Positions 1 through 64,000 of a stretch of 64,000 bases of DNA are shown piece by piece. The number at the start of each line of letters is the position of its first letter. The stretch's first letter is position 1. The stretch lies in NCBI RefSeq assembly GCF_000019965.1, contig NC_010571.1:186001-250000 (forward strand), in the 5' to 3' direction. Both the position numbers and the translations under genes were made by a program. Under the pieces are notes generated by a model, which saw only the letters and a list, made by a program, of their open reading frames with translations, had not been told where the DNA came from and searched no databases. The DNA comes from Opitutus terrae PB90-1 (lineage in GTDB: Bacteria > Verrucomicrobiota > Verrucomicrobiia > Opitutales > Opitutaceae).

Positions 1-2
1 GA

Positions 3-575
3 TTGCCGGCACTGCAGACGAGGCTTGATCCCGCCCAGCTCAATCACGCGCTGCTCGCCGCCGCACTCTTTCACGAGACGAATCGCGTTCGCCGTGAACA
101 CGGACTGCGGCCGTTTCGGTGGCTCGCGCCGCTTGATGAGGCCGCCGACCTGCAGGCCAACTCCATCGCGCTCGACCAAACCGTGAGCCACATCAACCTC
201 TTCCCCGCGTTGCTTACGATGAGCGAGCGACTCGATCGCGTCGGCTTGCCGCGCGGCCGCGCCGGCGAGAATGTTGCCGCACTTCCGTTGCTCGACGTCG
301 ACTCCGCGCACGGCATTCGGATCACACGCCGGGACGACCAGTCTGTCGCGATCGACGACGCCACCGGCCGGATCGGACAGCCTCACACGTATGCCAGCTT
401 CGCCGCGACCGCCTTGCAGGCCTGGATGGACTCGCCCGAACATCGGGCGAACATTCTCGAACGCGAGTTCGCGTCGCTGGGATGCAGCGGCCGGGTGATG
501 AAACGGATTTCCTCGATCGAGATGATTGCCTGCGTGCAGGTCTTCTACACCTCGCCGTCGGGCCGGGGCCGTTAG
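3..575 (+). CDS. CAP/SCP-PR1 domain protein, 5' end outside the window
   Basis: The reading frame is open from the first bases of the window and no convincing initiation site is seen (only a TTG at position 3), so the N-terminus, possibly with a signal peptide, probably lies upstream. The visible part carries CAP-superfamily features: an early ETNRVRREHGL helix, a central SERLDRVGL and GENVA segment, and the late WMDSPEHRANIL helix followed by LGCSG. Bacterial CAP proteins are usually secreted; some bind lipids, but most have no known activity. The stop lies three bases from the converging stop of the aldo/keto reductase. Family assignment is good; function is unknown. Confidence 0.8.
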   Translation: MPALQTRLDPAQLNHALLAAALFHETNRVRREHGLRPFRWLAPLDEAADLQANSIALDQTVSHINLFPALLTMSERLDRVGLPRGRAGENVAALPLLDVDSAHGIRITRRDDQSVAIDDATGRIGQPHTYASFAATALQAWMDSPEHRANILEREFASLGCSGRVMKRISSIEMIACVQVFYTSPSGRGR

Positions 576-578
576 CGC

Positions 579-1568
579 TCAGTCCCAGATCGGGCGCCAG
601 TTCTTCGGATACTTCGTCAGCGCGTGCAGCGATTCCATCTCCGCCGGACTGAGCCGGTAGCCCGCGGCGCCGAGCGCATCCTGCAGTTGGCGCCCGTCGT
701 TCGCGCCGATGATCGGCGCCGTCACCACGGGATTGGTCAGCATCCACGCGAATGCGGTCTGCGCGATCGTCTTGCCGTGCGCTCGACCGATCCGCTCGAG
801 TTCATCGATTAGCGCGAAGCCGCGTTCGTGTGCGTAGAGCTCGCGGACCTCCCCGGCACGAATGCTCTCCACGTTGACGCCACGGCGGTATTTGCCGCTA
901 AGGAACCCGCACGCGAGCGGGGAATACGGGATCACGCCGAGTCCGTGGTGCCGGCAGAGCGGCATCGCCTCGATCTCGAAACCGGCCCGCTCCATCAGCG
1001 AATACTGCGGCTGATAACTCACGAACCGCGCGTAGCCATGCCGGTCGCTCTGCCATAGCGCCTCCATCAACCGCCACGCGGGATAGTTCGACGCGCCGAT
1101 GTAGCGGACCTTGCCGGAGCGCACGAGATCGTCGAGCGCCGACAGCGTTTCGTCGATCGGCGTCTCGAGGTCGACCCAGTGACACTGATAAAGATCGATA
1201 TGCTCGGTCTGCAATCGCCGCAGGGAATCCTCGCAGCACGCGATCACACGCCGGCGCGATAGCCCTTCGCCGTTGGGACCTTGGCTCATCCGGCCCCGCA
1301 CCTTCGTCGCGACCACCAGCTCCCCGCGGTTTCCGCGGGCCTTGAGCCAGCGACCGATGATCTCCTCCGACTCGCCGCCGGCCGCCAGTCCGCGCGGCCC
1401 CCAGGTCGTGTAGATGTCGGCCGTGTCGATGAAGTTTCCTCCGGCGTTCACGAAAGCGTCCATGACCTGAACGGCGCTCGCTTCGTCCGTCGTCCACCCA
1501 AACTGCATCGTGCCGAGGCAGAATTCCGAGACCTTCAATCCCGTGCGGCCAAGCTGGCGGTATTCCAT
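579..1568 (-). CDS. Aldo/keto reductase
   Basis: 329-residue NADPH-dependent aldo/keto reductase of the YajO/Tas-like group, expected to reduce aldehydes or ketones in the cytoplasm. The start is placed at the ATG that begins [20 protein letters not shown], the usual family N-terminus; the frame is open 97 codons further upstream but that part is low-complexity. Visible motifs are FIDTADIY with the catalytic Asp and Tyr, VVATKVRG with the Lys, the HIDLYQCHW segment, the IGASNY strand and a C-terminal PIIGAND cofactor loop. It stands alone, separated from the upstream regulator by a 350-bp gap containing an intrinsic terminator. The substrate cannot be read from the sequence. Confidence 0.9.
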
Positions 1569-1917
1569 GCGAACACTGACGCGCGACGCCGCACGAAGGT
1601 TCGCGAAACGACGGGCGAATCCACCGGCGCCTCCTCCAAAAAAGACGCTGCGCACCGGCGAACCGGTGCGCAGCGCTAACACCCCCGAGCTCAGTTGCTC
1701 AAGACTGCCTCGGGAAATTGGGACGATCGGGGCGAGGAGCAGGTCCTCGGTCGATCGGTGCCGCCGTGGGGGAGCGGATCGGGATGGCGGGGGTCCTGAT
1801 CCGGGCCACGGCGGATCCAATGCAACCGATCTCAGCTCGTAAACAACCGTTCGCAGCAATTTAGCGCTAGCATTAGACCACGGTCCATCGCGCCCTCAGG
1901 CCGGCCGAGATAGCCGC
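1569..1917. other. Intergenic region between aldo/keto reductase and XylR-like regulator
   Basis: About 350 bases without a credible gene. The frame of the aldo/keto reductase stays open through it, but the predicted residues are Pro/Arg/Ser-rich and unlike the family. It contains one strong minus-strand terminator hairpin (1638-1674) and, near 1862-1877, a TTAGCGCTAGCATTAG stretch with overlapping small palindromes that could be an operator. A promoter for the aldo/keto reductase must lie here but no clear -35/-10 pair stands out. Confidence 0.5.
1638..1674 (-). terminator. Intrinsic terminator
   Basis: A perfect 12-bp stem (GCTGCGCACCGG at 1647-1658 and its complement at 1663-1674) with a four-base loop. 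Read on the minus strand it is followed after three bases by six T residues. It would end transcripts of the XylR-like regulator before they reach the aldo/keto reductase. Because it sits only about 80 bases upstream of that gene's start, an attenuator role is also possible, but no leader peptide was found. Confidence 0.8.
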
Positions 1918-3078
1918 TCAAACGCGCGTCAACTTAGCCCGTTTCCTGAACTGCCCAGGCGAGAACGAGGTCATGCGCTTGAAAACCACGGACATGTATT
2001 CGTCGTGCTCAAACCCGGTCATGCTGGCGATGGTTTTCAACGGCAGGTCGGTTTCCAGGAGCAGTTCCTTCACGCGCGTGAGTTGGACGCGCCGGATCTC
2101 CGCCTGCGGCGAGCGACCGATGAATTGCCGGAATTTCTTCTCGATCTGGCTGCGCGACGCCGCGGCATGCGTCACCACATCCTGCACGGTGATGCCGCGA
2201 CAGGAGCGCTCACGAATGAAACTCAACGCGGCCGCCACGTGCTTGTCCGCCACCGCCAGCACGTCGGTGGACAACCGGGTCACGACCCCGAGCGGCTCGA
2301 TGCGCGTGTCGATCGTCCCGAGGTCATCGCCCCGCAGCATCCGGTCCAGCAATTCCGCTGCGTGGTACCCGGCGTGAGAAGAGTTTGGCGCCACGCTGGA
2401 CAGCGGCGGATACGAAAGCTCGCAGCGCATCGTGTCGTTGTTTACGCCCACGAGCGCGATCTCCTCGGGCACGAGCAGTCCGGCGTTTTGCGTGGCGCTG
2501 AGGACCTGAAACGCGCGCACGTCCACGCAGGCCATGATGCCACACGGCTTCGGCAGCTGCTTGAGCCAGCCGATCAGTTCGCGGGTTTGCGCCGCGTTCC
2601 ATTCAGGCGTGATCACACCCGGGTAGTTCACGTCGAGCACCGCGCAGGAATGCCCGTTGAGCTTCAGCGCCTCGACGAAACCCTCGCGGCGTTCACACGA
2701 CCAGCCCTCCTGCGCGAACCCGCAAAACGCGAAATGCCTGAATCCGCGCTCGAGCAAATGCTCGGCGCCGCGATGCCCGATCGCCACGTTGTCCGGACGG
2801 ATTTTCGGCACGCCCGGAAACGGCGGTACGTCGTTCAGGTCCACGAGCGGGATACCGAGTTCGCGACAGGTTTCGACCATCATCGGCGACGTGTGCCGGC
2901 TGATCACGCCGTTCCACCGCTCGCCGCGCAGGAAGCCCGCATCGCGGGCGGTCCGGGCTTCGTCGTCAAGAAACGTGGACCACTGCCGGTGCGTCCGCTC
3001 GAACTGCACGATGCCCTGCAGCGTGCGCGCGGCTTCCTCGAATCGCATTAAAAAGACCAGCAGGATCTTCGGCCTCAT
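1918..3078 (-). CDS. XylR-type AraC-family transcriptional regulator
   Basis: 386-residue fusion of a periplasmic-binding-protein-like sensor (about residues 1-280) to a C-terminal AraC-type helix-turn-helix (about 285-386), the layout of E. coli XylR. The start is the ATG of MRPKILLVFLMRFEEA, matching the first beta strand of the sensor fold; codons upstream are low-complexity. In the sensor, GIMACVDVRAFQVL and EEIALVGVNNDT are typical sugar-binding-repressor segments. The DNA-binding part shows SRSQIEKKFRQFIGRSP and the second helix pair IASMTGFEHDEYMSVVFKR. Such regulators usually control sugar-catabolic genes. No sugar operon is adjacent, so the target is unknown; the beta-helix gene or the aldo/keto reductase are possibilities only. 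Confidence 0.9.
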   Translation of the reverse strand: MRPKILLVFLMRFEEAARTLQGIVQFERTHRQWSTFLDDEARTARDAGFLRGERWNGVISRHTSPMMVETCRELGIPLVDLNDVPPFPGVPKIRPDNVAIGHRGAEHLLERGFRHFAFCGFAQEGWSCERREGFVEALKLNGHSCAVLDVNYPGVITPEWNAAQTRELIGWLKQLPKPCGIMACVDVRAFQVLSATQNAGLLVPEEIALVGVNNDTMRCELSYPPLSSVAPNSSHAGYHAAELLDRMLRGDDLGTIDTRIEPLGVVTRLSTDVLAVADKHVAAALSFIRERSCRGITVQDVVTHAAASRSQIEKKFRQFIGRSPQAEIRRVQLTRVKELLLETDLPLKTIASMTGFEHDEYMSVVFKRMTSFSPGQFRKRAKLTRV

Positions 3079-3205
3079 CCGCCCGGACTCTAGGCGGGCC
3101 CGGTTCGAATATGCAACGCGGACCACACCGCGATCGGCAGCGCCAGGCCGGGCGCGGTGAGCCCGGCCCGGGACCGGCGATCTCGGCTCCCGCCGGACTG
3201 CCGAT

Positions 3206-3598
3206 CTAGCCCGCTGCGAACGTTTGGAACGTCTCCCCGCTGAGATCCGGCCGATGCCGCACCTCGAGCACGTCGTAAAGCTTCGCCAGCTGCCGTTCGA
3301 CTTGCTCAAGCCGCGGCTCGTCGGAGACGAGCAACAGCATGCGGCTGGTCGCCCCGTCGCCGACGGGCACACAGAGGATCGCGTCGAGGTTGAATCCGCG
3401 CCGCGCGAACAGCCCGGTGACGTGCGACATCGTGCCGGGATGATTCCTCACCCGCAGCTCGAGCACCACCTCGCTGGCGTTTGGAGAAGTGTCACGTATC
3501 ACGTGACCCTTTGCTGCGTCGGCAGCGGCTTCGGGTGCGGCATCACGCTCGGCAGGTTCGTGCGATGGCCGCGGGAGGAGGGTGGATGAGTCAAGCAT
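3206..3598 (-). CDS. ilvN: Acetolactate synthase small (regulatory) subunit, IlvN type
   Basis: 130-residue ACT-domain subunit that binds and confers valine feedback on the IlvB catalytic subunit. Residues about 43-115 hold the ACT fold, with VVLELRVRNHPGTMSHVTGLF and FNLDAILCVPV closely resembling E. coli IlvN, and no second C-terminal domain, so it is the short IlvN class rather than IlvH. A 40-residue Ala/Pro/Glu-rich N-terminal stretch precedes the ACT domain and is unusual. The start codon overlaps the last eight bases of ilvB, so the two are almost certainly translationally coupled and share the ilvB attenuator. Confidence 0.9.
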   Translation of the reverse strand: MLDSSTLLPRPSHEPAERDAAPEAAADAAKGHVIRDTSPNASEVVLELRVRNHPGTMSHVTGLFARRGFNLDAILCVPVGDGATSRMLLLVSDEPRLEQVERQLAKLYDVLEVRHRPDLSGETFQTFAAG

Positions 3599-5285
3599 GG
3601 GAGAGGGCGGGTTCGGCGATCATTTGGCGGTTGGCGGCGCCGGGCGGCACCATGGGATACACGTTGGCGGTCGGTTCGATCGGCACATCGATCACGCACG
3701 GTCCATCCGCCGCGAGGGCTTCGCGCAGGGCCTCGAGCGGATTGTCCGCGGGATCGAGTCGCACGCCACGGATGCCGAACGCTCGCGCCATCGCGGCAAA
3801 GTCCGGCGTGGCGTGAAACCGCGAGGCGGAATAGTGCTGCTGGTAAAGCAGCTGTTGCTGCTGGCGCACCAAGCCGAGGCCCCCGTTGTTAAAAATCACG
3901 ACCGCCACGGGCAGGTCGAGCTCGGCGAGCGTGGCGAGCTCCTGAATGTTCATCAGGATCGAGCCATCCCCGCTCACGCAGAGCACCCGGCGGCCGGGCG
4001 CCGCGAGCGCCGCGCCGATCGCAGCCGGCAGCCCGAAGCCCATCGTGCCGAGCCCGCCGGACGTCAGCAACGTGCGCGGCTGGCGGAATGGATACGCCTG
4101 CGCCACCCACATCTGGTGCTGGCCCACGTCGGTCGCCACGATGGTGTCGTCCGGCAGCACTTCGGCCAGGGAGCGGCACAGGTTGATCGGATGCAGCGGA
4201 TCATCGTCGCGGGTGGGATGCACGAGCGGGTGCGCGGCGCGGAGTTCGGCCGCGCGGGCGCACCAGGCCGATCGTGCCTGCTGCGGCACGTGGGCGAGCA
4301 GCCGGCGCAGGATGTCCGCGGCATCGCCCACCAGGCTGAGCATCGGCTGCTTGATCTTCCCGTGCTCGGCCGGATCGATGTCGATGTGAGCGATGGCGGC
4401 GCGCGGACAAAACTCCGCAACCTTCCCGGTGGCGCGATCATCGAACCGCGCACCGATCGCGACCAGCAGATCCGCCTCTTCCAGCAGGAAGTTCGTGCCC
4501 TTGGCGGCGTGCATGCCGAGCATGCCCATGAACAACGGATCGTCGGGCGGCATTGCCCCGAGCGCCATCAAGGTGGACACCACCGGCGCGGACAACCGGT
4601 GCGCGAGCGCGCGGGCCAGTCCCGCCGCGTCCGCCGCGATCACGCCGCCGCCGAGATAGAGGACGGGTTGACGGGCGTGCTTGAGCTGCTGGGCGAGCTG
4701 TAGGATCTGCGCCTCATCGCACGACGGCGCTGTCCTGCGCCCACCCGGCGCCGGCCAGATGCCGACCTCGAGCCGCGCGTTGAGCACGTCCTTCGGCACG
4801 TCGATCGCCACCGGCCCGGGCCGGCCGGACTCCGCCAACGTGAAAGCGAGCGGCACGGTTTCGAGCAGCTCCTCCACCGAATGCACGAGGAAGTTGTGCT
4901 TGGTGATCGGCAGCGTGAGCCCGTAGGTGTCCACCTCCTGAAACGCATCCGTGCCGATCAACGCCTGCGGCACCTGCCCGGTAATCGCGACCAGCGGGAT
5001 CGAGTCGAGCTGCGCGTCCGCGATCGCGGTCAGCAGGTTCGTTGCTCCCGGGCCCGAGGTTGCCAGGCACACGGCCGCGCGCCCCGTGACGCGCGCCATC
5101 CCTTGCGCGATGAAACCGGCGCCTTGTTCGTGGCGGGCAAGCACGTGGCGGATCGTGCCGTCGCCGTCGGTGGAATGCAGCGCATCGTAGAACGGCAGGA
5201 TCGCGCCGCCGGGCATGCCAGCGATCGTGGCGATGCCCTGCCGCTCGAGCAACGTGCGTAGAATTTGGGCTCCTGTGAGATACAT
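3591..5285 (-). CDS. ilvB: Acetolactate synthase large (catalytic) subunit
   Basis: 564-residue thiamine-diphosphate enzyme that condenses two pyruvates to acetolactate, or pyruvate with 2-oxobutyrate, the first common step of valine, leucine and isoleucine synthesis. The start is the ATG of MYLTGAQILRTLLERQG. Visible are the N-terminal TPP domain with the catalytic Glu in RHEQGAGFIAQG, the central FAD-binding domain, and the C-terminal TPP motif GDGSILMNIQELATL ending in NNGG. It overlaps ilvN by eight bases. Upstream lie a leader peptide and a terminator/antiterminator, so expression is probably controlled by charged tRNA for branched-chain amino acids, valine above all. Confidence 0.95.
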   Translation of the reverse strand: MYLTGAQILRTLLERQGIATIAGMPGGAILPFYDALHSTDGDGTIRHVLARHEQGAGFIAQGMARVTGRAAVCLATSGPGATNLLTAIADAQLDSIPLVAITGQVPQALIGTDAFQEVDTYGLTLPITKHNFLVHSVEELLETVPLAFTLAESGRPGPVAIDVPKDVLNARLEVGIWPAPGGRRTAPSCDEAQILQLAQQLKHARQPVLYLGGGVIAADAAGLARALAHRLSAPVVSTLMALGAMPPDDPLFMGMLGMHAAKGTNFLLEEADLLVAIGARFDDRATGKVAEFCPRAAIAHIDIDPAEHGKIKQPMLSLVGDAADILRRLLAHVPQQARSAWCARAAELRAAHPLVHPTRDDDPLHPINLCRSLAEVLPDDTIVATDVGQHQMWVAQAYPFRQPRTLLTSGGLGTMGFGLPAAIGAALAAPGRRVLCVSGDGSILMNIQELATLAELDLPVAVVIFNNGGLGLVRQQQQLLYQQHYSASRFHATPDFAAMARAFGIRGVRLDPADNPLEALREALAADGPCVIDVPIEPTANVYPMVPPGAANRQMIAEPALSHA

Positions 5286-5336
5286 GGTGGATACGGGTTG
5301 TGGTTGAACGCCCGCCCGGTGCCGCGCGAAGGAGCC

Positions 5337-5439
5337 AAAAAAAGCCCCTCCGGTTCGGCACCGGAGGGGCAAAGTCGTTTGGTTACGATCAGGACCCTCG
5401 CGTGCCGAAAGGCGCGACGACGACGACCGCAACGAGGGC
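5337..5439 (-). promoter_or_regulatory. ilvB transcription attenuator (terminator and competing stems)
   Basis: On the minus strand an 11-bp GC-rich stem (5344-5354 with 5360-5370) is followed by seven T residues (5337-5343), a strong intrinsic terminator about 50 bases before ilvB. A segment at 5395-5407 (CGGCACGCGAGGG on the minus strand) can pair with the 5' side of the terminator (CCCTCCGGTGCCG) with two mismatches in 13, forming an antiterminator. A further segment at 5427-5439 (GCCCTCGTTGCGG) can pair with 5395-5407 through CCCTCG/CGAGGG and GC contacts. The valine codons of the leader peptide lie between these two segments. This is the classic 1:2, 2:3, 3:4 layout of amino-acid attenuators. 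Confidence 0.85.
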
Positions 5440-5478
5440 GGCGGAGATCGAGAGGGCGCGTTTGCCGGAGAGAATCAT
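5389..5478 (-). CDS. ilvB leader peptide (branched-chain attenuator peptide)
   Basis: A 29-codon ORF ending 19 bases before the terminator hairpin of ilvB. Its middle contains ISAALVAVVVVA, with five Val, two Leu and two Ile codons in the peptide, four of the Val codons consecutive. The pattern is the same in kind as the E. coli IvbL leader peptide. No Shine-Dalgarno sequence precedes the ATG; a TTGACA box 36-41 bases upstream suggests a nearly leaderless transcript. Ribosome stalling at uncharged Val codons would cover the segment at 5427-5439 and free 5395-5407 to form the antiterminator. Confidence 0.8.
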   Translation of the reverse strand: MILSGKRALSISAALVAVVVVAPFGTRGS

Positions 5479-5513
5479 GAAAGTGCCGGGAGAAAGAATA
5501 CGGCCGGGGTCGA

Positions 5514-5519
5514 TGTCAA
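5514..5519 (-). promoter_or_regulatory. Candidate -35 element of the ilvB leader transcript
   Basis: A perfect TTGACA on the minus strand, 36-41 bases upstream of the leader-peptide ATG. The matching -10 region is weak (only T/C-rich sequence around 5486-5497), so this is a partial promoter call. If used, transcription would start within a few bases of the leader ATG. Confidence 0.4.
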
Positions 5520-5555
5520 GCGTGAGCTGCGCCGGCCGTGTCATGCCGATCGCGA

Positions 5556-7358
5556 TCAGCGCTGCGGTGCGTAGGCGCCGGGGAAGCCCGCCGCTTTCCA
5601 GCCCAGCAGCTTCTGGATGTTTTCCGGCAGCGGCGTCGTGACATTCGCCGCCGGGAAACTGGCGAGCAGTTCGAAGCGACCGAGCTCCACGCCCCGGAAC
5701 AGCCAGCCCCGATAATCCGCATAGGCGCGACCGTGAGTCTCGAACTTCGCGTCGATCTTCCGGATGTCCTCCAACGTCTTCACTTCCATCGAACCCTTTT
5801 CGGTCGGAGCCGGATTCCACGCGATCAACGGCTGCGGCACCGCGCCCGCACGACGCACATACACGTTGCCGTCGAGCTGGCTCAGCGGCGAGTCCTTCAG
5901 GTGCGCGACCTTTTCCGATTGGCCCACCATCAACAGAGGACCTTTGAACGTCTCGTCCGCCACGAGCAGGTTGTTGACGAAGATGTGGCCGTGGCGCTGA
6001 TCGACATCCGGCCCGGTACTCGGGTGCCAGCCGAAGTGATCGCCCGCCGCACTCCGCTCGGTCCGCACGAAGGACGCGAAGCTGTTGTAGAACGTGTTTT
6101 GATAGACGTGCACATCGGAACTGTTCAGCACCCACACGCCTCGAGGGCAGTCGACGAACACGTTGCCGGCGCAGATCGCGCGCTTCGAAATCTCAAAGAA
6201 GAAGCCATCGCTCGTATTCTGCACCCAATTGTTGAGGAAACGGGCATCCACGTTGCCGACGTCCCACCACACGCCGCTGGCATCGGGATTGTCGATGATC
6301 AGATTGTCCCGCACCACCGCGCGATACGACTGATTGAAAATCTTCACGGCGGACGCGTAGTAGCCGGAGATCTTCTCCACGTTCGTGCGGCGGATGATGT
6401 TTTTCTCGAGGAGAATATCGGCGGAATCGATGACGTAGATGCCCTCGGTGCCGTTGTCGGAAATCAGGCAGTGGCGCACGACGAAGTTGTCGCCGCGGAA
6501 ATAGCCGGCCACGCGCGAGCAAAACGAAATGGTGACGTGCTCGAGCGTCGTGCCGACGACCTCCTTGCCGAAGTCCGCGGGATCCATCAGCCGGTCGGGC
6601 TCGGTGCCTTCGACCTCGAGCGCGCGATACGCGTATTGCGTGAACGTGAGTCCGCGGATCGCCGGACCCTTGTGGTCGTTCTTCTTGCCGTGCACGTCGG
6701 CAATCGTTCGCACGAGCGCGCTGTCGTGCGCGGTGATCTCCACGAGATGGTTCGTCGGATCGGTGCCGATGAAGATCAATCCGTTCTCGTAATCGATGCA
6801 GTAGGACTTCTCGTCGACCTGGTTCTCGTAGCCGACCGCGTGTAGCAGTTCGCCATCGAGAAAAACCATGTCGTTGTTGAACAGGTAAAGCGGCGTCTCC
6901 CGCGCCTGACGATCGCGCCGCCACCAATCGGCGGGCTTCGCCGGGAAGAGCTTGGTCCACGAGGTGCGCCAGAGGCCGTTCGGCTGCGCAACCCAGTCCG
7001 CCGCCACGAGTGTGCCCTTGAGCACTGGCTGCTCGTCGGCGTAGGGCTGCAGGGTGATGCCCTGGTTCAGCTTCAGCCCGCCCGTGCGATACGTGCCGCC
7101 GCGCAGGATGATCGCGTCTCCGGTGACGACTTTGGCGATCGCCGCTTCCAGCGTGGTCGGCTGGTCCAGCGACTGTCCGGAGTTCGCCGGCTGCCCGTCC
7201 GGCGCGACGTAGTAGATCGTCTTTGCCTGAGGCAATTCGTAACGCTGCTGAATCGGGCCGTAAGGCCCGCCTGACGGCTGGGCGGAAAGCGGGAGAGCGC
7301 CGAGCAATGCGCAAAACGCGGCCAGCGGCCAGGAGCGGAAGAATAAACGTAAGTTCAT
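5556..7358 (-). CDS. Secreted right-handed parallel beta-helix protein
   Basis: 600-residue exported protein. The start is the ATG before a signal peptide (MNLRLFFRSWPLAAFCALLGALPLSAQ, written here only as a landmark: basic start, hydrophobic core about 8-22, cleavage after SA). Next comes YYVAPDGQPANSGQSLDQP, the typical entry of secreted pectate-lyase-like proteins, then many degenerate coils with Asn and Asp at turns (DNFVVRHCLISDNGTEGIYV, ILLEKNIIRR, VVRDNLIIDN), as in polysaccharide lyases and depolymerases. No catalytic residues can be named. A TCGGAA-N3-TTCCGA inverted repeat about 55 bases upstream may be its operator. A polysaccharide substrate is inferred. Confidence 0.8.
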   Translation of the reverse strand: MNLRLFFRSWPLAAFCALLGALPLSAQPSGGPYGPIQQRYELPQAKTIYYVAPDGQPANSGQSLDQPTTLEAAIAKVVTGDAIILRGGTYRTGGLKLNQGITLQPYADEQPVLKGTLVAADWVAQPNGLWRTSWTKLFPAKPADWWRRDRQARETPLYLFNNDMVFLDGELLHAVGYENQVDEKSYCIDYENGLIFIGTDPTNHLVEITAHDSALVRTIADVHGKKNDHKGPAIRGLTFTQYAYRALEVEGTEPDRLMDPADFGKEVVGTTLEHVTISFCSRVAGYFRGDNFVVRHCLISDNGTEGIYVIDSADILLEKNIIRRTNVEKISGYYASAVKIFNQSYRAVVRDNLIIDNPDASGVWWDVGNVDARFLNNWVQNTSDGFFFEISKRAICAGNVFVDCPRGVWVLNSSDVHVYQNTFYNSFASFVRTERSAAGDHFGWHPSTGPDVDQRHGHIFVNNLLVADETFKGPLLMVGQSEKVAHLKDSPLSQLDGNVYVRRAGAVPQPLIAWNPAPTEKGSMEVKTLEDIRKIDAKFETHGRAYADYRGWLFRGVELGRFELLASFPAANVTTPLPENIQKLLGWKAAGFPGAYAPQR

Positions 7359-7411
7359 GTCGATCGAAGGGGTGAGTGCCGAACCTCGGGCGCACGCCCG
7401 ACGTTTCAGAA

Positions 7412-7426
7412 TCGGAAACGTTCCGA
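7412..7426. promoter_or_regulatory. Inverted repeat upstream of the beta-helix gene, possible operator
   Basis: Perfect six-base half-sites TCGGAA and TTCCGA separated by ACG, located 54-68 bases upstream of the beta-helix start. Size and symmetry suit a LacI- or similar-family repressor site. The regulator is unknown. Confidence 0.35.
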
Positions 7427-7509
7427 AGCTACGGGCGGGCGTGACATCAGCAAACGCCAACACGGGCAACGTTGCGCTTACTATTGACGCTCGCGTGAGC
7501 GCGCGGCGA

Positions 7510-7995
7510 TCAGCGCTTCTTCGCCCGGCTCCTGGCCGGCTTCTTGGTTTTGCCTTCGGTGGACCACAGCGCGTCGGTCGTTTGCCCGAGCCGTTCCGCA
7601 AGGCTGATGAGCATGGTCTTCGCCACCTTGGGATGATGCTCGATCAGCTGGTCCAGATCGGTATCGAAGTAGATGACGCTCGTCGGCTCCAGCGCGATCA
7701 GTTGCGCGGTCCGCGGCCGGCGTAGAATGCTGCCGATCTCACCGAAAACCGCGCCGCGCGTGGCAAACTCGGCAATCTGCCGACCTCGCTTGAACACCCC
7801 CACCCGTCCGCTCAGCAGCACATACCAGCCGCCGTGAGGCGAACCCTCTTCCTCGATCACCTGATGCGGCGCGTACGTCGCCGTTTGGGAATGGCCGTTG
7901 GCTGGCTGCGGGGTGAGGTTCATGCGGGAAACGAGCTCGCTTCCAACGGGCGGCATGATGCCGCGACGCCGGTCTGTCGCGAGCAAATCTTTCAT
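7510..7995 (-). CDS. Cyclic-nucleotide-binding domain protein
   Basis: 161-residue cytoplasmic protein made almost entirely of one cNMP-binding (Crp/PKA regulatory type) fold at about residues 25-140. The phosphate-binding cassette is visible as FGEIGSILRRPRTAQLIA, preceded by the GGWYVLLSGRVGVFKRG beta roll. There is no helix-turn-helix, so it is not a Crp-like activator. The C-terminus is a Lys/Arg tail (KTKKPARSRAKKR). The start is set at the ATG of MKDLLATDRRRG, but in-frame ATGs 11 and 23 codons later are possible. Similar single-domain proteins often act with kinases; a histidine kinase gene lies 380 bases upstream on the same strand. Confidence 0.85.
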   Translation of the reverse strand: MKDLLATDRRRGIMPPVGSELVSRMNLTPQPANGHSQTATYAPHQVIEEEGSPHGGWYVLLSGRVGVFKRGRQIAEFATRGAVFGEIGSILRRPRTAQLIALEPTSVIYFDTDLDQLIEHHPKVAKTMLISLAERLGQTTDALWSTEGKTKKPARSRAKKR

Positions 7996-8134
7996 TTGCA
8001 CGAGCGAGACAACGGTATTTCCAATTTGGCGGGCCGCGCCTTGGTGCGCCCTCGGCCCTCGCGAGAAGCCCCACCCATCGGGCGGCAACACCGGAAATTG
8101 CGGAGCCCGCGTCGGGCGAAGATGAGCCGGCTCG

Positions 8135-8302
8135 CTACCGCGCGGTCGCCAGATGCCAACAGCCGCAGAGAGGACAACGATAGGCCGTGCGCTCACGCTG
8201 CAAACCGAGGAGCAGCGCGGCGTCCAACGCGTCCGCCTGCGTGCGGTAGCGCCGCTTGCGCGTGCACATCCGGCGTTTCTCCTCGCTGGTCGGCTTCTTC
8301 AT
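8135..8302 (-). CDS. Small zinc-ribbon-like protein
   Basis: 55-residue ORF with a basic N-terminal half (KRRMCTRKRRYRTQADA), a short helix and a C-terminal CPLCGCWHLATAR motif. The Cys-X2-Cys plus His, with the earlier Cys in RRMC, suggests a small metal-binding finger. Start is the ATG of MKKPTSEEKRR; ATGs six codons upstream and eleven codons downstream are alternatives. Short proteins ending in a YRCPxCGxWHLT-like motif recur in bacterial genomes and phages, but their role is unknown. It lies between the kinase and the cNMP-binding gene, both on the same strand. Confidence 0.6.
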   Translation of the reverse strand: MKKPTSEEKRRMCTRKRRYRTQADALDAALLLGLQRERTAYRCPLCGCWHLATAR

Positions 8303-8371
8303 GCTCCAGTGTGCGAGCATGCGCCCCGAGCGCCAAGCTTCTTGGCGCCGCGGCTCGCGGCCCTTTGGCGT

Positions 8372-9865
8372 TCAACCCGCGGCGCCGAATGGCAGCCGAA
8401 GGATAAACGTGGCGCCATGACCCGGCCCCTCGCTCTGCCCGATCAGGCTGCCGCCCATTTCCGCCGCGGCCAGGGCCGCACTGTGTAGTCCAAAGCCGGA
8501 ACCGCTGGCTCGAGTCGTAAATCCCGGAGCAAAGATGCGCGTCAGGTTCTCGCGAGCGATACCGACGCCGTTATCCGCCACCTCGATCAGTACGCCCCGA
8601 TCGCCATCGGGCCGGACGCGCACGATGATCTGCTTGTCCGCCCGGCTGGTTTGCTCGCATGCGTGCCGCGCGTTGTGCAGCAAGTTCACGAGCACCTGCA
8701 GGATTTTCCGACGGTCGAGCCGCGCGTTGGGCAACGGGCCGATGTCGACGCTGATCAGGACGGCATTCTTCTCGGCCGCGCACGCTTGCACGCGGATCGC
8801 CTCGTCCACGATCTCGGCGATGCTCGCGTTTTCCTCCACGCCCGGGGCGCGCGCGTACGTCTGCTGGGCCGCGACGATCTGTTTGATCCGTTCGACCGCG
8901 CGCTCGAGCCCGGCGACTTCGACGGCGAGTTCCGTCTGCTCCTGGTTGAGATGACGCGAGAGCTCCGCCAGAAAATGCGGCAGTCGTTTGCCGCGATCGT
9001 CCTCCGTCAGGAACTGCGGCAGATTCGCCCGGTGCTGCTCGATGAGATCCGCGGTTCGCGCCAGGTTGCCGAGACGAAGATTGCGCACGCGGTCGCCGAT
9101 AAGCGAGGTCGACACGTTCACGCTGTTCAGCACGTTGCCGATATTGTGGAGCACGCTCGAGGCCACCTCCGCCTGACCCGCGCGATGCGAGGCCTCGACC
9201 AACTGGCGGTGCACGTTTTCGACCTCGCGTTCGACCCGCTTGCGCTCCTCGATCTCTTTCTCGAGCGCCTGTTTTTGCGCCTGCAGTTCCGCCTCGGCCC
9301 GCACGCGCTGGGCGACTTCCTTTTCGAGCGATTCCGCTTTTTCGCGCGCGAGCTGGTAGAGCCGCGCGTTTTCAATCACCAGGGGATCGAGTTTCCTTTG
9401 TTCCAGCGGCTCCTCGTCAACGACCTCGTATTGGGATTCGACTACTGCCCCGTCCGTCGCGAACGACTTGTTGAGCAGATGCATCGATTTGTGGTTTTTG
9501 TCCGCGATGTAGTAGAGGCAAAGGTTCAGGGGACACGCCAGGAAAGGATTGTCGGAGACCTCGTGCAGTTCCTTGTAGGCCTCGCGGCCGTAGAGATTGT
9601 GCCAGACAAAATTCTGCCCGCGTGAGGCGGGCTGCACTTCGAGCTTTTCGCAAAAGCCATTCTTGACGAACAGCTCGGTCAGCCGCGCCAGGTCGTCCGC
9701 CGAGCCCGTCTCTTCGAACGCGAACCCGTGGCGGTTCAGGTAGTCGATGAGCTCGCGCCCGACGTCGCGCAAAATGGTGGCTTGGGCGAAGGCATTGTAT
9801 TTGGCCAGCGTCTTCCCGAAGGCGACGAGTAGCGCCTCATACAAGGTTTGTTTGAAGTTATTCAT
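8372..9865 (-). CDS. Soluble sensor histidine kinase
   Basis: 497-residue kinase without membrane segments. Residues 1-155 form an unfamiliar alpha/beta sensor domain containing CPLNLCLYYI; 160-225 is a charged coiled coil; the phospho-acceptor His is residue 240 in SSVLHNIGNVLNSVNV, an H-box typical of kinases with a HN-GN core. The ATPase domain (about 385-495) shows VNLLHNARHA (N box), VADNGVGI (G1), FAPGFTT (F box) and SGFGLHSA (G2), so all catalytic boxes are intact. No cognate response regulator is adjacent; the nearest is about 4.3 kb away. The sensor ligand is unknown; the paired cysteines might bind a metal or haem, which is conjecture. Confidence 0.9.
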   Translation of the reverse strand: MNNFKQTLYEALLVAFGKTLAKYNAFAQATILRDVGRELIDYLNRHGFAFEETGSADDLARLTELFVKNGFCEKLEVQPASRGQNFVWHNLYGREAYKELHEVSDNPFLACPLNLCLYYIADKNHKSMHLLNKSFATDGAVVESQYEVVDEEPLEQRKLDPLVIENARLYQLAREKAESLEKEVAQRVRAEAELQAQKQALEKEIEERKRVEREVENVHRQLVEASHRAGQAEVASSVLHNIGNVLNSVNVSTSLIGDRVRNLRLGNLARTADLIEQHRANLPQFLTEDDRGKRLPHFLAELSRHLNQEQTELAVEVAGLERAVERIKQIVAAQQTYARAPGVEENASIAEIVDEAIRVQACAAEKNAVLISVDIGPLPNARLDRRKILQVLVNLLHNARHACEQTSRADKQIIVRVRPDGDRGVLIEVADNGVGIARENLTRIFAPGFTTRASGSGFGLHSAALAAAEMGGSLIGQSEGPGHGATFILRLPFGAAG

Positions 9866-10163
9866 GCCGGAGGGTTACCGCGATCGTGTTTGGCTGGGGC
9901 ACGCAGGCGGGGCTGACTGGCATGGACGGCGCGAACCAGTTCAGGATGGCTCGGTCGGTATGCTCTATCGGCCTGCTCAGGCGAAGATTGAGCGAGAAGA
10001 CTCGTGGTACATTTGGCTCCCGCAGCGGGCGCTGCGTGCCGCTGGGGCCAAACGGCGGCGGCAATCGGCAAATACCCGATCCGTGCACGGGGCCTGACTT
10101 CCGGCCACTCGGGGCGATCCGCCGGGTCCATTGCGGCGTATCCACGTTCTGCGCTGCTCCGCC

Positions 10164-10496
10164 ATGAAAAACGCCCTCCTGCTCCCCATCCTCTTTGCGC
10201 TCTGCGCCGTCGCGTCCAGCTCCGCGCAGGACGCTGCCGAGCAAAAACGCTCGGCGCTGGTGCCCTCCAACGGCCTGCCAGCGCTCGCTGAGAGTCACGC
10301 GCAGGTTTTCAAGGAACTCGCGCCCGGACCAGCGTCGGTGGTGCTCCAGAAGGGCGACAAACAGTTTACCATCTATGGCGTCGTGGGCCTCCGCGCGGTT
10401 GGCAGCGTCGTCGAGATCACGGTCACCAACGGCGAGAAATACTCCGTCAGCCCGCAGGACATTTTCTTTATCACGAACAACGCATTCAAAATCTAG
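10164..10496 (+). CDS. Small secreted protein, unknown function
   Basis: 110-residue protein starting MKNALLLPILFALCAVASSS, a standard signal peptide with cleavage near SSSAQ. The mature part has a predicted beta-rich end: GDKQFTIYGVVGLRAVGSVVEITVTNGEKYSV. No known family is recognised. It faces the sugar-binding protein gene convergently and has no SD motif. A 298-bp gap with no recognisable signal separates it from the divergent kinase; both promoters are presumably there. Confidence 0.7.
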   Translation: MKNALLLPILFALCAVASSSAQDAAEQKRSALVPSNGLPALAESHAQVFKELAPGPASVVLQKGDKQFTIYGVVGLRAVGSVVEITVTNGEKYSVSPQDIFFITNNAFKI

Positions 10497-10506
10497 CGAC
10501 GAAATC

Positions 10507-10638
10507 ATGGCGATCCGCCCGAAAACACCTTCGAGCCAGGAGCGCCGCCCGGCGATGACGCCGGGGCGGTTGCTGTTGTTGCGGCGGGTGCGTGCGCGTC
10601 GCGCGCGCCTCGATCACCGCCGTCGCCGGCTCGGCTAG
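10507..10638 (+). CDS. Possible 43-residue Arg-rich peptide
   Basis: An ATG ten bases after the preceding stop opens a 43-codon ORF that ends just before the converging sugar-binding protein gene. The product would be strongly basic with RRVRARRARLDHRRRR near the end. There is no ribosome-binding site and GC-rich DNA generates such Arg-rich frames by chance, so the support is weak. Confidence 0.2.
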   Translation: MAIRPKTPSSQERRPAMTPGRLLLLRRVRARRARLDHRRRRLG

Positions 10639-10646
10639 CCCGCGGC

Positions 10647-11576
10647 TTACCGACGGATCGCCTGCACCTCGGCCGTGTTCAAGTTGGCTTTGGTGACGAG
10701 GAAATAAGGCACGTCGAGCGAGGCAGGCAGCGTCTGCCCGGCGAGCAACTGCACCGCCGCCTCAACCCCCTTGCTGCCGATCAACCGCGGCTGTTGCGCC
10801 ACCCAGCCGGCCATGCTTCCATTCTCGATCGCGGTTGCGACCGCGTCGGGCAGCGACGAACCGAACCCGACCTGCAGTACCTTGCCGGCGAGCCCCTTGT
10901 CCTGCAGGGCGCGAATCATCGCGAGGCTCGCGGCGCTGAACGGCGTGCACACGGCCCGCACGTTCGGATGACGCTCCAGCAACATCACTGACTTGGCATA
11001 GTCGTCCTGCTTTTCAGAGCCGGCGACGACGTCCGTATACAGCGTCGCCTGGCCGCGCGCCGCGCGGAATGTCGCGATCAGCGTCTTTTCGCGCACGCTC
11101 ATTCCCTCGATGGAATTCGCTCGGAGCAAAGCCGCGCGGTCGCCGTCCGGCACCAACTCCGCCAGGAAACGGCCCGCGTCTTCCGCCATCACCACTTGGT
11201 TGTAGCCGACGAAAACGTCTGCCAGCCCTTCCGGAAGGGCGGTGTCGAGTGCAACGATCTTCACTCCCTTCGCGCGCAACGCCTCGATCGGCCCGCGAAA
11301 GTCCTCGGGCGTGAGCGGTGCCACCACCAGCGCGTCAATGGGCTCCTTGAGCAGGGCATTTAGCATCGCAAGTTGCTGACTCAGCGAATTGGGCGTCAGC
11401 GGCGCCTTCACGATCACCTCGGCACCCGCCGCGCGGGCCGCGTCCAACGCGCCTTTTTCCGCCGCCGACCAGAACAGGTCGCGGTCCTTCAGCAGGACGC
11501 CGATCTTCACCGCGGCCACGGTTTCGCGCGCCAAAAACGCTGCCACCATCAACAACGAGAGCTGGAGGAACTTCAT
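10647..11576 (-). CDS. Periplasmic sugar-binding protein (type I, RbsB-like), orphan
   Basis: 309-residue exported binding protein. The start is the ATG of MKFLQLSLLMVAAFLARETVA, a signal peptide cut near residue 21. The two-lobed type I fold is shown by VKIGVLLKDRDLFWSAAEKGALDAA at the N-lobe, ALVVAPLTPEDFRG, VKIVALDTALP, and GKVLQVGFGSSLPDAV in the C-lobe, as in RbsB and related sugar-binding proteins. No ABC ATPase or permease is nearby. Its promoter region is shared with a divergent chemoreceptor, which suggests that it could present ligand to that receptor rather than only to a transporter. Confidence 0.85.
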   Translation of the reverse strand: MKFLQLSLLMVAAFLARETVAAVKIGVLLKDRDLFWSAAEKGALDAARAAGAEVIVKAPLTPNSLSQQLAMLNALLKEPIDALVVAPLTPEDFRGPIEALRAKGVKIVALDTALPEGLADVFVGYNQVVMAEDAGRFLAELVPDGDRAALLRANSIEGMSVREKTLIATFRAARGQATLYTDVVAGSEKQDDYAKSVMLLERHPNVRAVCTPFSAASLAMIRALQDKGLAGKVLQVGFGSSLPDAVATAIENGSMAGWVAQQPRLIGSKGVEAAVQLLAGQTLPASLDVPYFLVTKANLNTAEVQAIRR

Positions 11577-11956
11577 CGGGGTTCGGGGTTTCGCGGCATC
11601 CAGGGAGTTTGGGACGCATCGCACAACCCCGCTGTTATCGGTCAGTTCGGCGCCGGCCTCGACCGAATTCTCTGCTTCGGCCTCGTCTCTGCGGCTCCCG
11701 CGGAGTGAGCAGGGGGCTGCCGTTGAGGTAAGGAAAATTTTAGCGACCGCGTTTTGCGCCGATAATTGGCGGCACAACAACCGCTCGGCCCGATCCCGCG
11801 CCGAGCCCACCTCCCCCCGATGACCGTCCGCAACCCCCTTTCGCGGAGTTGGTCCTCGTGCCTCCTTGGTACGGGGCAGGACTCCGTGTTGCCTGTGCGC
11901 AGCGTCACGACGCATCCGGCCGCGGGTCGTCACCCCTCGGCGATGACCGTGATCCT
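11577..11956. other. Divergent intergenic region
   Basis: 380 bases between the start codons of the sugar-binding protein and the chemoreceptor. No supportable ORF. A short AT-rich patch lies at 11731-11742 and a GATAAT at 11761-11766, possible promoter pieces but without clear partners. Shared regulation of the two genes from here is plausible. Confidence 0.4.
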
Positions 11957-14002
11957 ATGACGGCCCAAACTAACCTTCTTCGTCGGTTGGGCACCTGGTG
12001 TGCCATCGTGGTGCTTGGCGCCACGACGATGGCTGCGGTGGTCTACGCGTTGTATGTGCGGGGGAACTTGGTGCGGGGACTGGAAAAACAGGTGATTGCG
12101 ATCGCGGTAGCAGAAGCGAACGCGGCGGTGCACAGCCAGAATGTCGATGCCTTGGATACGCGCATGGAATCCCAGCTGCAGCCGGTGCTCACCCGCCAGG
12201 CCCAGCGACTGATCTGGCTGCGCGTCGGCGAAACGGTCGCTCTTTTCATTGTGCTGGGAGGTGCCTTCTTCGCGCTGGCGCGCTTCAACCTGCTGAGGCC
12301 GCTGCGGGCCAAGTTCGACGCGCTCACCGACGGCGCCGCACGCATCCAGGAGGACACCGAACGGATCGCGCAGGACGCGGAGGCGCTGACGTCCGTCACC
12401 GCCCGCGAGGCCGCATCGATCGAGGAGATCGCCGCGACCGTCGAGGAACTCTCGTCCATGACGGAGCGCAATGCCGACCACGCGCGGCAGACCGACGCGC
12501 TCATGGGCGAAACGCGCACGACCGTCACCCAGGCAAGCACGTCCATGCATGGGCTTTTCGATTCGATCGAGCAGATCAAGCGCAGCAGTGCGGCCACGTC
12601 GGAAATCATCAGCACGATCGACCAGATTGCGTTTCAGACGAATATCCTCGCGCTCAACGCCGCGATCGAAGCGGCGCGCGCCGGCGAGTTCGGCGCCAGC
12701 TTCGCGGTGGTGGCGGACGAAGTCCGCACCCTCGCCCGCAACGCCGCCGAAGCCGCCAAGAAAACCGCGGTGTTGATCGAAGGGACCAACGCCCAAGTGG
12801 CGCAGGCCGCCACCTTGGTGGCCGAGACGCGCCAGCGATTCGACGACGTCAATGGCAAGGTCGGCCAATCGAGCGGGTTCGTGTCGCAGATCGCCGAGGC
12901 CTCCGCGGAGCAGGCGCGCGGGATTGAGCAGCTGAACACCGCGATCGGGGAGGTCGACAAGATCATCCAGCAAACGGTCGCCAACGCCGAACACTCGGCC
13001 ACCGCGTCGCAGCAGATGAGCGCCGAGTCCGGGGCGATCAACCAAACCATCGAGGAAGTGCGCACCCTGGTCGGCGTGGAGCACCGCGCGACGGAGGGCG
13101 TTACCGGCGAGTCTGGTCGGATTCACTTGCGCATCTCTGCCTGTTCGCTCGCGGCTGATTCGTTCCGCCAAGCCACCGCGGGAAGACCCGTCGAAGCGAT
13201 CGACGCCTTCTCCGGCAGCTGGGCGAATCGCCCGACGGTCGACTTGATTCTGCAGCTGCAGGCACTGAAAGCGGGCGGGTTGGATTTCGACTACGAACTG
13301 GTGGTGCAGCCGACGCACGGGCGTTCCGTCATCGAAGTGGTTCAAGGTTACTGCGACCTGACCGCGGAGACCGTGTGGAACAGCGAAATCACCGAGCTCG
13401 GCTCCCAGGTGCTCAAGACCGAGAACATCATCAATCACGGCGAGTTCGAGAAGGGCCTGTATGGCCTGCCCGACAATGCCCGGTTGCAGGCGCTCACCAG
13501 CGCGGAACAGCTCGGCGAATTCGTCGGTGCCACGGTGTTCAACTGGTCCGTCGATGTGAAGACGCTGCAGAACATGGGGCTCAAGCGCGTGGACCGCGCC
13601 AGCTGCATGGAGAACGTTTTCCAAATGATCCGCCAGCGGCGCGCCGACTTCACCTTGCTGGAGTTCGCCTCGACGCCAGACATGAGCATCGAGAACCACG
13701 GGGTGAAACTCGTGCCGGTGCAGAACTGCAAAGTGGCTTTGCCGGAAAGTCGTGCCTGGATCATCGCCGCGGGTTCCCCCCATGCCGCCACGCTCCTCGA
13801 GACGCTGCGTCGCGGCATCAAGATGCTGCGCGACCAGCGCCGAATCACGCGTGCCTTCGAGGAGTCCGGATTCTTCCAGCCCAAGGTCATGCATTGGAAA
13901 CGGCTGACGCTGCAGGAGAACCCCGGAGAGTGGCAGGATCGACCTGCCGTTCGCACAACGGCGCGGAAGCTCGAGCCGGTGGCTCGCGGTGCCGGCCGGT
14001 AA
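11957..14002 (+). CDS. Methyl-accepting chemotaxis protein with C-terminal solute-binding-like domain
   Basis: 681-residue protein. TM1 is about residues 12-34, a short (about 50-residue) periplasmic segment follows, TM2 is about 88-109. No clear HAMP domain is seen before the long signalling coiled coil (about 130-375), whose hairpin tip reads [21 protein letters not shown]. After it, instead of ending, the chain continues for about 250 residues (425-645) in a pattern like a family 3 solute-binding protein: [41 protein letters not shown] and a final RAFEESGFF. This part would be cytoplasmic. The start is the ATG of [11 protein letters not shown] response regulator follows and a periplasmic binding protein is divergent. 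Confidence 0.85.
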
Positions 14003-14199
14003 CATCGACCGCGACAGCGGCGGCAAGTCGTTTACAACTGCTCAGCACTACACCGATCCAGCGCTCAGCCGAACCTGAGCCTTTTGGACGTTGCAGGCTG
14101 ATGCCAAACCCCCGCGAGTACTGCGCCTTGGTGCCACCTCGCGCGCTCATGAATCCCTTTTCCCCTCCTCGTCCCGCGGCATTCGCCGGTCGGTAGCCC

Positions 14200-14739
14200 A
14201 TGCTCAAAAACGGCACGATTTTGGTGATCGACGACAGCCCCGCCGATCGCGAACTGATCCTGCATTGCATGCGGCTCGCCGGCGTACAGGCGCCGGTCCA
14301 GCTGCTGGGCGACGGGGCCGAGGCGCTGGCTTATCTCAAAGGCCAGCCCCCGTTCGACGACCGGGACCGCTACCCGTATCCCTGCATGGTGATAACCGAC
14401 CTAAAAATGCCGGTCGTCGACGGTCTCGGACTACTTGAGTTTTTGCGCAACCACCCCGAATTGGCCGTGATCCCCACGATCGTGCTGTCGGGTTCGTCGG
14501 ACGCGGACGATGTTGAAGTGTCCTATCTGCTCGGGGCCAGCAGCTACATTGTGAAGCCGCCCACCGCGTCCGAGCTCTGCGATCGGATCCGAACGATGAT
14601 GGAATACTGGTGCCATTGTGAAGCGCCGATCACGACTCGCACCGGCATGCACATCAGGACCGAGGCGCACGGCAAGATCGGCGAGCGCTACTCTCGCTCG
14701 CCCTTCCCCCCCGCGAGGGCGGGGCCGGCTTCGGCGTGA
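14200..14739 (+). CDS. Single-domain response regulator (Rcp1-like)
   Basis: 179 residues; a CheY-like receiver covers about 5-135. Acidic pocket IDDSP, phospho-acceptor Asp in MVITDLKMPVVDG, the Thr/Ser in PTIVLSGSS and the Lys in SYIVKPP are all present. The insert with RYPYPCMV before the acceptor strand is typical of Rcp1-type receivers. There is no output domain; the last 45 residues are low-complexity. It follows the chemoreceptor gene by 200 bases on the same strand and may work with it or with a phytochrome-like or soluble kinase elsewhere. Confidence 0.88.
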   Translation: MLKNGTILVIDDSPADRELILHCMRLAGVQAPVQLLGDGAEALAYLKGQPPFDDRDRYPYPCMVITDLKMPVVDGLGLLEFLRNHPELAVIPTIVLSGSSDADDVEVSYLLGASSYIVKPPTASELCDRIRTMMEYWCHCEAPITTRTGMHIRTEAHGKIGERYSRSPFPPARAGPASA

Positions 14740-14764
14740 ACGCCGGCGCGGGCCGATCGCTCAC

Positions 14765-16735
14765 CTACTCGGCGGAGATCCGAGCGGCATAGCCGCCGCC
14801 CTCGGCCAGCCGCAGCTTCAGCTTGGTCTCCCGGTTAACCGGCACCTGCGAGCGCTTGTAATCCTGCGCAAACCGGTCGGCATTCACACCGTCCCGGTAT
14901 TCGTCGAGCGTGAATCGCCCTTCGGACAGAAAGCTCAGGTCGAGCTCGAGTTCGCGCGTATTCCAGTCGGTGATCGCGCCGAGATACCAGTCGGCGCCAC
15001 GACGCCGAGCCACGACCACGTAGTCGGAAATACGCGCATCGAGTACGCGCGTCTCGTCCCATTCCGTGGGCACCGACCGCAGAAACTCCATCATGTCGGG
15101 CTCGCGAAGATAGTGCGACGGCGAGTCGCAGAGCATCTGGAGCGGACTCTCGAACACGACGTAGAGCGCGAGCTGATGGCAGCGCGTGCCCTGGCTCGAC
15201 GGCCGGGCGAAGTTCGCCGCGAATCCCGTGCGGTTCGCGTTGAGCGTGGCCCCCGGGGTGAAATCCATCGGTCCCATCATCATGCGCGTAAACGGCAACG
15301 TGGCCGTGTGCTCGGGCGTGATGTGTGTGCTCCACTTGTTCCACTCATTGCCTCGCACGCCTTCCGTCGTGATCAGATTCGGATAGGTGCGCGTGAGCAG
15401 CGCCGGCCGGATCGCGCCGTGAAAGTCGACCAGCAGCCGGCGCTTCGCTGCCTCGGCGCTGACGCGGTGATAGTGACTCATCACCTTCTGGTCATCACGC
15501 TGCATGAAATCCACCTTGATCCCGCGCACGCCCCATTGCGCGAACTGGTCGAGCGCAGGCTGCAACTGGTCTTCCAGCGTCTTCCAAACCACCCATAGAA
15601 CGATGCTCACATTCTTTTGTCGGCCGTAGGCCACCAGCTCCGGCACATCGATCTCCGGCACGACGTCCAGCACATTGCCGAGCTTATACCAGCCTTCGTC
15701 GAGGACGACATAGTCGAGCCCGTTCGCCGCCGCGAAATCGATGTAGTATTTGTAGGTCGCAGTGTTCACGCCCGACTTGAAGTCCACTCCGAAGACATTG
15801 TTCGCGTTCCACCAATCCCACGCGACCTTGCCGGGTTTGATCCACGAGGTGTCGGCCACGCGCGAGGGCGCAGCGAGCAGATAGACGAGCGGATTGGTGA
15901 GCAGCTCGCCATCGCGATGCGCCACGGCCAGAATCCGCCACGGATAAGTGCGACTGCCCCGGGTCACCGCCAGGTAATCCGCCGCCGCGGTCACGCGAAC
16001 ATCGCGGTCGCCGGTGAGTTCCTCTTTCAGCGGATACGGCGGGAACGTGGCCGTCAGTCCACTGCCGCTCGTGCCACGCAGCCACAACCCGGGATAGTCT
16101 TCGACGTCCGATTCGAGGATCGCGATCCGCGTCTGGCCCGCTTCCACCACGGCGGGAAGGCTCGCGAGGTTCTTCGCCGCGAGGTCGCCCAGCGTACGCG
16201 GCAGGAAAATCCGCTCGTTGTGCGAGAAGAAACTCTCCTCTTCGGGATACCACACCGTTTGATTATCGGCGAAGTTGAACGCCGCCTCCTCGGCGAACAC
16301 CTTCACTTCCGACTGCGCCAGCTGGGTCTCCCAGCGATACGCCACACCTTCGTCGTAGGCCCGGAAGACCACCGCGTAGTTTCCGGCGAACTCGAGCCGC
16401 AGTTCGTGATAGCGATCGCGCAGCGTCGCGGCTTTCTGCCGCACGACCGGCTGTACCGTCGCGTCGTGCTGGCGGGGCGTCACGGTCCGCAGCTCCGCCG
16501 GCCGTCCGAGCGTCGTCTGCTCCACCTGCAGCGCCAGCGTGGCGTCCCGCACCACGACGGTTTCGTCGACCAACACATCGTAGGCCAGCTGACCGCCGGC
16601 ACGGATCTGCACGGCGATGCGCCCGTCCGGCGATTGCAGAACCGGCAGGCTGGGCACGGCGCACCACCCGCCGACGCTCAAGGCCACGAGGCAGCCGAAC
16701 CAACGCACAACGCGAAGAGGAATCATGGGGTTCAT
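14765..16735 (-). CDS. Glycoside hydrolase family 97 (alpha-glucosidase/alpha-galactosidase)
   Basis: 656-residue exported enzyme. A signal peptide follows MNPMIPLRVV (an alternative ATG lies three codons in). The N-terminal beta-sandwich (about 28-290) contains LQSPDGRIAVQI and FRAYDEGVAYRW; the TIM barrel begins near KPGKVAWDWWNANNVFGVDF and holds NGLDYVVLDEGWY and GVRGIKVDFMQRDDQ; a C-terminal domain ends the protein. This layout is GH97. The Asp of KVDFM lies where retaining members carry their nucleophile, hinting at an alpha-galactosidase-type mechanism, but this needs alignment. The enzyme would act on oligosaccharides in the periplasm. It is divergent from the quinone oxidoreductase. 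Confidence 0.92.
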   Translation of the reverse strand: MNPMIPLRVVRWFGCLVALSVGGWCAVPSLPVLQSPDGRIAVQIRAGGQLAYDVLVDETVVVRDATLALQVEQTTLGRPAELRTVTPRQHDATVQPVVRQKAATLRDRYHELRLEFAGNYAVVFRAYDEGVAYRWETQLAQSEVKVFAEEAAFNFADNQTVWYPEEESFFSHNERIFLPRTLGDLAAKNLASLPAVVEAGQTRIAILESDVEDYPGLWLRGTSGSGLTATFPPYPLKEELTGDRDVRVTAAADYLAVTRGSRTYPWRILAVAHRDGELLTNPLVYLLAAPSRVADTSWIKPGKVAWDWWNANNVFGVDFKSGVNTATYKYYIDFAAANGLDYVVLDEGWYKLGNVLDVVPEIDVPELVAYGRQKNVSIVLWVVWKTLEDQLQPALDQFAQWGVRGIKVDFMQRDDQKVMSHYHRVSAEAAKRRLLVDFHGAIRPALLTRTYPNLITTEGVRGNEWNKWSTHITPEHTATLPFTRMMMGPMDFTPGATLNANRTGFAANFARPSSQGTRCHQLALYVVFESPLQMLCDSPSHYLREPDMMEFLRSVPTEWDETRVLDARISDYVVVARRRGADWYLGAITDWNTRELELDLSFLSEGRFTLDEYRDGVNADRFAQDYKRSQVPVNRETKLKLRLAEGGGYAARISAE

Positions 16736-16928
16736 GAGAGAGGTAAGCACGATCGAGAAGGAAACTCTCCGCCGCTGCAATGACGCGCACCGAACGAGTC
16801 GGGAAACGGAAAGGCGCCACGCCGGCCCGGGGATTTGCGATCCGGCTGCGCAACCCTCCGCGGGTTTCGTGCACCGATCGAGCGTTTTCCCTTTGTGCAC
16901 TCGCAGATCCGGCTTCACTGATGGAGGC

Positions 16929-17897
16929 ATGAAAGCTGTCGTGATTTCCCAGCCAGGCGCGCCCGAGGTGCTGACGGTGGCGGAGCGTCCCACGCCGACG
17001 ATCGGTGACGAGGACGTGCTGATCCGCGTCCAAGCCGCCGGCGTGAATCGCGCCGACGTAATCCAGCGCAAGGGGCACTACCCCGCGCCGGCCGGCGTCG
17101 CCGCGGATATTCCGGGCCTCGAGGTCGCCGGGCTCGTGGAGGCCTGTGGCGCGAAGGTCACGCGCTGGCAGGTCGGCGATCCGGTTTGCGCGCTGCTGGC
17201 CGGCGGGGGCTATGCGGAGTTTGTCGCCGTCGACGCGGGTCACTGCCTGCCCGTTCCGAAGGGCTGGTCCTTCACCGACGCCGCAGCACTGCCGGAAGCA
17301 CTCTTCACGGTCTGGTCGAACGTCTTTCAACGCGGCCGGCTGCAACGCGGCGAAACGTTTCTCGTGCACGGTGGGACGAGCGGGATCGGCATGGCCGCGG
17401 TGCAGCTGGCGAAGGCGCAGGGGGCGCGCGTCTTCGCGACCGCCGGCACCGACGAGAAATGTCGCGCGTGCGAGGTGGTTGGCGCGGAGCGTTGCATCAA
17501 CTATCGCACGGAAGATTTCGCGGCCGCCCTCAAAGATGAAGGTGTCGATGTCATCCTCGACATGATCGGTGGCGACTACGTTGCGAAAAACCTGAAGCTG
17601 CTCCGGCCCGAGGGCCGGCTGGTGTTCATCAACGCCGCGAAAGGAGCCAAGGTGGAGGTGAACCTCCTGCAGGTGATGTCGCAGCGGCTCACGATCACCG
17701 GCAGCACCCTGCGGTCCCGCGAGCGCACGTTCAAAGCTGCGCTCGCCGCCGAGATTGAGCTCGAGGTCTGGCCGTTGCTCGCGTCGGGGCAGTTCCGCGC
17801 AAACGTCTTCAAGGTGTTCGCGCTCGCCGATGCCGCCGAAGCCCACCGGTTAATGGAGTCGAGCCAGCACATCGGCAAGCTGGTCCTCGCTCTGTAG
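16929..17897 (+). CDS. NAD(P)H:quinone oxidoreductase, zinc-independent MDR family
   Basis: 322-residue medium-chain dehydrogenase of the PIG3/QorB-like group. The start is the ATG of MKAVVISQPGAPEVL. The N-terminal GroES-like domain has AAGVNRADVIQRKGHYP, diagnostic of this group; the Rossmann domain has LVHGGTSGIGMAAVQLAKAQGA; zinc-binding Cys clusters are absent. These enzymes reduce quinones or related electrophiles with NADPH in the cytoplasm. The TAG stop codon is the first three bases of an inverted-repeat element (17895-18058), so the present C-terminus may have been set by that insertion. Confidence 0.92.
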   Translation: MKAVVISQPGAPEVLTVAERPTPTIGDEDVLIRVQAAGVNRADVIQRKGHYPAPAGVAADIPGLEVAGLVEACGAKVTRWQVGDPVCALLAGGGYAEFVAVDAGHCLPVPKGWSFTDAAALPEALFTVWSNVFQRGRLQRGETFLVHGGTSGIGMAAVQLAKAQGARVFATAGTDEKCRACEVVGAERCINYRTEDFAAALKDEGVDVILDMIGGDYVAKNLKLLRPEGRLVFINAAKGAKVEVNLLQVMSQRLTITGSTLRSRERTFKAALAAEIELEVWPLLASGQFRANVFKVFALADAAEAHRLMESSQHIGKLVLAL

Positions 17898-18058
17898 AGG
17901 CTATCCGAAAACGCGCGGTTGGCAGGGCGAAGGCGTCCTCGCCGAGCCATTTTGACAGGCTCGAGGCCCCTGGGGCCTGTGGAGCGGCCGCGGCTCACCG
18001 CACGGTTCGCCCTACCCGCCGAGCCTCTCAGCAAAACTCGGTTTTCGCATAGCCTCTA
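17895..18058. mobile_element. 164-bp MITE-like element with terminal inverted repeats
   Basis: 18-base terminal inverted repeats TAGAGGCTATCCGAAAAC (17895-17912) and the complement of TAGAGGCTATGCGAAAAC (18041-18058), one mismatch. The ends begin with TA, compatible with a TA target duplication as made by IS630/Tc1-type transposases. The interior continues the symmetry loosely (GGCAGGGCGAA on the left, TTCGCCCTACC on the right), so the whole can fold into a long hairpin. It has no coding capacity. It overlaps the stop codon of the quinone oxidoreductase gene and may also act as a terminator. Confidence 0.65.
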
Positions 18059-18087
18059 GTCGCGCGCCACCACGCCCTCTTCCCACG

Positions 18088-18108
18088 ATGTAGCCTAATA
18101 GGTTACAT
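18088..18108. promoter_or_regulatory. 21-bp operator-like palindrome
   Basis: ATGTAGCCTAATAGGTTACA(T): 9 of 10 base pairs around the centre match except one pair (G/T at positions 5 and 17). It stands in a convergent gap next to the MITE-like element with no regulator or promoter nearby. It looks like a repressor half-site pair but could be a relic. Confidence 0.3.
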
Positions 18109-18159
18109 TGTGCGGAAGCGACCTCCCACGGCGTGCGGCGCCCACACAGCGTCGATCAT

Positions 18160-18963
18160 TCAGGGAAACCGGCGATCGATCAGATCTCCGAGAAAACGGA
18201 ATTCGCCGTTCTTGATCTGATCCCGCGAGAACACCACGACGCCCGAGCTGCCCGCGTACGGCGCATCTGCGCGACCCGAGGCCGCGCCTTCGACCGGCTC
18301 GGCGCGCCACTCGATTTGAAATGCGTCCGGATGCTGCGGACTGCGCGTGACGGTGAACGCTTGTTCCGCGCCGCCATAGCCGCGGAAATGCGTGTCGAAA
18401 AACGCGCCCATTTCCTCGGTGATCCGCGGGCTCGCCTCCGGGAAATCCTGCTTCAACCGCTCATAGAATAGATCGCGGAGCGCCCGGCCTTCGGACAGGA
18501 ACGGCGGCACCTGAGCCGTCAGCGTGTAGCCATCGAAGCCAGATTCGCGCAGATGCTGCGCCGCGAGCTCGGCATGGATCTCCTGGAATTCCAGAAAGTC
18601 TTCCACGAGTCGCTGCTGTTGCGCGCCGTCGAGTTGGAGCGCTGCGGCATTGGCCTCGACGACCGAGGCGGCGAGATGGTGGAGATACGCCTCGCCCGTG
18701 CCCGCCGCGGGGCGCGCTTCATTCGGATCGAGCCGATCAGGCGGCACCGCCGACTCTTGCTCCTCCGGTCCATGCGGCAGTTGCGGCTCCGGCTCCGGAG
18801 ATTCGGTCGGCTCCTTAAGCGGCGTCCATTCCTTGTGCGGAGCCTGGGGCGGCGGGGTCGCCGCCTGCTCCACCCGGCTCGGTCGAAACGACAGCACCAG
18901 CACGCCCACCGCGCCGGCGGCGAGCAACAGAAGGGCAACCAGCCGGGAGCTTGATCCTTTCAT
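18160..18963 (-). CDS. Membrane-anchored or exported protein, unknown function
   Basis: 267 residues. The N-terminus MKGSSSRLVALLLLAAGAV has a single hydrophobic segment (about 8-26), either an uncleaved anchor or a signal peptide. Residues 30-85 are Pro/Glu-rich and probably an extended linker. The rest (about 90-267) looks globular, with a helical EANAAALQLDGAQQQRLVEDFLEF and a beta-rich end. No family recognised. It lies just downstream of the 1101-residue secreted protein, 84 bases apart on the same strand, so the two are probably co-transcribed. Confidence 0.75.
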   Translation of the reverse strand: MKGSSSRLVALLLLAAGAVGVLVLSFRPSRVEQAATPPPQAPHKEWTPLKEPTESPEPEPQLPHGPEEQESAVPPDRLDPNEARPAAGTGEAYLHHLAASVVEANAAALQLDGAQQQRLVEDFLEFQEIHAELAAQHLRESGFDGYTLTAQVPPFLSEGRALRDLFYERLKQDFPEASPRITEEMGAFFDTHFRGYGGAEQAFTVTRSPQHPDAFQIEWRAEPVEGAASGRADAPYAGSSGVVVFSRDQIKNGEFRFLGDLIDRRFP

Positions 18964-19047
18964 GCGTGCGTTGTTTCCGACCGCATGCAGGCTCCGCGGT
19001 TCATCAGCGCGCGGCAAGATCGGCACCCGACGGAGTGATGCACGCAT

Positions 19048-22000
19048 TCAGGCCGAAGGCGCGAGGTAATGCGGAAACGCCCGCAAATCGAGCGTCTGTT
19101 CCTCTCCGGGAAGCAGCGCGCGGAATCGCCGGCCGGCTTCCTGCCAGCGCAGGTACGCATGCCAGCTGCCGCCATAATAATTCAGGTTTCGCCAGGTCTT
19201 TCCGCCGTCCGTGCTTTCCTGCAGCAGGTACAGTGAGTCTTCGGTCACGTTCTTGAGGCCCACCGTCACTGACAGCCCGTTCTGCGTCTGCGGCGTGGTG
19301 TTGTCGGGCGTCGCGGGCCAGTAGCAGCCGATTTCCACGGGCTTGTCGTTCAGGGCCGTGAACAGCACGTAAGGCTTGGGCTGGTTGCGCAGCCAGACAT
19401 CGAACTGGCCGCTGCGCACCAGTTGCAGGCGCGCGACGTTCCACGCGGCGCGCTCGTTCTTCACCAGCAGCGTGGGCAGCTCGCCGAGCATTGCCTCGAT
19501 CTGGTTCAACCGCTCGGCCTCACCGGCGGGATCACGCCCCGGGTGTCGCGGATCGAGTTCGGCGCGGACCGCGGCGAGTCGCTGGGCGCGCGCAGCGCGC
19601 GTCGCGCCGGCTCGCAGCCAGCGGCGCACGTCCTCGACCTGCGCCACGAGCGGCGCGACGACCGTCTGGCGCGCGCGTACCTTGCTCCAGGCCTGCTGTT
19701 CGAGCATCGACCAGAAATCCGGAGTCGCCTCGCGCCACAGCTGCAGTCGCTGAAACTCCTCGAACTTCTCCTGGAGACGGCTGTAGGCCGTTGGCACCTT
19801 CGCAGACCCTTCGAGCAGGTCGCCGCACACCGCCGATTGTTCCTGGAGAAACGCCGCCATCTCCCGCTGTGCGTCTTGGAACGCCTTCGTGTCGTCCTCG
19901 CCGTCGGCCGCCGCCGCGGTGAACAGCGGCTCGAGCCTGGCCTGAGCTCGCGCCGTCTGGTCGCGCCAAAGCGCTTCGTCGGGCAGCGGCAACTGCTGCG
20001 CGAGCGTTTCGAGTTCCTGCCGAAGAGCCGCCAGCTGCCGCGCTCGCTCGCGGCGGCGCTCGACGATGCGCTCACCTTTTTGCAGCAGCGTCCGGGCTTG
20101 AGGAAGCAGGTTCGAGTTGCGGATAGCGTCGATCTGCAGGGTGAACGTGCCGACCTCGCCATCCCAATCCCGCGGGTTGAAATAGATCGTGTGGCCTTCA
20201 TTGGTCTCGACTTCGCGCACCGTGGCGACGACCTCGTTGTAGCGCGCATGCCGCGGGATCAGCTGATCGCCTGCCTGCAGCAACGCCGGGAGGTCCGTCT
20301 CGAGTTTTTTCAGCAGCTCGCGCATCTGCGCCAACTCACCGTCCAACGCAGCGGCCGACGCCGTGGCCAATCGACCGGCCGTCACCCAGCTCGCCAGCTG
20401 CTCAAACCCGCTGCTCACCGGGTACAGTTTCTGCCGGATTTCGTTCATCGCCCGGCCCAGCTCGTCGTCCGCCGCCCGGAGTTCCTGACCGATCGCGTTG
20501 TAGCGCTGCTGCGCTTCCTGAAAAAGTTCGTCCGTGGCTTTGGTCTCCTCCTGCAGGGTGCTCCGCATGGCGCGTTCCGTCGCATCGCGTGCCTGCTCGG
20601 CGGCGGTGATCCTCGGCTGGTACCGATCGCGGATCGCGCGCTGCTGCTCCACGGTGAGCTGGGGCTGTCGCAACTCGGCATTCAGTTGTTCCTGCAGCAC
20701 GCGCGCCGTCGCCAGGTAGCCGTTCACCGCCTGATAGGTGCTGCGCCAGTAATCCTGCAGCGCTTCCGCCGCCCGGCCGATCGCTTCACGCTGCGCGCCT
20801 TGCCGCTGTCGAACGGCCTCGGTCGCCTGACCGACCGCGGCGCGAAACACCGCCGGATCCGGTTTCGCCGGCGACTGCTCGACGGCACGTTGCACCGGAA
20901 TGGTCAGTGACTCCGGCCCGCTGATCTTCACCGGCCCGTGGGTGAAGACGTAAAGCTCCTGCTGGCAGTCGACCAGGTAGAGCCCGTGTTCCAGCCGCAT
21001 CCTGCCCTGTCCATTTTTTAACTCGGCGCTGTTGCCGCCAGGATTGCGCGCGAGTTCGCGCAGGTCCGCCGCAGAGCCCACGGGCAATCGCCGGAACGTC
21101 ACGGACGATATCCGCTCGGCGCCCTCGCCCGTGAGCATCACCGGGAACTCACTCCACGCCGAAGTGAGCAGCGCGGTCTTTGCGACGTAGCTCAATTGCC
21201 CCGGCTTCGCCTCGCGGCGCCACGCCCCAGCCGGGTTGCTCCAGGCAAGCTCGAATACGTTCGTGCCATAGCTGGCCGGCGGCTGCGTGTCCGTCGGACG
21301 GTAGAGCCGGATTTTCAGGCTGCGCGGCAGCTTGCGGTCGGCGCCGAGCGCCGCCTTGAGCGGGAACTGCAGCCGGTTGCGCTCCGCGATCGGAGCCTTG
21401 GCCAGCACGCGTACCTCGCTGACCGGGCTGTAGAACTCCACCGCGACATCCACGGACGCACCGGCCGGCGGCGCGTTGAGCCCTTTCTCGAGCAAAGCGA
21501 AATCGACCGTCACGACCGTGTTCTGCAATTCCTCGGTCAGCCGCCGCAGAGCGACCCAGGCAGCGGCCTCGGCCTTGTCGCGCTCCCGCTCGGCCCAGGT
21601 TTGCAGGAACGGCAGTAAGTTCTCCTTCAGGTAGCGGTTGCGGAAAGTCGCCTGGTGGTCCGGGTCCTGAGTCTTCAGCGCGCTGAAACCGCGGATGCCA
21701 TGGGTCTCCGGATCCTCCCAAAACGAGTCGAGCGATGCCACCACGGCCTCGAAACCGCGGCGCGTGCCATCGCCTTCGGTGATGAGTCGCACGTAGTCGC
21801 CCAGCCGGCCGTGCCGGCGTACTTGATACTGGTAGTATGCATACCAGTAGTCGTCGCTGATCTGCTGCAGCGCGGCTTCGCCAAAGCTGTTCAGCGCAAA
21901 GTCGATCAGGCCCACGCCGGCGGCCGAGGTCGCCAGCGCATCGCCCATCTTGCTCATTCGATACTTCAGAAAATCCTTCAGCGCGTTGAGCACCGCCGCA

Positions 22001-22353
22001 TCGTACTTCCCTTCGGTGGCACTTTTGAGGCAGTTGTAGACCGAGCACGCGATGCCGAATCGTTCGAGGCCGTTGCCGACTGTTTTCCAGGCCGGCCAGA
22101 GTTGCTCCGCTTGGTTTAATGTCAGCGCGGCGACCGCATCGCCACCCAGCCCGCTGTACTTGTTCACGAACTGGATACTCGGATCCGCCTGGCTCTTCCA
22201 CCAGCCGACCTCGCCCCGCGCGATCATCTGCTCGAGCTCGCGCACGGCCTCGGTGGCGGCTTCGTCAGGGCTCGCGGTAACGGGAACATCAGCCGCATGG
22301 CCGATGGCGCAGACAAACCCGACCCAGCAAACTCCGGCAAAGAGCGTCTTCAT
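19048..22353 (-). CDS. Large secreted coiled-coil protein, unknown function
   Basis: 1101 residues. The start is the ATG of MKTLFAGVCWVGFVCAIGHA, a signal peptide cleaved near AHA-AD. Residues 30-270 are helical and Trp/Tyr-rich; about 330-540 look beta-rich; about 560-960 are long charged helices rich in Gln, Glu and Arg (for example LLQKGERIVERRRERARQLAALRQELE), a probable coiled-coil region; the last 100 residues include ESTDGGKTWRNLNYYGGSW, resembling a carbohydrate- or BNR-like strand. No known family is recognised. It forms a likely two-gene unit with the following anchored protein. An envelope-structural role is only a guess. Confidence 0.8.
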   Translation of the reverse strand: MKTLFAGVCWVGFVCAIGHAADVPVTASPDEAATEAVRELEQMIARGEVGWWKSQADPSIQFVNKYSGLGGDAVAALTLNQAEQLWPAWKTVGNGLERFGIACSVYNCLKSATEGKYDAAVLNALKDFLKYRMSKMGDALATSAAGVGLIDFALNSFGEAALQQISDDYWYAYYQYQVRRHGRLGDYVRLITEGDGTRRGFEAVVASLDSFWEDPETHGIRGFSALKTQDPDHQATFRNRYLKENLLPFLQTWAERERDKAEAAAWVALRRLTEELQNTVVTVDFALLEKGLNAPPAGASVDVAVEFYSPVSEVRVLAKAPIAERNRLQFPLKAALGADRKLPRSLKIRLYRPTDTQPPASYGTNVFELAWSNPAGAWRREAKPGQLSYVAKTALLTSAWSEFPVMLTGEGAERISSVTFRRLPVGSAADLRELARNPGGNSAELKNGQGRMRLEHGLYLVDCQQELYVFTHGPVKISGPESLTIPVQRAVEQSPAKPDPAVFRAAVGQATEAVRQRQGAQREAIGRAAEALQDYWRSTYQAVNGYLATARVLQEQLNAELRQPQLTVEQQRAIRDRYQPRITAAEQARDATERAMRSTLQEETKATDELFQEAQQRYNAIGQELRAADDELGRAMNEIRQKLYPVSSGFEQLASWVTAGRLATASAAALDGELAQMRELLKKLETDLPALLQAGDQLIPRHARYNEVVATVREVETNEGHTIYFNPRDWDGEVGTFTLQIDAIRNSNLLPQARTLLQKGERIVERRRERARQLAALRQELETLAQQLPLPDEALWRDQTARAQARLEPLFTAAAADGEDDTKAFQDAQREMAAFLQEQSAVCGDLLEGSAKVPTAYSRLQEKFEEFQRLQLWREATPDFWSMLEQQAWSKVRARQTVVAPLVAQVEDVRRWLRAGATRAARAQRLAAVRAELDPRHPGRDPAGEAERLNQIEAMLGELPTLLVKNERAAWNVARLQLVRSGQFDVWLRNQPKPYVLFTALNDKPVEIGCYWPATPDNTTPQTQNGLSVTVGLKNVTEDSLYLLQESTDGGKTWRNLNYYGGSWHAYLRWQEAGRRFRALLPGEEQTLDLRAFPHYLAPSA

Positions 22354-22625
22354 GGCGGAAAGTGCCGCGCGCCACGGCGCGCTGCAGATGAGTCTGGCGT
22401 CGCGGGCAACCGAGACAACTCCCGAAATTCCAGCCACATAACACCTCTTCTTGCAGACTCCTAGCACCTCCGCCTCATCGGCGACTGATCCGATTGGGTC
22501 CAGCCTGTCCAAACCTCCACGAGCGCCCAAACGGCCGTAATGTCCCGGCCTGTGCACTACCGCACGCGCGCGGCGCGGCGCGCCCGAATCGTCGGCTGGA
22601 CCTTTCGACCAAAGGATGTCTACTC

Positions 22626-25199
22626 GTGCTCACTGTGATTCAACGTGGCCCGCTTCCTTCGACGCCTGCCACGCTGAAAATCCTTTCCAGCCCCATCGTT
22701 CGCCAGCGTTCTTCTTCGCCGACTATGCCGGTTCGCAGCGCCACGCTTTCGCCTCATTCGCTGCCCATCGGTGGCGGCGGCGCGCAGGCGGATGACGAGC
22801 ACGGCACGCACCGGCTGATTCAGGTCGACCCGAACTGGCGAATTGAAACGATCCACCCGGACGTGCTCGCGATGTTTGCCATCGCCGACCGCACGATGGC
22901 CGAATTGGAGGGCACGGTACTATGGGACGCGTTCCCCGGCTGGATCGGTACGGCCGCGGAACGGAAACTGCGGACCGCGATGCACCGGCGCACGCCTGAC
23001 GATTTCGAACTCCATTATCCTGCTTCCGGGATGTCGATCGATGTCCGGTTGCGCCCGGCCGATACGTCTCTCGCCATCCAGCTCCGCGATACCACGCCGG
23101 CCCGGGCTCCGGGCGAAAGCATGGCGCGCTCCCGCGATCGCGCCGAGGCGCCGCAGATCACGGATACCCTCCCGGTTCCGGTCGCCAACCTGGCCTGCGC
23201 ATTTGATCGTGCGGGGCGATTGACCCACGCCAGCGTGGCGCTGCTCGATCGCTGGAAGGTGCGGTTGCCCGAGGCGAAGGGCCGGACCGTGCTCGAACTC
23301 AACTATCCGCCGGCGCTCGGCGAGCGATTGCATCGACAGATCCAGCGGGTGATCGCCACAGGTGAGCCGGTCACCGATCAGGTCACCTACCCCGTTCCCG
23401 GCGGGCGCACCGAGTCGCACGAACACATCTTCAGTCCGCTGCTGGGCGAGGACGGCACCGTGCACGGGGTCGCGGGCGCGATCCGGATTGTGGCAGGCCC
23501 GCCCACCGTCGCACCCAAACCCGTCGCACCGCGCATCGACGGCGAAGTGCAACGGGCCAAAGTGCTGGGCGAACTCGCCGCCGACGTTTTCGCCGCCGAC
23601 CCCGGCCGGCTCCCGCTCACGGCGCTGTTCGAGCGCATCGGCACCGCCATCGGCGCGGAATGCCATTTCCATCACACCGTCGTCGAGGGTCGCTCCTGGC
23701 TGCGGCTGGAGTGCAGCGCCGGCCTCGAGCCCGAACTGCTCGGCGCACTCAACGAGCTGCCTTTTGGACGCGAGCTGCCTGGGTTGGTGGCGCAGCATCG
23801 GCGGCCGATGATCCTGCACGATCTGCAGAAGAATCCCACGCTCGAGGGCGCGGCGTTGCGTGACCTCCAGCTTGACGCCTGTGCAGGTCACCCGCTGCTC
23901 GCCGGTGACCGACTGCTGGGCACCCTGCTTTTCGGCACGCGCTGGCGGCCACGTTTCACCGAAGACGAGCTGCATTTCCTCCAATCAGCCGCGGCGCTGG
24001 TAGCCGCGCGGTTGTCCGGCGAAAGCGCCGCCGCACAAGCTGAGCAAAAAGCGGAGCCCGCCGCACGGGCCGCCGTGCTGAAAGAGGAGTTCCTCAACGC
24101 CGTCGTACAGGAGTTGCGCGTGCCGCTCGAATCCACGCTGCTCCAGATCCGCGCCCTCGCGGGGCAGGCCGGTGTGCCCGAGCACCTTCGGTTCGAGCTC
24201 GAGGCGATCGCGCGCAATCTCACGACCGAATCGCGGCTCGTGAACGACCTGCTCGACCTCACGCGGATCGCGCGCGGCGAGCTTTCGATCGAGCACAATT
24301 TCGTCAACCTGCACGCGGTGCTCCGCGACGCCCTCGGCTCCGTGAAGCCGGAGCTGGCCGAACACGGCATCGTCCTGGCGATGAACGTCCCCGACGTCGC
24401 GCCCCAGGTGCGTGGCGACGCGGTGCGACTACAGCAGGTGTTTTGGAATCTGCTCAAGCGCGCCATCCGCTCGAGTCCGCGGGGCGGTATCGTCTCAGTC
24501 CGGCTGAGTCTCACGCCGTCCCTGCACGCGGCAGTAACGATCACTGACAGCGGACACCCGCTGCCACCCGAGCAAACGCAGCGCGCCCTCGAGCCGTGGT
24601 CGCTCGCCGCCACCGAGGCGGACGAAGCGGGCGCCGGCGGGCCGCGGGGCTTCGGCATGGCGACGGTGCGCAAGATCGTCGAGCTGCACTCCGGCCGGAT
24701 CCACGTGGGTCCGCCGAAGACCGACGGTGGCACGTCGTTCACGGTGGAATTGCCCTTGGCGCCGGAGACCGGCCGCGCGGGAAAAGAGCCCGACGCGGCG
24801 CGCGGCCGGCCGGCGAAGCGCACGCCGGCTCACACGCAGCAGCGAAAAATTCTGCTCGTGGAGGATCAGCCGGATACGCGCGAGGCGCTTCTCGTGCTGC
24901 TACGGCAGTGGAAGCACGAGGTGATTGTCGCGACCAGCGTGCGCGAGGCGCGCGGGCTCGCCCGCATGCATCCGTTCGATCTGGTGATCAGCGCGGTGAG
25001 TTTGTCCGATGGCAGCGGCTATGAATTGATGGCCGGCCTTCGGCTCGATCACGGCCTGAGCGGAATCGCGCTCGTCGGCAACGGCACCGAGCAGGATTCC
25101 GCGTTGGGGCGTAGCGCAGGCTTCGCCGCCCGGCTGGCCAAGCCCGTCAGCATCGAAGCGCTGGAGAAAGCGCTCGCCGCGGTGCTGCCGACGAATTGA
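22626..25199 (+). CDS. Hybrid sensor kinase-like protein with degenerate phospho-acceptors
   Basis: 857 residues from a GTG that has AGGA nine bases upstream. Order: PAS-like fold (about 60-155), second PAS (180-290), GAF (315-465), DHp-like helices (485-545), HATPase-like domain (590-715), receiver-like domain (740-855). Key residues are lost: the H-box reads VVQELRVPL with Gln (codon 24108-24110) instead of His; the N box reads NLLKRAI with Arg instead of the Mg-binding Asn; G1 reads TDSGHPL without its second Gly; the receiver reads DLVISAVSL with Ala (codon 24993-24995) instead of Asp. The receiver Lys (RLAKPV) is kept. It probably works as a sensor scaffold without phosphotransfer. Confidence 0.85.
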   Translation: MLTVIQRGPLPSTPATLKILSSPIVRQRSSSPTMPVRSATLSPHSLPIGGGGAQADDEHGTHRLIQVDPNWRIETIHPDVLAMFAIADRTMAELEGTVLWDAFPGWIGTAAERKLRTAMHRRTPDDFELHYPASGMSIDVRLRPADTSLAIQLRDTTPARAPGESMARSRDRAEAPQITDTLPVPVANLACAFDRAGRLTHASVALLDRWKVRLPEAKGRTVLELNYPPALGERLHRQIQRVIATGEPVTDQVTYPVPGGRTESHEHIFSPLLGEDGTVHGVAGAIRIVAGPPTVAPKPVAPRIDGEVQRAKVLGELAADVFAADPGRLPLTALFERIGTAIGAECHFHHTVVEGRSWLRLECSAGLEPELLGALNELPFGRELPGLVAQHRRPMILHDLQKNPTLEGAALRDLQLDACAGHPLLAGDRLLGTLLFGTRWRPRFTEDELHFLQSAAALVAARLSGESAAAQAEQKAEPAARAAVLKEEFLNAVVQELRVPLESTLLQIRALAGQAGVPEHLRFELEAIARNLTTESRLVNDLLDLTRIARGELSIEHNFVNLHAVLRDALGSVKPELAEHGIVLAMNVPDVAPQVRGDAVRLQQVFWNLLKRAIRSSPRGGIVSVRLSLTPSLHAAVTITDSGHPLPPEQTQRALEPWSLAATEADEAGAGGPRGFGMATVRKIVELHSGRIHVGPPKTDGGTSFTVELPLAPETGRAGKEPDAARGRPAKRTPAHTQQRKILLVEDQPDTREALLVLLRQWKHEVIVATSVREARGLARMHPFDLVISAVSLSDGSGYELMAGLRLDHGLSGIALVGNGTEQDSALGRSAGFAARLAKPVSIEALEKALAAVLPTN

Positions 25200-25243
25200 G
25201 CGGTGAGCCTGGCGCCCTGGTTGCGGGGGGGGAGAAAACCGCC

Positions 25244-26170
25244 TCAGACCCGCGGGCGAAAATACTCGATCGTCCGCTTCAGTCCGTCCTCGAGCGCAAC
25301 CTTGGGCTCCCACTTCAAGAGCTGCCGCGCGAGCGTGATGTCCGGTTGCCGCTGTTTCGGATCGTCGGCCGGCAACGGCAGGTGGACGATCTTCGATTTC
25401 CCGCCGACGAGCTTGAGCGTGAGCTCAGCCAGCTCGAGCATCGTGAACTCCCCGGGATTCCCGAGGTTCATCGGGCCCACCGTCTCGGTCTGGGCCATGA
25501 ACCGCACGAACCCCTCGATCAAATCGTCGACGTAGCAGAACGAGCGCGTCTGCGAGCCGTCGCCATAGATCGTGAGATCCTCGCCCCGCAGCGCCTGCAC
25601 GATGAAGTTCGAGACGACGCGGCCGTCGGCCTCATACATTCGCGGGCCGTAGGTGTTGAAGATGCGGACGACGCGGATATCGACCTTGTTCTCGCGGTGA
25701 TAGTCGAAGAAGAGCGTCTCGGCGCAGCGCTTGCCTTCATCGTAGCACGAGCGCTTGCCGATCGGGTTCACATTGCCCCAGTAGCTTTCCGGCTGCGGAT
25801 GCACCGAGGGATCGCCGTAAACCTCGCTGGTGCTCGCCTGAAACACCCGCGCCTTCACGCGCTTCGCCAGCCCGAGCGAGTTGATTGCGCCCATCACCGA
25901 CGTCTTGGTCGTCTTGATGGGATTGTATTGGTAGTGAGGAGGCGAGGCCGGACAAGCGAGGTTATAGATCTGGTCGACCTCGAACTTGAACGGGTCGATC
26001 ACGTCGTGCCGGACAAACTCGAACCGCGGGTGCGGCAGCAAGTGCTGAAGATTCGCTTTGCGGCCGGTGAACAGATTATCGATCGCCACCACGTCGTGGC
26101 CGTCGGCCACCAGCCGATCACAAAGATGGGAACCGAGAAAACCGGCGCCGCCGGTGACGAGGATGCGCAT
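25244..26170 (-). CDS. UDP-glucuronate decarboxylase (UDP-xylose synthase), SDR family
   Basis: 308-residue extended short-chain dehydrogenase that converts UDP-glucuronate to UDP-xylose, supplying cell-surface polysaccharide synthesis. The NAD motif [11 protein letters not shown] is at the N-terminus. [35 protein letters not shown] and the catalytic YDEGK are hallmark segments of UDP-xylose synthases, as is [16 protein letters not shown]. The length equals that of soluble bacterial UXS. It is convergent with the hybrid kinase-like gene (44 bases) and 75 bases downstream of the tRNA-guanine transglycosylase gene. Confidence 0.93.
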
Positions 26171-26245
26171 AGGTGCGCCGGAGAGACTTGCGAAACGGCG
26201 TTTGGTTCGCGAGGAAAAGTTCGGTCACCCGTGGAACCGCCGCGG

Positions 26246-27391
26246 CTACCCCGCCACCCGGGCGGCGGCGCCGGCTTCGTAGCGTTCGATCCAGCTGCGA
26301 TGCCAGGATCCGTAGTCGCCGCTCTCGAGATGCGCCCGGGCCTGCGCCATCAGATCGAGGTAGAAATGCAGGTTGTGCAGCGTCAGGAGCGTACAGCTGA
26401 TGATCTCGCCGGCGAGCGTCACGTGCCGCAGATACGCCCGCGAAAACCCACTGGTGTAGTTCGCCAAGCCTTCGACGATCGGCCGCGGATCGGTGCGGTA
26501 TTTCTCGTTCCGCAGGTTCATCGGCCCATCCGGCGTGAACGCCAGCCCGTTGCGCGCCACGCGCGTCGGCAGCACGCAATCGAACATGTCCACGCCGAGC
26601 GCGATCATCTTCAGCATCTGCGGCGGCGTCCCGAGCCCCATGGTGTAGCGCGGCTTGTTCGCCGGCAAAAACGGTGTGGTCGCCGCCACCTGTTTCAACA
26701 TTTCCGGCTCCGGCTCACCCACGCTGACCCCGCCCACCGCGTAACCGGGGAAATCCAGCGCGCTGAGCGCCTCCGCGGCTTCGCGCCGGAGATCGTCGAA
26801 GGTCGAGCCCTGCGCAATCGCGAACACGTGATGCCCCGCCGCCAGAAAGCCGCTCTCGGTGGCGATCTGCTTGCACTGCAGCGCCCAGCGCTGGCTGCGC
26901 GCCACCGCACGGGCGCACGCGTCCCGCTCGCAGGGCCAGGGCGGACACTCGTCGAGCACCATCGCGATGTCGCTCCCGAGGTTCTGCTGGATCCGCATCA
27001 CCTCGCGCGGGCCGAGGAAGAGCTTCGCTCCATCAAGGTGCGACTGAAACGCCACGCCGTCGTCGCGGATGTCCCGCAGCTTCGCCAACGAGAACACCTG
27101 AAACCCGCCGCTATCAGTGAGGATCGGCCCGTCCCAGCCCATGAACCGGTGCAGCCCGCCGAGATCGCGGATCAACTCACTGCCCGGCCGCAGGTTCAGA
27201 TGGTAGGTATTGCCCAGGATGATCTGCGCCCCGATCTCGTGCAAATGGGCCGGGGTGATCGATTTGACGGTGCCCTGTGTCCCGACCGGCATGAAGATGG
27301 GCGTCTCGACGACCCCGTGCCGGGTCTGCAGCCGGCCCCGGCGAGCCTGCGTGGCGGTGTCGGTCTTAAGCAGTTGGAAAGGCGTGCCCAT
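26246..27391 (-). CDS. tgt: Queuine/preQ1 tRNA-ribosyltransferase, zinc cysteines absent
   Basis: 381 residues, exchanging guanine 34 of GUN-anticodon tRNAs for preQ1. The catalytic Asp residues are present in [10 protein letters not shown] (D93) and MFDCVLPTR (D271), with GGVSVGEP and DECPPWP for base binding. The structural zinc site is altered: bacterial TGT normally has CxCxxC before SRAYLRH, but here residues 309-314 read LANYTS, so all three Cys are missing, while the fourth ligand His (H339 in [10 protein letters not shown]) remains. The DNA (26450-26467) shows no frameshift. It may be a zinc-free active TGT or a paralogue with other specificity. It is 138 bases divergent from trpG/pabA. 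Confidence 0.88.
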
Positions 27392-27528
27392 GCGCTCTGG
27401 TCCGGCGGTCTATGCACGCGGGCCGCGACATCCGCAAGCAAAGCCGACGGTCCGCTGTGCTGGCCCGGCGCAGCGTGAGACCTCCCCGGCACTTGACCCT
27501 CCCCCGTTTCGATGGGTTACTGTGCCCG

Positions 27529-28095
27529 GTGCTGCTCGTCATCGACAACTTCGATTCGTTCACCTTCAACCTCGTCCAGTACTTCGGTCAACTGGGCGTG
27601 GAGCAGCGCGTATTTCGCAATAACGAGATTACGCCCGAACAGGCCTTGGCGCTGAAACCCGACCGGGTGCTGCTTTCGCCCGGACCATGTTCACCCAAGG
27701 AAGCCGGCGTCACGCTCGAGATCATCCGCGCGTTTGCCGGCGTCCGGCCGATCTTTGGCGTTTGTCTCGGACACCAGTCGATCGGGCAGTATTTTGGCGG
27801 CAACGTGGTGCGCGCCTCCCGGCTGATGCACGGCAAAACCTCGCCGATCCTGCACAAGAACACCGACGTGTTCCGCGGACTGCCGCAAGGGTTTGCCGCC
27901 ACGCGCTATCATTCGCTCTTGGTCGAGCGGGACACGTTTCCGAGCGAGTTGGAGATCACCGCCGAAACCGCCGAGGGCGAAGTCATGGGCCTGCGCCACC
28001 GCACCCTGCCGATCTGGGGTGTGCAGTTTCACCCGGAGTCGATCGCGACGGACGGGGGGATGAAGATTCTCGAGAATTTCCTGAGCCTGAACTGA
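27529..28095 (+). CDS. Anthranilate/aminodeoxychorismate synthase glutamine amidotransferase subunit
   Basis: 188-residue class I glutaminase that supplies ammonia to the chorismate-converting partner (TrpE or PabB) in tryptophan or folate synthesis. The start is a GTG immediately before [18 protein letters not shown], the standard first strand; there is no ATG nearby. The catalytic Cys is in [16 protein letters not shown] and the His-Glu pair in [10 protein letters not shown]. The length is that of stand-alone TrpG/PabA, and no partner gene is adjacent, so an amphibolic role is possible. It is followed by a word-repeat element and nrdR. Confidence 0.9.
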
Positions 28096-28098
28096 TCC

Positions 28099-28200
28099 GA
28101 ATGCCGAGCGCCGAATGAAGAATGATGAAACCGCTTTGGCGGCTGCAAGTCTCACTGCGACCGTACCATCATTCGGCAATCGGCATTCCTAATTCGGCAC
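28099..28200. repeat. Word-repeat inverted element between trpG/pabA and nrdR
   Basis: The left arm (28099-28127) has words GAATGCCGA, GCCGAATGA, GAATGATG; the right arm (28167-28200) is their imperfect reverse complement (CATCATTCGGCAATCGGC then ATTCCTAATTCGGCAC). The element starts four bases after the upstream stop and ends eight bases before the nrdR ATG, filling the whole gap. Confidence 0.7.
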
Positions 28201-28207
28201 TCCCAAC

Positions 28208-28666
28208 ATGCGTTGCCCCAAGTGCACCTCGATTGAAGACAAGGTGATCGACTCCCGAATCAGCAAGGAGGGATCGACGATCCGCCGCCGCCGCGAGTGT
28301 CTGGAGTGCGGCTACCGGTTCAGCACGACTGAGAGCCTCGTCCGTGATGGCATCGTGGTGATCAAGCGCGACGGACGCCGCGAGGAGTTCTCCCGCGATA
28401 AGCTGCTGCATGCCGTCCGCGCCGCGTGTCACAAGCGCCCGGTCGACGTCGAGCAGATCACGATGCTCATCGAGGACGTGATCGACATGCTCGAGGCGCA
28501 CTACGACAGCGAGATCCCTTCCGCCGCGATCGGCGACGCCGTCATGCAGCGGCTGCGCTCGATGGATCAGGTGGCCTACGTCCGCTTTGCCAGCGTCTAC
28601 AAGGAATTCCGCGATGTCTCCGAGTTCATGCAGGAGATCTCCGCGCTCGGCAAAAAAGAGAAATGA
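28208..28666 (+). CDS. nrdR: Transcriptional repressor NrdR
   Basis: 152-residue repressor of ribonucleotide reductase genes that senses ATP/dATP. The N-terminal zinc ribbon is complete (MRCPKCTS and CLECGYRF), followed by the ATP-cone domain (VIKRDGRREEFSRDKLLHAVRAAC through VYKEFRD). Length and order are canonical. No SD motif precedes the ATG; the word-repeat arm lies there instead. Its stop overlaps the start of the next gene in an ATGA arrangement. No nrd gene is in the window. Confidence 0.97.
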   Translation: MRCPKCTSIEDKVIDSRISKEGSTIRRRRECLECGYRFSTTESLVRDGIVVIKRDGRREEFSRDKLLHAVRAACHKRPVDVEQITMLIEDVIDMLEAHYDSEIPSAAIGDAVMQRLRSMDQVAYVRFASVYKEFRDVSEFMQEISALGKKEK

Positions 28667-29166
28667 GCCGTGACCCCGCCGAGCTGCGGCGGCTGCACTT
28701 CATCAACACGCTGTTCGCGCACGTCACCGGGCACGACCTGTATCTGGCGCAGCAGATTTGTGAGGCGATCACCTTCAGCCTGGCTGAGCTCCAGGCGCAG
28801 ACGGAGGCGCATCCTGAATTCGCCGCGAAGTTCGATACCGCCTTCAATGCCGCGGCGGCCGCGTTGCTCGCCAAGCACTTCGCCGACGTACCGCAGTATG
28901 GGTTCTACCATTGGGACGCCTCGCTCACCCTCGCCTCAGCGACGCCGCTGTTCAGCCGCGCCGAAATCCTCATCGGTCTAAAGCACCTCGCGCCGTATCG
29001 CGAGGCGATGCTGCTGGTGACGAACCTCCGCCCCGCCTTGGTCCCGCCGACACACCGCGCCACGCCGCGGCGGAAACGCGACTACGCGGAGGCACTCGCG
29101 TTCATCCAGGATCTCGCCGCCGCCCGCACGGCCCGCAGCGCAAACCTGCAGTTATTATTTCTGTGA
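28663..29166 (+). CDS. Hypothetical protein, coupled to nrdR
   Basis: 167-residue soluble protein starting at the ATG that overlaps the nrdR stop (ATGA), so translation is probably coupled. It is Ala/Leu-rich with predicted helices (RLHFINTLFAHVTGHDLYLAQQICEAI) and a basic segment THRATPRRKRDYAEALAFIQ near the end. No signal peptide, membrane segment or known motif is seen. A function linked to nucleotide metabolism is suggested only by position. Confidence 0.75.
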   Translation: MSRDPAELRRLHFINTLFAHVTGHDLYLAQQICEAITFSLAELQAQTEAHPEFAAKFDTAFNAAAAALLAKHFADVPQYGFYHWDASLTLASATPLFSRAEILIGLKHLAPYREAMLLVTNLRPALVPPTHRATPRRKRDYAEALAFIQDLAAARTARSANLQLLFL

Positions 29167-29380
29167 TGCCGCGTACCGAGCGAAGCGACATCAGACATTA
29201 CGCCATTCGATGCGAATGGACCACGATAGTCCCCGCTCGCATCCGCCCCGCGCCGCGAGGAGCGCCGAGCCCGTCCGCTCGCTACGGAGCCGCGACGCCC
29301 GCCACATTCGCCTCGCGGCGCCGAATAGCTTTGAACTCTTCGCGTCCTTTCGCGTGATTCGCGGGCAGATCCCGTCCGCC

Positions 29381-29722
29381 ATGGCCAAGACTCTCTTCCA
29401 GAAAATCATCGACCGGGAGATTCCGGCGAAAATCGAATACGAAGATGATCAGTGCGTGGTGCTGCACGACATCGAGCCGCAAGCCCCGGTGCATCTGCTG
29501 ATCGTGCCGAAGAAGCCGATTCCGCGCGTCGCGGAGGCAGCCGCAGCCGACGAGCCGCTGCTCGGACACCTGCTGACAGTCGCCGGCACCGTGGCGAAGA
29601 AGCTCAATCTCGCGCACGGTTTTCGGCTGGTGATCAACAACGGTCCGCACGCCTGCGAATCAGTGCCGCACCTGCACGTGCACATGCTCGCGCAGCGGCA
29701 AATGACCTGGCCGCCAGGCTGA
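29381..29722 (+). CDS. HIT family protein (HinT-like)
   Basis: 113-residue histidine-triad protein, a purine nucleoside phosphoramidase-type hydrolase. The start is the ATG of MAKTLFQKIIDREIPAKIEYED, as in HinT. The triad is PHLHVHML and the nucleotide-binding strand is PVHLLIVPKKPI. The upstream gap (29167-29380) holds a one-sided word array (TTCGCGTCCTTTCGCGTGAT near 29340-29360) immediately before the gene and no SD. Confidence 0.95.
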   Translation: MAKTLFQKIIDREIPAKIEYEDDQCVVLHDIEPQAPVHLLIVPKKPIPRVAEAAAADEPLLGHLLTVAGTVAKKLNLAHGFRLVINNGPHACESVPHLHVHMLAQRQMTWPPG

Positions 29723-29885
29723 GCCTTCGATCTGCTCGTCGCCACTTGCGTGGGAGCGCGAGCGTCCCAGCTCGCTTCCACCGGACGCCTGTCTGCCCGC
29801 CGTTCGCCCGCTCGTAAGCTGACGCTCGCCTCGCCGGCGAGGTCGTTCTTGCGCCGAGCCCCGGACGCGCCCTCCCCGCAGGTCG

Positions 29886-29967
29886 TAATACGAACATTCC
29901 GCCCGCGACATCCCCCGGAGGCCGGCGGTGTCGACGATCAGCCAATGTTCGTATTGCGAACATTGGC
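29886..29967. repeat. CGAACATT inverted-repeat element
   Basis: TAATACGAACATT at 29886-29898 is matched by the inverted ATGTTCGTATTG at 29945-29956, and GCCAATGTTCG/CGAACATTGGC (29941-29967) forms a perfect 11-bp hairpin with loop TATTG. It is AT-richer than its surroundings, lies between the convergent HIT and dprA genes and could terminate both. The rest of the 278-base gap shows no gene. Confidence 0.6.
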
Positions 29968-30000
29968 TTTGCTGATGCCGAGAGGAACGACGCGGCTCCG

Positions 30001-31149
30001 CTATCCGCGTGCTTCGAACGCACCGTCGCTGCGCTTCGCGATCAGGCGCTTCAATTCGAGCATCATCAGCGCCGCCGAGACCTGCGGTGAGCCAAGCCGG
30101 GTTTGCGCAATGATCGCATCCGGCGTGAGCATCGCGCCGCCGCGGAAACATTCCCAGATCGCCGCCTCTTCCGGTGTCAACGCGGTGGAGGGCGTTACCC
30201 CCAATGCGCTTTCCGGATCCGCCGATCCTTCCTTCGGCGGGATCGCCGCCGGTCGCAGCCCGCCCAGATAGCTCAGCTCGTTGAGGACATCGTCCACGCT
30301 GGTGAGCAGCGTCGCGCCGTCGCGGATGAGCTGATGACAACCGGCGCTCGTGGGCTGATCGATCCGTCCTGGCACCGCGAAAATCAGCCGACCGTATTCG
30401 CCGGCGAACCGTGCGGTGATCATGGCGCCGCCGTTGACGTCGGTTTCCACGACGATCACGGCTTCGCACATCCCGGCCACGACGCGGTTGCGCATCGGAA
30501 AACTCTGCCGGTCCGCGCGCCGGCCGAACGGAAACTCGGAGAGCACCGCGCCAGTCGCCTCGATCTGCCGATACAGCGCGAGGTTTTCGGGTGGGTAAAT
30601 GATGTCGATGCCGCAGCCCACGACGGCCGCCGTTTTGCCTCCGACCGAAAGCGCGCCTTCGTGCGCCGCGGTGTCAATGCCGCGCGCCAGTCCGCTGACG
30701 ACGCAGAAGCCCAGTCGCGCCAGTTCCGCACCGAGCTTCTTCGCCGTCGCTTGACCATAGAGGGTCGTACGCCGCGAGCCCACGATGGCGATGCAGGGCT
30801 GCTCGAACCCATATCGCCCTTTGCGATAGAGCCCGATCGGCGGGTCGTGAATTTCCTTCAGCAGCTTCGGGTAGCCCGCATCGCCGGTCGTGATGAAATC
30901 CGCGCCGCTCTTCGCCATCCGCTCCTCTTCCCGCGCGAGGTCGAAGTGCTCACGCCAGTTCGTCAACGTCGCACTGATCACCGGGCCGACGCCGCGCACG
31001 GCTTCCATCCGCTTCGCCGACGCGGCGAGTGCCGCGCGCGGATCGCCGCCGAGTTCCGCGAGCAGACGGTTGAGCGTCACCGGTCCGATGTTCGGCAGCG
31101 CGTTGAGCACCAGCAAAGCCTGGCGTTCGGTCAGCTCGGAGGGGTTCAT
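30001..31149 (-). CDS. dprA: DNA processing protein DprA
   Basis: 382-residue single-strand DNA-binding protein that loads RecA during natural transformation. It has an N-terminal helical region with helix-hairpin-helix-like LPNIGPVTLNRLL and VRGVGPVIS, then the Rossmann-like core (about 110-310) with IAIVGSRRTTLYGQ, VSGLARGIDTAAHEGAL, the FPMRNRVVAGM and INGGAMITA-like (VNGGAMITARFA) segments, and a C-terminal winged-helix-like domain ending EAIIAQ-type repeats. Length and order are canonical. The gene follows nnrDE on the same strand (61 bases). It is not evidence of competence by itself. Confidence 0.95.
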   Translation of the reverse strand: MNPSELTERQALLVLNALPNIGPVTLNRLLAELGGDPRAALAASAKRMEAVRGVGPVISATLTNWREHFDLAREEERMAKSGADFITTGDAGYPKLLKEIHDPPIGLYRKGRYGFEQPCIAIVGSRRTTLYGQATAKKLGAELARLGFCVVSGLARGIDTAAHEGALSVGGKTAAVVGCGIDIIYPPENLALYRQIEATGAVLSEFPFGRRADRQSFPMRNRVVAGMCEAVIVVETDVNGGAMITARFAGEYGRLIFAVPGRIDQPTSAGCHQLIRDGATLLTSVDDVLNELSYLGGLRPAAIPPKEGSADPESALGVTPSTALTPEEAAIWECFRGGAMLTPDAIIAQTRLGSPQVSAALMMLELKRLIAKRSDGAFEARG

Positions 31150-31210
31150 CCGGAAACGGCAGCGCCGCAGTTACTGTCTGACCGTTCAAGCTCGCGGCGT
31201 AAAGCCGCTC

Positions 31211-32740
31211 CTACAGCCCCCGCAGCATCGCGCCGAGATGATCGAGCAGCTGCGTCGTGTGCACCGCGACCTGTCCTCGCGCGCGCGCGAGCCGGTCCGC
31301 CGCCAATCCGTGCCAGAGCACGCCGCGCGCGGCGGCCAACGCCGGATCGGTCGGGGACTGCGCCAGCTGCGCGCCAATCATCCCGGCCAGCAGATCGCCG
31401 CTGCCGCCGCGCGCCAACACCGGCCCGCCGGCGAACGAATGGTAGATCACCGCCGCATCGCCGTCAGTCGTGCCGATGCGTGTCACCGGTCCTTTCAGCA
31501 CCACCGTCGCCCGGCTGGTTCGCACGAAATCCTCCAACGATGCGTTCGGCGCGATCCGGGCGAATTCGCCCGCGTGCGGGGTCACGACGAGCGGCGATTT
31601 CGCCGCGCGCACGATGTCGGGTTGCAGCGCGTCGGCGTCGAGCAATACTGGCTTGTCGCCGAGCCGGACGATCTCCCCAACCAGCGCCAGCGTCTCAGCC
31701 TCGCGACCGATGCCCGGGCCAACCACGAGCGCATCGGCGCGCGACAGCCGTTCACGCAGAAGATGCAGCCCCTCCAGCGCGAGGCTGCCGTCAGGCGTTT
31801 CCGGCCAGCCAACCCAGATCGCCTCCGGCAGCCGCGCCGCGAACGCCGCAGCAAGCGTCTCCGGCACAAACGCCGTCACGAGCCCGGCGCCGCTGCGTAG
31901 CGCGGCCTCGACCGCCATCATCACTGCTCCCGGATAGCTGCGCGATCCACCGAGGACGAAGAGATGACCATAGCTGCGCTTGTCGCAGCGTGCCGGTCGC
32001 AACGCCGCCAGCGGCGCCAACATGGCCGGCGTCAGCACGCGCAGGATAGCCGGGCCGGGGTCGACGACCCCGGCTACAGGCGAGAAGAATCCGAGGTCCA
32101 GATAACGGATCCGGCCCGCGTTGAGATCGTCGACGATGGGCGCCTTCACCGACCCCGTGGCGTAGGTGAAATCCGCGCGGAAAATTCCGGCGCTCGGCAG
32201 ATCGACCGCCGCGCGCAGCGGGATCGGGAGCGCGTTCACCTGCTCGAGCAATGCAGCCGTACGCGGGTCGCAGGGCGGCCGAAATTGGAAACCAAACACG
32301 CCGTCCAGACAAAGATCGTAGTCGGCTGCCGCGAACGACGGCGGAAGCTCCGCAGAGCGGCCGAGGGCGGCCGCGCTCCCACGCACGCGCTCCGGCGCGG
32401 TCTGCAACAGTTCGCGCCATGCGCGCGCCGCCAACGGGCGCAGCGCCCGCTGACCGAAGGCGAACTCGACCTCCACCGTCGCCGAAGGAAAACGCTCGAT
32501 GATCTGCCGCGAGGCGATCAGCGCGTCACCGCCATTGTGCCCTTTGCCCGCGAGAACGAGAATCCGTCCGTCAGGGGGAAAGCCACCGATTTCCGCGAAA
32601 TCCCGCAGCACCGCTTCGGCAATCGCGGCGCCCGCTTGCTGCATCGCCGCCCATTCCTTGACCTCGTCCGCGCCGAAAAGCTTCGCCTCGAGCTCACGCG
32701 CCGCGGCGCACGTCAGGATGGGATGCGTGCCGGCGATCAT
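31211..32740 (-). CDS. nnrD: Bifunctional NAD(P)HX epimerase/dehydratase
   Basis: 509-residue fusion that repairs hydrated NADH and NADPH. The N-terminal epimerase (NnrE/YjeF_N, about 1-215) has GADEVKEWAAMQQAG and LVLAGKGHNGGDALI; the C-terminal ADP-dependent dehydratase (NnrD, about 235-505) has LFVLGGSRSYPGAVMMA, ALVVGPGIGRE, VVTPHAGEFAR and ARGGSGDLLAGMIGA. A GC-rich palindrome (32047-32076) encodes VAGVVDPGPA in the linker between the two domains. It sits in a minus-strand run pdxJ-acpS-hypothetical-nnrD-dprA, probably one operon. Confidence 0.95.
   Translation of the reverse strand: MIAGTHPILTCAAARELEAKLFGADEVKEWAAMQQAGAAIAEAVLRDFAEIGGFPPDGRILVLAGKGHNGGDALIASRQIIERFPSATVEVEFAFGQRALRPLAARAWRELLQTAPERVRGSAAALGRSAELPPSFAAADYDLCLDGVFGFQFRPPCDPRTAALLEQVNALPIPLRAAVDLPSAGIFRADFTYATGSVKAPIVDDLNAGRIRYLDLGFFSPVAGVVDPGPAILRVLTPAMLAPLAALRPARCDKRSYGHLFVLGGSRSYPGAVMMAVEAALRSGAGLVTAFVPETLAAAFAARLPEAIWVGWPETPDGSLALEGLHLLRERLSRADALVVGPGIGREAETLALVGEIVRLGDKPVLLDADALQPDIVRAAKSPLVVTPHAGEFARIAPNASLEDFVRTSRATVVLKGPVTRIGTTDGDAAVIYHSFAGGPVLARGGSGDLLAGMIGAQLAQSPTDPALAAARGVLWHGLAADRLARARGQVAVHTTQLLDHLGAMLRGL
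32047..32076. repeat. REP-like palindrome inside nnrD
   Basis: TAGCCGGG and CCCGGCTA flank the perfect arms GCCGGGGTC (32054-32062) and GACCCCGGC (32066-32074). It is in frame in the interdomain linker of the NnrE-NnrD fusion. It looks like a short extragenic palindrome accepted within a coding sequence. Confidence 0.45.
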
Positions 32741-32743
32741 CGT

Positions 32744-33229
32744 TCAGCGGCGGCCGTCCGGAGTTTCCTGGGGCTCGGTGCGCGGCTCATAACGGCCGCG
32801 CTCGATCCATTCGCGGCGGGTTTTCTCCGTTTCCGTCACGAGGAGCGGCGCCTGCGGATCGGTGCCGCGCTCAAGGATCGGGCGCGTTAGCCGCGGGATC
32901 GAGCGGAAGTAATATTGTCCCTCGCGTCGCAGCACCTCGTAGAAAATCGTATAGCTGCGTTTTTCGGTGTCCCACAGCGCGACCTCCGTGAGATCGTGTT
33001 CCCACACCGCGCGGTCGCCCCACTCTGCGAACACGGCCTCGACCTCGGTGAGCTTGGGCCGTTCCAACCGCACCAGCGCCGGTTCCGGCGGCGCGGCCGG
33101 TTTTTTCGGCGCGTCATGGGGCAGCGAGAGCATGAACAGCACTCCGAGCACGAAACCAAGCGTGATCCACGAAGGCGTCTTCGACAGCCTGGAACGAGGC
33201 ACAAGAGGTTCAGGCGGCGTTTCGTCCAT
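32744..33229 (-). CDS. Single-pass membrane protein, unknown function
   Basis: 161 residues with one membrane segment (about 22-39, SWITLGFVLGVLFMLSLP), a short cytoplasmic N-terminus and a likely periplasmic soluble part. The latter contains LTEVEAVFAEWGDRAVWEHDLTEVALWD and SYTIFYEVLRREGQYYFRSIPRLTRP. No family recognised. It ends two bases before nnrD and starts eleven bases after acpS, so it is part of the pdxJ-acpS-nnrD operon. Confidence 0.8.
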   Translation of the reverse strand: MDETPPEPLVPRSRLSKTPSWITLGFVLGVLFMLSLPHDAPKKPAAPPEPALVRLERPKLTEVEAVFAEWGDRAVWEHDLTEVALWDTEKRSYTIFYEVLRREGQYYFRSIPRLTRPILERGTDPQAPLLVTETEKTRREWIERGRYEPRTEPQETPDGRR

Positions 33230-33240
33230 GCCGGGTGCGA

Positions 33241-33672
33241 TCAGGCAGGCGTGGCTGCGCCGACCAAAGCGGCGACGGCCATCGCGTAGTTGTCGGTGTG
33301 GGAAAGCGTGAGCAGCACGCGCTCGGCTTTCACCTGAGCCAGCAGCGCCTGCGCCCGCGCGTCGAGCCGCACCAGCGGCTCATGCCGCTGGCCATGGTAA
33401 ACAGAGATGGATTTCCAGCCGAGCTCCGCGCCGATGCCGGTGGTGAAACATTTCGAAACTGCCTCCTTCGCCGCGAAGCGGGCGGCGATGTGCTTGTGCG
33501 GATGAGCCATGCCCTCGCAGTAGGTTCGCTCCTCTTCGGTCAGGATGCGATCGATGAATCGTTCCCCGTGCCGCAACAGCACGCTCCGGATCCGCGCGAT
33601 CTCGATGATGTCGGCGCCCAGGCCGATCAGCACGCCCCCCGGGGGAAGTTGGATGTTTGGGGAAATCGCCAT
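33241..33672 (-). CDS. acpS: Holo-[acyl-carrier-protein] synthase
   Basis: 143-residue transferase that moves 4'-phosphopantetheine from CoA to ACP. GLGADIIEIARI provides the first Mg-binding Asp and AARFAAKEAVSKCF the Glu and Lys. The start is taken at the ATG of MAISPNIQLPPGG; conserved sequence begins at about residue 15. The pdxJ-acpS order is the same as in enterobacteria. The gap to pdxJ is 53 bases and to the next gene 11, consistent with an operon. Confidence 0.95.
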   Translation of the reverse strand: MAISPNIQLPPGGVLIGLGADIIEIARIRSVLLRHGERFIDRILTEEERTYCEGMAHPHKHIAARFAAKEAVSKCFTTGIGAELGWKSISVYHGQRHEPLVRLDARAQALLAQVKAERVLLTLSHTDNYAMAVAALVGAATPA

Positions 33673-33725
33673 GGCGCGGGCGGGGTTCGGAGTCGGCTGC
33701 AGCGGGCGGTTTGTTCCCGCCCCGC

Positions 33726-34472
33726 TCAAGGATTCATCCGAACTTTCATCTCCCGCACCGCCTCGTCAATCCCGGTGAACAACGCCCGGCTGATGATGCT
33801 GTGGCCGATATTCAGCTCGTGGAGGTGCGGCAGCGTGCGCACCTCGGCGATGTTCACGTAATTGATCCCGTGACCCGCGTTCACGATCAGGCCGAGCTCG
33901 TGCGCCCGCGCCGCGCCCATCCGCAGGCGTTGAAATTCCTTCGTGCGGCTGGTGGGCTGAGGATAGCTCGAAGCGTAAGCGCCCGTGTGCAGTTCCACGC
34001 ACGGCGCATGCAGTTGAGCCGCGAGTTCGATCTGCTGCTCGTCGGGATCGATGAACAGGCTGGCCTGGATTCCCGCCGCGTTCATGGCCTCCACGCACGC
34101 CCGCACGCGGTCGCGCTGCGCGGTCACGTCGAGTCCGCCCTCGGTGGTGATCTCCTGCCGGTTTTCCGGCACGAGGCACACGGACTCCGGCTTCAGCTTC
34201 AGCGCCAATTGTGTCATCGCCGGCGTGCATGCCATTTCGAAGTTCAACCGCGTCGCGATCGACTCGCGCAGCCGCCACACATCCCGCTCCTGGATGTGCC
34301 GCCGATCCTCGCGCAGATGGACCGTAATCCCATCGGCGCCGGCACGTTCGGCCGCGAGGGCGAGGGTCACCGGATCCGGCTCGATCGGCCCGCCGGCGGT
34401 CGCCTCCGCCTGCCGGTAGCGGGCCTGACGCAGAGTCGCGCAATGGTCGATGTTGACGCCGAGGAGGATCAT
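33726..34472 (-). CDS. pdxJ: Pyridoxine 5'-phosphate synthase
   Basis: 248-residue TIM-barrel enzyme that condenses 1-deoxyxylulose 5-phosphate with 3-amino-2-oxopropyl phosphate in the DXP-dependent vitamin B6 pathway. The start is the ATG of MILLGVNIDHCATLRQAR, the conserved first strand with catalytic His. Also visible are GITVHLREDRRHI, NFEMACT, SVCLVPENRQEITTEGGLDV, VELHTGAYA and NAGHGINYVN. It opens the minus-strand operon with acpS. The divergent gene starts about 100 bases away. Confidence 0.97.
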   Translation of the reverse strand: MILLGVNIDHCATLRQARYRQAEATAGGPIEPDPVTLALAAERAGADGITVHLREDRRHIQERDVWRLRESIATRLNFEMACTPAMTQLALKLKPESVCLVPENRQEITTEGGLDVTAQRDRVRACVEAMNAAGIQASLFIDPDEQQIELAAQLHAPCVELHTGAYASSYPQPTSRTKEFQRLRMGAARAHELGLIVNAGHGINYVNIAEVRTLPHLHELNIGHSIISRALFTGIDEAVREMKVRMNP

Positions 34473-34569
34473 GGGAGGAGCGCAATATAGGTTTGATTCG
34501 TCCGAATCCAAGAAATGAATCGCCGCGCGGCCGAAGTTCGTGCCTGTTGGGCGCCTTGTCTTCGCTCCT

Positions 34570-35274
34570 GTGACCTCAGCTCCCGCCAAAAAAGAAAGCC
34601 TGCTGTTCAACCTGCTCTTCAGCGTCGTGCTGCCGGCGCTCGTCTTGTCGAAGCTCAGTACGCCGGAGCGGCTCGGCCCGGTCTTCGGACTGGTGGTGGC
34701 ACTCGCGTTTCCAATCGGTTACGGAGTGCTCGACTACGTGCGTCGGCGGCAGGCGAACTTCATCACGTTGATCGGCTTCTTCAGCACGCTGCTCACCGGC
34801 GGGCTCGGCCTGGTGCAGGCGAACCTGTTCTGGTTCGCGATCAAGGAAGCGGCCGTGCCGACCGTGATCGGCATCGCGGTGCTGGTTTCGCTGAAGACGA
34901 AGCGCCCGCTCGTGCACACCTTCCTCTACAACGATCAGGTGATCGACGTCGCGCGCGTCGATGCCGCGCTGGCGTTGAAGGGCACGCGGCCCGCATTCGA
35001 GCGGTTGCTCGTGACGTCGAGCTACCTGCTCGCGTTTTCCTTTCTCGTCAGCGCGGTGCTCAACTATGCGCTCGCGCGCTACCTGCTCAAGAGTCCGCCC
35101 GGCACGCCGGAATTCAACGAGCAGCTCAGCCGGATGCTCTGGCTCAGCTGGCCGGTGATCGTCGTGCCGAGCACCGCGGTGACGGTGATCGCGTTGTGGC
35201 GGCTCCTCGGCGGCCTGCACCGGCTCACGGGGCTCAGCTTCGAGGAGATTTTCCACGCGCAGGGGAAGAAGTAA
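34570..35274 (+). CDS. VC0807-like multi-pass membrane protein
   Basis: 234 residues from a GTG (an in-frame GTG ten codons upstream is an alternative). Four or five membrane segments are evident: LLFSVVLPALVLSKL, LVVALAFPIGYGVLDYV, LIGFFSTLLTGGLGLV, AVPTVIGIAVLVSL and LAFSFLVSAVLNYALARYLL, plus WPVIVVPSTAVTVIALW near the end. The pattern and length match the VC0807 family of uncharacterised inner-membrane proteins. It is divergent from pdxJ and convergent with gltA; the gap to gltA is a word-repeat hairpin. Confidence 0.75.
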   Translation: MTSAPAKKESLLFNLLFSVVLPALVLSKLSTPERLGPVFGLVVALAFPIGYGVLDYVRRRQANFITLIGFFSTLLTGGLGLVQANLFWFAIKEAAVPTVIGIAVLVSLKTKRPLVHTFLYNDQVIDVARVDAALALKGTRPAFERLLVTSSYLLAFSFLVSAVLNYALARYLLKSPPGTPEFNEQLSRMLWLSWPVIVVPSTAVTVIALWRLLGGLHRLTGLSFEEIFHAQGKK

Positions 35275-35300
35275 CGCGTCCGCCGGCTGCGCACCCCCTT

Positions 35301-35410
35301 ACTCTCTTTCTCGTTCTCTTAATCGTTCTCGTTCTCTTTCTCATTCTCACGTCGCCGTTCTCCAATTGGAGAACGAGAACGATGGGGAGCCCGAGAACGA
35401 GAACGAGCTC
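35301..35410. repeat. GAACGAGA word-repeat inverted element
   Basis: Left arm 35301-35350: repeated TCTCGTTCTC/CATTCTCA words. Right arm 35371-35410: repeated GAGAACGAGAACGA. A perfect 20-bp palindrome CGTTCTCCAATTGGAGAACG sits between them at 35356-35375. The element lies between two converging stop codons and starts and ends within about 30 bases of each. It could act as a bidirectional terminator. Confidence 0.75.
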
Positions 35411-35425
35411 GGGCGGAACCCGAAC

Positions 35426-36742
<1,317 letters not shown>

Positions 36743-36882
36743 GACGCGGAAACCAAGTCAAAACTCGGCGGCTTGCAAAGCATTCCGGCGCAAAACACAC
36801 CGCCTTTTTTGACTCCCAGTAGCACGCCTGCGTCGGCGGTGCGAAGACCCGGGCCAGCGGAGCTCCTAATGGCCGCCGCTCC

Positions 36883-37554
36883 TCAGGTTCGGCCCGCCAC
36901 CTGCACGAAGTTTCCGTAGATCTGGAGCCCCTTCGCCTGGCTCTTTTCCGGGTGAAATTGGGTCGCGAAGCAGCGGCCGCGACCGATCGCCGCGGTGAAT
37001 GCCCCGCCGTAGTCACATTCCGCCAGCACCAGACCGCGGTCCTGCGGCACGCAATGGAAACTGTGCACGAAATAGAACGCCTCGCCCTCGCGCGTCAGCC
37101 CATTCGCCAGCGGCGAGTTCGGTTGCGCGAAGCGCACCGTATTCCAGCCCATGTGCGGCACCTTCCAAGGGGCCGGCAGCCGAAACCGCACCACCTCGCC
37201 GGGGAAAACATCCAACCCGCGCACGCCACCCTCCTCCGACCGGGTGAACAGCGCCTGCATTCCCAGGCACACGCCGAGGAACGGCCGGTCGCGCTCGATC
37301 CACTCGCGCACCGTGGCGTCGAGCCCGCTCTGCCGCAGCGAGGCCACGCAATCGCGGAGCGCGCCCACTCCGGGCAGCACGAGCCCCGCCGCGCCCGCCT
37401 TCCCCGCCTCGTCCGGCGTGCGCACCACGCGTGGCTCTGCGCCCACCGCCTCCAACGCCTTCGTGACGCTGCGGAGATTGCAGATGCCGGTGTCGATCAC
37501 GGCGACGCGCGTGCGTCGCGGTTCGGAGTTCGGAGTTTGGAGTTCGGAGTTCAC
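36883..37554 (-). CDS. hisH: Imidazole glycerol phosphate synthase subunit HisH
   Basis: Glutaminase subunit (223 residues from the chosen GTG) that feeds ammonia to HisF. The triad is visible: Cys in FLGVCLGMQALF, His and Glu in TQFHPEKSQ. The conserved protein begins at TRVAVIDTGICNLRS. No ATG or GTG lies right before that, so the start must be the GTG at 37554, inside the word-repeat arm, or the upstream ATG at 37599; the first 14 residues (NSELQTPNSEPRR) are therefore encoded by repeat sequence. HisF and HisA are not in the window. It follows hisB on the same strand. Confidence 0.9.
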   Translation of the reverse strand: MNSELQTPNSEPRRTRVAVIDTGICNLRSVTKALEAVGAEPRVVRTPDEAGKAGAAGLVLPGVGALRDCVASLRQSGLDATVREWIERDRPFLGVCLGMQALFTRSEEGGVRGLDVFPGEVVRFRLPAPWKVPHMGWNTVRFAQPNSPLANGLTREGEAFYFVHSFHCVPQDRGLVLAECDYGGAFTAAIGRGRCFATQFHPEKSQAKGLQIYGNFVQVAGRT

Positions 37555-37618
37555 ACCAAGACGGAATGGAGCCGGATTCGCGGGGAGCACCAACGCCAAA
37601 TCCGAAACTCCAAACTGG
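37520..37618. repeat. GGAGTTCG word-repeat inverted element at the hisB/hisH junction
   Basis: Left arm 37520-37552: GGTTCGGAGTTCGGAGTTTG followed by GAGTTCGGAGTTC. Right arm 37597-37618: AAATCCGAAACTCCAAACTGG, its imperfect complement. The element begins nine bases after the hisB stop (minus strand) and runs into the 5' end of hisH. Confidence 0.7.
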
Positions 37619-37626
37619 CAGCGAAG

Positions 37627-38247
37627 CTACAGCTGGCCTTTTGTCGAGGGCAGCTGGTCGGCCGCCCGCGACTCGATCTGCGTCGCGCTATCCAAGGCGC
37701 GCGCGAAGCACTTGAAAATCGCCTCGGCCACGTGATGCGGTTCCTCGCCGTAGACGAGCTGCACGTGCAGGTTGGCGCCGAGCGCGTTGCTGAACGCGCG
37801 GCAAAATTCCTTTACGAGCAGGATGTTGAAGTCGCGCACGAACATCGTCGGCGCCTCGGCCTGATAGACCAGGTGCGGCCGGCCGCCGACGTCGACCACG
37901 ACGCGGGCGAGCGACTCATCCATCGGCAGAATGAAAAAGCCGTAGCGCTTGATGCCGATCTTCTCGCCGAGCGCCTCCTTGAAGGCCTGGCCCAGCACCA
38001 AGCCGACATCCTCGACCGTGTGGTGATAATCGACAGCCGTATCGCCTTTCGCGTTCACCGTCAGATCGAACAAGCCGTGCTTCGCAAACAGCGTCAGCAT
38101 GTGGTCGAAAAACGGCACGCCGGTGTCGATCTTCGCCGCGCCCCGGCCGTCGATGGCGAGCGTCAGCGTGATGTCGGTCTCAGCCGTCTTGCGCGCCACC
38201 GTGGCTACGCGCGACCCGGACTTGGGCTTGTTTACGATTTTTGCCAT
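37627..38247 (-). CDS. hisB: Imidazoleglycerol-phosphate dehydratase
   Basis: 206-residue monofunctional Mn-dependent dehydratase for the sixth step of histidine synthesis; it lacks the N-terminal phosphatase domain of the E. coli fusion. The metal-binding repeats are [17 protein letters not shown] with [17 protein letters not shown], and later [17 protein letters not shown] with [20 protein letters not shown]. The start overlaps the 3' end of hisC by 16 bases, indicating coupling. Confidence 0.97.
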
Positions 38248-39326
38248 GCGTCGAGAGTGTCGTGGAGGACAAGCATTTCGTCGTCCGTGCCGACGCTGAT
38301 GCGCAGGAAGGACGCGGTCAAGGCGTGGCTCGGGAAGTAGCGGACTAGCACCCGGTGCGAGTAAAGGTAATCGTAGGCCGCCTTCGCGACGGCCGGACCG
38401 CTCTCGCCGCGGGCGTTCCGCGGTTCCGTGAAGATGAAGTTCGCCTGGGAACGATAGGTGAACCAGCCGCGTCGCTCGAAGTCGTGGATCGACGCGTCGC
38501 GGGTGGCCTTGATCTTCGCCACGACCGTCGCGTAGTAGGCCGGATCACTCAGCGCCGCGATCGCAGCGGTTTGGGAGAGCCGGCTGACGTTGTAGCTGTC
38601 GCGCACGCGATCGAGCACGTCGATGACCTCCGGGTGCGCCAGCGCGTAGCCCACGCGAATGCCGGCCAAGGCGTAGGCTTTCGAGAGGGTGCGGACGACC
38701 ATCGCGTTGGGATAACGTGCGACCAGCGATACCGCGTTCTCCTCGGCAAACGGCGCATACGCTTCGTCGATGACCAGCAATCCCCGGAAGCGCTGCAGGA
38801 TCAGCTCGAGCTGCGCATTCGTGAAACCAACGCCGGTCGGGGCATTCGGCGAGGTCAGGATGAAGGCGCGCGCGGTGGAAGCAGCGACGCGCTCGATGGG
38901 CAACTGCATGGAGCGGTCGAACTCCACCGCCACGCTCCGGCCGTTCTGGATTTCCACCAGCACCGGATAAAGCGAGTAGCTCGGCACCGTAAAACCCGCG
39001 GCCGCGGCGTCGTCGCAAAACGCGCGCACGATTAGATTGAGCACGTCGTCGGAGCCGTTGCCGACCATGACGCTTTCGCGCGGCAGTCCGTGCATCTTCG
39101 CGATCACGGCGCGGAGCGGATCGCTCTTCGGATTCGGATAGAGTCGCAGCGCTGCGCCGTCCTCGCCGATGTCGCGATGCAGGGCCTCGGTCACCTGCGG
39201 GCTCGGAGCGTAGGGACACTCGTTGGTGTTGAGCTTCACCCAGCCGGATTCGGTGGGTTGAAGACCCGGCGTGTAGGCGTGGAGCCTGGCCACGTGCGGA
39301 AGAGCGAGAGCGGACGGACCTGACAT
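38232..39326 (-). CDS. hisC: Histidinol-phosphate aminotransferase
   Basis: 364-residue fold-type I PLP aminotransferase converting imidazole acetol phosphate to histidinol phosphate. The PLP Lys is in [30 protein letters not shown] and [11 protein letters not shown] are the cofactor Asn and Asp segments; [13 protein letters not shown] is the usual N-terminal substrate segment. It starts 281 bases after hisD, a gap holding a REP-like inverted repeat, and overlaps hisB. Confidence 0.96.
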
Positions 39327-39494
39327 CCTTCGATGGCCGCAAAAAGACCGTCCGGGCGCAAAGCGAAATTGCGCCGCACCCGCGCAGTCAGCCGCATCTA
39401 GTGTGGCTTACTGTGTGGACAGCCGCATGGCCGTGCCTCCTCTGGTCCGCAGCAGAGGCCGTCCAAATACCAGCCTCATAGCGGTATCTCTGAC

Positions 39495-39577
39495 GTAGGG
39501 CCGGCGCTCGCCGCCGGCCGCGGATCTCGTTCGCCGCACACTCCGCATTCCCGGCCGCCGGTAAACGGCGGCCCTAC
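39495..39577. repeat. GTAGGGCCG...CGGCCCTAC inverted repeat
   Basis: Arms GTAGGGCCG (39495-39503) and CGGCCCTAC (39569-39577), with a second nested pair of CCGCCGGCCG and CGGCCGCCGG. REP-like GC-rich element of 83 bases in the hisD-hisC gap. In the hisD-hisC transcript it would fold into a stable hairpin. Confidence 0.55.
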
Positions 39578-39606
39578 AAGGACCGTGAGTGACTCGCGGA
39601 TGGCGA

Positions 39607-40902
39607 CTACAGCGTGCGGATCTTCACCGAACGGCCGTGCGCATCGAGCCGCTCCATGGCGGCGAAAGCCGCCACCACCGGCGCGCCCTTGCGGACGCTC
39701 TTGCGATCGTAGCGCACGAGACTGGTCCGCCGCAGGAAATCGGACACGCGCATCCCGCTGAAGAACCGTCCTGCGCGTCCGGTGGGCAACACGTGACTCG
39801 GGCCGGCGGTAAAATCGCCGAGCGCCGTCGGCGTTTCGTTGCCGATCATGATCGCGCCCGCGGTGGTCACCGCTTTCGTCAGCTGCTTCACCGCCGCTTC
39901 GCTGACCAGCAACTCGAGGTGCTCGGGCGCGACGTAGTTCGCGACCGCCGCCGCCTGTTGCATCGAGCCGACCTCGATCGCGAGAAAGCCCTGCTCGAGC
40001 ACCCGCTGCGTTTTCTCCGAACGGGTCAACGTCTGCAGCTGACCATTCATTTCGTTGACGATCTCGGTGATCACGCGCGAGGACGTGGCAACCAGGTAGA
40101 CCTTCTCCCGTCCCGAGCCGTGTTCGGCCTGCGCCAGCAGGTCGGCCGCGGCGTAGTCTGCGCGCGCGGTGTCATCGGCGATCACCATCAACTCGCTGGG
40201 CCCCGGCAGGCCGTTGACGCCGACGATTCCAAACACCTGCCGCATCGCCTCGCAGGTGTAGGCGTTACCCGGTCCAAAAATCTTGTCGACGGGCGGGATC
40301 GTCGTCGTGCCGAACGCCATCGCCCCGATCGCCTGCACGCCGCCGACGCGGTAGACTTCGTCGACGCCGAGCAGATGCAGCGCCGCCAGCAGCCCGTCGG
40401 CGATCTTGCCCTCGGCGTTGCAGGGCGTGAACACCACGACCTGTGGGCACTGCGCGATCTTCGCGAGCGTCACGGTCATCAGCACGGTCGAAACCAGCGG
40501 CACTTGTCCACCCGGGACATAAAGCCCGACACGACGCAGCGGATCGAACTTTTCGCCGACCATCGCGCCGTGCGGATTTTTCGCCGTCCAGCCTCGGGGC
40601 AGGCCGCGGCGGTTGTAGTCCATGATGCTGTCCCGCGCCGCGACCAACGCCCGCCGCTCGGCCGCCGGCAGCCGCTTGGCCGCCACGGTGAGATCCGACG
40701 GCTTCACCCGCAGATCGCGGGCGCGAAGCTTGGCGCCGTCGAATTTCGCCGCGTAGTAGACGACCGCTTCGTCTCCCCGCTCGCGCACATCTGCGAGAAT
40801 GGCTGCGACCGATTCGGTGATTTCGCGCGGGACCATGGTCGTCCGGCAGAAGTCGGCCACGTCGGCGTCGAAGGTTTTGGAAGCGTGATGCAGGATACGC
40901 AT
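39607..40902 (-). CDS. hisD: Histidinol dehydrogenase
   Basis: 431-residue zinc enzyme oxidising histidinol to histidine in two NAD-dependent steps. The start is the ATG of MRILHHASKTFDADVADFC; an upstream in-frame extension is not conserved. Features: GLYVPGGQVPLVSTVLM, VGGVQAIGAMAFGT, IFGPGNAYTCEA, GPSELMVIAD, LAQAEHGSGREKVYLV, the catalytic Glu-His in VAPEHLELL, and AGPSHVLPTGRAGRFFSGM. It begins a minus-strand his run hisD-hisC-hisB-hisH. No His-rich leader peptide was found upstream. Confidence 0.97.
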   Translation of the reverse strand: MRILHHASKTFDADVADFCRTTMVPREITESVAAILADVRERGDEAVVYYAAKFDGAKLRARDLRVKPSDLTVAAKRLPAAERRALVAARDSIMDYNRRGLPRGWTAKNPHGAMVGEKFDPLRRVGLYVPGGQVPLVSTVLMTVTLAKIAQCPQVVVFTPCNAEGKIADGLLAALHLLGVDEVYRVGGVQAIGAMAFGTTTIPPVDKIFGPGNAYTCEAMRQVFGIVGVNGLPGPSELMVIADDTARADYAAADLLAQAEHGSGREKVYLVATSSRVITEIVNEMNGQLQTLTRSEKTQRVLEQGFLAIEVGSMQQAAAVANYVAPEHLELLVSEAAVKQLTKAVTTAGAIMIGNETPTALGDFTAGPSHVLPTGRAGRFFSGMRVSDFLRRTSLVRYDRKSVRKGAPVVAAFAAMERLDAHGRSVKIRTL

Positions 40903-40996
40903 GGCTGGACAGCGGTGACGGTGGGCGGCGGTTAGGTGCGCGAAGGAACGGACGCGGCGCCGCGCACCGGGCGCACACAAGGATGCGAGACCAGGG

Positions 40997-41749
40997 TCAT
41001 TTCACCGTGGGGAGGGGCACCGCGAACAGACTCGCTGGAAAGCGTTCGTTCACGGTGATCTGGTCGAAGGTAATCGTGCGCTTCGAGGTGTGCCCTTCCG
41101 CGGTCTGCGAGATCACGATGGATTTGGGAAAGCGAATACCGCCCGCGTGGATTTCCCCGTCTTCGCGGAAATTGTTCATCTCGGTGCCGGTGTAAACCAG
41201 CCGCCCTGACGCCTGGTCGAAATAGCGCAGGTACACGAGATCGTCGTCGTGGTGGAACGCCACCTTGCGGCAGGAAATGCCATCGATGACGGCGACTCCC
41301 TCGTCCTTCACCCAACCGCCCACGCGTTCGATACCGCGATAGAACGACAGGTTCTCCCACACGTCGGCGCGCAGTTGCTTCACCTGCTCGGAACCCATCT
41401 GGCTCTGCTGCCACCGATCGGGATTCCTGGCGTCGATGGTCCGTCGCCACGCGTCGTAGCCGTCCAGGGCGCTGATCTCGATCGTGTCGTCCGACGTGAT
41501 CACGATCCGCTGTTGCGCCGGCTTCTGCAGGTAAATTTCGATCGCCTGGCGCAACGGCGTCGCCGAGTTGGCCGGATCCTCGGTGACGAGCGTGCCCACA
41601 TAGTGGATCGAGGTGACCCCGTCGAGGATGGCCTCCGAGGCGAGCCGAGCCCGGGCGCGGGCAATGATGCTCGGTTCCTCCGCGTGCAGCCCGACGATCG
41701 TCGCAAAAGCCAGCGCGAGCCAGGTGACGAGACGCACGGGAAAAATCAT
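40997..41749 (-). CDS. Exported protein, LolA-like in outline, unknown function
   Basis: 250 residues with a signal peptide (MIFPVRLVTWLALAFATIVG, cleaved near LHAEE). The mature part is a run of beta strands with a short helix: IHYVGTLVTED, IEIYLQKPAQQRIVITSDDT, GGWVKDEGVAVIDGISCRKV and KSIVISQTAEGHTSKRTITFDQI. Order and length resemble the LolA/LolB-like half-barrel used by some lipid-binding envelope proteins, but no motif proves it. It lies upstream of hisD (94 bases) on the same strand. Confidence 0.7.
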   Translation of the reverse strand: MIFPVRLVTWLALAFATIVGLHAEEPSIIARARARLASEAILDGVTSIHYVGTLVTEDPANSATPLRQAIEIYLQKPAQQRIVITSDDTIEISALDGYDAWRRTIDARNPDRWQQSQMGSEQVKQLRADVWENLSFYRGIERVGGWVKDEGVAVIDGISCRKVAFHHDDDLVYLRYFDQASGRLVYTGTEMNNFREDGEIHAGGIRFPKSIVISQTAEGHTSKRTITFDQITVNERFPASLFAVPLPTVK

Positions 41750-41828
41750 GGCCGATAGCTTGGAGGAAATTCGTCCGGGAGGGAAGTCCCGTGAGGGCCA
41801 ATACTGCACCGGTACCGCGCATCGGGTG

Positions 41829-41847
41829 GCCCGCCGTCCCGGCGGGC
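41829..41847. terminator. GC-rich hairpin downstream of guaA
   Basis: Perfect 7-bp stem GCCCGCC/GGCGGGC with loop GTCCC in the 227-base gap after guaA. There is no T-run, so termination is uncertain. A stem of the same arms (loop GGGAAC) occurs after rplQ at 50232-50255. Confidence 0.3.
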
Positions 41848-41976
41848 GGCACGAGCGCGAACGTCCAATCAGTCCGGCGCGACGACGGGCTCCACCTGCG
41901 ACGTGGTCGCTCACTCCAGCGGCGAAAGGCCCCGGCACGGGCGCCAGCCAGCGGCGGGCCGGCCGACCGCTCAGGC

Positions 41977-43515
41977 TCACTCCCACTCGATCGTCGCGGG
42001 CGGCTTCGAGCTGATGTCCAGCACCACGCGACTGACGCCGCGCACCTCGTTGGTGATGCGGCTGGAGATGTGTTGCAGCAGTTCGTGCGGCAGCTTGGCC
42101 CAATCGGCCGTCATTGCATCGATGCTCTCCACGACCCGTAGCGCGACGACGTAATCGTAAGTGCGTTCGTCGCCGAACACGCCCACGGTCCTCACCGGCA
42201 GAAAGACGCAGAACGACTGCCACACCTTGTAGTAGTAGCCCGACGCCATCATTTCCTCGTGCAGCACGGCGTCCGCGTTGCGCAGAATCTCGAGGTTGGC
42301 CGCGGTGATCTCGCCCATGACGCGCACGCCCAAACCGGGGCCGGGGAACGGCTGCCGCCAGACGACCTCCTTCGGCAGCCCGAGCGCCGCGCCGACCTTG
42401 CGCACCTCATCCTTGAACAACTCCCGCAGCGGTTCGATCAGCTTCAGCTTCATCCGCTCCGGCAGCCCGCCCACGTTGTGATGCGTCTTGATCACCGAGG
42501 CGGGGTTATTGCCGATCGAAACGCTCTCGATCACGTCCGGGTACAGCGTGCCCTGCCCGAGGAAGTCGGCGTGTCCGACCGTCTTCAGCGCCTTCTCGAA
42601 CACCTCGACGAAGGTGCGGCCAATGATCTTGCGCTTCTGTTCCGGTTCGGTGACGCCCTTCAGCCGCTTGAGGAACAGCTTCGAGGCATCGACGATGCGC
42701 AGGTCGATGTGAAAATGTTTTTTGTAGAGCGCCTCGACGTAATCGCGTTCGCCCTTCCGCAGCAGCCCGTTGTCGACGAACACGCAGGTGAGCTGCCGGC
42801 CGATGGCCTTGTGCAGCAGCGCCGCCGCGACCGACGAGTCGACGCCGCCCGACAGCCCGAGGATCACGCGCGACTTGCCGGCCTTGGCGCGAATGTCGGC
42901 CACCGCGTGCGCGATGAAATCCTTGGTGGTCCAATCCTGCTTGGCCCCGCAAACGCCGAGCAGGAAGTTGCGGATCATGTCGACGCCGCGCTCGGTGTGG
43001 AACACCTCCGGGTGAAACTGAATGCCATAAAACTGCCGCGTACGATCCTCGATCCCCGCATAGGGCGAGTTTTCCGAGATGGCCGTGGCCGCGAAGCCCG
43101 GCGGCAGCTTGGCCAACCGATCACCGTGCGAATTCCAGATCCGCAGCTTTCGGGGCAGCCCCGCAAAGAGCTTGCCCGGCCGCTTGATGGTCAGATGACC
43201 GTGGCCGTATTCTCGCGCGGTGCTGAGCTCCACCTTGCCGCCGAGGAAATGTCCCATCAGCTGCACGCCATAGCAGATGCCCAGGATCGGCACGCCGAGC
43301 TCGAAGATCGCCGGGTCGGGGTGCGGCGCCTTGCGCGCATACACGCTCTGCGGACCGCCGGACAGGATGATGCCGATCACCCCCTCCTCGCGCAACTGAG
43401 CCGCCGGCGTGGAGAAGTGGTAGATCTTCGAGTAGACCTGACACTCGCGGATCCGGCGGGCAATGACCTGGGTGAGCTGCGATCCGAAGTCGAGGACGGC
43501 GATGGTCTGAGGCAT
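41977..43515 (-). CDS. guaA: GMP synthase (glutamine-hydrolysing)
   Basis: 512-residue enzyme amidating XMP to GMP. The glutaminase domain (1-200) has Cys in [16 protein letters not shown] and His-Glu in [13 protein letters not shown]. The ATP-pyrophosphatase domain shows the PP-loop [15 protein letters not shown]. The C-terminal dimerisation domain contains [18 protein letters not shown] and ends KPPATIEWE, the canonical end. The start is the ATG of [13 protein letters not shown]. Length is standard. Confidence 0.98.
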
Positions 43516-43659
43516 GAGCGGCTTGGAAACGGACAGCACAATCGAGACGCCGCCCGGGGTGCAAGCGCGATTCCTGCGAAGTCGGTCACCAGTCGCAGCC
43601 GGATCACGCCGGCGGCCATGCGGGCGACCGGGTACGCCGGGAAATGATCGCTCGGGCGC

Positions 43660-44853
43660 TTACCGTCGCGGCGTCTCGTTTTCGAAACCGCCGCGCAATG
43701 CCTGCACGAACGCATTGCGGAACAACGTGCCGATCGTCGTCCAGATATCGACGTCGTTGTTGGCGAAGTCCCCGGCAAACGGCGCCTTCGTCGCGACCTG
43801 ATCCTTCTCATCGTTCTTCAACACCGCGGCGACCGCGCTCACGACCTTTTTGGCCAGCAGCTCCGCCGCGTTCTTGTCGCGATCCGACGCGGTACGGAAA
43901 TCCAGATCGTGGAACAGCGGCTTGACGTAGCCTTCGTAGCGTCCGTCCCGCGCCTGGATTTCCGCGTAGACTTCGAACGTGCCGCGCCCGACGTCGGCGT
44001 TGGCATACGCGAGCAGGAACCCATTCAGCGCGGGCAACTGCAGCTCGCGAATCTCGAAATTGCCGGTGAACCGCGGCTGCTCCGCCAGCGGATCCACCTG
44101 TGCTTCGGCGTGCAGCTGGCCGCCGCCGGCGAATCGGCCGTCAACCTTCAGCTGGGTCGGCAGCGAATCGCCATTGGCCTTGGGCCGGTTCTGCAGATCC
44201 GTCACCACCACGTGGAGATGCTCGATCGTGAACTCCGCCGCCGGATCCTTCGAGACATCCGCCACGCGGATGCGACCGCCCGTGAGTTCGAAGCGCGTGA
44301 GTTCCAGCGGCAGCGCCTGGCGCAGTTCGTCCTGCCATCGTTTCACGACTTCCTTTTTTTCCCGCGCTTCGGCCTTCAGCTCACCTTCCCGTTCCTCTTC
44401 GTTTCGACCGCCGGCAGAGGTGTTGTCATCGATCCGCTTGATCGCGTTTACCTCGGCGCCGTCGATCGTCAACCGGCCGCCGATCTTGCCGCTCAACAGC
44501 GCCGTCCACGAAAAACTCATACGCGCCCGGCGGAGGTGCAGCAGCGGCGGCTCGTCCTCGAACCCGCGCTCGTAGAGCACAAAATCGTCGACGTCGACGG
44601 CTCCGCGCCAGATCGCGAGCGTCACCCCTTCGACCCGCCCCACGAAATCGGGCATGGCCGCGAGCTTCTGATTCACCACGCTGCGTGCGATCGGCGAGCC
44701 GACGAAACGCACCAGCGCCAAGACTACGAGGACCGTGCCCAGCGCGATCCACCAGCCGCCGTGCGATCGGCGCGGCGGGCGCGAGAGCACTTGGTCTGGA
44801 GCCTCCGGCGGGAGGTTGCGGTGTCGCCGGCGAGTGAGTGACTTCAGCTTCAT
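43660..44853 (-). CDS. AsmA/DUF748-like envelope protein
   Basis: 397 residues: a basic cytoplasmic N-terminus (MKLKSLTRRRHRN), one membrane helix (about 33-50), then a long periplasmic beta-rich part. FVGRVEGVTLAIWRGAVDVDDFVLY and GGRLTIDGAEVNAIKR resemble the repeats of AsmA-like/DUF748 proteins, which bridge inner and outer membranes and may guide lipids. An internal Glu/Lys-rich helix (NEEEREGELKAEAREKKE) interrupts it. Start at the ATG of MKLKSLTRRR. Family assignment is by pattern only. Confidence 0.7.
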   Translation of the reverse strand: MKLKSLTRRRHRNLPPEAPDQVLSRPPRRSHGGWWIALGTVLVVLALVRFVGSPIARSVVNQKLAAMPDFVGRVEGVTLAIWRGAVDVDDFVLYERGFEDEPPLLHLRRARMSFSWTALLSGKIGGRLTIDGAEVNAIKRIDDNTSAGGRNEEEREGELKAEAREKKEVVKRWQDELRQALPLELTRFELTGGRIRVADVSKDPAAEFTIEHLHVVVTDLQNRPKANGDSLPTQLKVDGRFAGGGQLHAEAQVDPLAEQPRFTGNFEIRELQLPALNGFLLAYANADVGRGTFEVYAEIQARDGRYEGYVKPLFHDLDFRTASDRDKNAAELLAKKVVSAVAAVLKNDEKDQVATKAPFAGDFANNDVDIWTTIGTLFRNAFVQALRGGFENETPRR

Positions 44854-45168
44854 GCCGGTGATCACGCTTGGCCGGTGCCAACCGCACAAATCGCGCTGGT
44901 CCAAGCCTCGCACCCCCGCCCTGCCCCAGATTGCGGCCGGCAATGTGCATGGTTCGACACCGCGCTCCCGGCAAACTGCATGCCCCCCGGGCGTATCTCA
45001 CTTTTCGCAAACCCACGGGCGAGTCGCCTCTGCCACGCCACGTGGGATCGCCATCCCATGCATGTCAGCAAACCGAAAGGCGCCGCCGATGCCCGACGGA
45101 ATAGCCGTTCTCGAGCACCGGCTTTGCGCTCGCGTCGCGTTCCGGACACTCTGGTATGACGGCTTCCC
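44854..45168. other. Divergent intergenic region without recognised gene
   Basis: 315 bases between the starts of the AsmA-like and MFS genes. Only short unconvincing frames are present. A TGGTATGAC (45152-45160) just before the MFS start could be an extended -10, which would make that mRNA almost leaderless; no good -35 is seen. Confidence 0.4.
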
Positions 45169-46386
45169 ATGACGCGTTTCGTCGCCGTTTGCCGCAGCGT
45201 CGCTCGGCAACCCGGATTTGCCGGACTGCTCGCCGCGAACTTCGCGCTCGGGCTCGGCTATTCGTTTGTGAACCCGTTTCTGTCGATGTGGGGAACGCTG
45301 TCGATCGGCATGCGCCCGCTGACCTTCGGACTTTTCATGACCATCACCTCGGTGAGTGCGGTCGTCCTCAGCACGCTGCTGGCGCGCTGGTCCGACACGC
45401 ACGTCCCGCGGCGCACGATGCTCATCGTGGGCAGCTCCGGCGGAGTGATCGGTTATGCCGGCTACGCGTTCGTGCGCGATCCGGTACTGTTGACGCTGAT
45501 CGGCTCATTCGCGCTCGGCGTGGCGTCGGTGAATTTTTCGCAGCTGTTCGCCTTCGTACGCGAGGAACTCGCGCGGCCCGAGAACGCCGGCGCGGACGCG
45601 GCGCTGCACATGAGTTTGCTGCGCGTGTTCTTCTCGCTCGCGTGGACGATCGGCCCGGCCACCGGCGCGGCCGTGATGATTCACTTCAGCTACCGCGGCA
45701 TCTTCCTCGCGACGTCGGCGCTGTTTGTCCTGTTCCTGCTCGGCGTGCTGCGTTGGGTGCCGTTGCGGGCACATCCGCCCGTCGCGCACCGGGTGGCGCC
45801 CGCTTCGCTCGTCGCCGTGTTCACGCGGCCGATTATTCTCGTCCACTTCGTCGGCTTCGTCCTGGTTTTCGCCGGGTTCACCATGAACATGATGAATCTG
45901 CCGCTGCTGGTGACGCAGCAACTGGGCGGCACGGAACGGGAGGTGGGACTGATCTTCGGCATCGCGCCCATCGTGGAGATCCCGCTCTACGTCTGGTTCG
46001 GCCGCCTCGCGGCGCGGGGACATCAAATCGGTTTGCTGCGATTCGGTGTGCTCGCCGCCGTCGCGTATTTCCTCGCGCTTACGTTCGCACGCGCCCCGTG
46101 GCACATCTACCCGATGCAGATCCTGAGCGCGGCTTCGATCGCAGTCACGACCAACGTCACGATCATGTTTTTCCAGGACCGCTTGCCCGGGCAGGCGGGA
46201 CTCGCCACGAGCGTCTATTCAAACTCCTTCGCCGCCGGCAACCTGCTCGGCTATTTTTCCTTCGGCCTGCTCGTAAGCGTGATCGGTCACCGTGGCGTTT
46301 TTTTCGCGTGCGCGGCGCTCTGCACTACCACGCTTGTGGCGTTTTTGCTCTTTCGCCACGAGCCGCCGGTGACCGCCCGGGCGTAA
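45169..46386 (+). CDS. MFS transporter, sugar-efflux (SetA-like) type
   Basis: 405 residues with about twelve membrane segments. The loop 2-3 motif appears as ARWSDTHVPRRTMLIVG, a degenerate GxxxDRxGRR. GFAGLLAANFALGLGYSFVNPFLSMWGTL and LRVFFSLAWTIGPATGAAVM resemble the sugar efflux (SetA/B/C) branch. It would export sugars or small drugs across the inner membrane. It is preceded by a possible extended -10 and no SD. Confidence 0.85.
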   Translation: MTRFVAVCRSVARQPGFAGLLAANFALGLGYSFVNPFLSMWGTLSIGMRPLTFGLFMTITSVSAVVLSTLLARWSDTHVPRRTMLIVGSSGGVIGYAGYAFVRDPVLLTLIGSFALGVASVNFSQLFAFVREELARPENAGADAALHMSLLRVFFSLAWTIGPATGAAVMIHFSYRGIFLATSALFVLFLLGVLRWVPLRAHPPVAHRVAPASLVAVFTRPIILVHFVGFVLVFAGFTMNMMNLPLLVTQQLGGTEREVGLIFGIAPIVEIPLYVWFGRLAARGHQIGLLRFGVLAAVAYFLALTFARAPWHIYPMQILSAASIAVTTNVTIMFFQDRLPGQAGLATSVYSNSFAAGNLLGYFSFGLLVSVIGHRGVFFACAALCTTTLVAFLLFRHEPPVTARA

Positions 46387-46496
46387 CGCCGGCCCGCTGC
46401 TTCGGCGTCCGCCGGGCGCGGGCCCGGAAATTTCTACATCCCCGCTGGCGAAAACCCACCGTGAGACCGTGCGCCTGACCTGCACTAGACTCACGG

Positions 46497-46799
46497 ATGA
46501 ACTCCCGGGAAAATTCCTCCGCGCGGCCGATCACCGCTCCGCGCGACCCTGAGGTGGACACGGTGGAATCCAGCCGGCGTAGCGTCACCCCTTCACCCGA
46601 CACCGTGAACCTGCGCGATGAAGATTATCCCGCCGTCGACCAACCGCTCGTCGCCGGCTCCCGCGAGGCCCGCGCGCTGCACCAGAATCCGCCGCGCCGT
46701 CCTGATCAACTCGAGGCAGGCGGCGCAGGCGATGCGGCGCGCCCGAGCAAGACTGGCATCATGAAGCCACCGTTGCCGCCGCGGGGCCAAATGAAATAG
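46497..46799 (+). CDS. Short disordered protein, unknown function
   Basis: 100 residues rich in Pro, Arg, Ser, Asp and Glu without hydrophobic segments, likely intrinsically disordered (DEDYPAVDQPLVAGSREARALHQ is the most ordered-looking part). It starts at an ATG 110 bases after the MFS stop. The stop codon is embedded in a perfect hairpin (46795-46821). No homologue recognised; moderate chance of being a real gene. Confidence 0.5.
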   Translation: MNSRENSSARPITAPRDPEVDTVESSRRSVTPSPDTVNLRDEDYPAVDQPLVAGSREARALHQNPPRRPDQLEAGGAGDAARPSKTGIMKPPLPPRGQMK

Positions 46800-46821
46800 G
46801 CGCGCAAACTGCGCGCCTATT
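46795..46821. terminator. Perfect hairpin between converging small genes
   Basis: Perfect 11-bp stem AATAGGCGCGC/GCGCGCCTATT with loop AAACT. It includes the stop codon of the preceding ORF. T-richness after it is poor on both strands (TCCTTGAGTTT on plus, TCATTTGG on minus), so it may be a terminator or an mRNA-protecting stem. Confidence 0.55.
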
Positions 46822-46898
46822 CCTTGAGTTTGATGCGAAGCACTCGCTCCCCGCTGTTGCAATTCCTGCAGCCAGCATGGGAGCGCCGTGCCGCGGAT

Positions 46899-46964
46899 TT
46901 ACTTCTTCTTGGCCTTTTTCTTCGCCGCGGTCTTCTTCGCAGGTTTCGATGCTTTCTTAGCCAT
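46899..46964 (-). CDS. 21-residue Lys-rich microprotein
   Basis: ATG to TAA gives 21 residues, 11 of them Lys, with Ala and Pro between (MAKKASKPAKKTAAKKKAKKK split here for reference: MAKKASKPAKK then TAAKKKAKKK). An AAGGA lies eight bases before the ATG, one of very few real SD sequences in this window, which makes translation likely. Composition is that of histone-H1-like tails that bind DNA or RNA. A hairpin lies about 30 bases upstream in its 5' UTR. No homology claim beyond composition is made. Confidence 0.6.
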   Translation of the reverse strand: MAKKASKPAKKTAAKKKAKKK

Positions 46965-46995
46965 TTTGTTTTTCCTTCTTGTGGGGTTTGTTTTC

Positions 46996-47019
46996 GAGAC
47001 CAAGCGGTCTGCTTGTCTC
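46996..47019 (-). promoter_or_regulatory. Hairpin upstream of the microprotein; gap 46965-47297
   Basis: GAGACAAGC pairs with GCTTGGTCTC (one bulged base) about 30 bases before the microprotein start, a likely 5'-UTR stem. The rest of the 333-base gap to the YciF-like gene has no ORF with support; it is AT-richer around 47040-47130 and probably holds two divergent promoters, none of which can be drawn precisely. Confidence 0.4.
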
Positions 47020-47297
47020 ACGCTCTAGTTGTCCATCGTCTCGACGATTTGTAAACTGTGATCTGATGGTCAACTGGAGAATTCATCGGCGCGTAAATCA
47101 GTCGGCTGAGGATTTTTTTTGCGCACGCGCGGCGCGAATTCACGCGACTGCGATCACGCCGCCGATCTGACTCGTGGGAGATTCTCGTCGCACGCGCGCG
47201 TCAATCTCCCCAGAGACAGCGCCCAGCGACGACGCTAGATTCTCGCATCACTCGCCGCGCACGCGCGGTGTTTTCCCAACCTCAATTCTTCACGACC

Positions 47298-47807
47298 ATG
47301 GAATCACTCGAGAATCTTCACGACCTTTTCGTCCACGAACTGCGGGATCTTTATGACGCCGAAAAACAGCTGACCCAGGCCCTGCCGCTGCTCGCGAAGG
47401 CGGCGAAATCGGAAAAACTGCGCCGCGGTTTCGAAACGCACCTCGCGCAGACGAAGGAACAGGCGCAGCGGCTCGAGCAAATTTTTCGCGGGCTCGAGAC
47501 CTCGCCCGAGGGCAAATCGTGCAAGGCGATGGCCGGCCTCGTGGCCGAAGCGAGCGAACTGCTCGACGAAGATGCCGATCCTGAAGTGCTCGATGCCGCG
47601 CTGATCGTGGCGGCGCAGAAAGTGGAGCATTACGAGATCGCCGGCTACGGCAGCGTGTCGACGTTCGCGCGCGTGCTCAAATACGACGACGCGGCGCGTT
47701 TGCTGCAGCAGACGATCGACGAGGAAGAGCGGATGGATAAGCAGCTGACGCAATATGCGTCGCAGATGAACGTGAAGGCGGCCGCCGCCGACGAAGCCGC
47801 CACCTGA
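47298..47807 (+). CDS. YciF/DUF892-like ferritin-fold protein
   Basis: 169-residue four-helix-bundle protein. The start is the ATG of MESLENLHDLFVHELRDLYDAEKQL, the classic family opening. Candidate di-iron ligands are in ELRDLYDAE, ETHLAQTKEQAQRLE, KVEHYEIAGYG and TIDEEERMDKQLTQY. Members are often stress-induced. It is alone; the next gene converges 11 bases after its stop. The last ten residues are an Ala-rich tail. Confidence 0.92.
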   Translation: MESLENLHDLFVHELRDLYDAEKQLTQALPLLAKAAKSEKLRRGFETHLAQTKEQAQRLEQIFRGLETSPEGKSCKAMAGLVAEASELLDEDADPEVLDAALIVAAQKVEHYEIAGYGSVSTFARVLKYDDAARLLQQTIDEEERMDKQLTQYASQMNVKAAAADEAAT

Positions 47808-47818
47808 TCCAAACCGCG

Positions 47819-48580
47819 TCACGACGCCCCAGCCGCTGGCGCCGATTCGACCCGCGCCAGCCGGCGGCGTCCCAGGAAGTGTGCCGTCATCCAGCAGAGC
47901 TGCGCCCAGGCCGTTCCTGCGGCCCATCCGGCGAGGACGTCACTCGGATAGTGCACCCCGAGAAAAACGCGACTGAACCCGACCAGAAACGTGAGCAGGA
48001 TCGCCGAGCCGACGATGTAGGTCTTCCGGCTGCGGTGGGACGTCAACCGAGTCAACAGGACCGCGAGCGTGAGATAGATCGTGGCCGATGACATGGCGTG
48101 GCCACTCGGGAAGCTGAATGAGTCGATTTGCACCAGCCGAAGTTCAAGTTCCGGTCGCTCGCGATCGAAGGTGTGTTTCAGTGTGTGATTGATTCCCAAG
48201 CCGCCGAGCGACGCGACCAGCACGAACAGCGCGGCCGCGCGCCGGCCACTCAACAGCAGATAGCCCGCGGCCAGCGCCACGATCCCCGAGAGCACCGCCA
48301 CGCTCCCCAGCGCCGTCACGTCGCGCGCGACGTCCGCGAGCCAAGGCGGGCCGATCGGATGCGGCGGATCGCCGGTGCGGAACGCGTGCATGATCTGATT
48401 CTCCAGCGGCAGGTGCTCGCCCTCGTGAACCTCCTCGGCGACCGCGATGAAGATCCACGTGGCAACGATCACGACCACGGACGCAGCCAGGATCACCGCG
48501 TCGTTCCACGGTGAGCGAGTCCACCAGAGTTGCAGTCGCCTGACCACGCCGCAGGAAGTCGCGGAACGGGCAACACGCAA
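47819..48580 (-). CDS. PAP2-family membrane phosphatase
   Basis: About 253 residues with six membrane segments and the three catalytic motifs: KHTFDRERP, SFPSGHAMSS and SRVFLGVHYPSDVLAG. Such enzymes dephosphorylate undecaprenyl pyrophosphate, phosphatidate or related lipids on the periplasmic face. The start is uncertain: the frame opens with a TTG at 48580, and a GTG eleven codons later is an alternative; no ATG precedes the first helix. It is divergent from the following membrane protein. Confidence 0.9.
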   Translation of the reverse strand: MRVARSATSCGVVRRLQLWWTRSPWNDAVILAASVVVIVATWIFIAVAEEVHEGEHLPLENQIMHAFRTGDPPHPIGPPWLADVARDVTALGSVAVLSGIVALAAGYLLLSGRRAAALFVLVASLGGLGINHTLKHTFDRERPELELRLVQIDSFSFPSGHAMSSATIYLTLAVLLTRLTSHRSRKTYIVGSAILLTFLVGFSRVFLGVHYPSDVLAGWAAGTAWAQLCWMTAHFLGRRRLARVESAPAAGAS

Positions 48581-48663
48581 GCGCGAGCGACACGCGACGA
48601 CGGTACCTTGAGCGACGCGGTGGATGTGCTAGGGTGCCGCGTGGCTCGAGCCGTCCGGTTTCC

Positions 48664-49773
48664 ATGAATGCACCCAGCTCAACGCGGATCGCAGGTCTCG
48701 TCACGGTCGCGGCCACGTTGTTGCTGCCGCTCACCGGCGCCTGGCTGAGCGGACGCGATCTCAGGCCGCTGCGCGCTTTCCCACCGCCACTCGACATTCC
48801 GGCTGACTATCCGCGCTGGTCGTGGTTCGCGGGAATGCTCGTGTTTGCGAGCGTCGCCGCGGTGTGGCTCCCCTTCGTCAGGAGCCGTCATGCCGAGTTT
48901 CCGGTCTTGGCTCCCGCGGCAGCGGCACCGGCCGTATCGCGATTTCCAAGCTGGGGCTGGATCGCGTTCGGCTGGACCACCGTATGGTGGGTGCTCGCCT
49001 GGACGCGGTTTCCGTGGTTCGCTGCGCTTCAGCGCACCACGTTCTTTCCCCTCTGGCTGGGATTCGTGGTGACGTTGAATGCCTGGATCGTGCAGCGCGG
49101 CAGAACGCCGACGATGCTGCGCCTCCCAGCGCGCTGGCTGGCGCTGTTCGGATTCAGTGCGGCATTCTGGTGGATGTTCGAGTGGTTGAATCGCTTCGCC
49201 CAGAACTGGCACTATCTCGGCGTGGAGGACTTTGGCCCGAGGGCCTACGTGGTGCACGCGAGCCTGTGTTTCTCGACCGTGCTGCCCGCCGTGCTCGCGA
49301 TGCGCGAGGTGCTCGCGACGTTTCCGGCATTGCAGCAGAAAACGGAGCGCGGCCCGCGATGGGGCTGGCTGGACCGCCGGATCACCGGCGCGGCGCTACT
49401 CCTGGTGGCGCTGGTGGCGCTCAGCTTCACGGGCGCCAGGCCGCAGGAGTTTTATCCCGCGCTGTGGGTGGCGCCGCTCGCGCTGCTGTTCGGCTGCGGT
49501 ATCGTGAGCGGGCGCCGTGGAGTGTGGACTGAACTCGCGGCCGGCGAATGGCAGCGCGCTGCGGGCTGGGCACTGGCCGCGCTCGCATGCGGATTCTTCT
49601 GGGAGATGTGGAATTTGCCCAGCGCCGCGAAATGGATCTACACCGTACCGTATGTCGATCGTTGGCACGTCTTCGAGATGCCGTTGCTCGGCTACGCCGG
49701 TTATCTCGGCTTCGGGCTCGAATGCGCGTTGGTGACCGAGTGGGTTATCGGCCGAGAGCGTGACACGAGGTAG
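48664..49773 (+). CDS. Polytopic membrane protein, unknown function
   Basis: 369 residues with about nine or ten hydrophobic segments and many Trp and Phe (WGWIAFGWTTVWWVLAWTRFPWF, GFSAAFWWMFEWLNRF). A conserved-looking FFWEMWNLPSAAKWIYTVPYVDRW near the C-terminus occurs in a loop between membrane segments. No family recognised. Start at the ATG of MNAPSSTRIAGL. It is divergent from the PAP2 gene. Confidence 0.8.
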   Translation: MNAPSSTRIAGLVTVAATLLLPLTGAWLSGRDLRPLRAFPPPLDIPADYPRWSWFAGMLVFASVAAVWLPFVRSRHAEFPVLAPAAAAPAVSRFPSWGWIAFGWTTVWWVLAWTRFPWFAALQRTTFFPLWLGFVVTLNAWIVQRGRTPTMLRLPARWLALFGFSAAFWWMFEWLNRFAQNWHYLGVEDFGPRAYVVHASLCFSTVLPAVLAMREVLATFPALQQKTERGPRWGWLDRRITGAALLLVALVALSFTGARPQEFYPALWVAPLALLFGCGIVSGRRGVWTELAAGEWQRAAGWALAALACGFFWEMWNLPSAAKWIYTVPYVDRWHVFEMPLLGYAGYLGFGLECALVTEWVIGRERDTR

Positions 49774-49845
49774 GGACGACCCTCGATGCAGCCCGAGCAT
49801 ATGCGATTCCCGGCTCCGGGCGCCGTTGCCACGGGGCAGCCGGGT

Positions 49846-50073
49846 TCAGAATTTCAGCCGCGTGTTTTCGTGCCCGCAGCGAGGACACTTCGCGAGTTCG
49901 GTGCCCACCACCGCCGTGTAGAGCTGATCACAGCGGATGCAGTGGAAAGTCGTCTTGCGCCGCTCGCGTTCGAACGTCCGGTGGTCGCGACGATCGTTCC
50001 ACAGCCACAACCCGAGAAACACGATCGCGACGAGCGTGCAATAGATCACGGCGGCGGTGGTGAGATCGAACAT
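49846..50073 (-). CDS. Small membrane protein with C-terminal zinc ribbon
   Basis: 75 residues: one N-terminal membrane segment (about 6-25, AAVIYCTLVAIVFLGLWLW), a charged linker (RRDHRTFERERRK), then FHCIRC and CPRCGHENTRLKF forming a Cys4 zinc ribbon. Start at the ATG of MFDLTTAAVIY. It lies downstream of the ribosomal operon terminator and is transcribed in the same direction. Function unknown. Confidence 0.75.
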   Translation of the reverse strand: MFDLTTAAVIYCTLVAIVFLGLWLWNDRRDHRTFERERRKTTFHCIRCDQLYTAVVGTELAKCPRCGHENTRLKF

Positions 50074-50175
50074 GGGGTGAACGCGCAAATCATGGGAGCA
50101 CAGGCGTCCCGCCCGCAATGCCCAATGCGGCCGGGACCGCCGCGCTCCCACGCAAGCGGCAGGACGCAGGCCCAA

Positions 50176-50206
50176 GAAAAAACGCGCCGACTGACGTCGG
50201 CGCGTT
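50176..50206 (-). terminator. Intrinsic terminator of the ribosomal supercluster
   Basis: An 11-bp perfect stem AACGCGCCGAC/GTCGGCGCGTT with loop TGAC; on the minus strand it runs straight into TTTTTT. A second perfect 9-bp stem AAGCCCGCC/GGCGGGCTT (50232-50255) sits just after the rplQ stop. Together they close the operon. Confidence 0.85.
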
Positions 50207-50259
50207 GGAAAACGAGCGAAGCTCGAGCAGCAAGCCCGCCGGGAACGGCGGGCTTCGCC

Positions 50260-50775
50260 TTACTTCTTTTCTTCGGCCGGTGCGGCCTCGGTCGTCGCGG
50301 CAGCAGCGGCTTCGGCAGCGGGCGTGGCTTTCGCCTTCTTGCCCTTAGCCTTGGTCGCCTTCTTGCCCTTCGACTTCTTATAGCCGGGATCGTCCGCCTT
50401 CACGAACTCGATCAGCGCCATCTCGGCGGCGTCGCCGATGCGCTGCGGCCCGAGCTTGTAGATGCGGGTGTAGCCGCCGTTGCGGTTCGCGAATTCCTTG
50501 TAGGTCTCGTTGAACAGCTTCGTGACGGCAGTCTCATCGCGCACGTCGCTCTGGGCGAGCCGGCGGAGATGCAGCGCATCCTTCTTGTCGGTCTTGGCCG
50601 CGGCCTGTTTGGCCTTGGTGATGACCTTTTCAACAAAGGGGCGAAGCGCCTTGGCCTTGACCAAGGTCGTCTCGATGCGGCCGTGCGTGATGAGCGCAGC
50701 AGCCAGGTTGGACAGCATCGCGCGGCGATGCTCGACAGTCACGCCGAGGGAGGCGCGGTGTTTATTGTGACGCAT
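50260..50775 (-). CDS. rplQ: 50S ribosomal protein bL17, C-terminally extended
   Basis: 171 residues. The canonical bL17 part starts MRHNKHRASLGVTVEHRRAML and includes HGRIETTLVKAKALRPF and YTRIYKLGPQRIGDAAEMALIE. A 45-residue tail rich in Lys then Ala/Glu (KKSKGKKATKAKGKK...) is added; most bL17 are about 120-130 residues. It is the last gene of the supercluster. No SD motif precedes the ATG. Confidence 0.98.
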   Translation of the reverse strand: MRHNKHRASLGVTVEHRRAMLSNLAAALITHGRIETTLVKAKALRPFVEKVITKAKQAAAKTDKKDALHLRRLAQSDVRDETAVTKLFNETYKEFANRNGGYTRIYKLGPQRIGDAAEMALIEFVKADDPGYKKSKGKKATKAKGKKAKATPAAEAAAAATTEAAPAEEKK

Positions 50776-50855
50776 TGTGGTATGGGTTTAGCCGGCTCCC
50801 GATCGGCAATCCGGTCGCAGCGTTGACGCGGCAGCGGACGGCGCGAGAGACGGAA

Positions 50856-50963
50856 GATTTTCGAATGCAGAATTTCGATTTTCGATTGCGCGGGCATCGA
50901 CTGGCGCCTGCCGGATTTTCGACTGGCGGAGCAATCGAAAATCCCCAATCGGAAATCGAAAAT
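50856..50963. repeat. AATCGAAA word-repeat inverted element, rpoA-rplQ gap
   Basis: Left arm 50856-50888 (GATTTTCGAATGCAGAATTT then CGATTTTCGATTG); right arm 50932-50963 (CAATCGAAAATCCCCAATCG then GAAATCGAAAATG). The right arm ends four bases before the rpoA stop. Confidence 0.75.
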
Positions 50964-50966
50964 GGC

Positions 50967-51968
50967 TCAGCCTTCCTTCTTCGTGTCGAGGAGCCGCTCG
51001 TCGAACTTCATGCCGAGCGACAGGCCCAGCGCCTCGAGCTTCTCCTTGATCTCGTTGAGGGATTTTTTGCCGAAGTTGCGGTATTTGAGCATCTCCTGCT
51101 CGGTCTTCATCGCCAGCTCGCCGACCGTGGTGATATTGGCGTTGTTCAAGCAATTGGCCGCGCGGACGGAGAGCTCGATCTCGTTAACCGACATGTTGAG
51201 GAGCTTGCGGAGCTTGTTCTGCTCCTCGCTGACCTCGGACTGCTGGTTCTCAAATTCGTAGGTCTCCTCGCTGACGCGATCGAACACGTCGAGGTGGTGC
51301 TTGAGGATCGAAGCCGCCTGCTTAAGCGCGTCGTCCGGCGTGATCCGGCCGTCGGTCCAGACTTCGAGCACGAGCTTGTCGTAATCGGTGATCTGGCCCA
51401 CGCGCGTCGCTTCGACGGCGTATTTCACGAGGCGGACCGGGGAGAAGAGCGAGTCGATCGGAATGACGCCGATGGCCTGCTCCTCCTTCTTGTTCGCCTC
51501 GCCGGGGCAATAGCCGCGGCCGGTCTTGATCTCGATCTCGGCGTCGAAGGTCTTCTTCGCGTCGAGCGTGCAGATGACCTGCTCGGGATTGATGACCTGG
51601 ATATTCGGATCGGGCTGGATGTCGGCGGCCGTGACGATGCCGGCCTTGTTGACCCGGATGGCGAGATTGATCGACTCGCGTTTCTGCGAGACGAGCAGGA
51701 CCTTCTTCAGGTTGAGGACAATGTCGGTGACGTCCTCGACGACACCGTCGATCGACTGAAACTCGTGGTTAACGCCGTCGATCTTGATGGACGAGATGGC
51801 AGCACCTTCGATGGAGCTGAGGAGAACGCGACGGAGAGAGTTGCCAATGGTATGACCGTAGCCGGCCTCGAAAGGCTCAGCGATGAACTTGGCGTAGGTT
51901 GGCGTAGAGCCTTCCTCCACCTTCGTGAGTTTGGACGGGAGTTCGAACTTTCCGAGACGTTTGGGCAT
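50967..51968 (-). CDS. rpoA: RNA polymerase alpha subunit
   Basis: 333 residues. The N-terminal assembly domain has FIAEPFEAGYGHTIGNSLRRVLLSS and VNHEFQSIDGVVEDVTDIVLNLK; the C-terminal domain has VRAANCLNNANITTVGELA and YRNFGKKSLNEIKEKLEALGLSLGM, which bind UP elements and regulators. Start at the ATG of MPKRLGKFELPSKL; no SD is present. It lies between rpsD and rplQ as in the alpha operon. Confidence 0.99.
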   Translation of the reverse strand: MPKRLGKFELPSKLTKVEEGSTPTYAKFIAEPFEAGYGHTIGNSLRRVLLSSIEGAAISSIKIDGVNHEFQSIDGVVEDVTDIVLNLKKVLLVSQKRESINLAIRVNKAGIVTAADIQPDPNIQVINPEQVICTLDAKKTFDAEIEIKTGRGYCPGEANKKEEQAIGVIPIDSLFSPVRLVKYAVEATRVGQITDYDKLVLEVWTDGRITPDDALKQAASILKHHLDVFDRVSEETYEFENQQSEVSEEQNKLRKLLNMSVNEIELSVRAANCLNNANITTVGELAMKTEQEMLKYRNFGKKSLNEIKEKLEALGLSLGMKFDERLLDTKKEG

Positions 51969-52080
51969 GGCGATGGAGAAGATGTATGAAAGAATGGAAG
52001 CGGTGCAACGCTCGGGCCGGCAGGCGGATGGCGACGAGACGAAGGGCGTTACACCAGGAGAGGCAGTGCCGGACAGCGGC

Positions 52081-52692
52081 TCAGAAGCGCGAGTAGAACT
52101 CGACGATGAGCTGCTCGTTGATGCCCTGTTCCATCTCATCGCGAGTGGGCAGGCGGTTGACCGTGGCCTTGAACGTTTCGGCGTTCATGCTGAGCCAGCC
52201 GGGGACATTGCGGATACGATTCTCTTCGAGGCAACGGGTGGCCAGCTGGCGCGAGGCGGGCGAGTTCTTCACCTCGATCTCGTCGCCGGCCTTCACGTTG
52301 TAGCTCGCGATGTCGACCTTGTGGCCATTCACGCGGATGTGGCCGTGGTTGACGAACTGGCGCGCGGCGGCGCGGCTCTTGGCGAGCCCGAGGAGATAGA
52401 CGACGCTGTCGAGGCGCGTCTCGAGCAACTGAAGGAAACGCTCGCCAGTGACGCCGCGCTCCTTCTTGGCGATCTCGAACACGCGCCGGAACTGGCGCTC
52501 GAGCAGCCCGTAGATGTAGCGGAGCTTCTGCTTTTCGTTCAGGCCGACGGCGTATTCCGACACCTTGCGGCGAAGTTTGGGGCCGTGCTGCCCCGGCGGA
52601 TAGCTGCGGCGTTCGAAGGCCTTGCCCGAGCCGAGAATCTGCTGGCCAAAGCGACGGCTGACGCGGGTGGTTGGACCGGTGTAACGAGCCAT
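52081..52692 (-). CDS. rpsD: 30S ribosomal protein uS4
   Basis: 203 residues, standard size, zinc-free form: no Cys cluster near the N-terminus (MARYTGPTTRVSRRFGQ). The S4 RNA-binding domain is LETRLDSVVYLLGLAKSRAAARQFVNHGHIRVNGHKVDI. It ends QLIVEFYSRF. In other bacteria uS4 represses translation of the alpha operon; no such pseudoknot was identified here. Upstream is a GAACGAGA element. Confidence 0.98.
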   Translation of the reverse strand: MARYTGPTTRVSRRFGQQILGSGKAFERRSYPPGQHGPKLRRKVSEYAVGLNEKQKLRYIYGLLERQFRRVFEIAKKERGVTGERFLQLLETRLDSVVYLLGLAKSRAAARQFVNHGHIRVNGHKVDIASYNVKAGDEIEVKNSPASRQLATRCLEENRIRNVPGWLSMNAETFKATVNRLPTRDEMEQGINEQLIVEFYSRF

Positions 52693-52728
52693 TGTGAGAA
52701 AGATGAGAGGGTGAGAGGGAGAGTTGAG

Positions 52729-52806
52729 TCGTTCTCTTTCTCATTCTCTTGCTCGTTCTGTCTGTCTCCGAGGAGGACGAGAACGAGGGCGAGAACGAGA
52801 AGGAGG
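52729..52806. repeat. GAACGAGA word-repeat inverted element, rpsK-rpsD gap
   Basis: Left arm 52729-52761 (CGTTCTCTTTCTCATTCTCT then TGCTCGTTCTG); right arm 52775-52806 (GGACGAGAACGAGGGCGAGA then ACGAGAAGGAGG). The right arm ends five bases before the rpsK stop. Same words as at 35301-35410. Confidence 0.75.
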
Positions 52807-52810
52807 TGGC

Positions 52811-53446
52811 TTACACACGGCGGCGCTTGCGCGGACGGCAGCCGTTGTGCGGGATCGGCGTCACGTCGATGATCGAGGTGATCTCCAGACCGACCGCCTG
52901 CAGCGCGCGGACGGCGGAGTCGCGGCCGAGGCCGGGGCCCGAGATACGGATCACGATGTCCTTGAGTCCGTGCGCCATCGCGTTGCGCGCGGCGTCCTGC
53001 GCCACGATCTGCGCGGCGTACGCGGTCGATTTGCGCGAGCCGCGGAAGTTGCACTTGCCGGCGCTCGACCAGGAAATGACGCGGCCCTGCTGGTCGGTGA
53101 TCGAGACGATCGTGTTGTTGAACGACGCGAGCACGTTGGCGACGCCCGAGGTGACGTTCTTCGAGCCCTTGGCCTTGCGGACCTTGATCACGCCGAGTTC
53201 CTCCTTCAGGAGGTCCTCCGCGGTGGGCTGCTTGGCCACGCCGCCGACGAGCTCGACCGGTTTTTCCGGAGCCGCGGGCGCAGCGGGAGCCGCACCTTCA
53301 CCGGCGGGCGCACCGGCCTTGGGGGCCTTGGCCTTCTTCTCGGCAGGGGCTTTCGCCGCGCCCTCCGCGGGCGCAGCCGTTTCGCCAGGGGCCGTGGCCG
53401 CCTTGACGGGTTTCTCTTTCTTGGGAGCAGACTTTTCTTCAGCCAT
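52811..53446 (-). CDS. rpsK: 30S ribosomal protein uS11 with long N-terminal extension
   Basis: 211 residues; uS11 is normally about 125-130. The conserved core starts near residue 94 ([25 protein letters not shown]) and ends [12 protein letters not shown]. The first 80 residues are Ala/Pro/Lys-rich low complexity plus [18 protein letters not shown]. The start ATG is the first possible; the extension is in frame and without stop, so it is probably real. Codons AGGAG-like motifs are absent; the 5' flank reads CTCTCCTCGTC. Confidence 0.97.
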
Positions 53447-53458
53447 GACGAGGAGAGT

Positions 53459-53848
53459 TTATGCTTTGGCGGCAGCGGCGGCCTTCGAGACGCCGACGGT
53501 CTTGCGCGGGCCCTTGCGGGTGCGGGCGTTGGTGCTGGTGCGCTGGCCGCGGACGGGCAGACCGCGCCGGTGGCGAACGCCACGATAGCAGTTGATCGCC
53601 TGCAGGCGCTTGAGATTGCCCGCGATCTCGCGGCGCAGATCACCCTCGAGCACCCACTTGTGCTCCGTGATGAGGTGAAGGATCTTGTTCAGCTGCTCCT
53701 CCGTGAGGTCCTGGGCGCGCATGTCGGGGCTGAGGCCCGCTTCTTTCACGAGGAGGTCGGCGCGCGTGGGGCCGATGCCGTTGATGTAACGGAGGGAATA
53801 CGCGACTTTCTTTTTCGCGGGGATTTCTACACCGAGGAGACGAGGCAT
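53459..53848 (-). CDS. rpsM: 30S ribosomal protein uS13
   Basis: 129 residues, standard. [41 protein letters not shown] and the C-terminal tail [22 protein letters not shown], which contacts tRNA, are present. In most bacteria infA and rpmJ stand just before it; here the gap to map is 46 bases, filled by TTTAAAG words. Confidence 0.98.
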
Positions 53849-53856
53849 AAGGACGT

Positions 53857-53884
53857 TTAGGTTTTAAGTTTAAAGTTTAAGGTT
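53857..53884. repeat. TTTAAAGTTTAA word array, map-rpsM gap
   Basis: GGTTTTAAGTTTAAAGTTTA followed by AGG. One block of AT-rich words, with an internal TTTAAA palindrome, occupying the gap from eleven bases after the map stop to nine bases before the rpsM ATG. Confidence 0.55.
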
Positions 53885-53894
53885 GGGAAAAGGG

Positions 53895-54683
53895 TCAAGA
53901 AGCTGGCGCGGGCAGCGGGCGGGGCACGGTGAGGATCTCGGGACCGTGATCGGTCGTGAGCACCGTGTGCTCGAAATGGGCCGAGGGAGAGCCGTCGGCG
54001 GTGACGCACGTCCAGCCGTCGCTGAGCGTCTTGGTCTTGTATCCGCCAAGGTTGACCATGGGCTCGATCGCGAACGTCATCCCGGACTTGATCCGCTCGC
54101 CGGTGCCCTTGCGGCCGAAGTTCGGGATCTCCGGCGGCTCGTGCATCGCGACGCCGACGCCATGGCCGACCATGTCACGCACCACGCTGAAGCCGTGAGC
54201 TTCGACGTAGTTCTGGATCGTGGCGGAGATGTCGCCGACGCGATTGCCCACCTGTGCCTGCCGGATCCCGAGATCGAGCGCCTCGCGACTCACGCGAAGG
54301 AGCTTCTCGAGTTCCGGCGCGATCGCACCGACGGGGACCGTGTAGGCGTTGTCGCCGACGTAGCCATCGTGCCAGACGACGATGTCGAGCGAAACGATGT
54401 CGCCATCGCGCAACACGCGGCGGAACGACGGAATCCCGTGAACGACCTCGTCGTTGACCGAGATACAGGTGTGAGCTGGATACCGGCGCGAACCGTGTTG
54501 ATAGCCGTAGCAGGCGCTGCGGGCCCCCAAGCGCGAGATCAGATCGCGCCCCGCTTCTTCCAAGTCCTGAGTGGTGATGCCGGGTCGCACGAGCGGCTTG
54601 AGTTGATCAAGCACCGTGGCGGCGATGGCACACGCCTCGCGCATTTTCGCGATCCCGTCCTTGCTTTTGATCGGGATCGTCAT
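53895..54683 (-). CDS. map: Methionine aminopeptidase, type I
   Basis: 262 residues, removing N-terminal Met from nascent proteins. Metal ligands are in VSLDIVVWHDGYVGDNAYT (two Asp), HGVGVAMHEPPEIPNFG (His), FAIEPMVNLG (Glu) and FEHTVLTTDHGPEILT (Glu). Start at the ATG of MTIPIKSKDGIAKM; this ATG overlaps the stop of the adk-like gene in an ATGA, so translation is coupled. Confidence 0.98.
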   Translation of the reverse strand: MTIPIKSKDGIAKMREACAIAATVLDQLKPLVRPGITTQDLEEAGRDLISRLGARSACYGYQHGSRRYPAHTCISVNDEVVHGIPSFRRVLRDGDIVSLDIVVWHDGYVGDNAYTVPVGAIAPELEKLLRVSREALDLGIRQAQVGNRVGDISATIQNYVEAHGFSVVRDMVGHGVGVAMHEPPEIPNFGRKGTGERIKSGMTFAIEPMVNLGGYKTKTLSDGWTCVTADGSPSAHFEHTVLTTDHGPEILTVPRPLPAPAS

Positions 54684-55108
54684 GCTGCGAGTTCCTCGAT
54701 CTCCCGAAGGAGACCGAGCTGGTGATAGTGCGTGACGAGCGACTCGTGGGAGCCCGGACCGGCGACAACGCCATCGAGGCATTCGTCGCGAGCGTCGAGC
54801 CATTCGTCGAACACTTTGGCTTGGAGCAGCGTAGCCGGGAAGTCCGTGAGGACAAAGCCCGCATCAGGTTTGCGCGTGAAGAACCACTTTCGCATCGCGG
54901 CGAGCGTGGCTGCTTCCTCCGCCGAAGCCGAAGCCCGGCGGCGCGAAATCTCCGACCGCATGAAGTTGGCGGGAGAGACGTGCTCTAGATTCAAAGAACA
55001 AACCCGGTTCATCAGGTTTTCAGGACGAAAAGCGGGCGAACCGAGGAGAAGGAGCTTGGTTTTGGCGCGAACGCCGCAACGAGCGAAAGGGTCGTTGATG
55101 GCGCCCAT
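54680..55108 (-). CDS. Degenerate adenylate-kinase-like protein in the adk position
   Basis: 142-residue intact ORF between secY and map, where adk usually lies. Similarity to adenylate kinase is visible but eroded: KLLLLGSPAFRPENL stands where the P-loop GAPGAGKGT should be, with no Lys or Gly-Lys-Gly; NLEHVSPANFMRSEISR matches the AMP-binding STGDxLR region; FVLTDFPATLLQAKVFDEWL matches LDGFPRTxxQA but with the Arg changed to Ala. The LID and most of the C-terminal half are missing. It cannot bind ATP in the normal way. The start overlaps nothing; the stop overlaps the map start (ATGA). Possibly a structural remnant kept for map translation. Confidence 0.75.
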   Translation of the reverse strand: MGAINDPFARCGVRAKTKLLLLGSPAFRPENLMNRVCSLNLEHVSPANFMRSEISRRRASASAEEAATLAAMRKWFFTRKPDAGFVLTDFPATLLQAKVFDEWLDARDECLDGVVAGPGSHESLVTHYHQLGLLREIEELAA

Positions 55109-55126
55109 CCTATCAGGAGTAAAGAA

Positions 55127-56629
55127 CTAAAGTGCGAACTTCTGGATCGCCCAAGCCACGATGCCCACGAGGAAGATGGCCGTGACCGGAACGCCCAGCT
55201 TCAGCAGTGCGTCGGAGCTCAGCGCGTCGCCGGTCATGCCAGCGGGCATGGCGCTGCGGGCGCGGATGCGGCCCTTCTTGAGGAAGCCGTCGTAGTGGCG
55301 TTGCAACAGGAAGGTTTCGACTTGGCGCATCGTGTCGAGGACGACGCCGACGGTGATCAGCATGCCCGTGCCGCCGAAGAAAATCGCGATCCGTTGCGGG
55401 ACATTGAGTTCGAACAGCAGCACGTCCGGCATGACCGCGATGATCGTCAGGAACACCGCGCCGGCCAGCGTGAGCCGGGTCATGATGAAGTCCAGGAACC
55501 GGGCGGTCGGCTCGCCGGGGCGCACGCCGGGGACGTAGCCGCCGTACTTCTTCAGATCGTCGGCGATCTGGATCGGCTTGAACATCACGGATACCCAGAA
55601 GTAGCTGAAGAACAGGATCAGCGTGGTGTAGATCGCATAGTAGGTCCAGTGGCCACGGAGCAGGTTCTGCGAGAACTCGATCAGGAACTTGATGTTAAAC
55701 GCCGCGCCCAGCTGGGAGAAGATCTGCTGCGGGAACAGCAGGATCGCGCTCGCGAAGATGACCGGCATGACGCCCGAGTAGTTGACCTTGAGCGGGAGGA
55801 ACGAGCTCTGACCGCCCATGACCTTGTTGCCGACGACGCGTTTGGCGTACTGGACCGGAATCTTTCGCTGGCCTTGCACCACCATGATGATGCCCATGAC
55901 CACGGCAACAAAGAGCGCGATCATGATCACCGCCTGCGGGAGGCCGAGATTCGGGCCGGTGCCGACCGGCTTGAAGAACAGCTGATAGGTCTGCGCCGCG
56001 GCGCCCGGGATGTCGGCTAGAATGCCGACGGTGATCAGCAGGGACACGCCGTTGCCGATGCCGCGTTGCGTGATCTGTTCGCCGAGCCACATCAGCACCA
56101 GCGTGCCGGCGGTCATGAAGACCACCGAGGTGATGAGAAAGCTCAACTTGCTCACGATCACGATCGAGCCATAGGTGCCGATGTCGTAGCCGGGAAAGAG
56201 CCGGCCGGGATTCTCCAGCGCCAGGATCAGCAGCGCTCCCTGCACGATACAGATCGCGACCGTCGCGTAGCGCGTATACTGCGTCAGCTTCTGACGACCG
56301 ACGTCGCCTTCCTGCTGCAGGCGGCTGAGCATCGGCACGACCGCGGTCATCAGCTGGAAAATAATCGAGGCGCTGATGTAGGGCATGATGCCCAGCGCGC
56401 AAACGGCGCCCTTGGTGAGCGCGCCGCCGGTGAACATGTTGTAGAGCCCCACGAGCGAGCCTCCGCCACTCGCCGTCTGATCGGCGAAGAACTTCTGGAG
56501 CGGACCGGGATCGATGCCCGGCAGCGGAATATTGGCACCCACGCGGGCCACGAAAAGCAGCGCCAGCGTGTAGAAGATCCGCGAGCGCAGCTCAGGAATC
56601 TTCAGCGAGTTCGTGAAGGCGGAGAACAT
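55127..56629 (-). CDS. secY: Preprotein translocase subunit SecY
   Basis: 500 residues, ten membrane segments; longer than the 440-residue norm because of extended loops (for example GKKIPVQ-type region to LLRGHWTYYAIYT). N-terminal LRSRIFYTLALLFVARVGANIPLPGID is canonical; the loop PVQYAKRVVGNKVMGGQSSFLPLKVN and C-terminal MRQVETFLLQRHYDGFLKKGRI are the SecA/ribosome contact areas. Start at the ATG of MFSAFTNSLKIPEL. The eight bases before it begin a word-repeat element. Confidence 0.98.
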   Translation of the reverse strand: MFSAFTNSLKIPELRSRIFYTLALLFVARVGANIPLPGIDPGPLQKFFADQTASGGGSLVGLYNMFTGGALTKGAVCALGIMPYISASIIFQLMTAVVPMLSRLQQEGDVGRQKLTQYTRYATVAICIVQGALLILALENPGRLFPGYDIGTYGSIVIVSKLSFLITSVVFMTAGTLVLMWLGEQITQRGIGNGVSLLITVGILADIPGAAAQTYQLFFKPVGTGPNLGLPQAVIMIALFVAVVMGIIMVVQGQRKIPVQYAKRVVGNKVMGGQSSFLPLKVNYSGVMPVIFASAILLFPQQIFSQLGAAFNIKFLIEFSQNLLRGHWTYYAIYTTLILFFSYFWVSVMFKPIQIADDLKKYGGYVPGVRPGEPTARFLDFIMTRLTLAGAVFLTIIAVMPDVLLFELNVPQRIAIFFGGTGMLITVGVVLDTMRQVETFLLQRHYDGFLKKGRIRARSAMPAGMTGDALSSDALLKLGVPVTAIFLVGIVAWAIQKFAL

Positions 56630-56636
56630 TGGGGAG

Positions 56637-56725
56637 TTTCGATTTTCGAGTTTCGATTCTCGCTTCGTCAAACCTGATTCAGGCGGGCCCGCCCGAATCG
56701 AAAATCCGAAATCGAAAATCGAAAG
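56637..56725. repeat. AATCGAAA word-repeat inverted element, rplO-secY gap
   Basis: Left arm 56637-56667 (GTTTCGATTTTCGAGTTTCG then ATTCTCGCTTC); right arm 56694-56725 (CGAATCGAAAATCCGAAATC then GAAAATCGAAAG); spacer is a GGCGGGCCCGCC palindrome-rich stretch. It starts seven bases from the secY ATG and six from the rplO stop. Confidence 0.8.
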
Positions 56726-56731
56726 TGGCCG

Positions 56732-57178
56732 TTAGGCCGTGATCGCCTGGCCGCCGGCTTTCTCGATCTTGGCCTTGGCCGATTCCGAGAATTTGACCGC
56801 GGTGACCTTCAGCGCGCGGCTGAGTTCGCCGTCGCCGAGAATCTTGACACTCGTCTCGCCGGCGCGGATCAGGCCCTGAGCCGCCAGCACTTCGGCGGTC
56901 ACTTCGGTGATGCTTGCGTCAAGGGACGCGAGGTCGCCGACGTTCACCACCGGGAGTTCGGTCCGGAAGTTGTACTGGTTGAAGCCGCGGTGCGGGAGCT
57001 TGCGGTAAAGGGGCATCTGGCCGCCTTCGAAGCCGGGGCGAATGCTGCTGCCGGAACGCGCGGTCTGGCCCTTGCCACCGCGACCGGAGGTCTTGCCGTG
57101 GCCGCCGCCTTCGCCGCAGCCGACGCGCTTTTTCCGGTGCACGGCACCTTTAACGTTCTTGAGTTCGTGAAGTTTCAT
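56732..57178 (-). CDS. rplO: 50S ribosomal protein uL15
   Basis: 148 residues, standard length. MKLHELKNVKGAVHRKKRVGCGEGGGHGKTSGRGGKGQ (quoted in parts: MKLHELKNVKG, RVGCGEGGGHGKTSGRGGKG) and FEGGQMPLYRKLPHRGFNQ are diagnostic. GAGGAACCCAC before the ATG is one of the few recognisable SD sites of the cluster. rpmD, usual just upstream, is missing: only 63 bases separate it from rpsE. Confidence 0.98.
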   Translation of the reverse strand: MKLHELKNVKGAVHRKKRVGCGEGGGHGKTSGRGGKGQTARSGSSIRPGFEGGQMPLYRKLPHRGFNQYNFRTELPVVNVGDLASLDASITEVTAEVLAAQGLIRAGETSVKILGDGELSRALKVTAVKFSESAKAKIEKAGGQAITA

Positions 57179-57241
57179 GTGGGTTCCTCGGGAGGGCGCC
57201 CTGCCCCGCTACGCGCGGCGCAGGACTCGGAAAGAAAAAGA

Positions 57242-57901
57242 TCAGGCGTTGGTCGGCTTGGCGCGGAGCGCGGTGACGTCGTCCTTCAGGCGCAACTGGA
57301 GGAGGCCATTGAGCGTGGCGTGGACGACCGCGATGTGGTTGTTCGAACCCATCGATTTCGTGAGCACGTTCTTCACGCCGGCCGCCTCGAGCACGGCGCG
57401 CACGCCGCCGCCGGCGATCAGGCCGGTGCCGGTGGTGGCGGGACGGAGCAGCACCTTGCCGCCATCGTATTCGCCGAGCACGTCGTGCGGGATGGTGTCG
57501 CCCTTGAGCTTCACGGTGACCATGTGCTTGTGCGCATGCGCGGTGCTCTTCTTGATCGCGTCCGGCACTTCGTTGGCTTTGCCGTAACCGATGCCGAGCT
57601 TGCCCTTGCCATCGCCGACGACGGCGAGCGCCGCGAAGCTGAACCGGCGGCCACCCTTCACGACCTTGGCGCAGCGATTGATGAAGACGACCTTCTCGAT
57701 CATCTGCGGACCATCGCCCTCCTGCGGCTTGTCGCGGTTGTCGCGGCGATTGTCGCGGCGTTGCCCACCGGGACCGCCGCGATTGGGACCACGGTTGAAC
57801 TGACGGGGCTGACGGGTCGGGGCGGAAGGAGCGGCGGCCGGGGCGGCCGACGCGGGAGCGGCGGTCTCGGGAGCGGGCGCGGAAGTGGGTTCGGTGCTCA
57901 T
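57242..57901 (-). CDS. rpsE: 30S ribosomal protein uS5 with N-terminal extension
   Basis: 219 residues; typical uS5 is 160-170. The conserved part begins near residue 67 (MIEKVVFINRCAKVVKGGRRF) and includes VVGDGKGKLGIGYGKANEVPDAI and VRAVLEAAGVKNVLTKSMGSNN. The first 62 residues are Ala/Pro-rich, then Arg/Asn/Gly-rich (NRGPNRGGPGGQRRDNRRDN), an RNA-binding-like tail. The internal Met could be an alternative start but the extension is in frame. Confidence 0.97.
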   Translation of the reverse strand: MSTEPTSAPAPETAAPASAAPAAAPSAPTRQPRQFNRGPNRGGPGGQRRDNRRDNRDKPQEGDGPQMIEKVVFINRCAKVVKGGRRFSFAALAVVGDGKGKLGIGYGKANEVPDAIKKSTAHAHKHMVTVKLKGDTIPHDVLGEYDGGKVLLRPATTGTGLIAGGGVRAVLEAAGVKNVLTKSMGSNNHIAVVHATLNGLLQLRLKDDVTALRAKPTNA

Positions 57902-57907
57902 GCGTAA

Positions 57908-58270
57908 TTAGAATTTCAGGCCACCTTCGCGCGCGGCGTCGGCGAATGTTTTGACTTTGCCGTGATAACGGGCGCCCGCGCGGTCGAACACGACCGCGCC
58001 GATGCCGGCGGCCTTGGCCTTGGCGGCGAAGGCGGTGCCGAGGACCTTGGCCCCGGCGAGGTTGGCGGCGAGTTTCTTGCCCCGCAGCTCGGGATCGAGC
58101 GTACCGAGGAACACGAGGGTCGAGCCCGCATCGTCGTTGATCGCCTGCGCGTAGATGTGCTTGGCGGTGAAGCGTACGGCGAGACGCGGACGCGCAGCGG
58201 TGCCCTGGACTTTCTTGCGGATTCTCCAGCGACGCTTCTGCAGGAGATCGGCTTTGCGAATGGTATTCAC
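57908..58270 (-). CDS. rplR: 50S ribosomal protein uL18
   Basis: 120 residues from a GTG start (MNTIRKADLLQKRRWRIRKKV), the usual length; the frame is open upstream but that part overlaps a word array. It contains the 5S rRNA-binding core RPRLAVRFTAKHIYAQ and ends YHGKVKTFADAAREGGLKF. Six bases separate it from rpsE. Confidence 0.96.
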   Translation of the reverse strand: MNTIRKADLLQKRRWRIRKKVQGTAARPRLAVRFTAKHIYAQAINDDAGSTLVFLGTLDPELRGKKLAANLAGAKVLGTAFAAKAKAAGIGAVVFDRAGARYHGKVKTFADAAREGGLKF

Positions 58271-58274
58271 GACG

Positions 58275-58306
58275 AAATCTGAGATTTTAAATTTTAGATT
58301 GAGATC
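58275..58306. repeat. AT-rich word array, rplF-rplR gap
   Basis: AAATCTGAGATTTTAAATTT then TAGATTGAGATC: partly self-complementary words around a central AAATTT. It sits four bases before the rplR start codon. Confidence 0.5.
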
Positions 58307-58322
58307 GGCGGAAGCCAGAGGC

Positions 58323-58859
58323 TTACGCCACGGTCTTGCCTTCCTTGCGGCGAACACGCTCGCCGACGATACGCACGCCCTTGCCCTTGTAAGGCTCCGG
58401 CGGGTAGTAGCCGCGGATCTCCGCGGTCACGGCACCGACGAGCTGTTTGTCCGCGCCTTCGACGCGAACCTTCGTCTGGTCCGTCACGGTGATTTTGATG
58501 CCCTCCGGGATGTCGAGGAGGATCGGGTGCGAGTAGCCGAGCGCGAGGTCGAGCTGCTTGCCCTTGAGGTTGGCCTTGAAGCCGACACCCTGGATTTCGA
58601 GATCCTTGGTGTAGCCCTCCGTTACGCCCTTGACCATGCCGGCCACGATGGAACGTGCGGTGCCGTACATGGCTTTGGCGAAACGCGACTCCTCGGTGGG
58701 AGCGAACGTCACCTGCTTGTCAGCGACGGTGACCTTCACCGCGGGCGCAAAGGTCTTTTGGACCCTGCCCTTGGGACCCTCGACGAACACGGTGCCGTCC
58801 TTGACGGACACCTTGACCTTGTCGGGGATGGAAACGGGTTGTTTGCCGATGCGGCTCAT
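58323..58859 (-). CDS. rplF: 50S ribosomal protein uL6
   Basis: 178 residues, standard. MSRIGKQPVSIPDKVKVSV, VEGPKGRV, KGVTEGYTKDLEIQGVGFKA and the C-terminal YYPPEPYKGKGVRIVGERVRRKEGK are diagnostic. Only twelve bases separate it from rpsH. Confidence 0.98.
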   Translation of the reverse strand: MSRIGKQPVSIPDKVKVSVKDGTVFVEGPKGRVQKTFAPAVKVTVADKQVTFAPTEESRFAKAMYGTARSIVAGMVKGVTEGYTKDLEIQGVGFKANLKGKQLDLALGYSHPILLDIPEGIKITVTDQTKVRVEGADKQLVGAVTAEIRGYYPPEPYKGKGVRIVGERVRRKEGKTVA

Positions 58860-58871
58860 GATGCGGGCGGG

Positions 58872-59264
58872 TTACCAGACGTTGCAGATCAGTTCGCCAC
58901 CCGCCTTGTTGCGGCGGCAGTCGGCGTCCTTCATCAGACCCCGGGAGGTCGAGACGATGCTGATGCCGAGACCGTTCAGCACGCGCGGAATTTCCTGATA
59001 GCTGTAGTAGAGCCGGCGGCCGGGCGTCGACACGCGGGTCAAGCCCGTGATGGCCGGGGCGCTGTCCACGTATTTCAGGGCGACGACGAGGGTCTTGTGG
59101 CCCGCGGCATCGGTGCCGTCCTTGTAGTCGGCGATGTAGCCTTCGGCCTTGAGAATCGCGGCGATGGCTTCGCGCAACTTGGAGTGCGGCGAGGTGGTCT
59201 CGGCCTGACGAGCCTTCGACGCATTGCGCAGGCGGGTCAGGAAATCACTGATCGGATCGGTCAT
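58872..59264 (-). CDS. rpsH: 30S ribosomal protein uS8
   Basis: 130 residues, standard. MTDPISDFLTRLRNASKA and STSRGLMKDADCRRNKAGGELICNVW end are canonical. In enterobacteria uS8 represses the spc operon by binding near rplE; no matching helix was identified here. Confidence 0.98.
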   Translation of the reverse strand: MTDPISDFLTRLRNASKARQAETTSPHSKLREAIAAILKAEGYIADYKDGTDAAGHKTLVVALKYVDSAPAITGLTRVSTPGRRLYYSYQEIPRVLNGLGISIVSTSRGLMKDADCRRNKAGGELICNVW

Positions 59265-59323
59265 GGTGGATGTTGGTTTTCGGGGCCGCGCGGGTCATAT
59301 CCGACCCCCGTGGGCCAAAAGGT

Positions 59324-59629
59324 TTACCAGGAGGATTTGGTGACGCCGGGGATCTTGCCGGCCAGCGCCAGCTCGCGAAACTGGATACGCGAGACGCCGA
59401 ACTTGCCGATGTAGGCCCGCGGGCGGCCGCTGAGCGAGCAGCGGTTGCGGATGCGGATCTTGTTCGAGTTCTTCGGGAGCTTCTGCAGCTTCTTCTGCGC
59501 GCCGAAGAACTCGTCGTCGGTGGTGGCGGGATTGGCGAGGATCGCCTTCAGCTCGGCGCGCTTCGCGGCGTGTTGCGCGGCGAGGCGGATGCGCTTCTTG
59601 TTGCGCTCGATGGCGGAGGTCTTGGGCAT
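59324..59629 (-). CDS. rpsN: 30S ribosomal protein uS14, long zinc-free form
   Basis: 101 residues, the C-minus long form with no CxxC pairs. [29 protein letters not shown] and [27 protein letters not shown] are typical. Its start is five bases from the AATCGAAA element. Confidence 0.98.
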
Positions 59630-59633
59630 GTCG

Positions 59634-59726
59634 GGATTTTCGATTTAAGATTGTTGATTTTCGATGTGGCGTCGGCGGCTGGTCCGGAGATCGGCGAGCG
59701 GAAATCGCCAATCGAAAATCGAAAAT
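59634..59726. repeat. AATCGAAA word-repeat inverted element, rplE-rpsN gap
   Basis: Left arm 59634-59664 (GGATTTTCGATTTAAGATTG then TTGATTTTCG); right arm 59699-59726 (CGGAAATCGCCAATCGAAAA then TCGAAAAT). It fills the gap to within five bases of both genes. Confidence 0.8.
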
Positions 59727-59731
59727 GAAGT

Positions 59732-60310
59732 TTAGGCGGCGTGGGCGGGTTTCGGCGCGACCGTTTCGGTGCGGCGGAATGGCATGCCCAGCAGGCGGAG
59801 GAGCTCGCGCGCCTCGTCGTCCGTCTCGGCGGTCGTCACGATCGCGATGTCGAGGCCGATGTGCTTCTTCACGTTCTCGACGGTGATTTCCGGGAAAATC
59901 GTGTGGTCGGTGATGCCGAGGTTGTAGTTGCCCTGGCCGTCGAGCTTCGACGGCAAGCCGCGGAAGTCGCGGATGGTGGGCAGCGCCACGGCGATCAGGC
60001 GCTGGAGGAAGTCCCACATCGCGGGGCCGCGCAGCGTGACGTGGCAGCCGACGACCTGGTTGGGCTTCAGCTTGAAATTCGCGATGGCCTTGCGGCTCTT
60101 GGCGAGCACCGGCTTCTGGCCGGCGATCAGGCCGAGATCCCGCTGAATGTCGGTGATCTGGTTCTTGTCCGCCTCGGCGTCGATGCCGGTGTTGAGGTTG
60201 ATCTTCACCAGCTTCGGCACTTCGTGCTTGTTCTTGTAGCTGCGGCTCTTGACGAGCTCGGGCACGACGTGCTCGACGTAAAGTTTTTTGAGGGAGGGAA
60301 CGTAGCTCAT
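59732..60310 (-). CDS. rplE: 50S ribosomal protein uL5
   Basis: 192 residues, standard with a short Ala-rich end. It contains VPKLVKINLNTGIDAEADK, GQKPVLAKSRKAIANFKLK, FPEITVENVKKHIGLDIAIV and the P-site loop GNYNLGITDHTIFPE. It binds 5S rRNA. A 179-base gap with CAAGT words separates it from rplX. Confidence 0.98.
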   Translation of the reverse strand: MSYVPSLKKLYVEHVVPELVKSRSYKNKHEVPKLVKINLNTGIDAEADKNQITDIQRDLGLIAGQKPVLAKSRKAIANFKLKPNQVVGCHVTLRGPAMWDFLQRLIAVALPTIRDFRGLPSKLDGQGNYNLGITDHTIFPEITVENVKKHIGLDIAIVTTAETDDEARELLRLLGMPFRRTETVAPKPAHAA

Positions 60311-60390
60311 GGACAGGGCCCGCGATTACCGACCGCGAGGCATTGAAGAGTTAAGTTGAGAGAGAAAAGAGGAGGAGTGGACCGGAGGAA

Positions 60391-60475
60391 GTAACACGTG
60401 GCAAGTGGCAAGTATCGAGCACCTGAAGTCGGGAGCCAACGATTTGGTTTCCTGCTACTTGTAACTTGTGACTTG
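60391..60475. repeat. CAAGT word-repeat inverted element, rplX-rplE gap
   Basis: Left arm 60391-60414 (GTAACACGTGGCAAGTGGCA then AGTA); right arm 60455-60475 (CTACTTGTAACTTGTGACTT then G). The right arm starts right after the rplX stop region (about 15 bases). 60311-60390 holds purine-rich sequence only. Confidence 0.6.
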
Positions 60476-60489
60476 GCTCTTTGCCCGGC

Positions 60490-60768
60490 TCAGGCCTTGG
60501 CCGGCGCGGCTTCCTTCTTCCGCTTGCTGGCGTCGAACGTCGACTGGAGCATCAGGTTCGAGATGTGCACCGAACCTTCGCGCTCGGCAATCGTGCCCTG
60601 CGGGTGCTCCTGCGACTTCTTGAGGTGGCGCTTGATCATGGCCACGCCTTCGATGCGCGCGCGCTGCTTGGCCGCGAGGACCTCGAGGACCTTGCCCGAC
60701 TTGCCCTTTTGGGAGCCGGCGATGACGACGACCTGGTCGCCGCGTTTGACGTGAAATTTCTGAGCCAT
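60490..60768 (-). CDS. rplX: 50S ribosomal protein uL24
   Basis: 92 residues, slightly shorter than the E. coli protein. The KOW motif is KRGDQVVVIAGSQKGKSGKVLEV; MIKRHLKKSQEHPQGTIAEREGSVHISNLML follows. One base separates its start from the rplN stop. Short Lys/Ala tail. Confidence 0.97.
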   Translation of the reverse strand: MAQKFHVKRGDQVVVIAGSQKGKSGKVLEVLAAKQRARIEGVAMIKRHLKKSQEHPQGTIAEREGSVHISNLMLQSTFDASKRKKEAAPAKA

Positions 60769-60769
60769 G

Positions 60770-61135
60770 TTAGAGAACCTCCGGCGCGAGCGAGATGATC
60801 TTCATGAAATTCTTCGCGCGCAGCTCGCGGGCGACTGGGCCGAAGATGCGCGTGCCGCGCGGATTGTTCGTCGGATCGATGATCACGACCGCATTGCTGT
60901 CGAAGCGCAGGTAGCTGCCATCCGCACGACGGACGGGCGCCTTGGTGCGAACGACGACGGCCTTGTGGACCTCGCCCTTCTTCACCGTGGCTTCGGTGGA
61001 GCTTTGCTTGATGTGAACGGTGATGATGTCGCCCACGCCCGCGGTGGCGGTGATCTGACCCTTGCGGGAAATCATCGCGGCTTTGCGGGCGCCGGTGTTG
61101 TCAGCGACGTCGAGAACGGAGCGCAGTTGAATCAT
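60770..61135 (-). CDS. rplN: 50S ribosomal protein uL14
   Basis: 121 residues, standard. [65 protein letters not shown] are diagnostic. GGAGG lies six bases before the ATG, a real SD site, unlike most genes here. Confidence 0.98.
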
Positions 61136-61174
61136 GACAGGCCTCCAGAAGGTTGGATGTTTGAGGAATCAGGC

Positions 61175-61552
61175 TCAGGCCTGGGGCGCGGGCTGCTCGG
61201 CCGGCGCAGGCGTGTTGCTGGCCGTGGTCTTGGTCGGCACCTGGGCGGCGACGTCGGTCTCGGAGATCGCGACGGCGTCGGTGGTGACGGCGCGCTGCAC
61301 GATCGACACGATGCGCCAGCGCTTCAGCCGGCTCATCGGGCGGGTCTCCATCACCTCGACCGTGTCGCCGAGCTTGGCTTCGTTCTTCTCGTCGTGGACG
61401 TGGAGGACGGTCTGGCGGTTGACGATCTTGTGGTAGAGCGGGTGCGGCGACTTGTACGGGACGGTGACCTTGATGGACTTGTCGCCGGAGCGGCTGCTCA
61501 CGAAGCCGATTTGGGTTTTGCGCGTATGGCGCTGAGCGGGAGAGGAGGACAT
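61175..61552 (-). CDS. rpsQ: 30S ribosomal protein uS17, C-terminally extended
   Basis: 125 residues; uS17 usually has about 85. The canonical part has RKTQIGFVSSRSGDKSIKVTV, HPLYHKIVNRQTVLHVHDE and KLGDTVEVMETRPMSRLKRWRIV. The last 40 residues (VAAQVPTKTTASNTPAPAEQPAPQA) are low-complexity Pro/Ala-rich. The AAATCGAAAATC word lies three bases before the ATG in place of an SD site. Confidence 0.97.
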   Translation of the reverse strand: MSSSPAQRHTRKTQIGFVSSRSGDKSIKVTVPYKSPHPLYHKIVNRQTVLHVHDEKNEAKLGDTVEVMETRPMSRLKRWRIVSIVQRAVTTDAVAISETDVAAQVPTKTTASNTPAPAEQPAPQA

Positions 61553-61554
61553 CG

Positions 61555-61650
61555 GGATTTTCGATTTGTGATTTGGGATTTTCGATCGCTTCGGACTTTC
61601 GCGGGGCGGCCTCGGCCGCGGCTCGATCGAAAATCGAAAATCGAAATTCT
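61555..61650. repeat. AATCGAAA word-repeat inverted element, rpmC-rpsQ gap
   Basis: Left arm 61555-61589 (GGGATTTTCGATTTGTGATT then TGGGATTTTCGATCG); right arm 61621-61650 (GCTCGATCGAAAATCGAAAA then TCGAAATTC). Arm to rpsQ start is three bases; arm to rpmC stop is ten. Confidence 0.8.
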
Positions 61651-61659
61651 GGAATTCCT

Positions 61660-61860
61660 TTAGGCGGCGGCTTTCTTCTTGGAGGCGGTGAGGGCGGTCT
61701 CGAGCCGGGCGATGTCCTTGCGGAGCGAGCGCAGCTCGTGGGTCTTTTCCACCTGACCGGTTTGCTTGCGCAGCTTGAGCTGCAGCAGCTGTTCGCGGAG
61801 TTCGCGGATCTTGGTCGGCAGCTCGGCCGGAGCGAGTTCGCGGATTTCTTTGGGAGTCAT
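61660..61860 (-). CDS. rpmC: 50S ribosomal protein uL29
   Basis: 66 residues, standard two-helix protein. [36 protein letters not shown] (here in parts: [32 protein letters not shown]) followed by [17 protein letters not shown]. It sits at the tunnel exit and contacts SRP and trigger factor. No SD. Confidence 0.97.
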
Positions 61861-61879
61861 GACGGTCGTTTTTGAAAGG

Positions 61880-62302
61880 TTAGACGACGGCGCCCTCGCG
61901 GGCGATGAAGCGGCAGTGGAACGGCAGCTTGGCGTCGGCGAGGCGGAACGCCTCTTTCGCAGTCGTGGCGGGCACGCCCGCGAGTTCGAACAGCACCGCG
62001 CCAGGTCTGATCTGGGCGATGTAAAACTCGACCGGGCCTTTGCCTTGGCCTTGGCGGACTTCCGCGGGCTTCTTGGTGATCGGCTTGTGCGGGAAGACGC
62101 GGATCCAGAGTTTGCCCTTGCGCTTCAGGTGGCGCGAGATGGTGACACGGGCGGCTTCGATCTGCTGACCGGTCATAGGGCCGCGCGTAAGCGACTGCAG
62201 GCCGAATTCGCCAAAAGCGAGCGTGTTGCCGCGCTTGGCATTGCCGGCGCGGGAGCCCTTCTGGGATTTGCGGTATTTGGTGCGGGCGGGTGCGAGAGCC
62301 AT
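61880..62302 (-). CDS. rplP: 50S ribosomal protein uL16
   Basis: 140 residues, standard. [35 protein letters not shown] at the start (quoted in parts elsewhere), [26 protein letters not shown] and [27 protein letters not shown] are diagnostic. It stabilises the A-site tRNA region. A GCTTAGAG word array lies ten bases before its start. Confidence 0.98.
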
Positions 62303-62311
62303 GGGAAGAGG

Positions 62312-62341
62312 AGCTTAGAGCCTAGAGCTTAGCGCTTAGGG
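62312..62341. repeat. GCTTAGAG word array, rpsC-rplP gap
   Basis: AGCTTAGAGCCTAGAGCTTA then GCGCTTAGGG: four variants of one 7-8-base word including CTAGAGCTTAG, partly self-complementary. It occupies the space between the rpsC stop and the rplP ATG. Confidence 0.55.
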
Positions 62342-62353
62342 CCGTGAGCTGGT

Positions 62354-62986
62354 TCAGTTGTTGTCGGACTCCTTTTTGCAGATCCAGCACTTGACGCCGA
62401 TCTTGCCGTAAACGGTGTGGGCTTCGGAGAAGCCGTAATCGATGTTCTCGCGCAGGGTGTGCAGCGGCACGCGGCCCTTGCGCTGCCATTCACGGCGGGC
62501 GATATCCGCGCCACCGAGACGGCCGGAGCACTGGATGCGGATGCCCTCGGCGCCGAGCGTCATGGCCATTTCGACGGCCTTCTTCATGGCGCGGCGGAAA
62601 GCGATGCGGCGCTCGAGCTGCAGCGCGACGTTCTCGGCGACGAGCTGCGCCTCGATCTCGGGCTTCTTCACCTCCTGGATGTCGAGGAGGATCTCCTTGC
62701 CGGTGAGCTTCGCGAGCTCCTCCTTGATCTTCTCGATTTCCTGGCCCTTGCGGCCGATGACGATGCCGGGGCGCGCGGTGTAGATCTTGACGCGGACGCG
62801 GTTGGAGGCGCGCTCGATGAAGATGCGCGGCACGGAGGCCTGCTTCAGCTTCTCCATGAGCTTCTCACGGATGATCTGGTCCTCCTCGAGGAGCTTCGGG
62901 AAATCTTTCTTCGTCGCGTACCAGCGGGACTGCCAGTTGCGGCGGACGGCGAGGCGGAAGCCGGTGGGATTGGTCTTTTGGCCCAT
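62354..62986 (-). CDS. rpsC: 30S ribosomal protein uS3
   Basis: 210 residues. [24 protein letters not shown], the KH domain with [20 protein letters not shown], and [28 protein letters not shown] are canonical. It lacks the long C-terminal tail of some bacteria. No SD; nine bases separate it from rplV. Confidence 0.98.
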
Positions 62987-62995
62987 GGTGGTAAG

Positions 62996-63337
62996 TTAGT
63001 TCGAGTTGCCGTCGGTGAGCACGATGCGGATGTGCGCCATTTTCTTGCGGCGGGGCATCGCGGAACCACGCGCGCCGGCCTTGAAGCGCTTCAGCACGGG
63101 GCCGTTCTCGATCAGCGCGAGCTTCACGGTGAGCGCGTCGGCCGAGAGATTGTTGTTGTTCTCGGCGTTGGCGATGGCGCTGCGCAGCGTCTTCGCGATC
63201 AGCCGCGCGGACTTGCGCGGAATGAGCGCGAGGTAGTCGGCGGCTTCCGCGGCCTTGCGGCCTTGGATGATCCGCGAAATGTCGCGCATCTTTTTGGGCG
63301 ACATCCGCGCGTAACGAGTGAGGGCTTGAACTTCCAT
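62996..63337 (-). CDS. rplV: 50S ribosomal protein uL22
   Basis: 113 residues from the ATG of MEVQALTRYARMSPKKMRDISRII; an upstream in-frame Met is not conserved. The tunnel-lining loop is KRFKAGARGSAMPRRKKMAHIRIVL. Standard length. No SD. The 120-base gap to rpsS is GC-rich without visible words. Confidence 0.98.
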   Translation of the reverse strand: MEVQALTRYARMSPKKMRDISRIIQGRKAAEAADYLALIPRKSARLIAKTLRSAIANAENNNNLSADALTVKLALIENGPVLKRFKAGARGSAMPRRKKMAHIRIVLTDGNSN

Positions 63338-63457
63338 GGTTGTCGGGAGGATTCCGGCCAGCAATCCGACAGGAGGTCGGACCGGCACCGGCGATAGCAG
63401 CCCCGCGGACGCGGGACCCTACCCTTTGGGTTGCTTGGTGGGTTGAAAAACGACGGG

Positions 63458-63733
63458 TTAGATTTCCTTGCGCGTCATGCCGCCGTGCGCCTTGAAGATG
63501 CGCGTCAGCGCGAACTCGCCGAGCTTGTGGCCGACCATGTTCTCGGTGACGTAGACGGCGATGAAGGCCTTGCCGTTGTGCACGCTGAAGGTGTGCCCGA
63601 CGAAATCAGGCGTGATCGTCGAGCGACGGGACCAGGTCTGGATGGGCTTCTTGGCGCCGGCCTTGTTCGCCTTCTCGATCTTCTCGAGCAGGTGGTAGTC
63701 GACGAAGAAGCCTTTCTTGATGGAACGTGACAT
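63458..63733 (-). CDS. rpsS: 30S ribosomal protein uS19
   Basis: 91 residues, standard. [44 protein letters not shown] and [19 protein letters not shown] are diagnostic. It starts twelve bases after the rplB stop. Confidence 0.98.
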
Positions 63734-63745
63734 GGGGCGGGTGGA

Positions 63746-64000
63746 TTACTTTTTGCCGCGCGGCTTGCGGCCGTTGTGATGGACGATGATCTGCGCGTTC
63801 GACTGCTTCGAACGGCGGCGGGTCGGGAAGCCCTTCGCGAGCTGGCCCCACGGGGACACCAGCTGCTGACGACCGCCACCACCCTTGGACTTGCCCTGAC
63901 CACCACCGTTGGGGTGATCGACGGGGTTCATCACCATACCGCGGACGGTGGGGCGAACGCCGAGCCAGCGACGACGGCCGGCCTTGCCCAGCGACTGGTT
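63746..64000 (-). CDS. rplB: 50S ribosomal protein uL2, 3' part only
   Basis: C-terminal 84 residues; the gene continues past the right edge. [40 protein letters not shown] and the end [18 protein letters not shown] are characteristic of uL2, including the His important for peptidyl transfer architecture. The order rplB-rpsS-rplV-rpsC is that of the S10 operon. Confidence 0.97.

Follow-up and report, generated by a model that had tools for sequence, protein, structure and literature searches.

The window, the whole stretch of 64,000 nucleotides of Opitutus terrae PB90-1 that was analysed, encodes a chemoreceptor that appears to be anchored in the membrane and whose main sensor would be a cytosolic C-terminal domain derived from an exported type-2 solute-binding protein, a reading to which we assign a probability of roughly 0.6. 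Such a receptor may steer swimming by something that is sensed inside the cell.

Architecture and conservation of the receptor

The receptor is encoded by a single reading frame without internal stops. Its parts are listed below; identities refer to the fused relative in G023, an uncultured Opitutaceae MAG of another genus.

11957-14002, + strand: chemoreceptor gene, 681 aa plus stop codon (ORF translation, Pfam)
12002-12058, + strand: transmembrane segment 1, residues 16-34 (hydropathy)
12224-12280, + strand: transmembrane segment 2, residues 90-108 (hydropathy)
12341-13072, + strand: signalling hairpin, residues 129-372 (Pfam and alignment; limits set by eye)
12410-12439, + strand: methylation-site consensus, residues 152-161 (motif match)
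12512-12964, + strand: MCPsignal, residues 186-336 (Pfam)
12635-12688, + strand: hairpin tip of 18 residues, 227-244 (standard tip pattern)
13073-13114, + strand: variable linker, residues 373-386 (1/14 identical to the G023 relative)
13115-13912, + strand: C-terminal solute-binding-protein-like domain, residues 387-652 (relatives, profile comparison)
13913-13999, + strand: poorly conserved tail, residues 653-681 (8/22 aligned residues identical to G023)

MCPsignal is recognised with an E-value of 4.1e-38 and 131.4 bits (cut-off 34.6), and the remaining Pfam matches of the whole receptor are to coiled-coil-type models, all below their cut-offs. No HAMP domain was found after the second transmembrane segment in the Pfam search at E-values up to 10; a HAMP domain in this place is usual, but not obligatory, in methyl-accepting chemotaxis proteins. 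Residues 152-161 match the methylation-site consensus and are presumably a methylation site, and a ten-residue match to this consensus is also present in the G023 relative.

Hydropathy gives a periplasmic loop of about 55 residues between the transmembrane segments, in good agreement with the approximately 50 residues of the original prediction. Beyond residue 346, the best 19-residue hydropathy mean is 0.73, and no segment reaches the threshold of 1.5 set for a membrane segment, which places the C-terminal domain putatively on the cytosolic side. The predicted order of a signalling hairpin and an extra C-terminal domain is borne out by the positions of MCPsignal and the conserved region; the domain itself is real, but its limits are better drawn at residues 387-652 than at 400-681.

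The fused gene of G023 is full-length (632 residues) and has the same parts in the same order. The signalling part is identical at 161/244 positions and the C-terminal domain at 151/266 (57%), as opposed to 19 of the 60 aligned residues in the N-terminal region. The outer loop of the G023 receptor comprises only about 14 residues (hydropathy, alignment), and hydropathy gives only a borderline value for its second membrane segment (1.45, with the threshold at 1.5); after the hairpin, the best mean is 1.24, again below 1.5. The genes that flank the fused receptor differ between the window and G023. That the reading frame of the window is the product of a frame error or a misassembly that joined two genes is extremely improbable, since the same fusion occurs in an independent assembly among different flanking genes; a joining frame error, the possibility left open by the original prediction, is contradicted by the full-length gene of G023 and is excluded.

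The two fused receptors are most likely one orthologous gene that goes back to one ancestral fusion, because in the comparison with paralogues the signalling part of the window receptor shares 68% identity over 233 residues with that of G023 and only 36-48% over 196-243 residues with 11 paralogues of its own genome (a twelfth reaches 60%, but over 50 residues only).

A gene for a type-1 periplasmic sugar-binding protein (Peripla_BP_4; 10647-11576, - strand) is oriented divergently from the receptor gene, with 380 bp between the starts. A HATPase_c protein is encoded at 8372-9865 on the - strand, with no match to HisKA in Pfam at E-values up to 0.001, and a response regulator with Response_reg as its sole Pfam domain at 14200-14739 on the + strand, some 200 bp beyond the end of the receptor gene. 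Scans of five neighbouring proteins of the window revealed no transporter gene.

Relationship of the C-terminal domain to solute-binding proteins

Direct searches do not identify the C-terminal domain. On its own it matches no Pfam family at E-values up to 10, SBP_bac_3 (PF00497) included; the whole receptor has no match of the solute-binding-protein type in Pfam or NCBIfam, and sequence searches of PDB chains gave no convincing match and none of this type. AlphaFold models were poor, with a pLDDT of 44.7 for the whole receptor alone and 33.8 for the domain with one relative. The latter model, which is too low in confidence for a meaningful comparison, yielded no solute-binding protein among its 45 Foldseek matches and no match with an E-value up to 0.001.

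The relationship emerges through intermediates. Among 72,556 plasmid records, a single protein matches the domain, namely WP_268076808.1 of Catenovulum adriaticum, which covers 98% of the query with 28% identity (E 9e-26). It is annotated as a hypothetical protein of 289 residues, stands alone, and begins with what by eye resembles a signal sequence containing a cysteine, which suggests that it is exported. Near its gene on the plasmid, separated by a glutathione S-transferase gene, lies a gene for a hybrid sensor kinase (1875-4985 of locus L024), a possible signalling partner of the protein.

WP_268076808.1 has, in its turn, weak matches to three proteins of Salinivibrio (E 4e-3, 6e-3, and 0.1), all of which score as SBP_bac_3 at 3.5e-18 or better, and a profile built from these four proteins recovers solved glutamine and amino-acid binding proteins with a best E-value of 3e-9. 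When the domain family (three rows: the two receptors and the Catenovulum protein) was compared with the Salinivibrio proteins profile to profile, the match scored 96% over 202 columns, whereas none of 200 column shuffles exceeded 7.1%. This result is favoured by the choice of the Salinivibrio proteins, which were selected for matching one of the rows. Omission of the Catenovulum row lowered the signal but did not remove it (40.6% over 124 columns; at most 2.0% in 200 shuffles). The three-row family gave no profile match with 18 ordinary SBP_bac_3 domains from the same bacterial family (0.5%); when these were pooled with the Salinivibrio rows, the score was 36.6%, restricted to the second lobe, with at most 0.73% in 50 shuffles.

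Together, these comparisons support a descent of the C-terminal domain from type-2 solute-binding proteins. The negative direct searches, the lack of a profile match with the 18 ordinary domains, and the poor structure predictions would also be expected if the domain had a different fold and its likeness to family 3 were a product of chance, built up through weak intermediate matches. This we regard as distinctly unlikely, because the collinear match over 202 columns far exceeds all 200 shuffles and some signal remains when the linking row is left out. The resemblance to family 3 solute-binding proteins proposed in the original prediction is thus supported by way of intermediates and profile comparison, but neither by a direct HMM match nor by a predicted fold.

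Distribution of the fusion and other receptors of the genome

The fusion is rare. Among 252 genomes of the family, the two-row profile found matches at E-values up to 0.1 in 18, but only two are convincing, that of the window genome (3.9e-169) and that of G023 (1.2e-167), so that the order of signalling and solute-binding-like domain proposed for the window receptor recurs in G023. The remaining 16 matches have E-values of 0.0018-0.09; five of their loci (L007, L008, L017, L018, and L020) contain neither a gene resembling a solute-binding protein nor a second fusion, as judged by eye, and a second match in the window's own genome (E 0.124; L002) looked unrelated. A single-protein search of 95 genomes likewise returned the window genome and G023 alone; the only other genome of the same genus among those 95 (G001) was without a match.

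In wider samples, only the window's own gene was found: in 1/387 genomes of the phylum (two-row profile, E up to 0.01), 1/372 of the order, and 1/384 of the class (both three-row profile, E up to 0.001), samples that overlap and into which G023 was evidently not drawn. Three scans of the viral collection gave no confirmed match, and the phages none at all; in the contig collection, the single-protein query found nothing and the alignment query only the contig of G023. Inspection by eye of 100 genomes revealed no case of PF00497 and PF00015 close together on one contig among the matches listed at E-values up to 1e-10.

The window receptor also stands apart from the other receptors of its genome in the length of its C-terminal part, which extends 437 residues beyond the hairpin tip, compared with 170-217 residues in 11 of the 12 other receptor frames with the tip pattern and 358 in one; two further frames (624 aa and 536 aa) of the 14 besides that of the window lack the tip pattern and were not counted, and the PF00015 match of the 536-aa frame is below the cut-off. 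The frame with 358 residues after the tip (707 aa; L071, G000:C1:3760500-3767500) has no membrane segment by hydropathy and a second, partial MCPsignal match. The only PF00497 match of the genome is a 744-aa frame (L072, G000:C1:892000-900000), which lies about 2 kb from the below-cut-off MCPsignal of the 536-aa frame and on the same strand.

Proposed mode of sensing and comparison with known receptors

The conservation pattern makes the C-terminal domain, rather than the outer loop, the conserved candidate for the sensor. Since the sole fused relative found has kept the domain but has a loop of only about 14 residues instead of about 55, it is reasonable to infer that this putative sensor responds to an intracellular ligand. 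The receptor would be held in the membrane by its two transmembrane segments, and the C-terminal domain would be located at the membrane-proximal end of the hairpin, to which its C-terminal strand runs back. There it may close on a small intracellular molecule; since the chain leaves the hairpin at this end, closure would move the C-terminal methylation helix and alter the activity of CheA, in line with the known anatomy of such receptors.

In SBP_bac_3 proteins, the arginine of a TPER-like block usually holds the carboxylate of the ligand and is the usual mark of amino-acid binding. The corresponding column contains T, A, and E in the three domain sequences (by eye, in a region where the alignment is uncertain), and the G023 domain has an arginine one column beyond the expected position. 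Because the usual carboxylate-binding arginine is missing from the expected column, the ligand is probably not an ordinary alpha-amino acid. The blocks ETVW and EFEK and an SR pair do not differ between the cytosolic and exported versions of the domain (three sequences), which suggests that a pocket was kept rather than a new surface formed. The domain could represent an exported binding protein that was captured, with its pocket intact, as the cytosolic sensor of a membrane chemoreceptor. The cell would then steer according to the intracellular level of a molecule which the relatives still sense or bind outside; we put this forward tentatively, at somewhat less than even odds. If true, external and internal forms of a single binding domain coexist in nature.

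The lack of the signature arginine at its column in all three sequences (by eye) and a cytosolic position that removes the domain from its usual ligands would also fit a domain that derives from a solute-binding protein but has ceased to bind small ligands and serves in protein docking or localisation, with sensing achieved by other means. The invariance of the same motifs on both sides of the membrane argues against such a loss of binding, which we consider unlikely. Sensing might also take place outside, through the small periplasmic loop and perhaps with the help of the type-1 sugar-binding protein, leaving the C-terminal part as an accessory. The gene of this protein is divergent, with its start 380 bp from that of the receptor gene, and binding proteins are known as activators of chemoreceptors (PMC9602780); nevertheless, the loop of only about 14 residues in G023 and the location of the closest G023 homologue of the binding protein (41%) on another contig render external sensing very unlikely. 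The window receptor offers a clean test of whether receptors of this kind read metabolism inside the cell, because in it a tiny outer loop is combined with a conserved inner domain of the binding type that has an apparently exported counterpart.

Ligand domains in C-terminal extensions characterise a poorly characterised subfamily of chemoreceptors with at least 17 Pfam types, among which CZB is by far the most populated (PMC7390727); TlpD carries its CZB domain at the C-terminus (PMC8262984). Pfam profiles of solute-binding proteins are also reported from cytosolic proteins and from the sensor domains of signalling systems in the cytosol (PMC9602780). The view of the original prediction that such domains are normally periplasmic and N-terminal is therefore too strong. 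The SBP_bac_3 domains of c-di-GMP proteins are treated as periplasmic in PMC8846402. Receptors with C-terminal domains appear in a survey of archaea, which lists SBP_bac domains apart from them (PMC9680633). A cytosolic solute-binding-type domain at the C-terminus of a methyl-accepting chemotaxis protein was not found described in the portions of the literature available, and SBP_bac_3 may be among the 17 types of PMC7390727.

The fused receptor, conserved between two genera, is thus not categorically new but a plausible new variant of the chemoreceptors with C-terminal sensors. It shares with methyl-accepting chemotaxis proteins the MCPsignal domain, the methylation consensus, and an outer loop flanked by two transmembrane segments, and with the CZB-type receptors such as TlpD the position of the putative sensor after the signalling domain, here as a separate conserved domain that its topology places on the cytosolic side; unlike theirs, this domain matches no Pfam family. 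It resembles three Salinivibrio members of SBP_bac_3 over about 200 profile columns but differs from that family in that it is below Pfam detection, lacks the signature arginine at the expected column, and is fused and apparently cytosolic: export, a trait of SBP_bac_3, appears to be absent from a domain that follows a cytosolic hairpin without an intervening membrane segment. The Catenovulum protein WP_268076808.1 corresponds to almost the entire domain but stands alone and is apparently exported.
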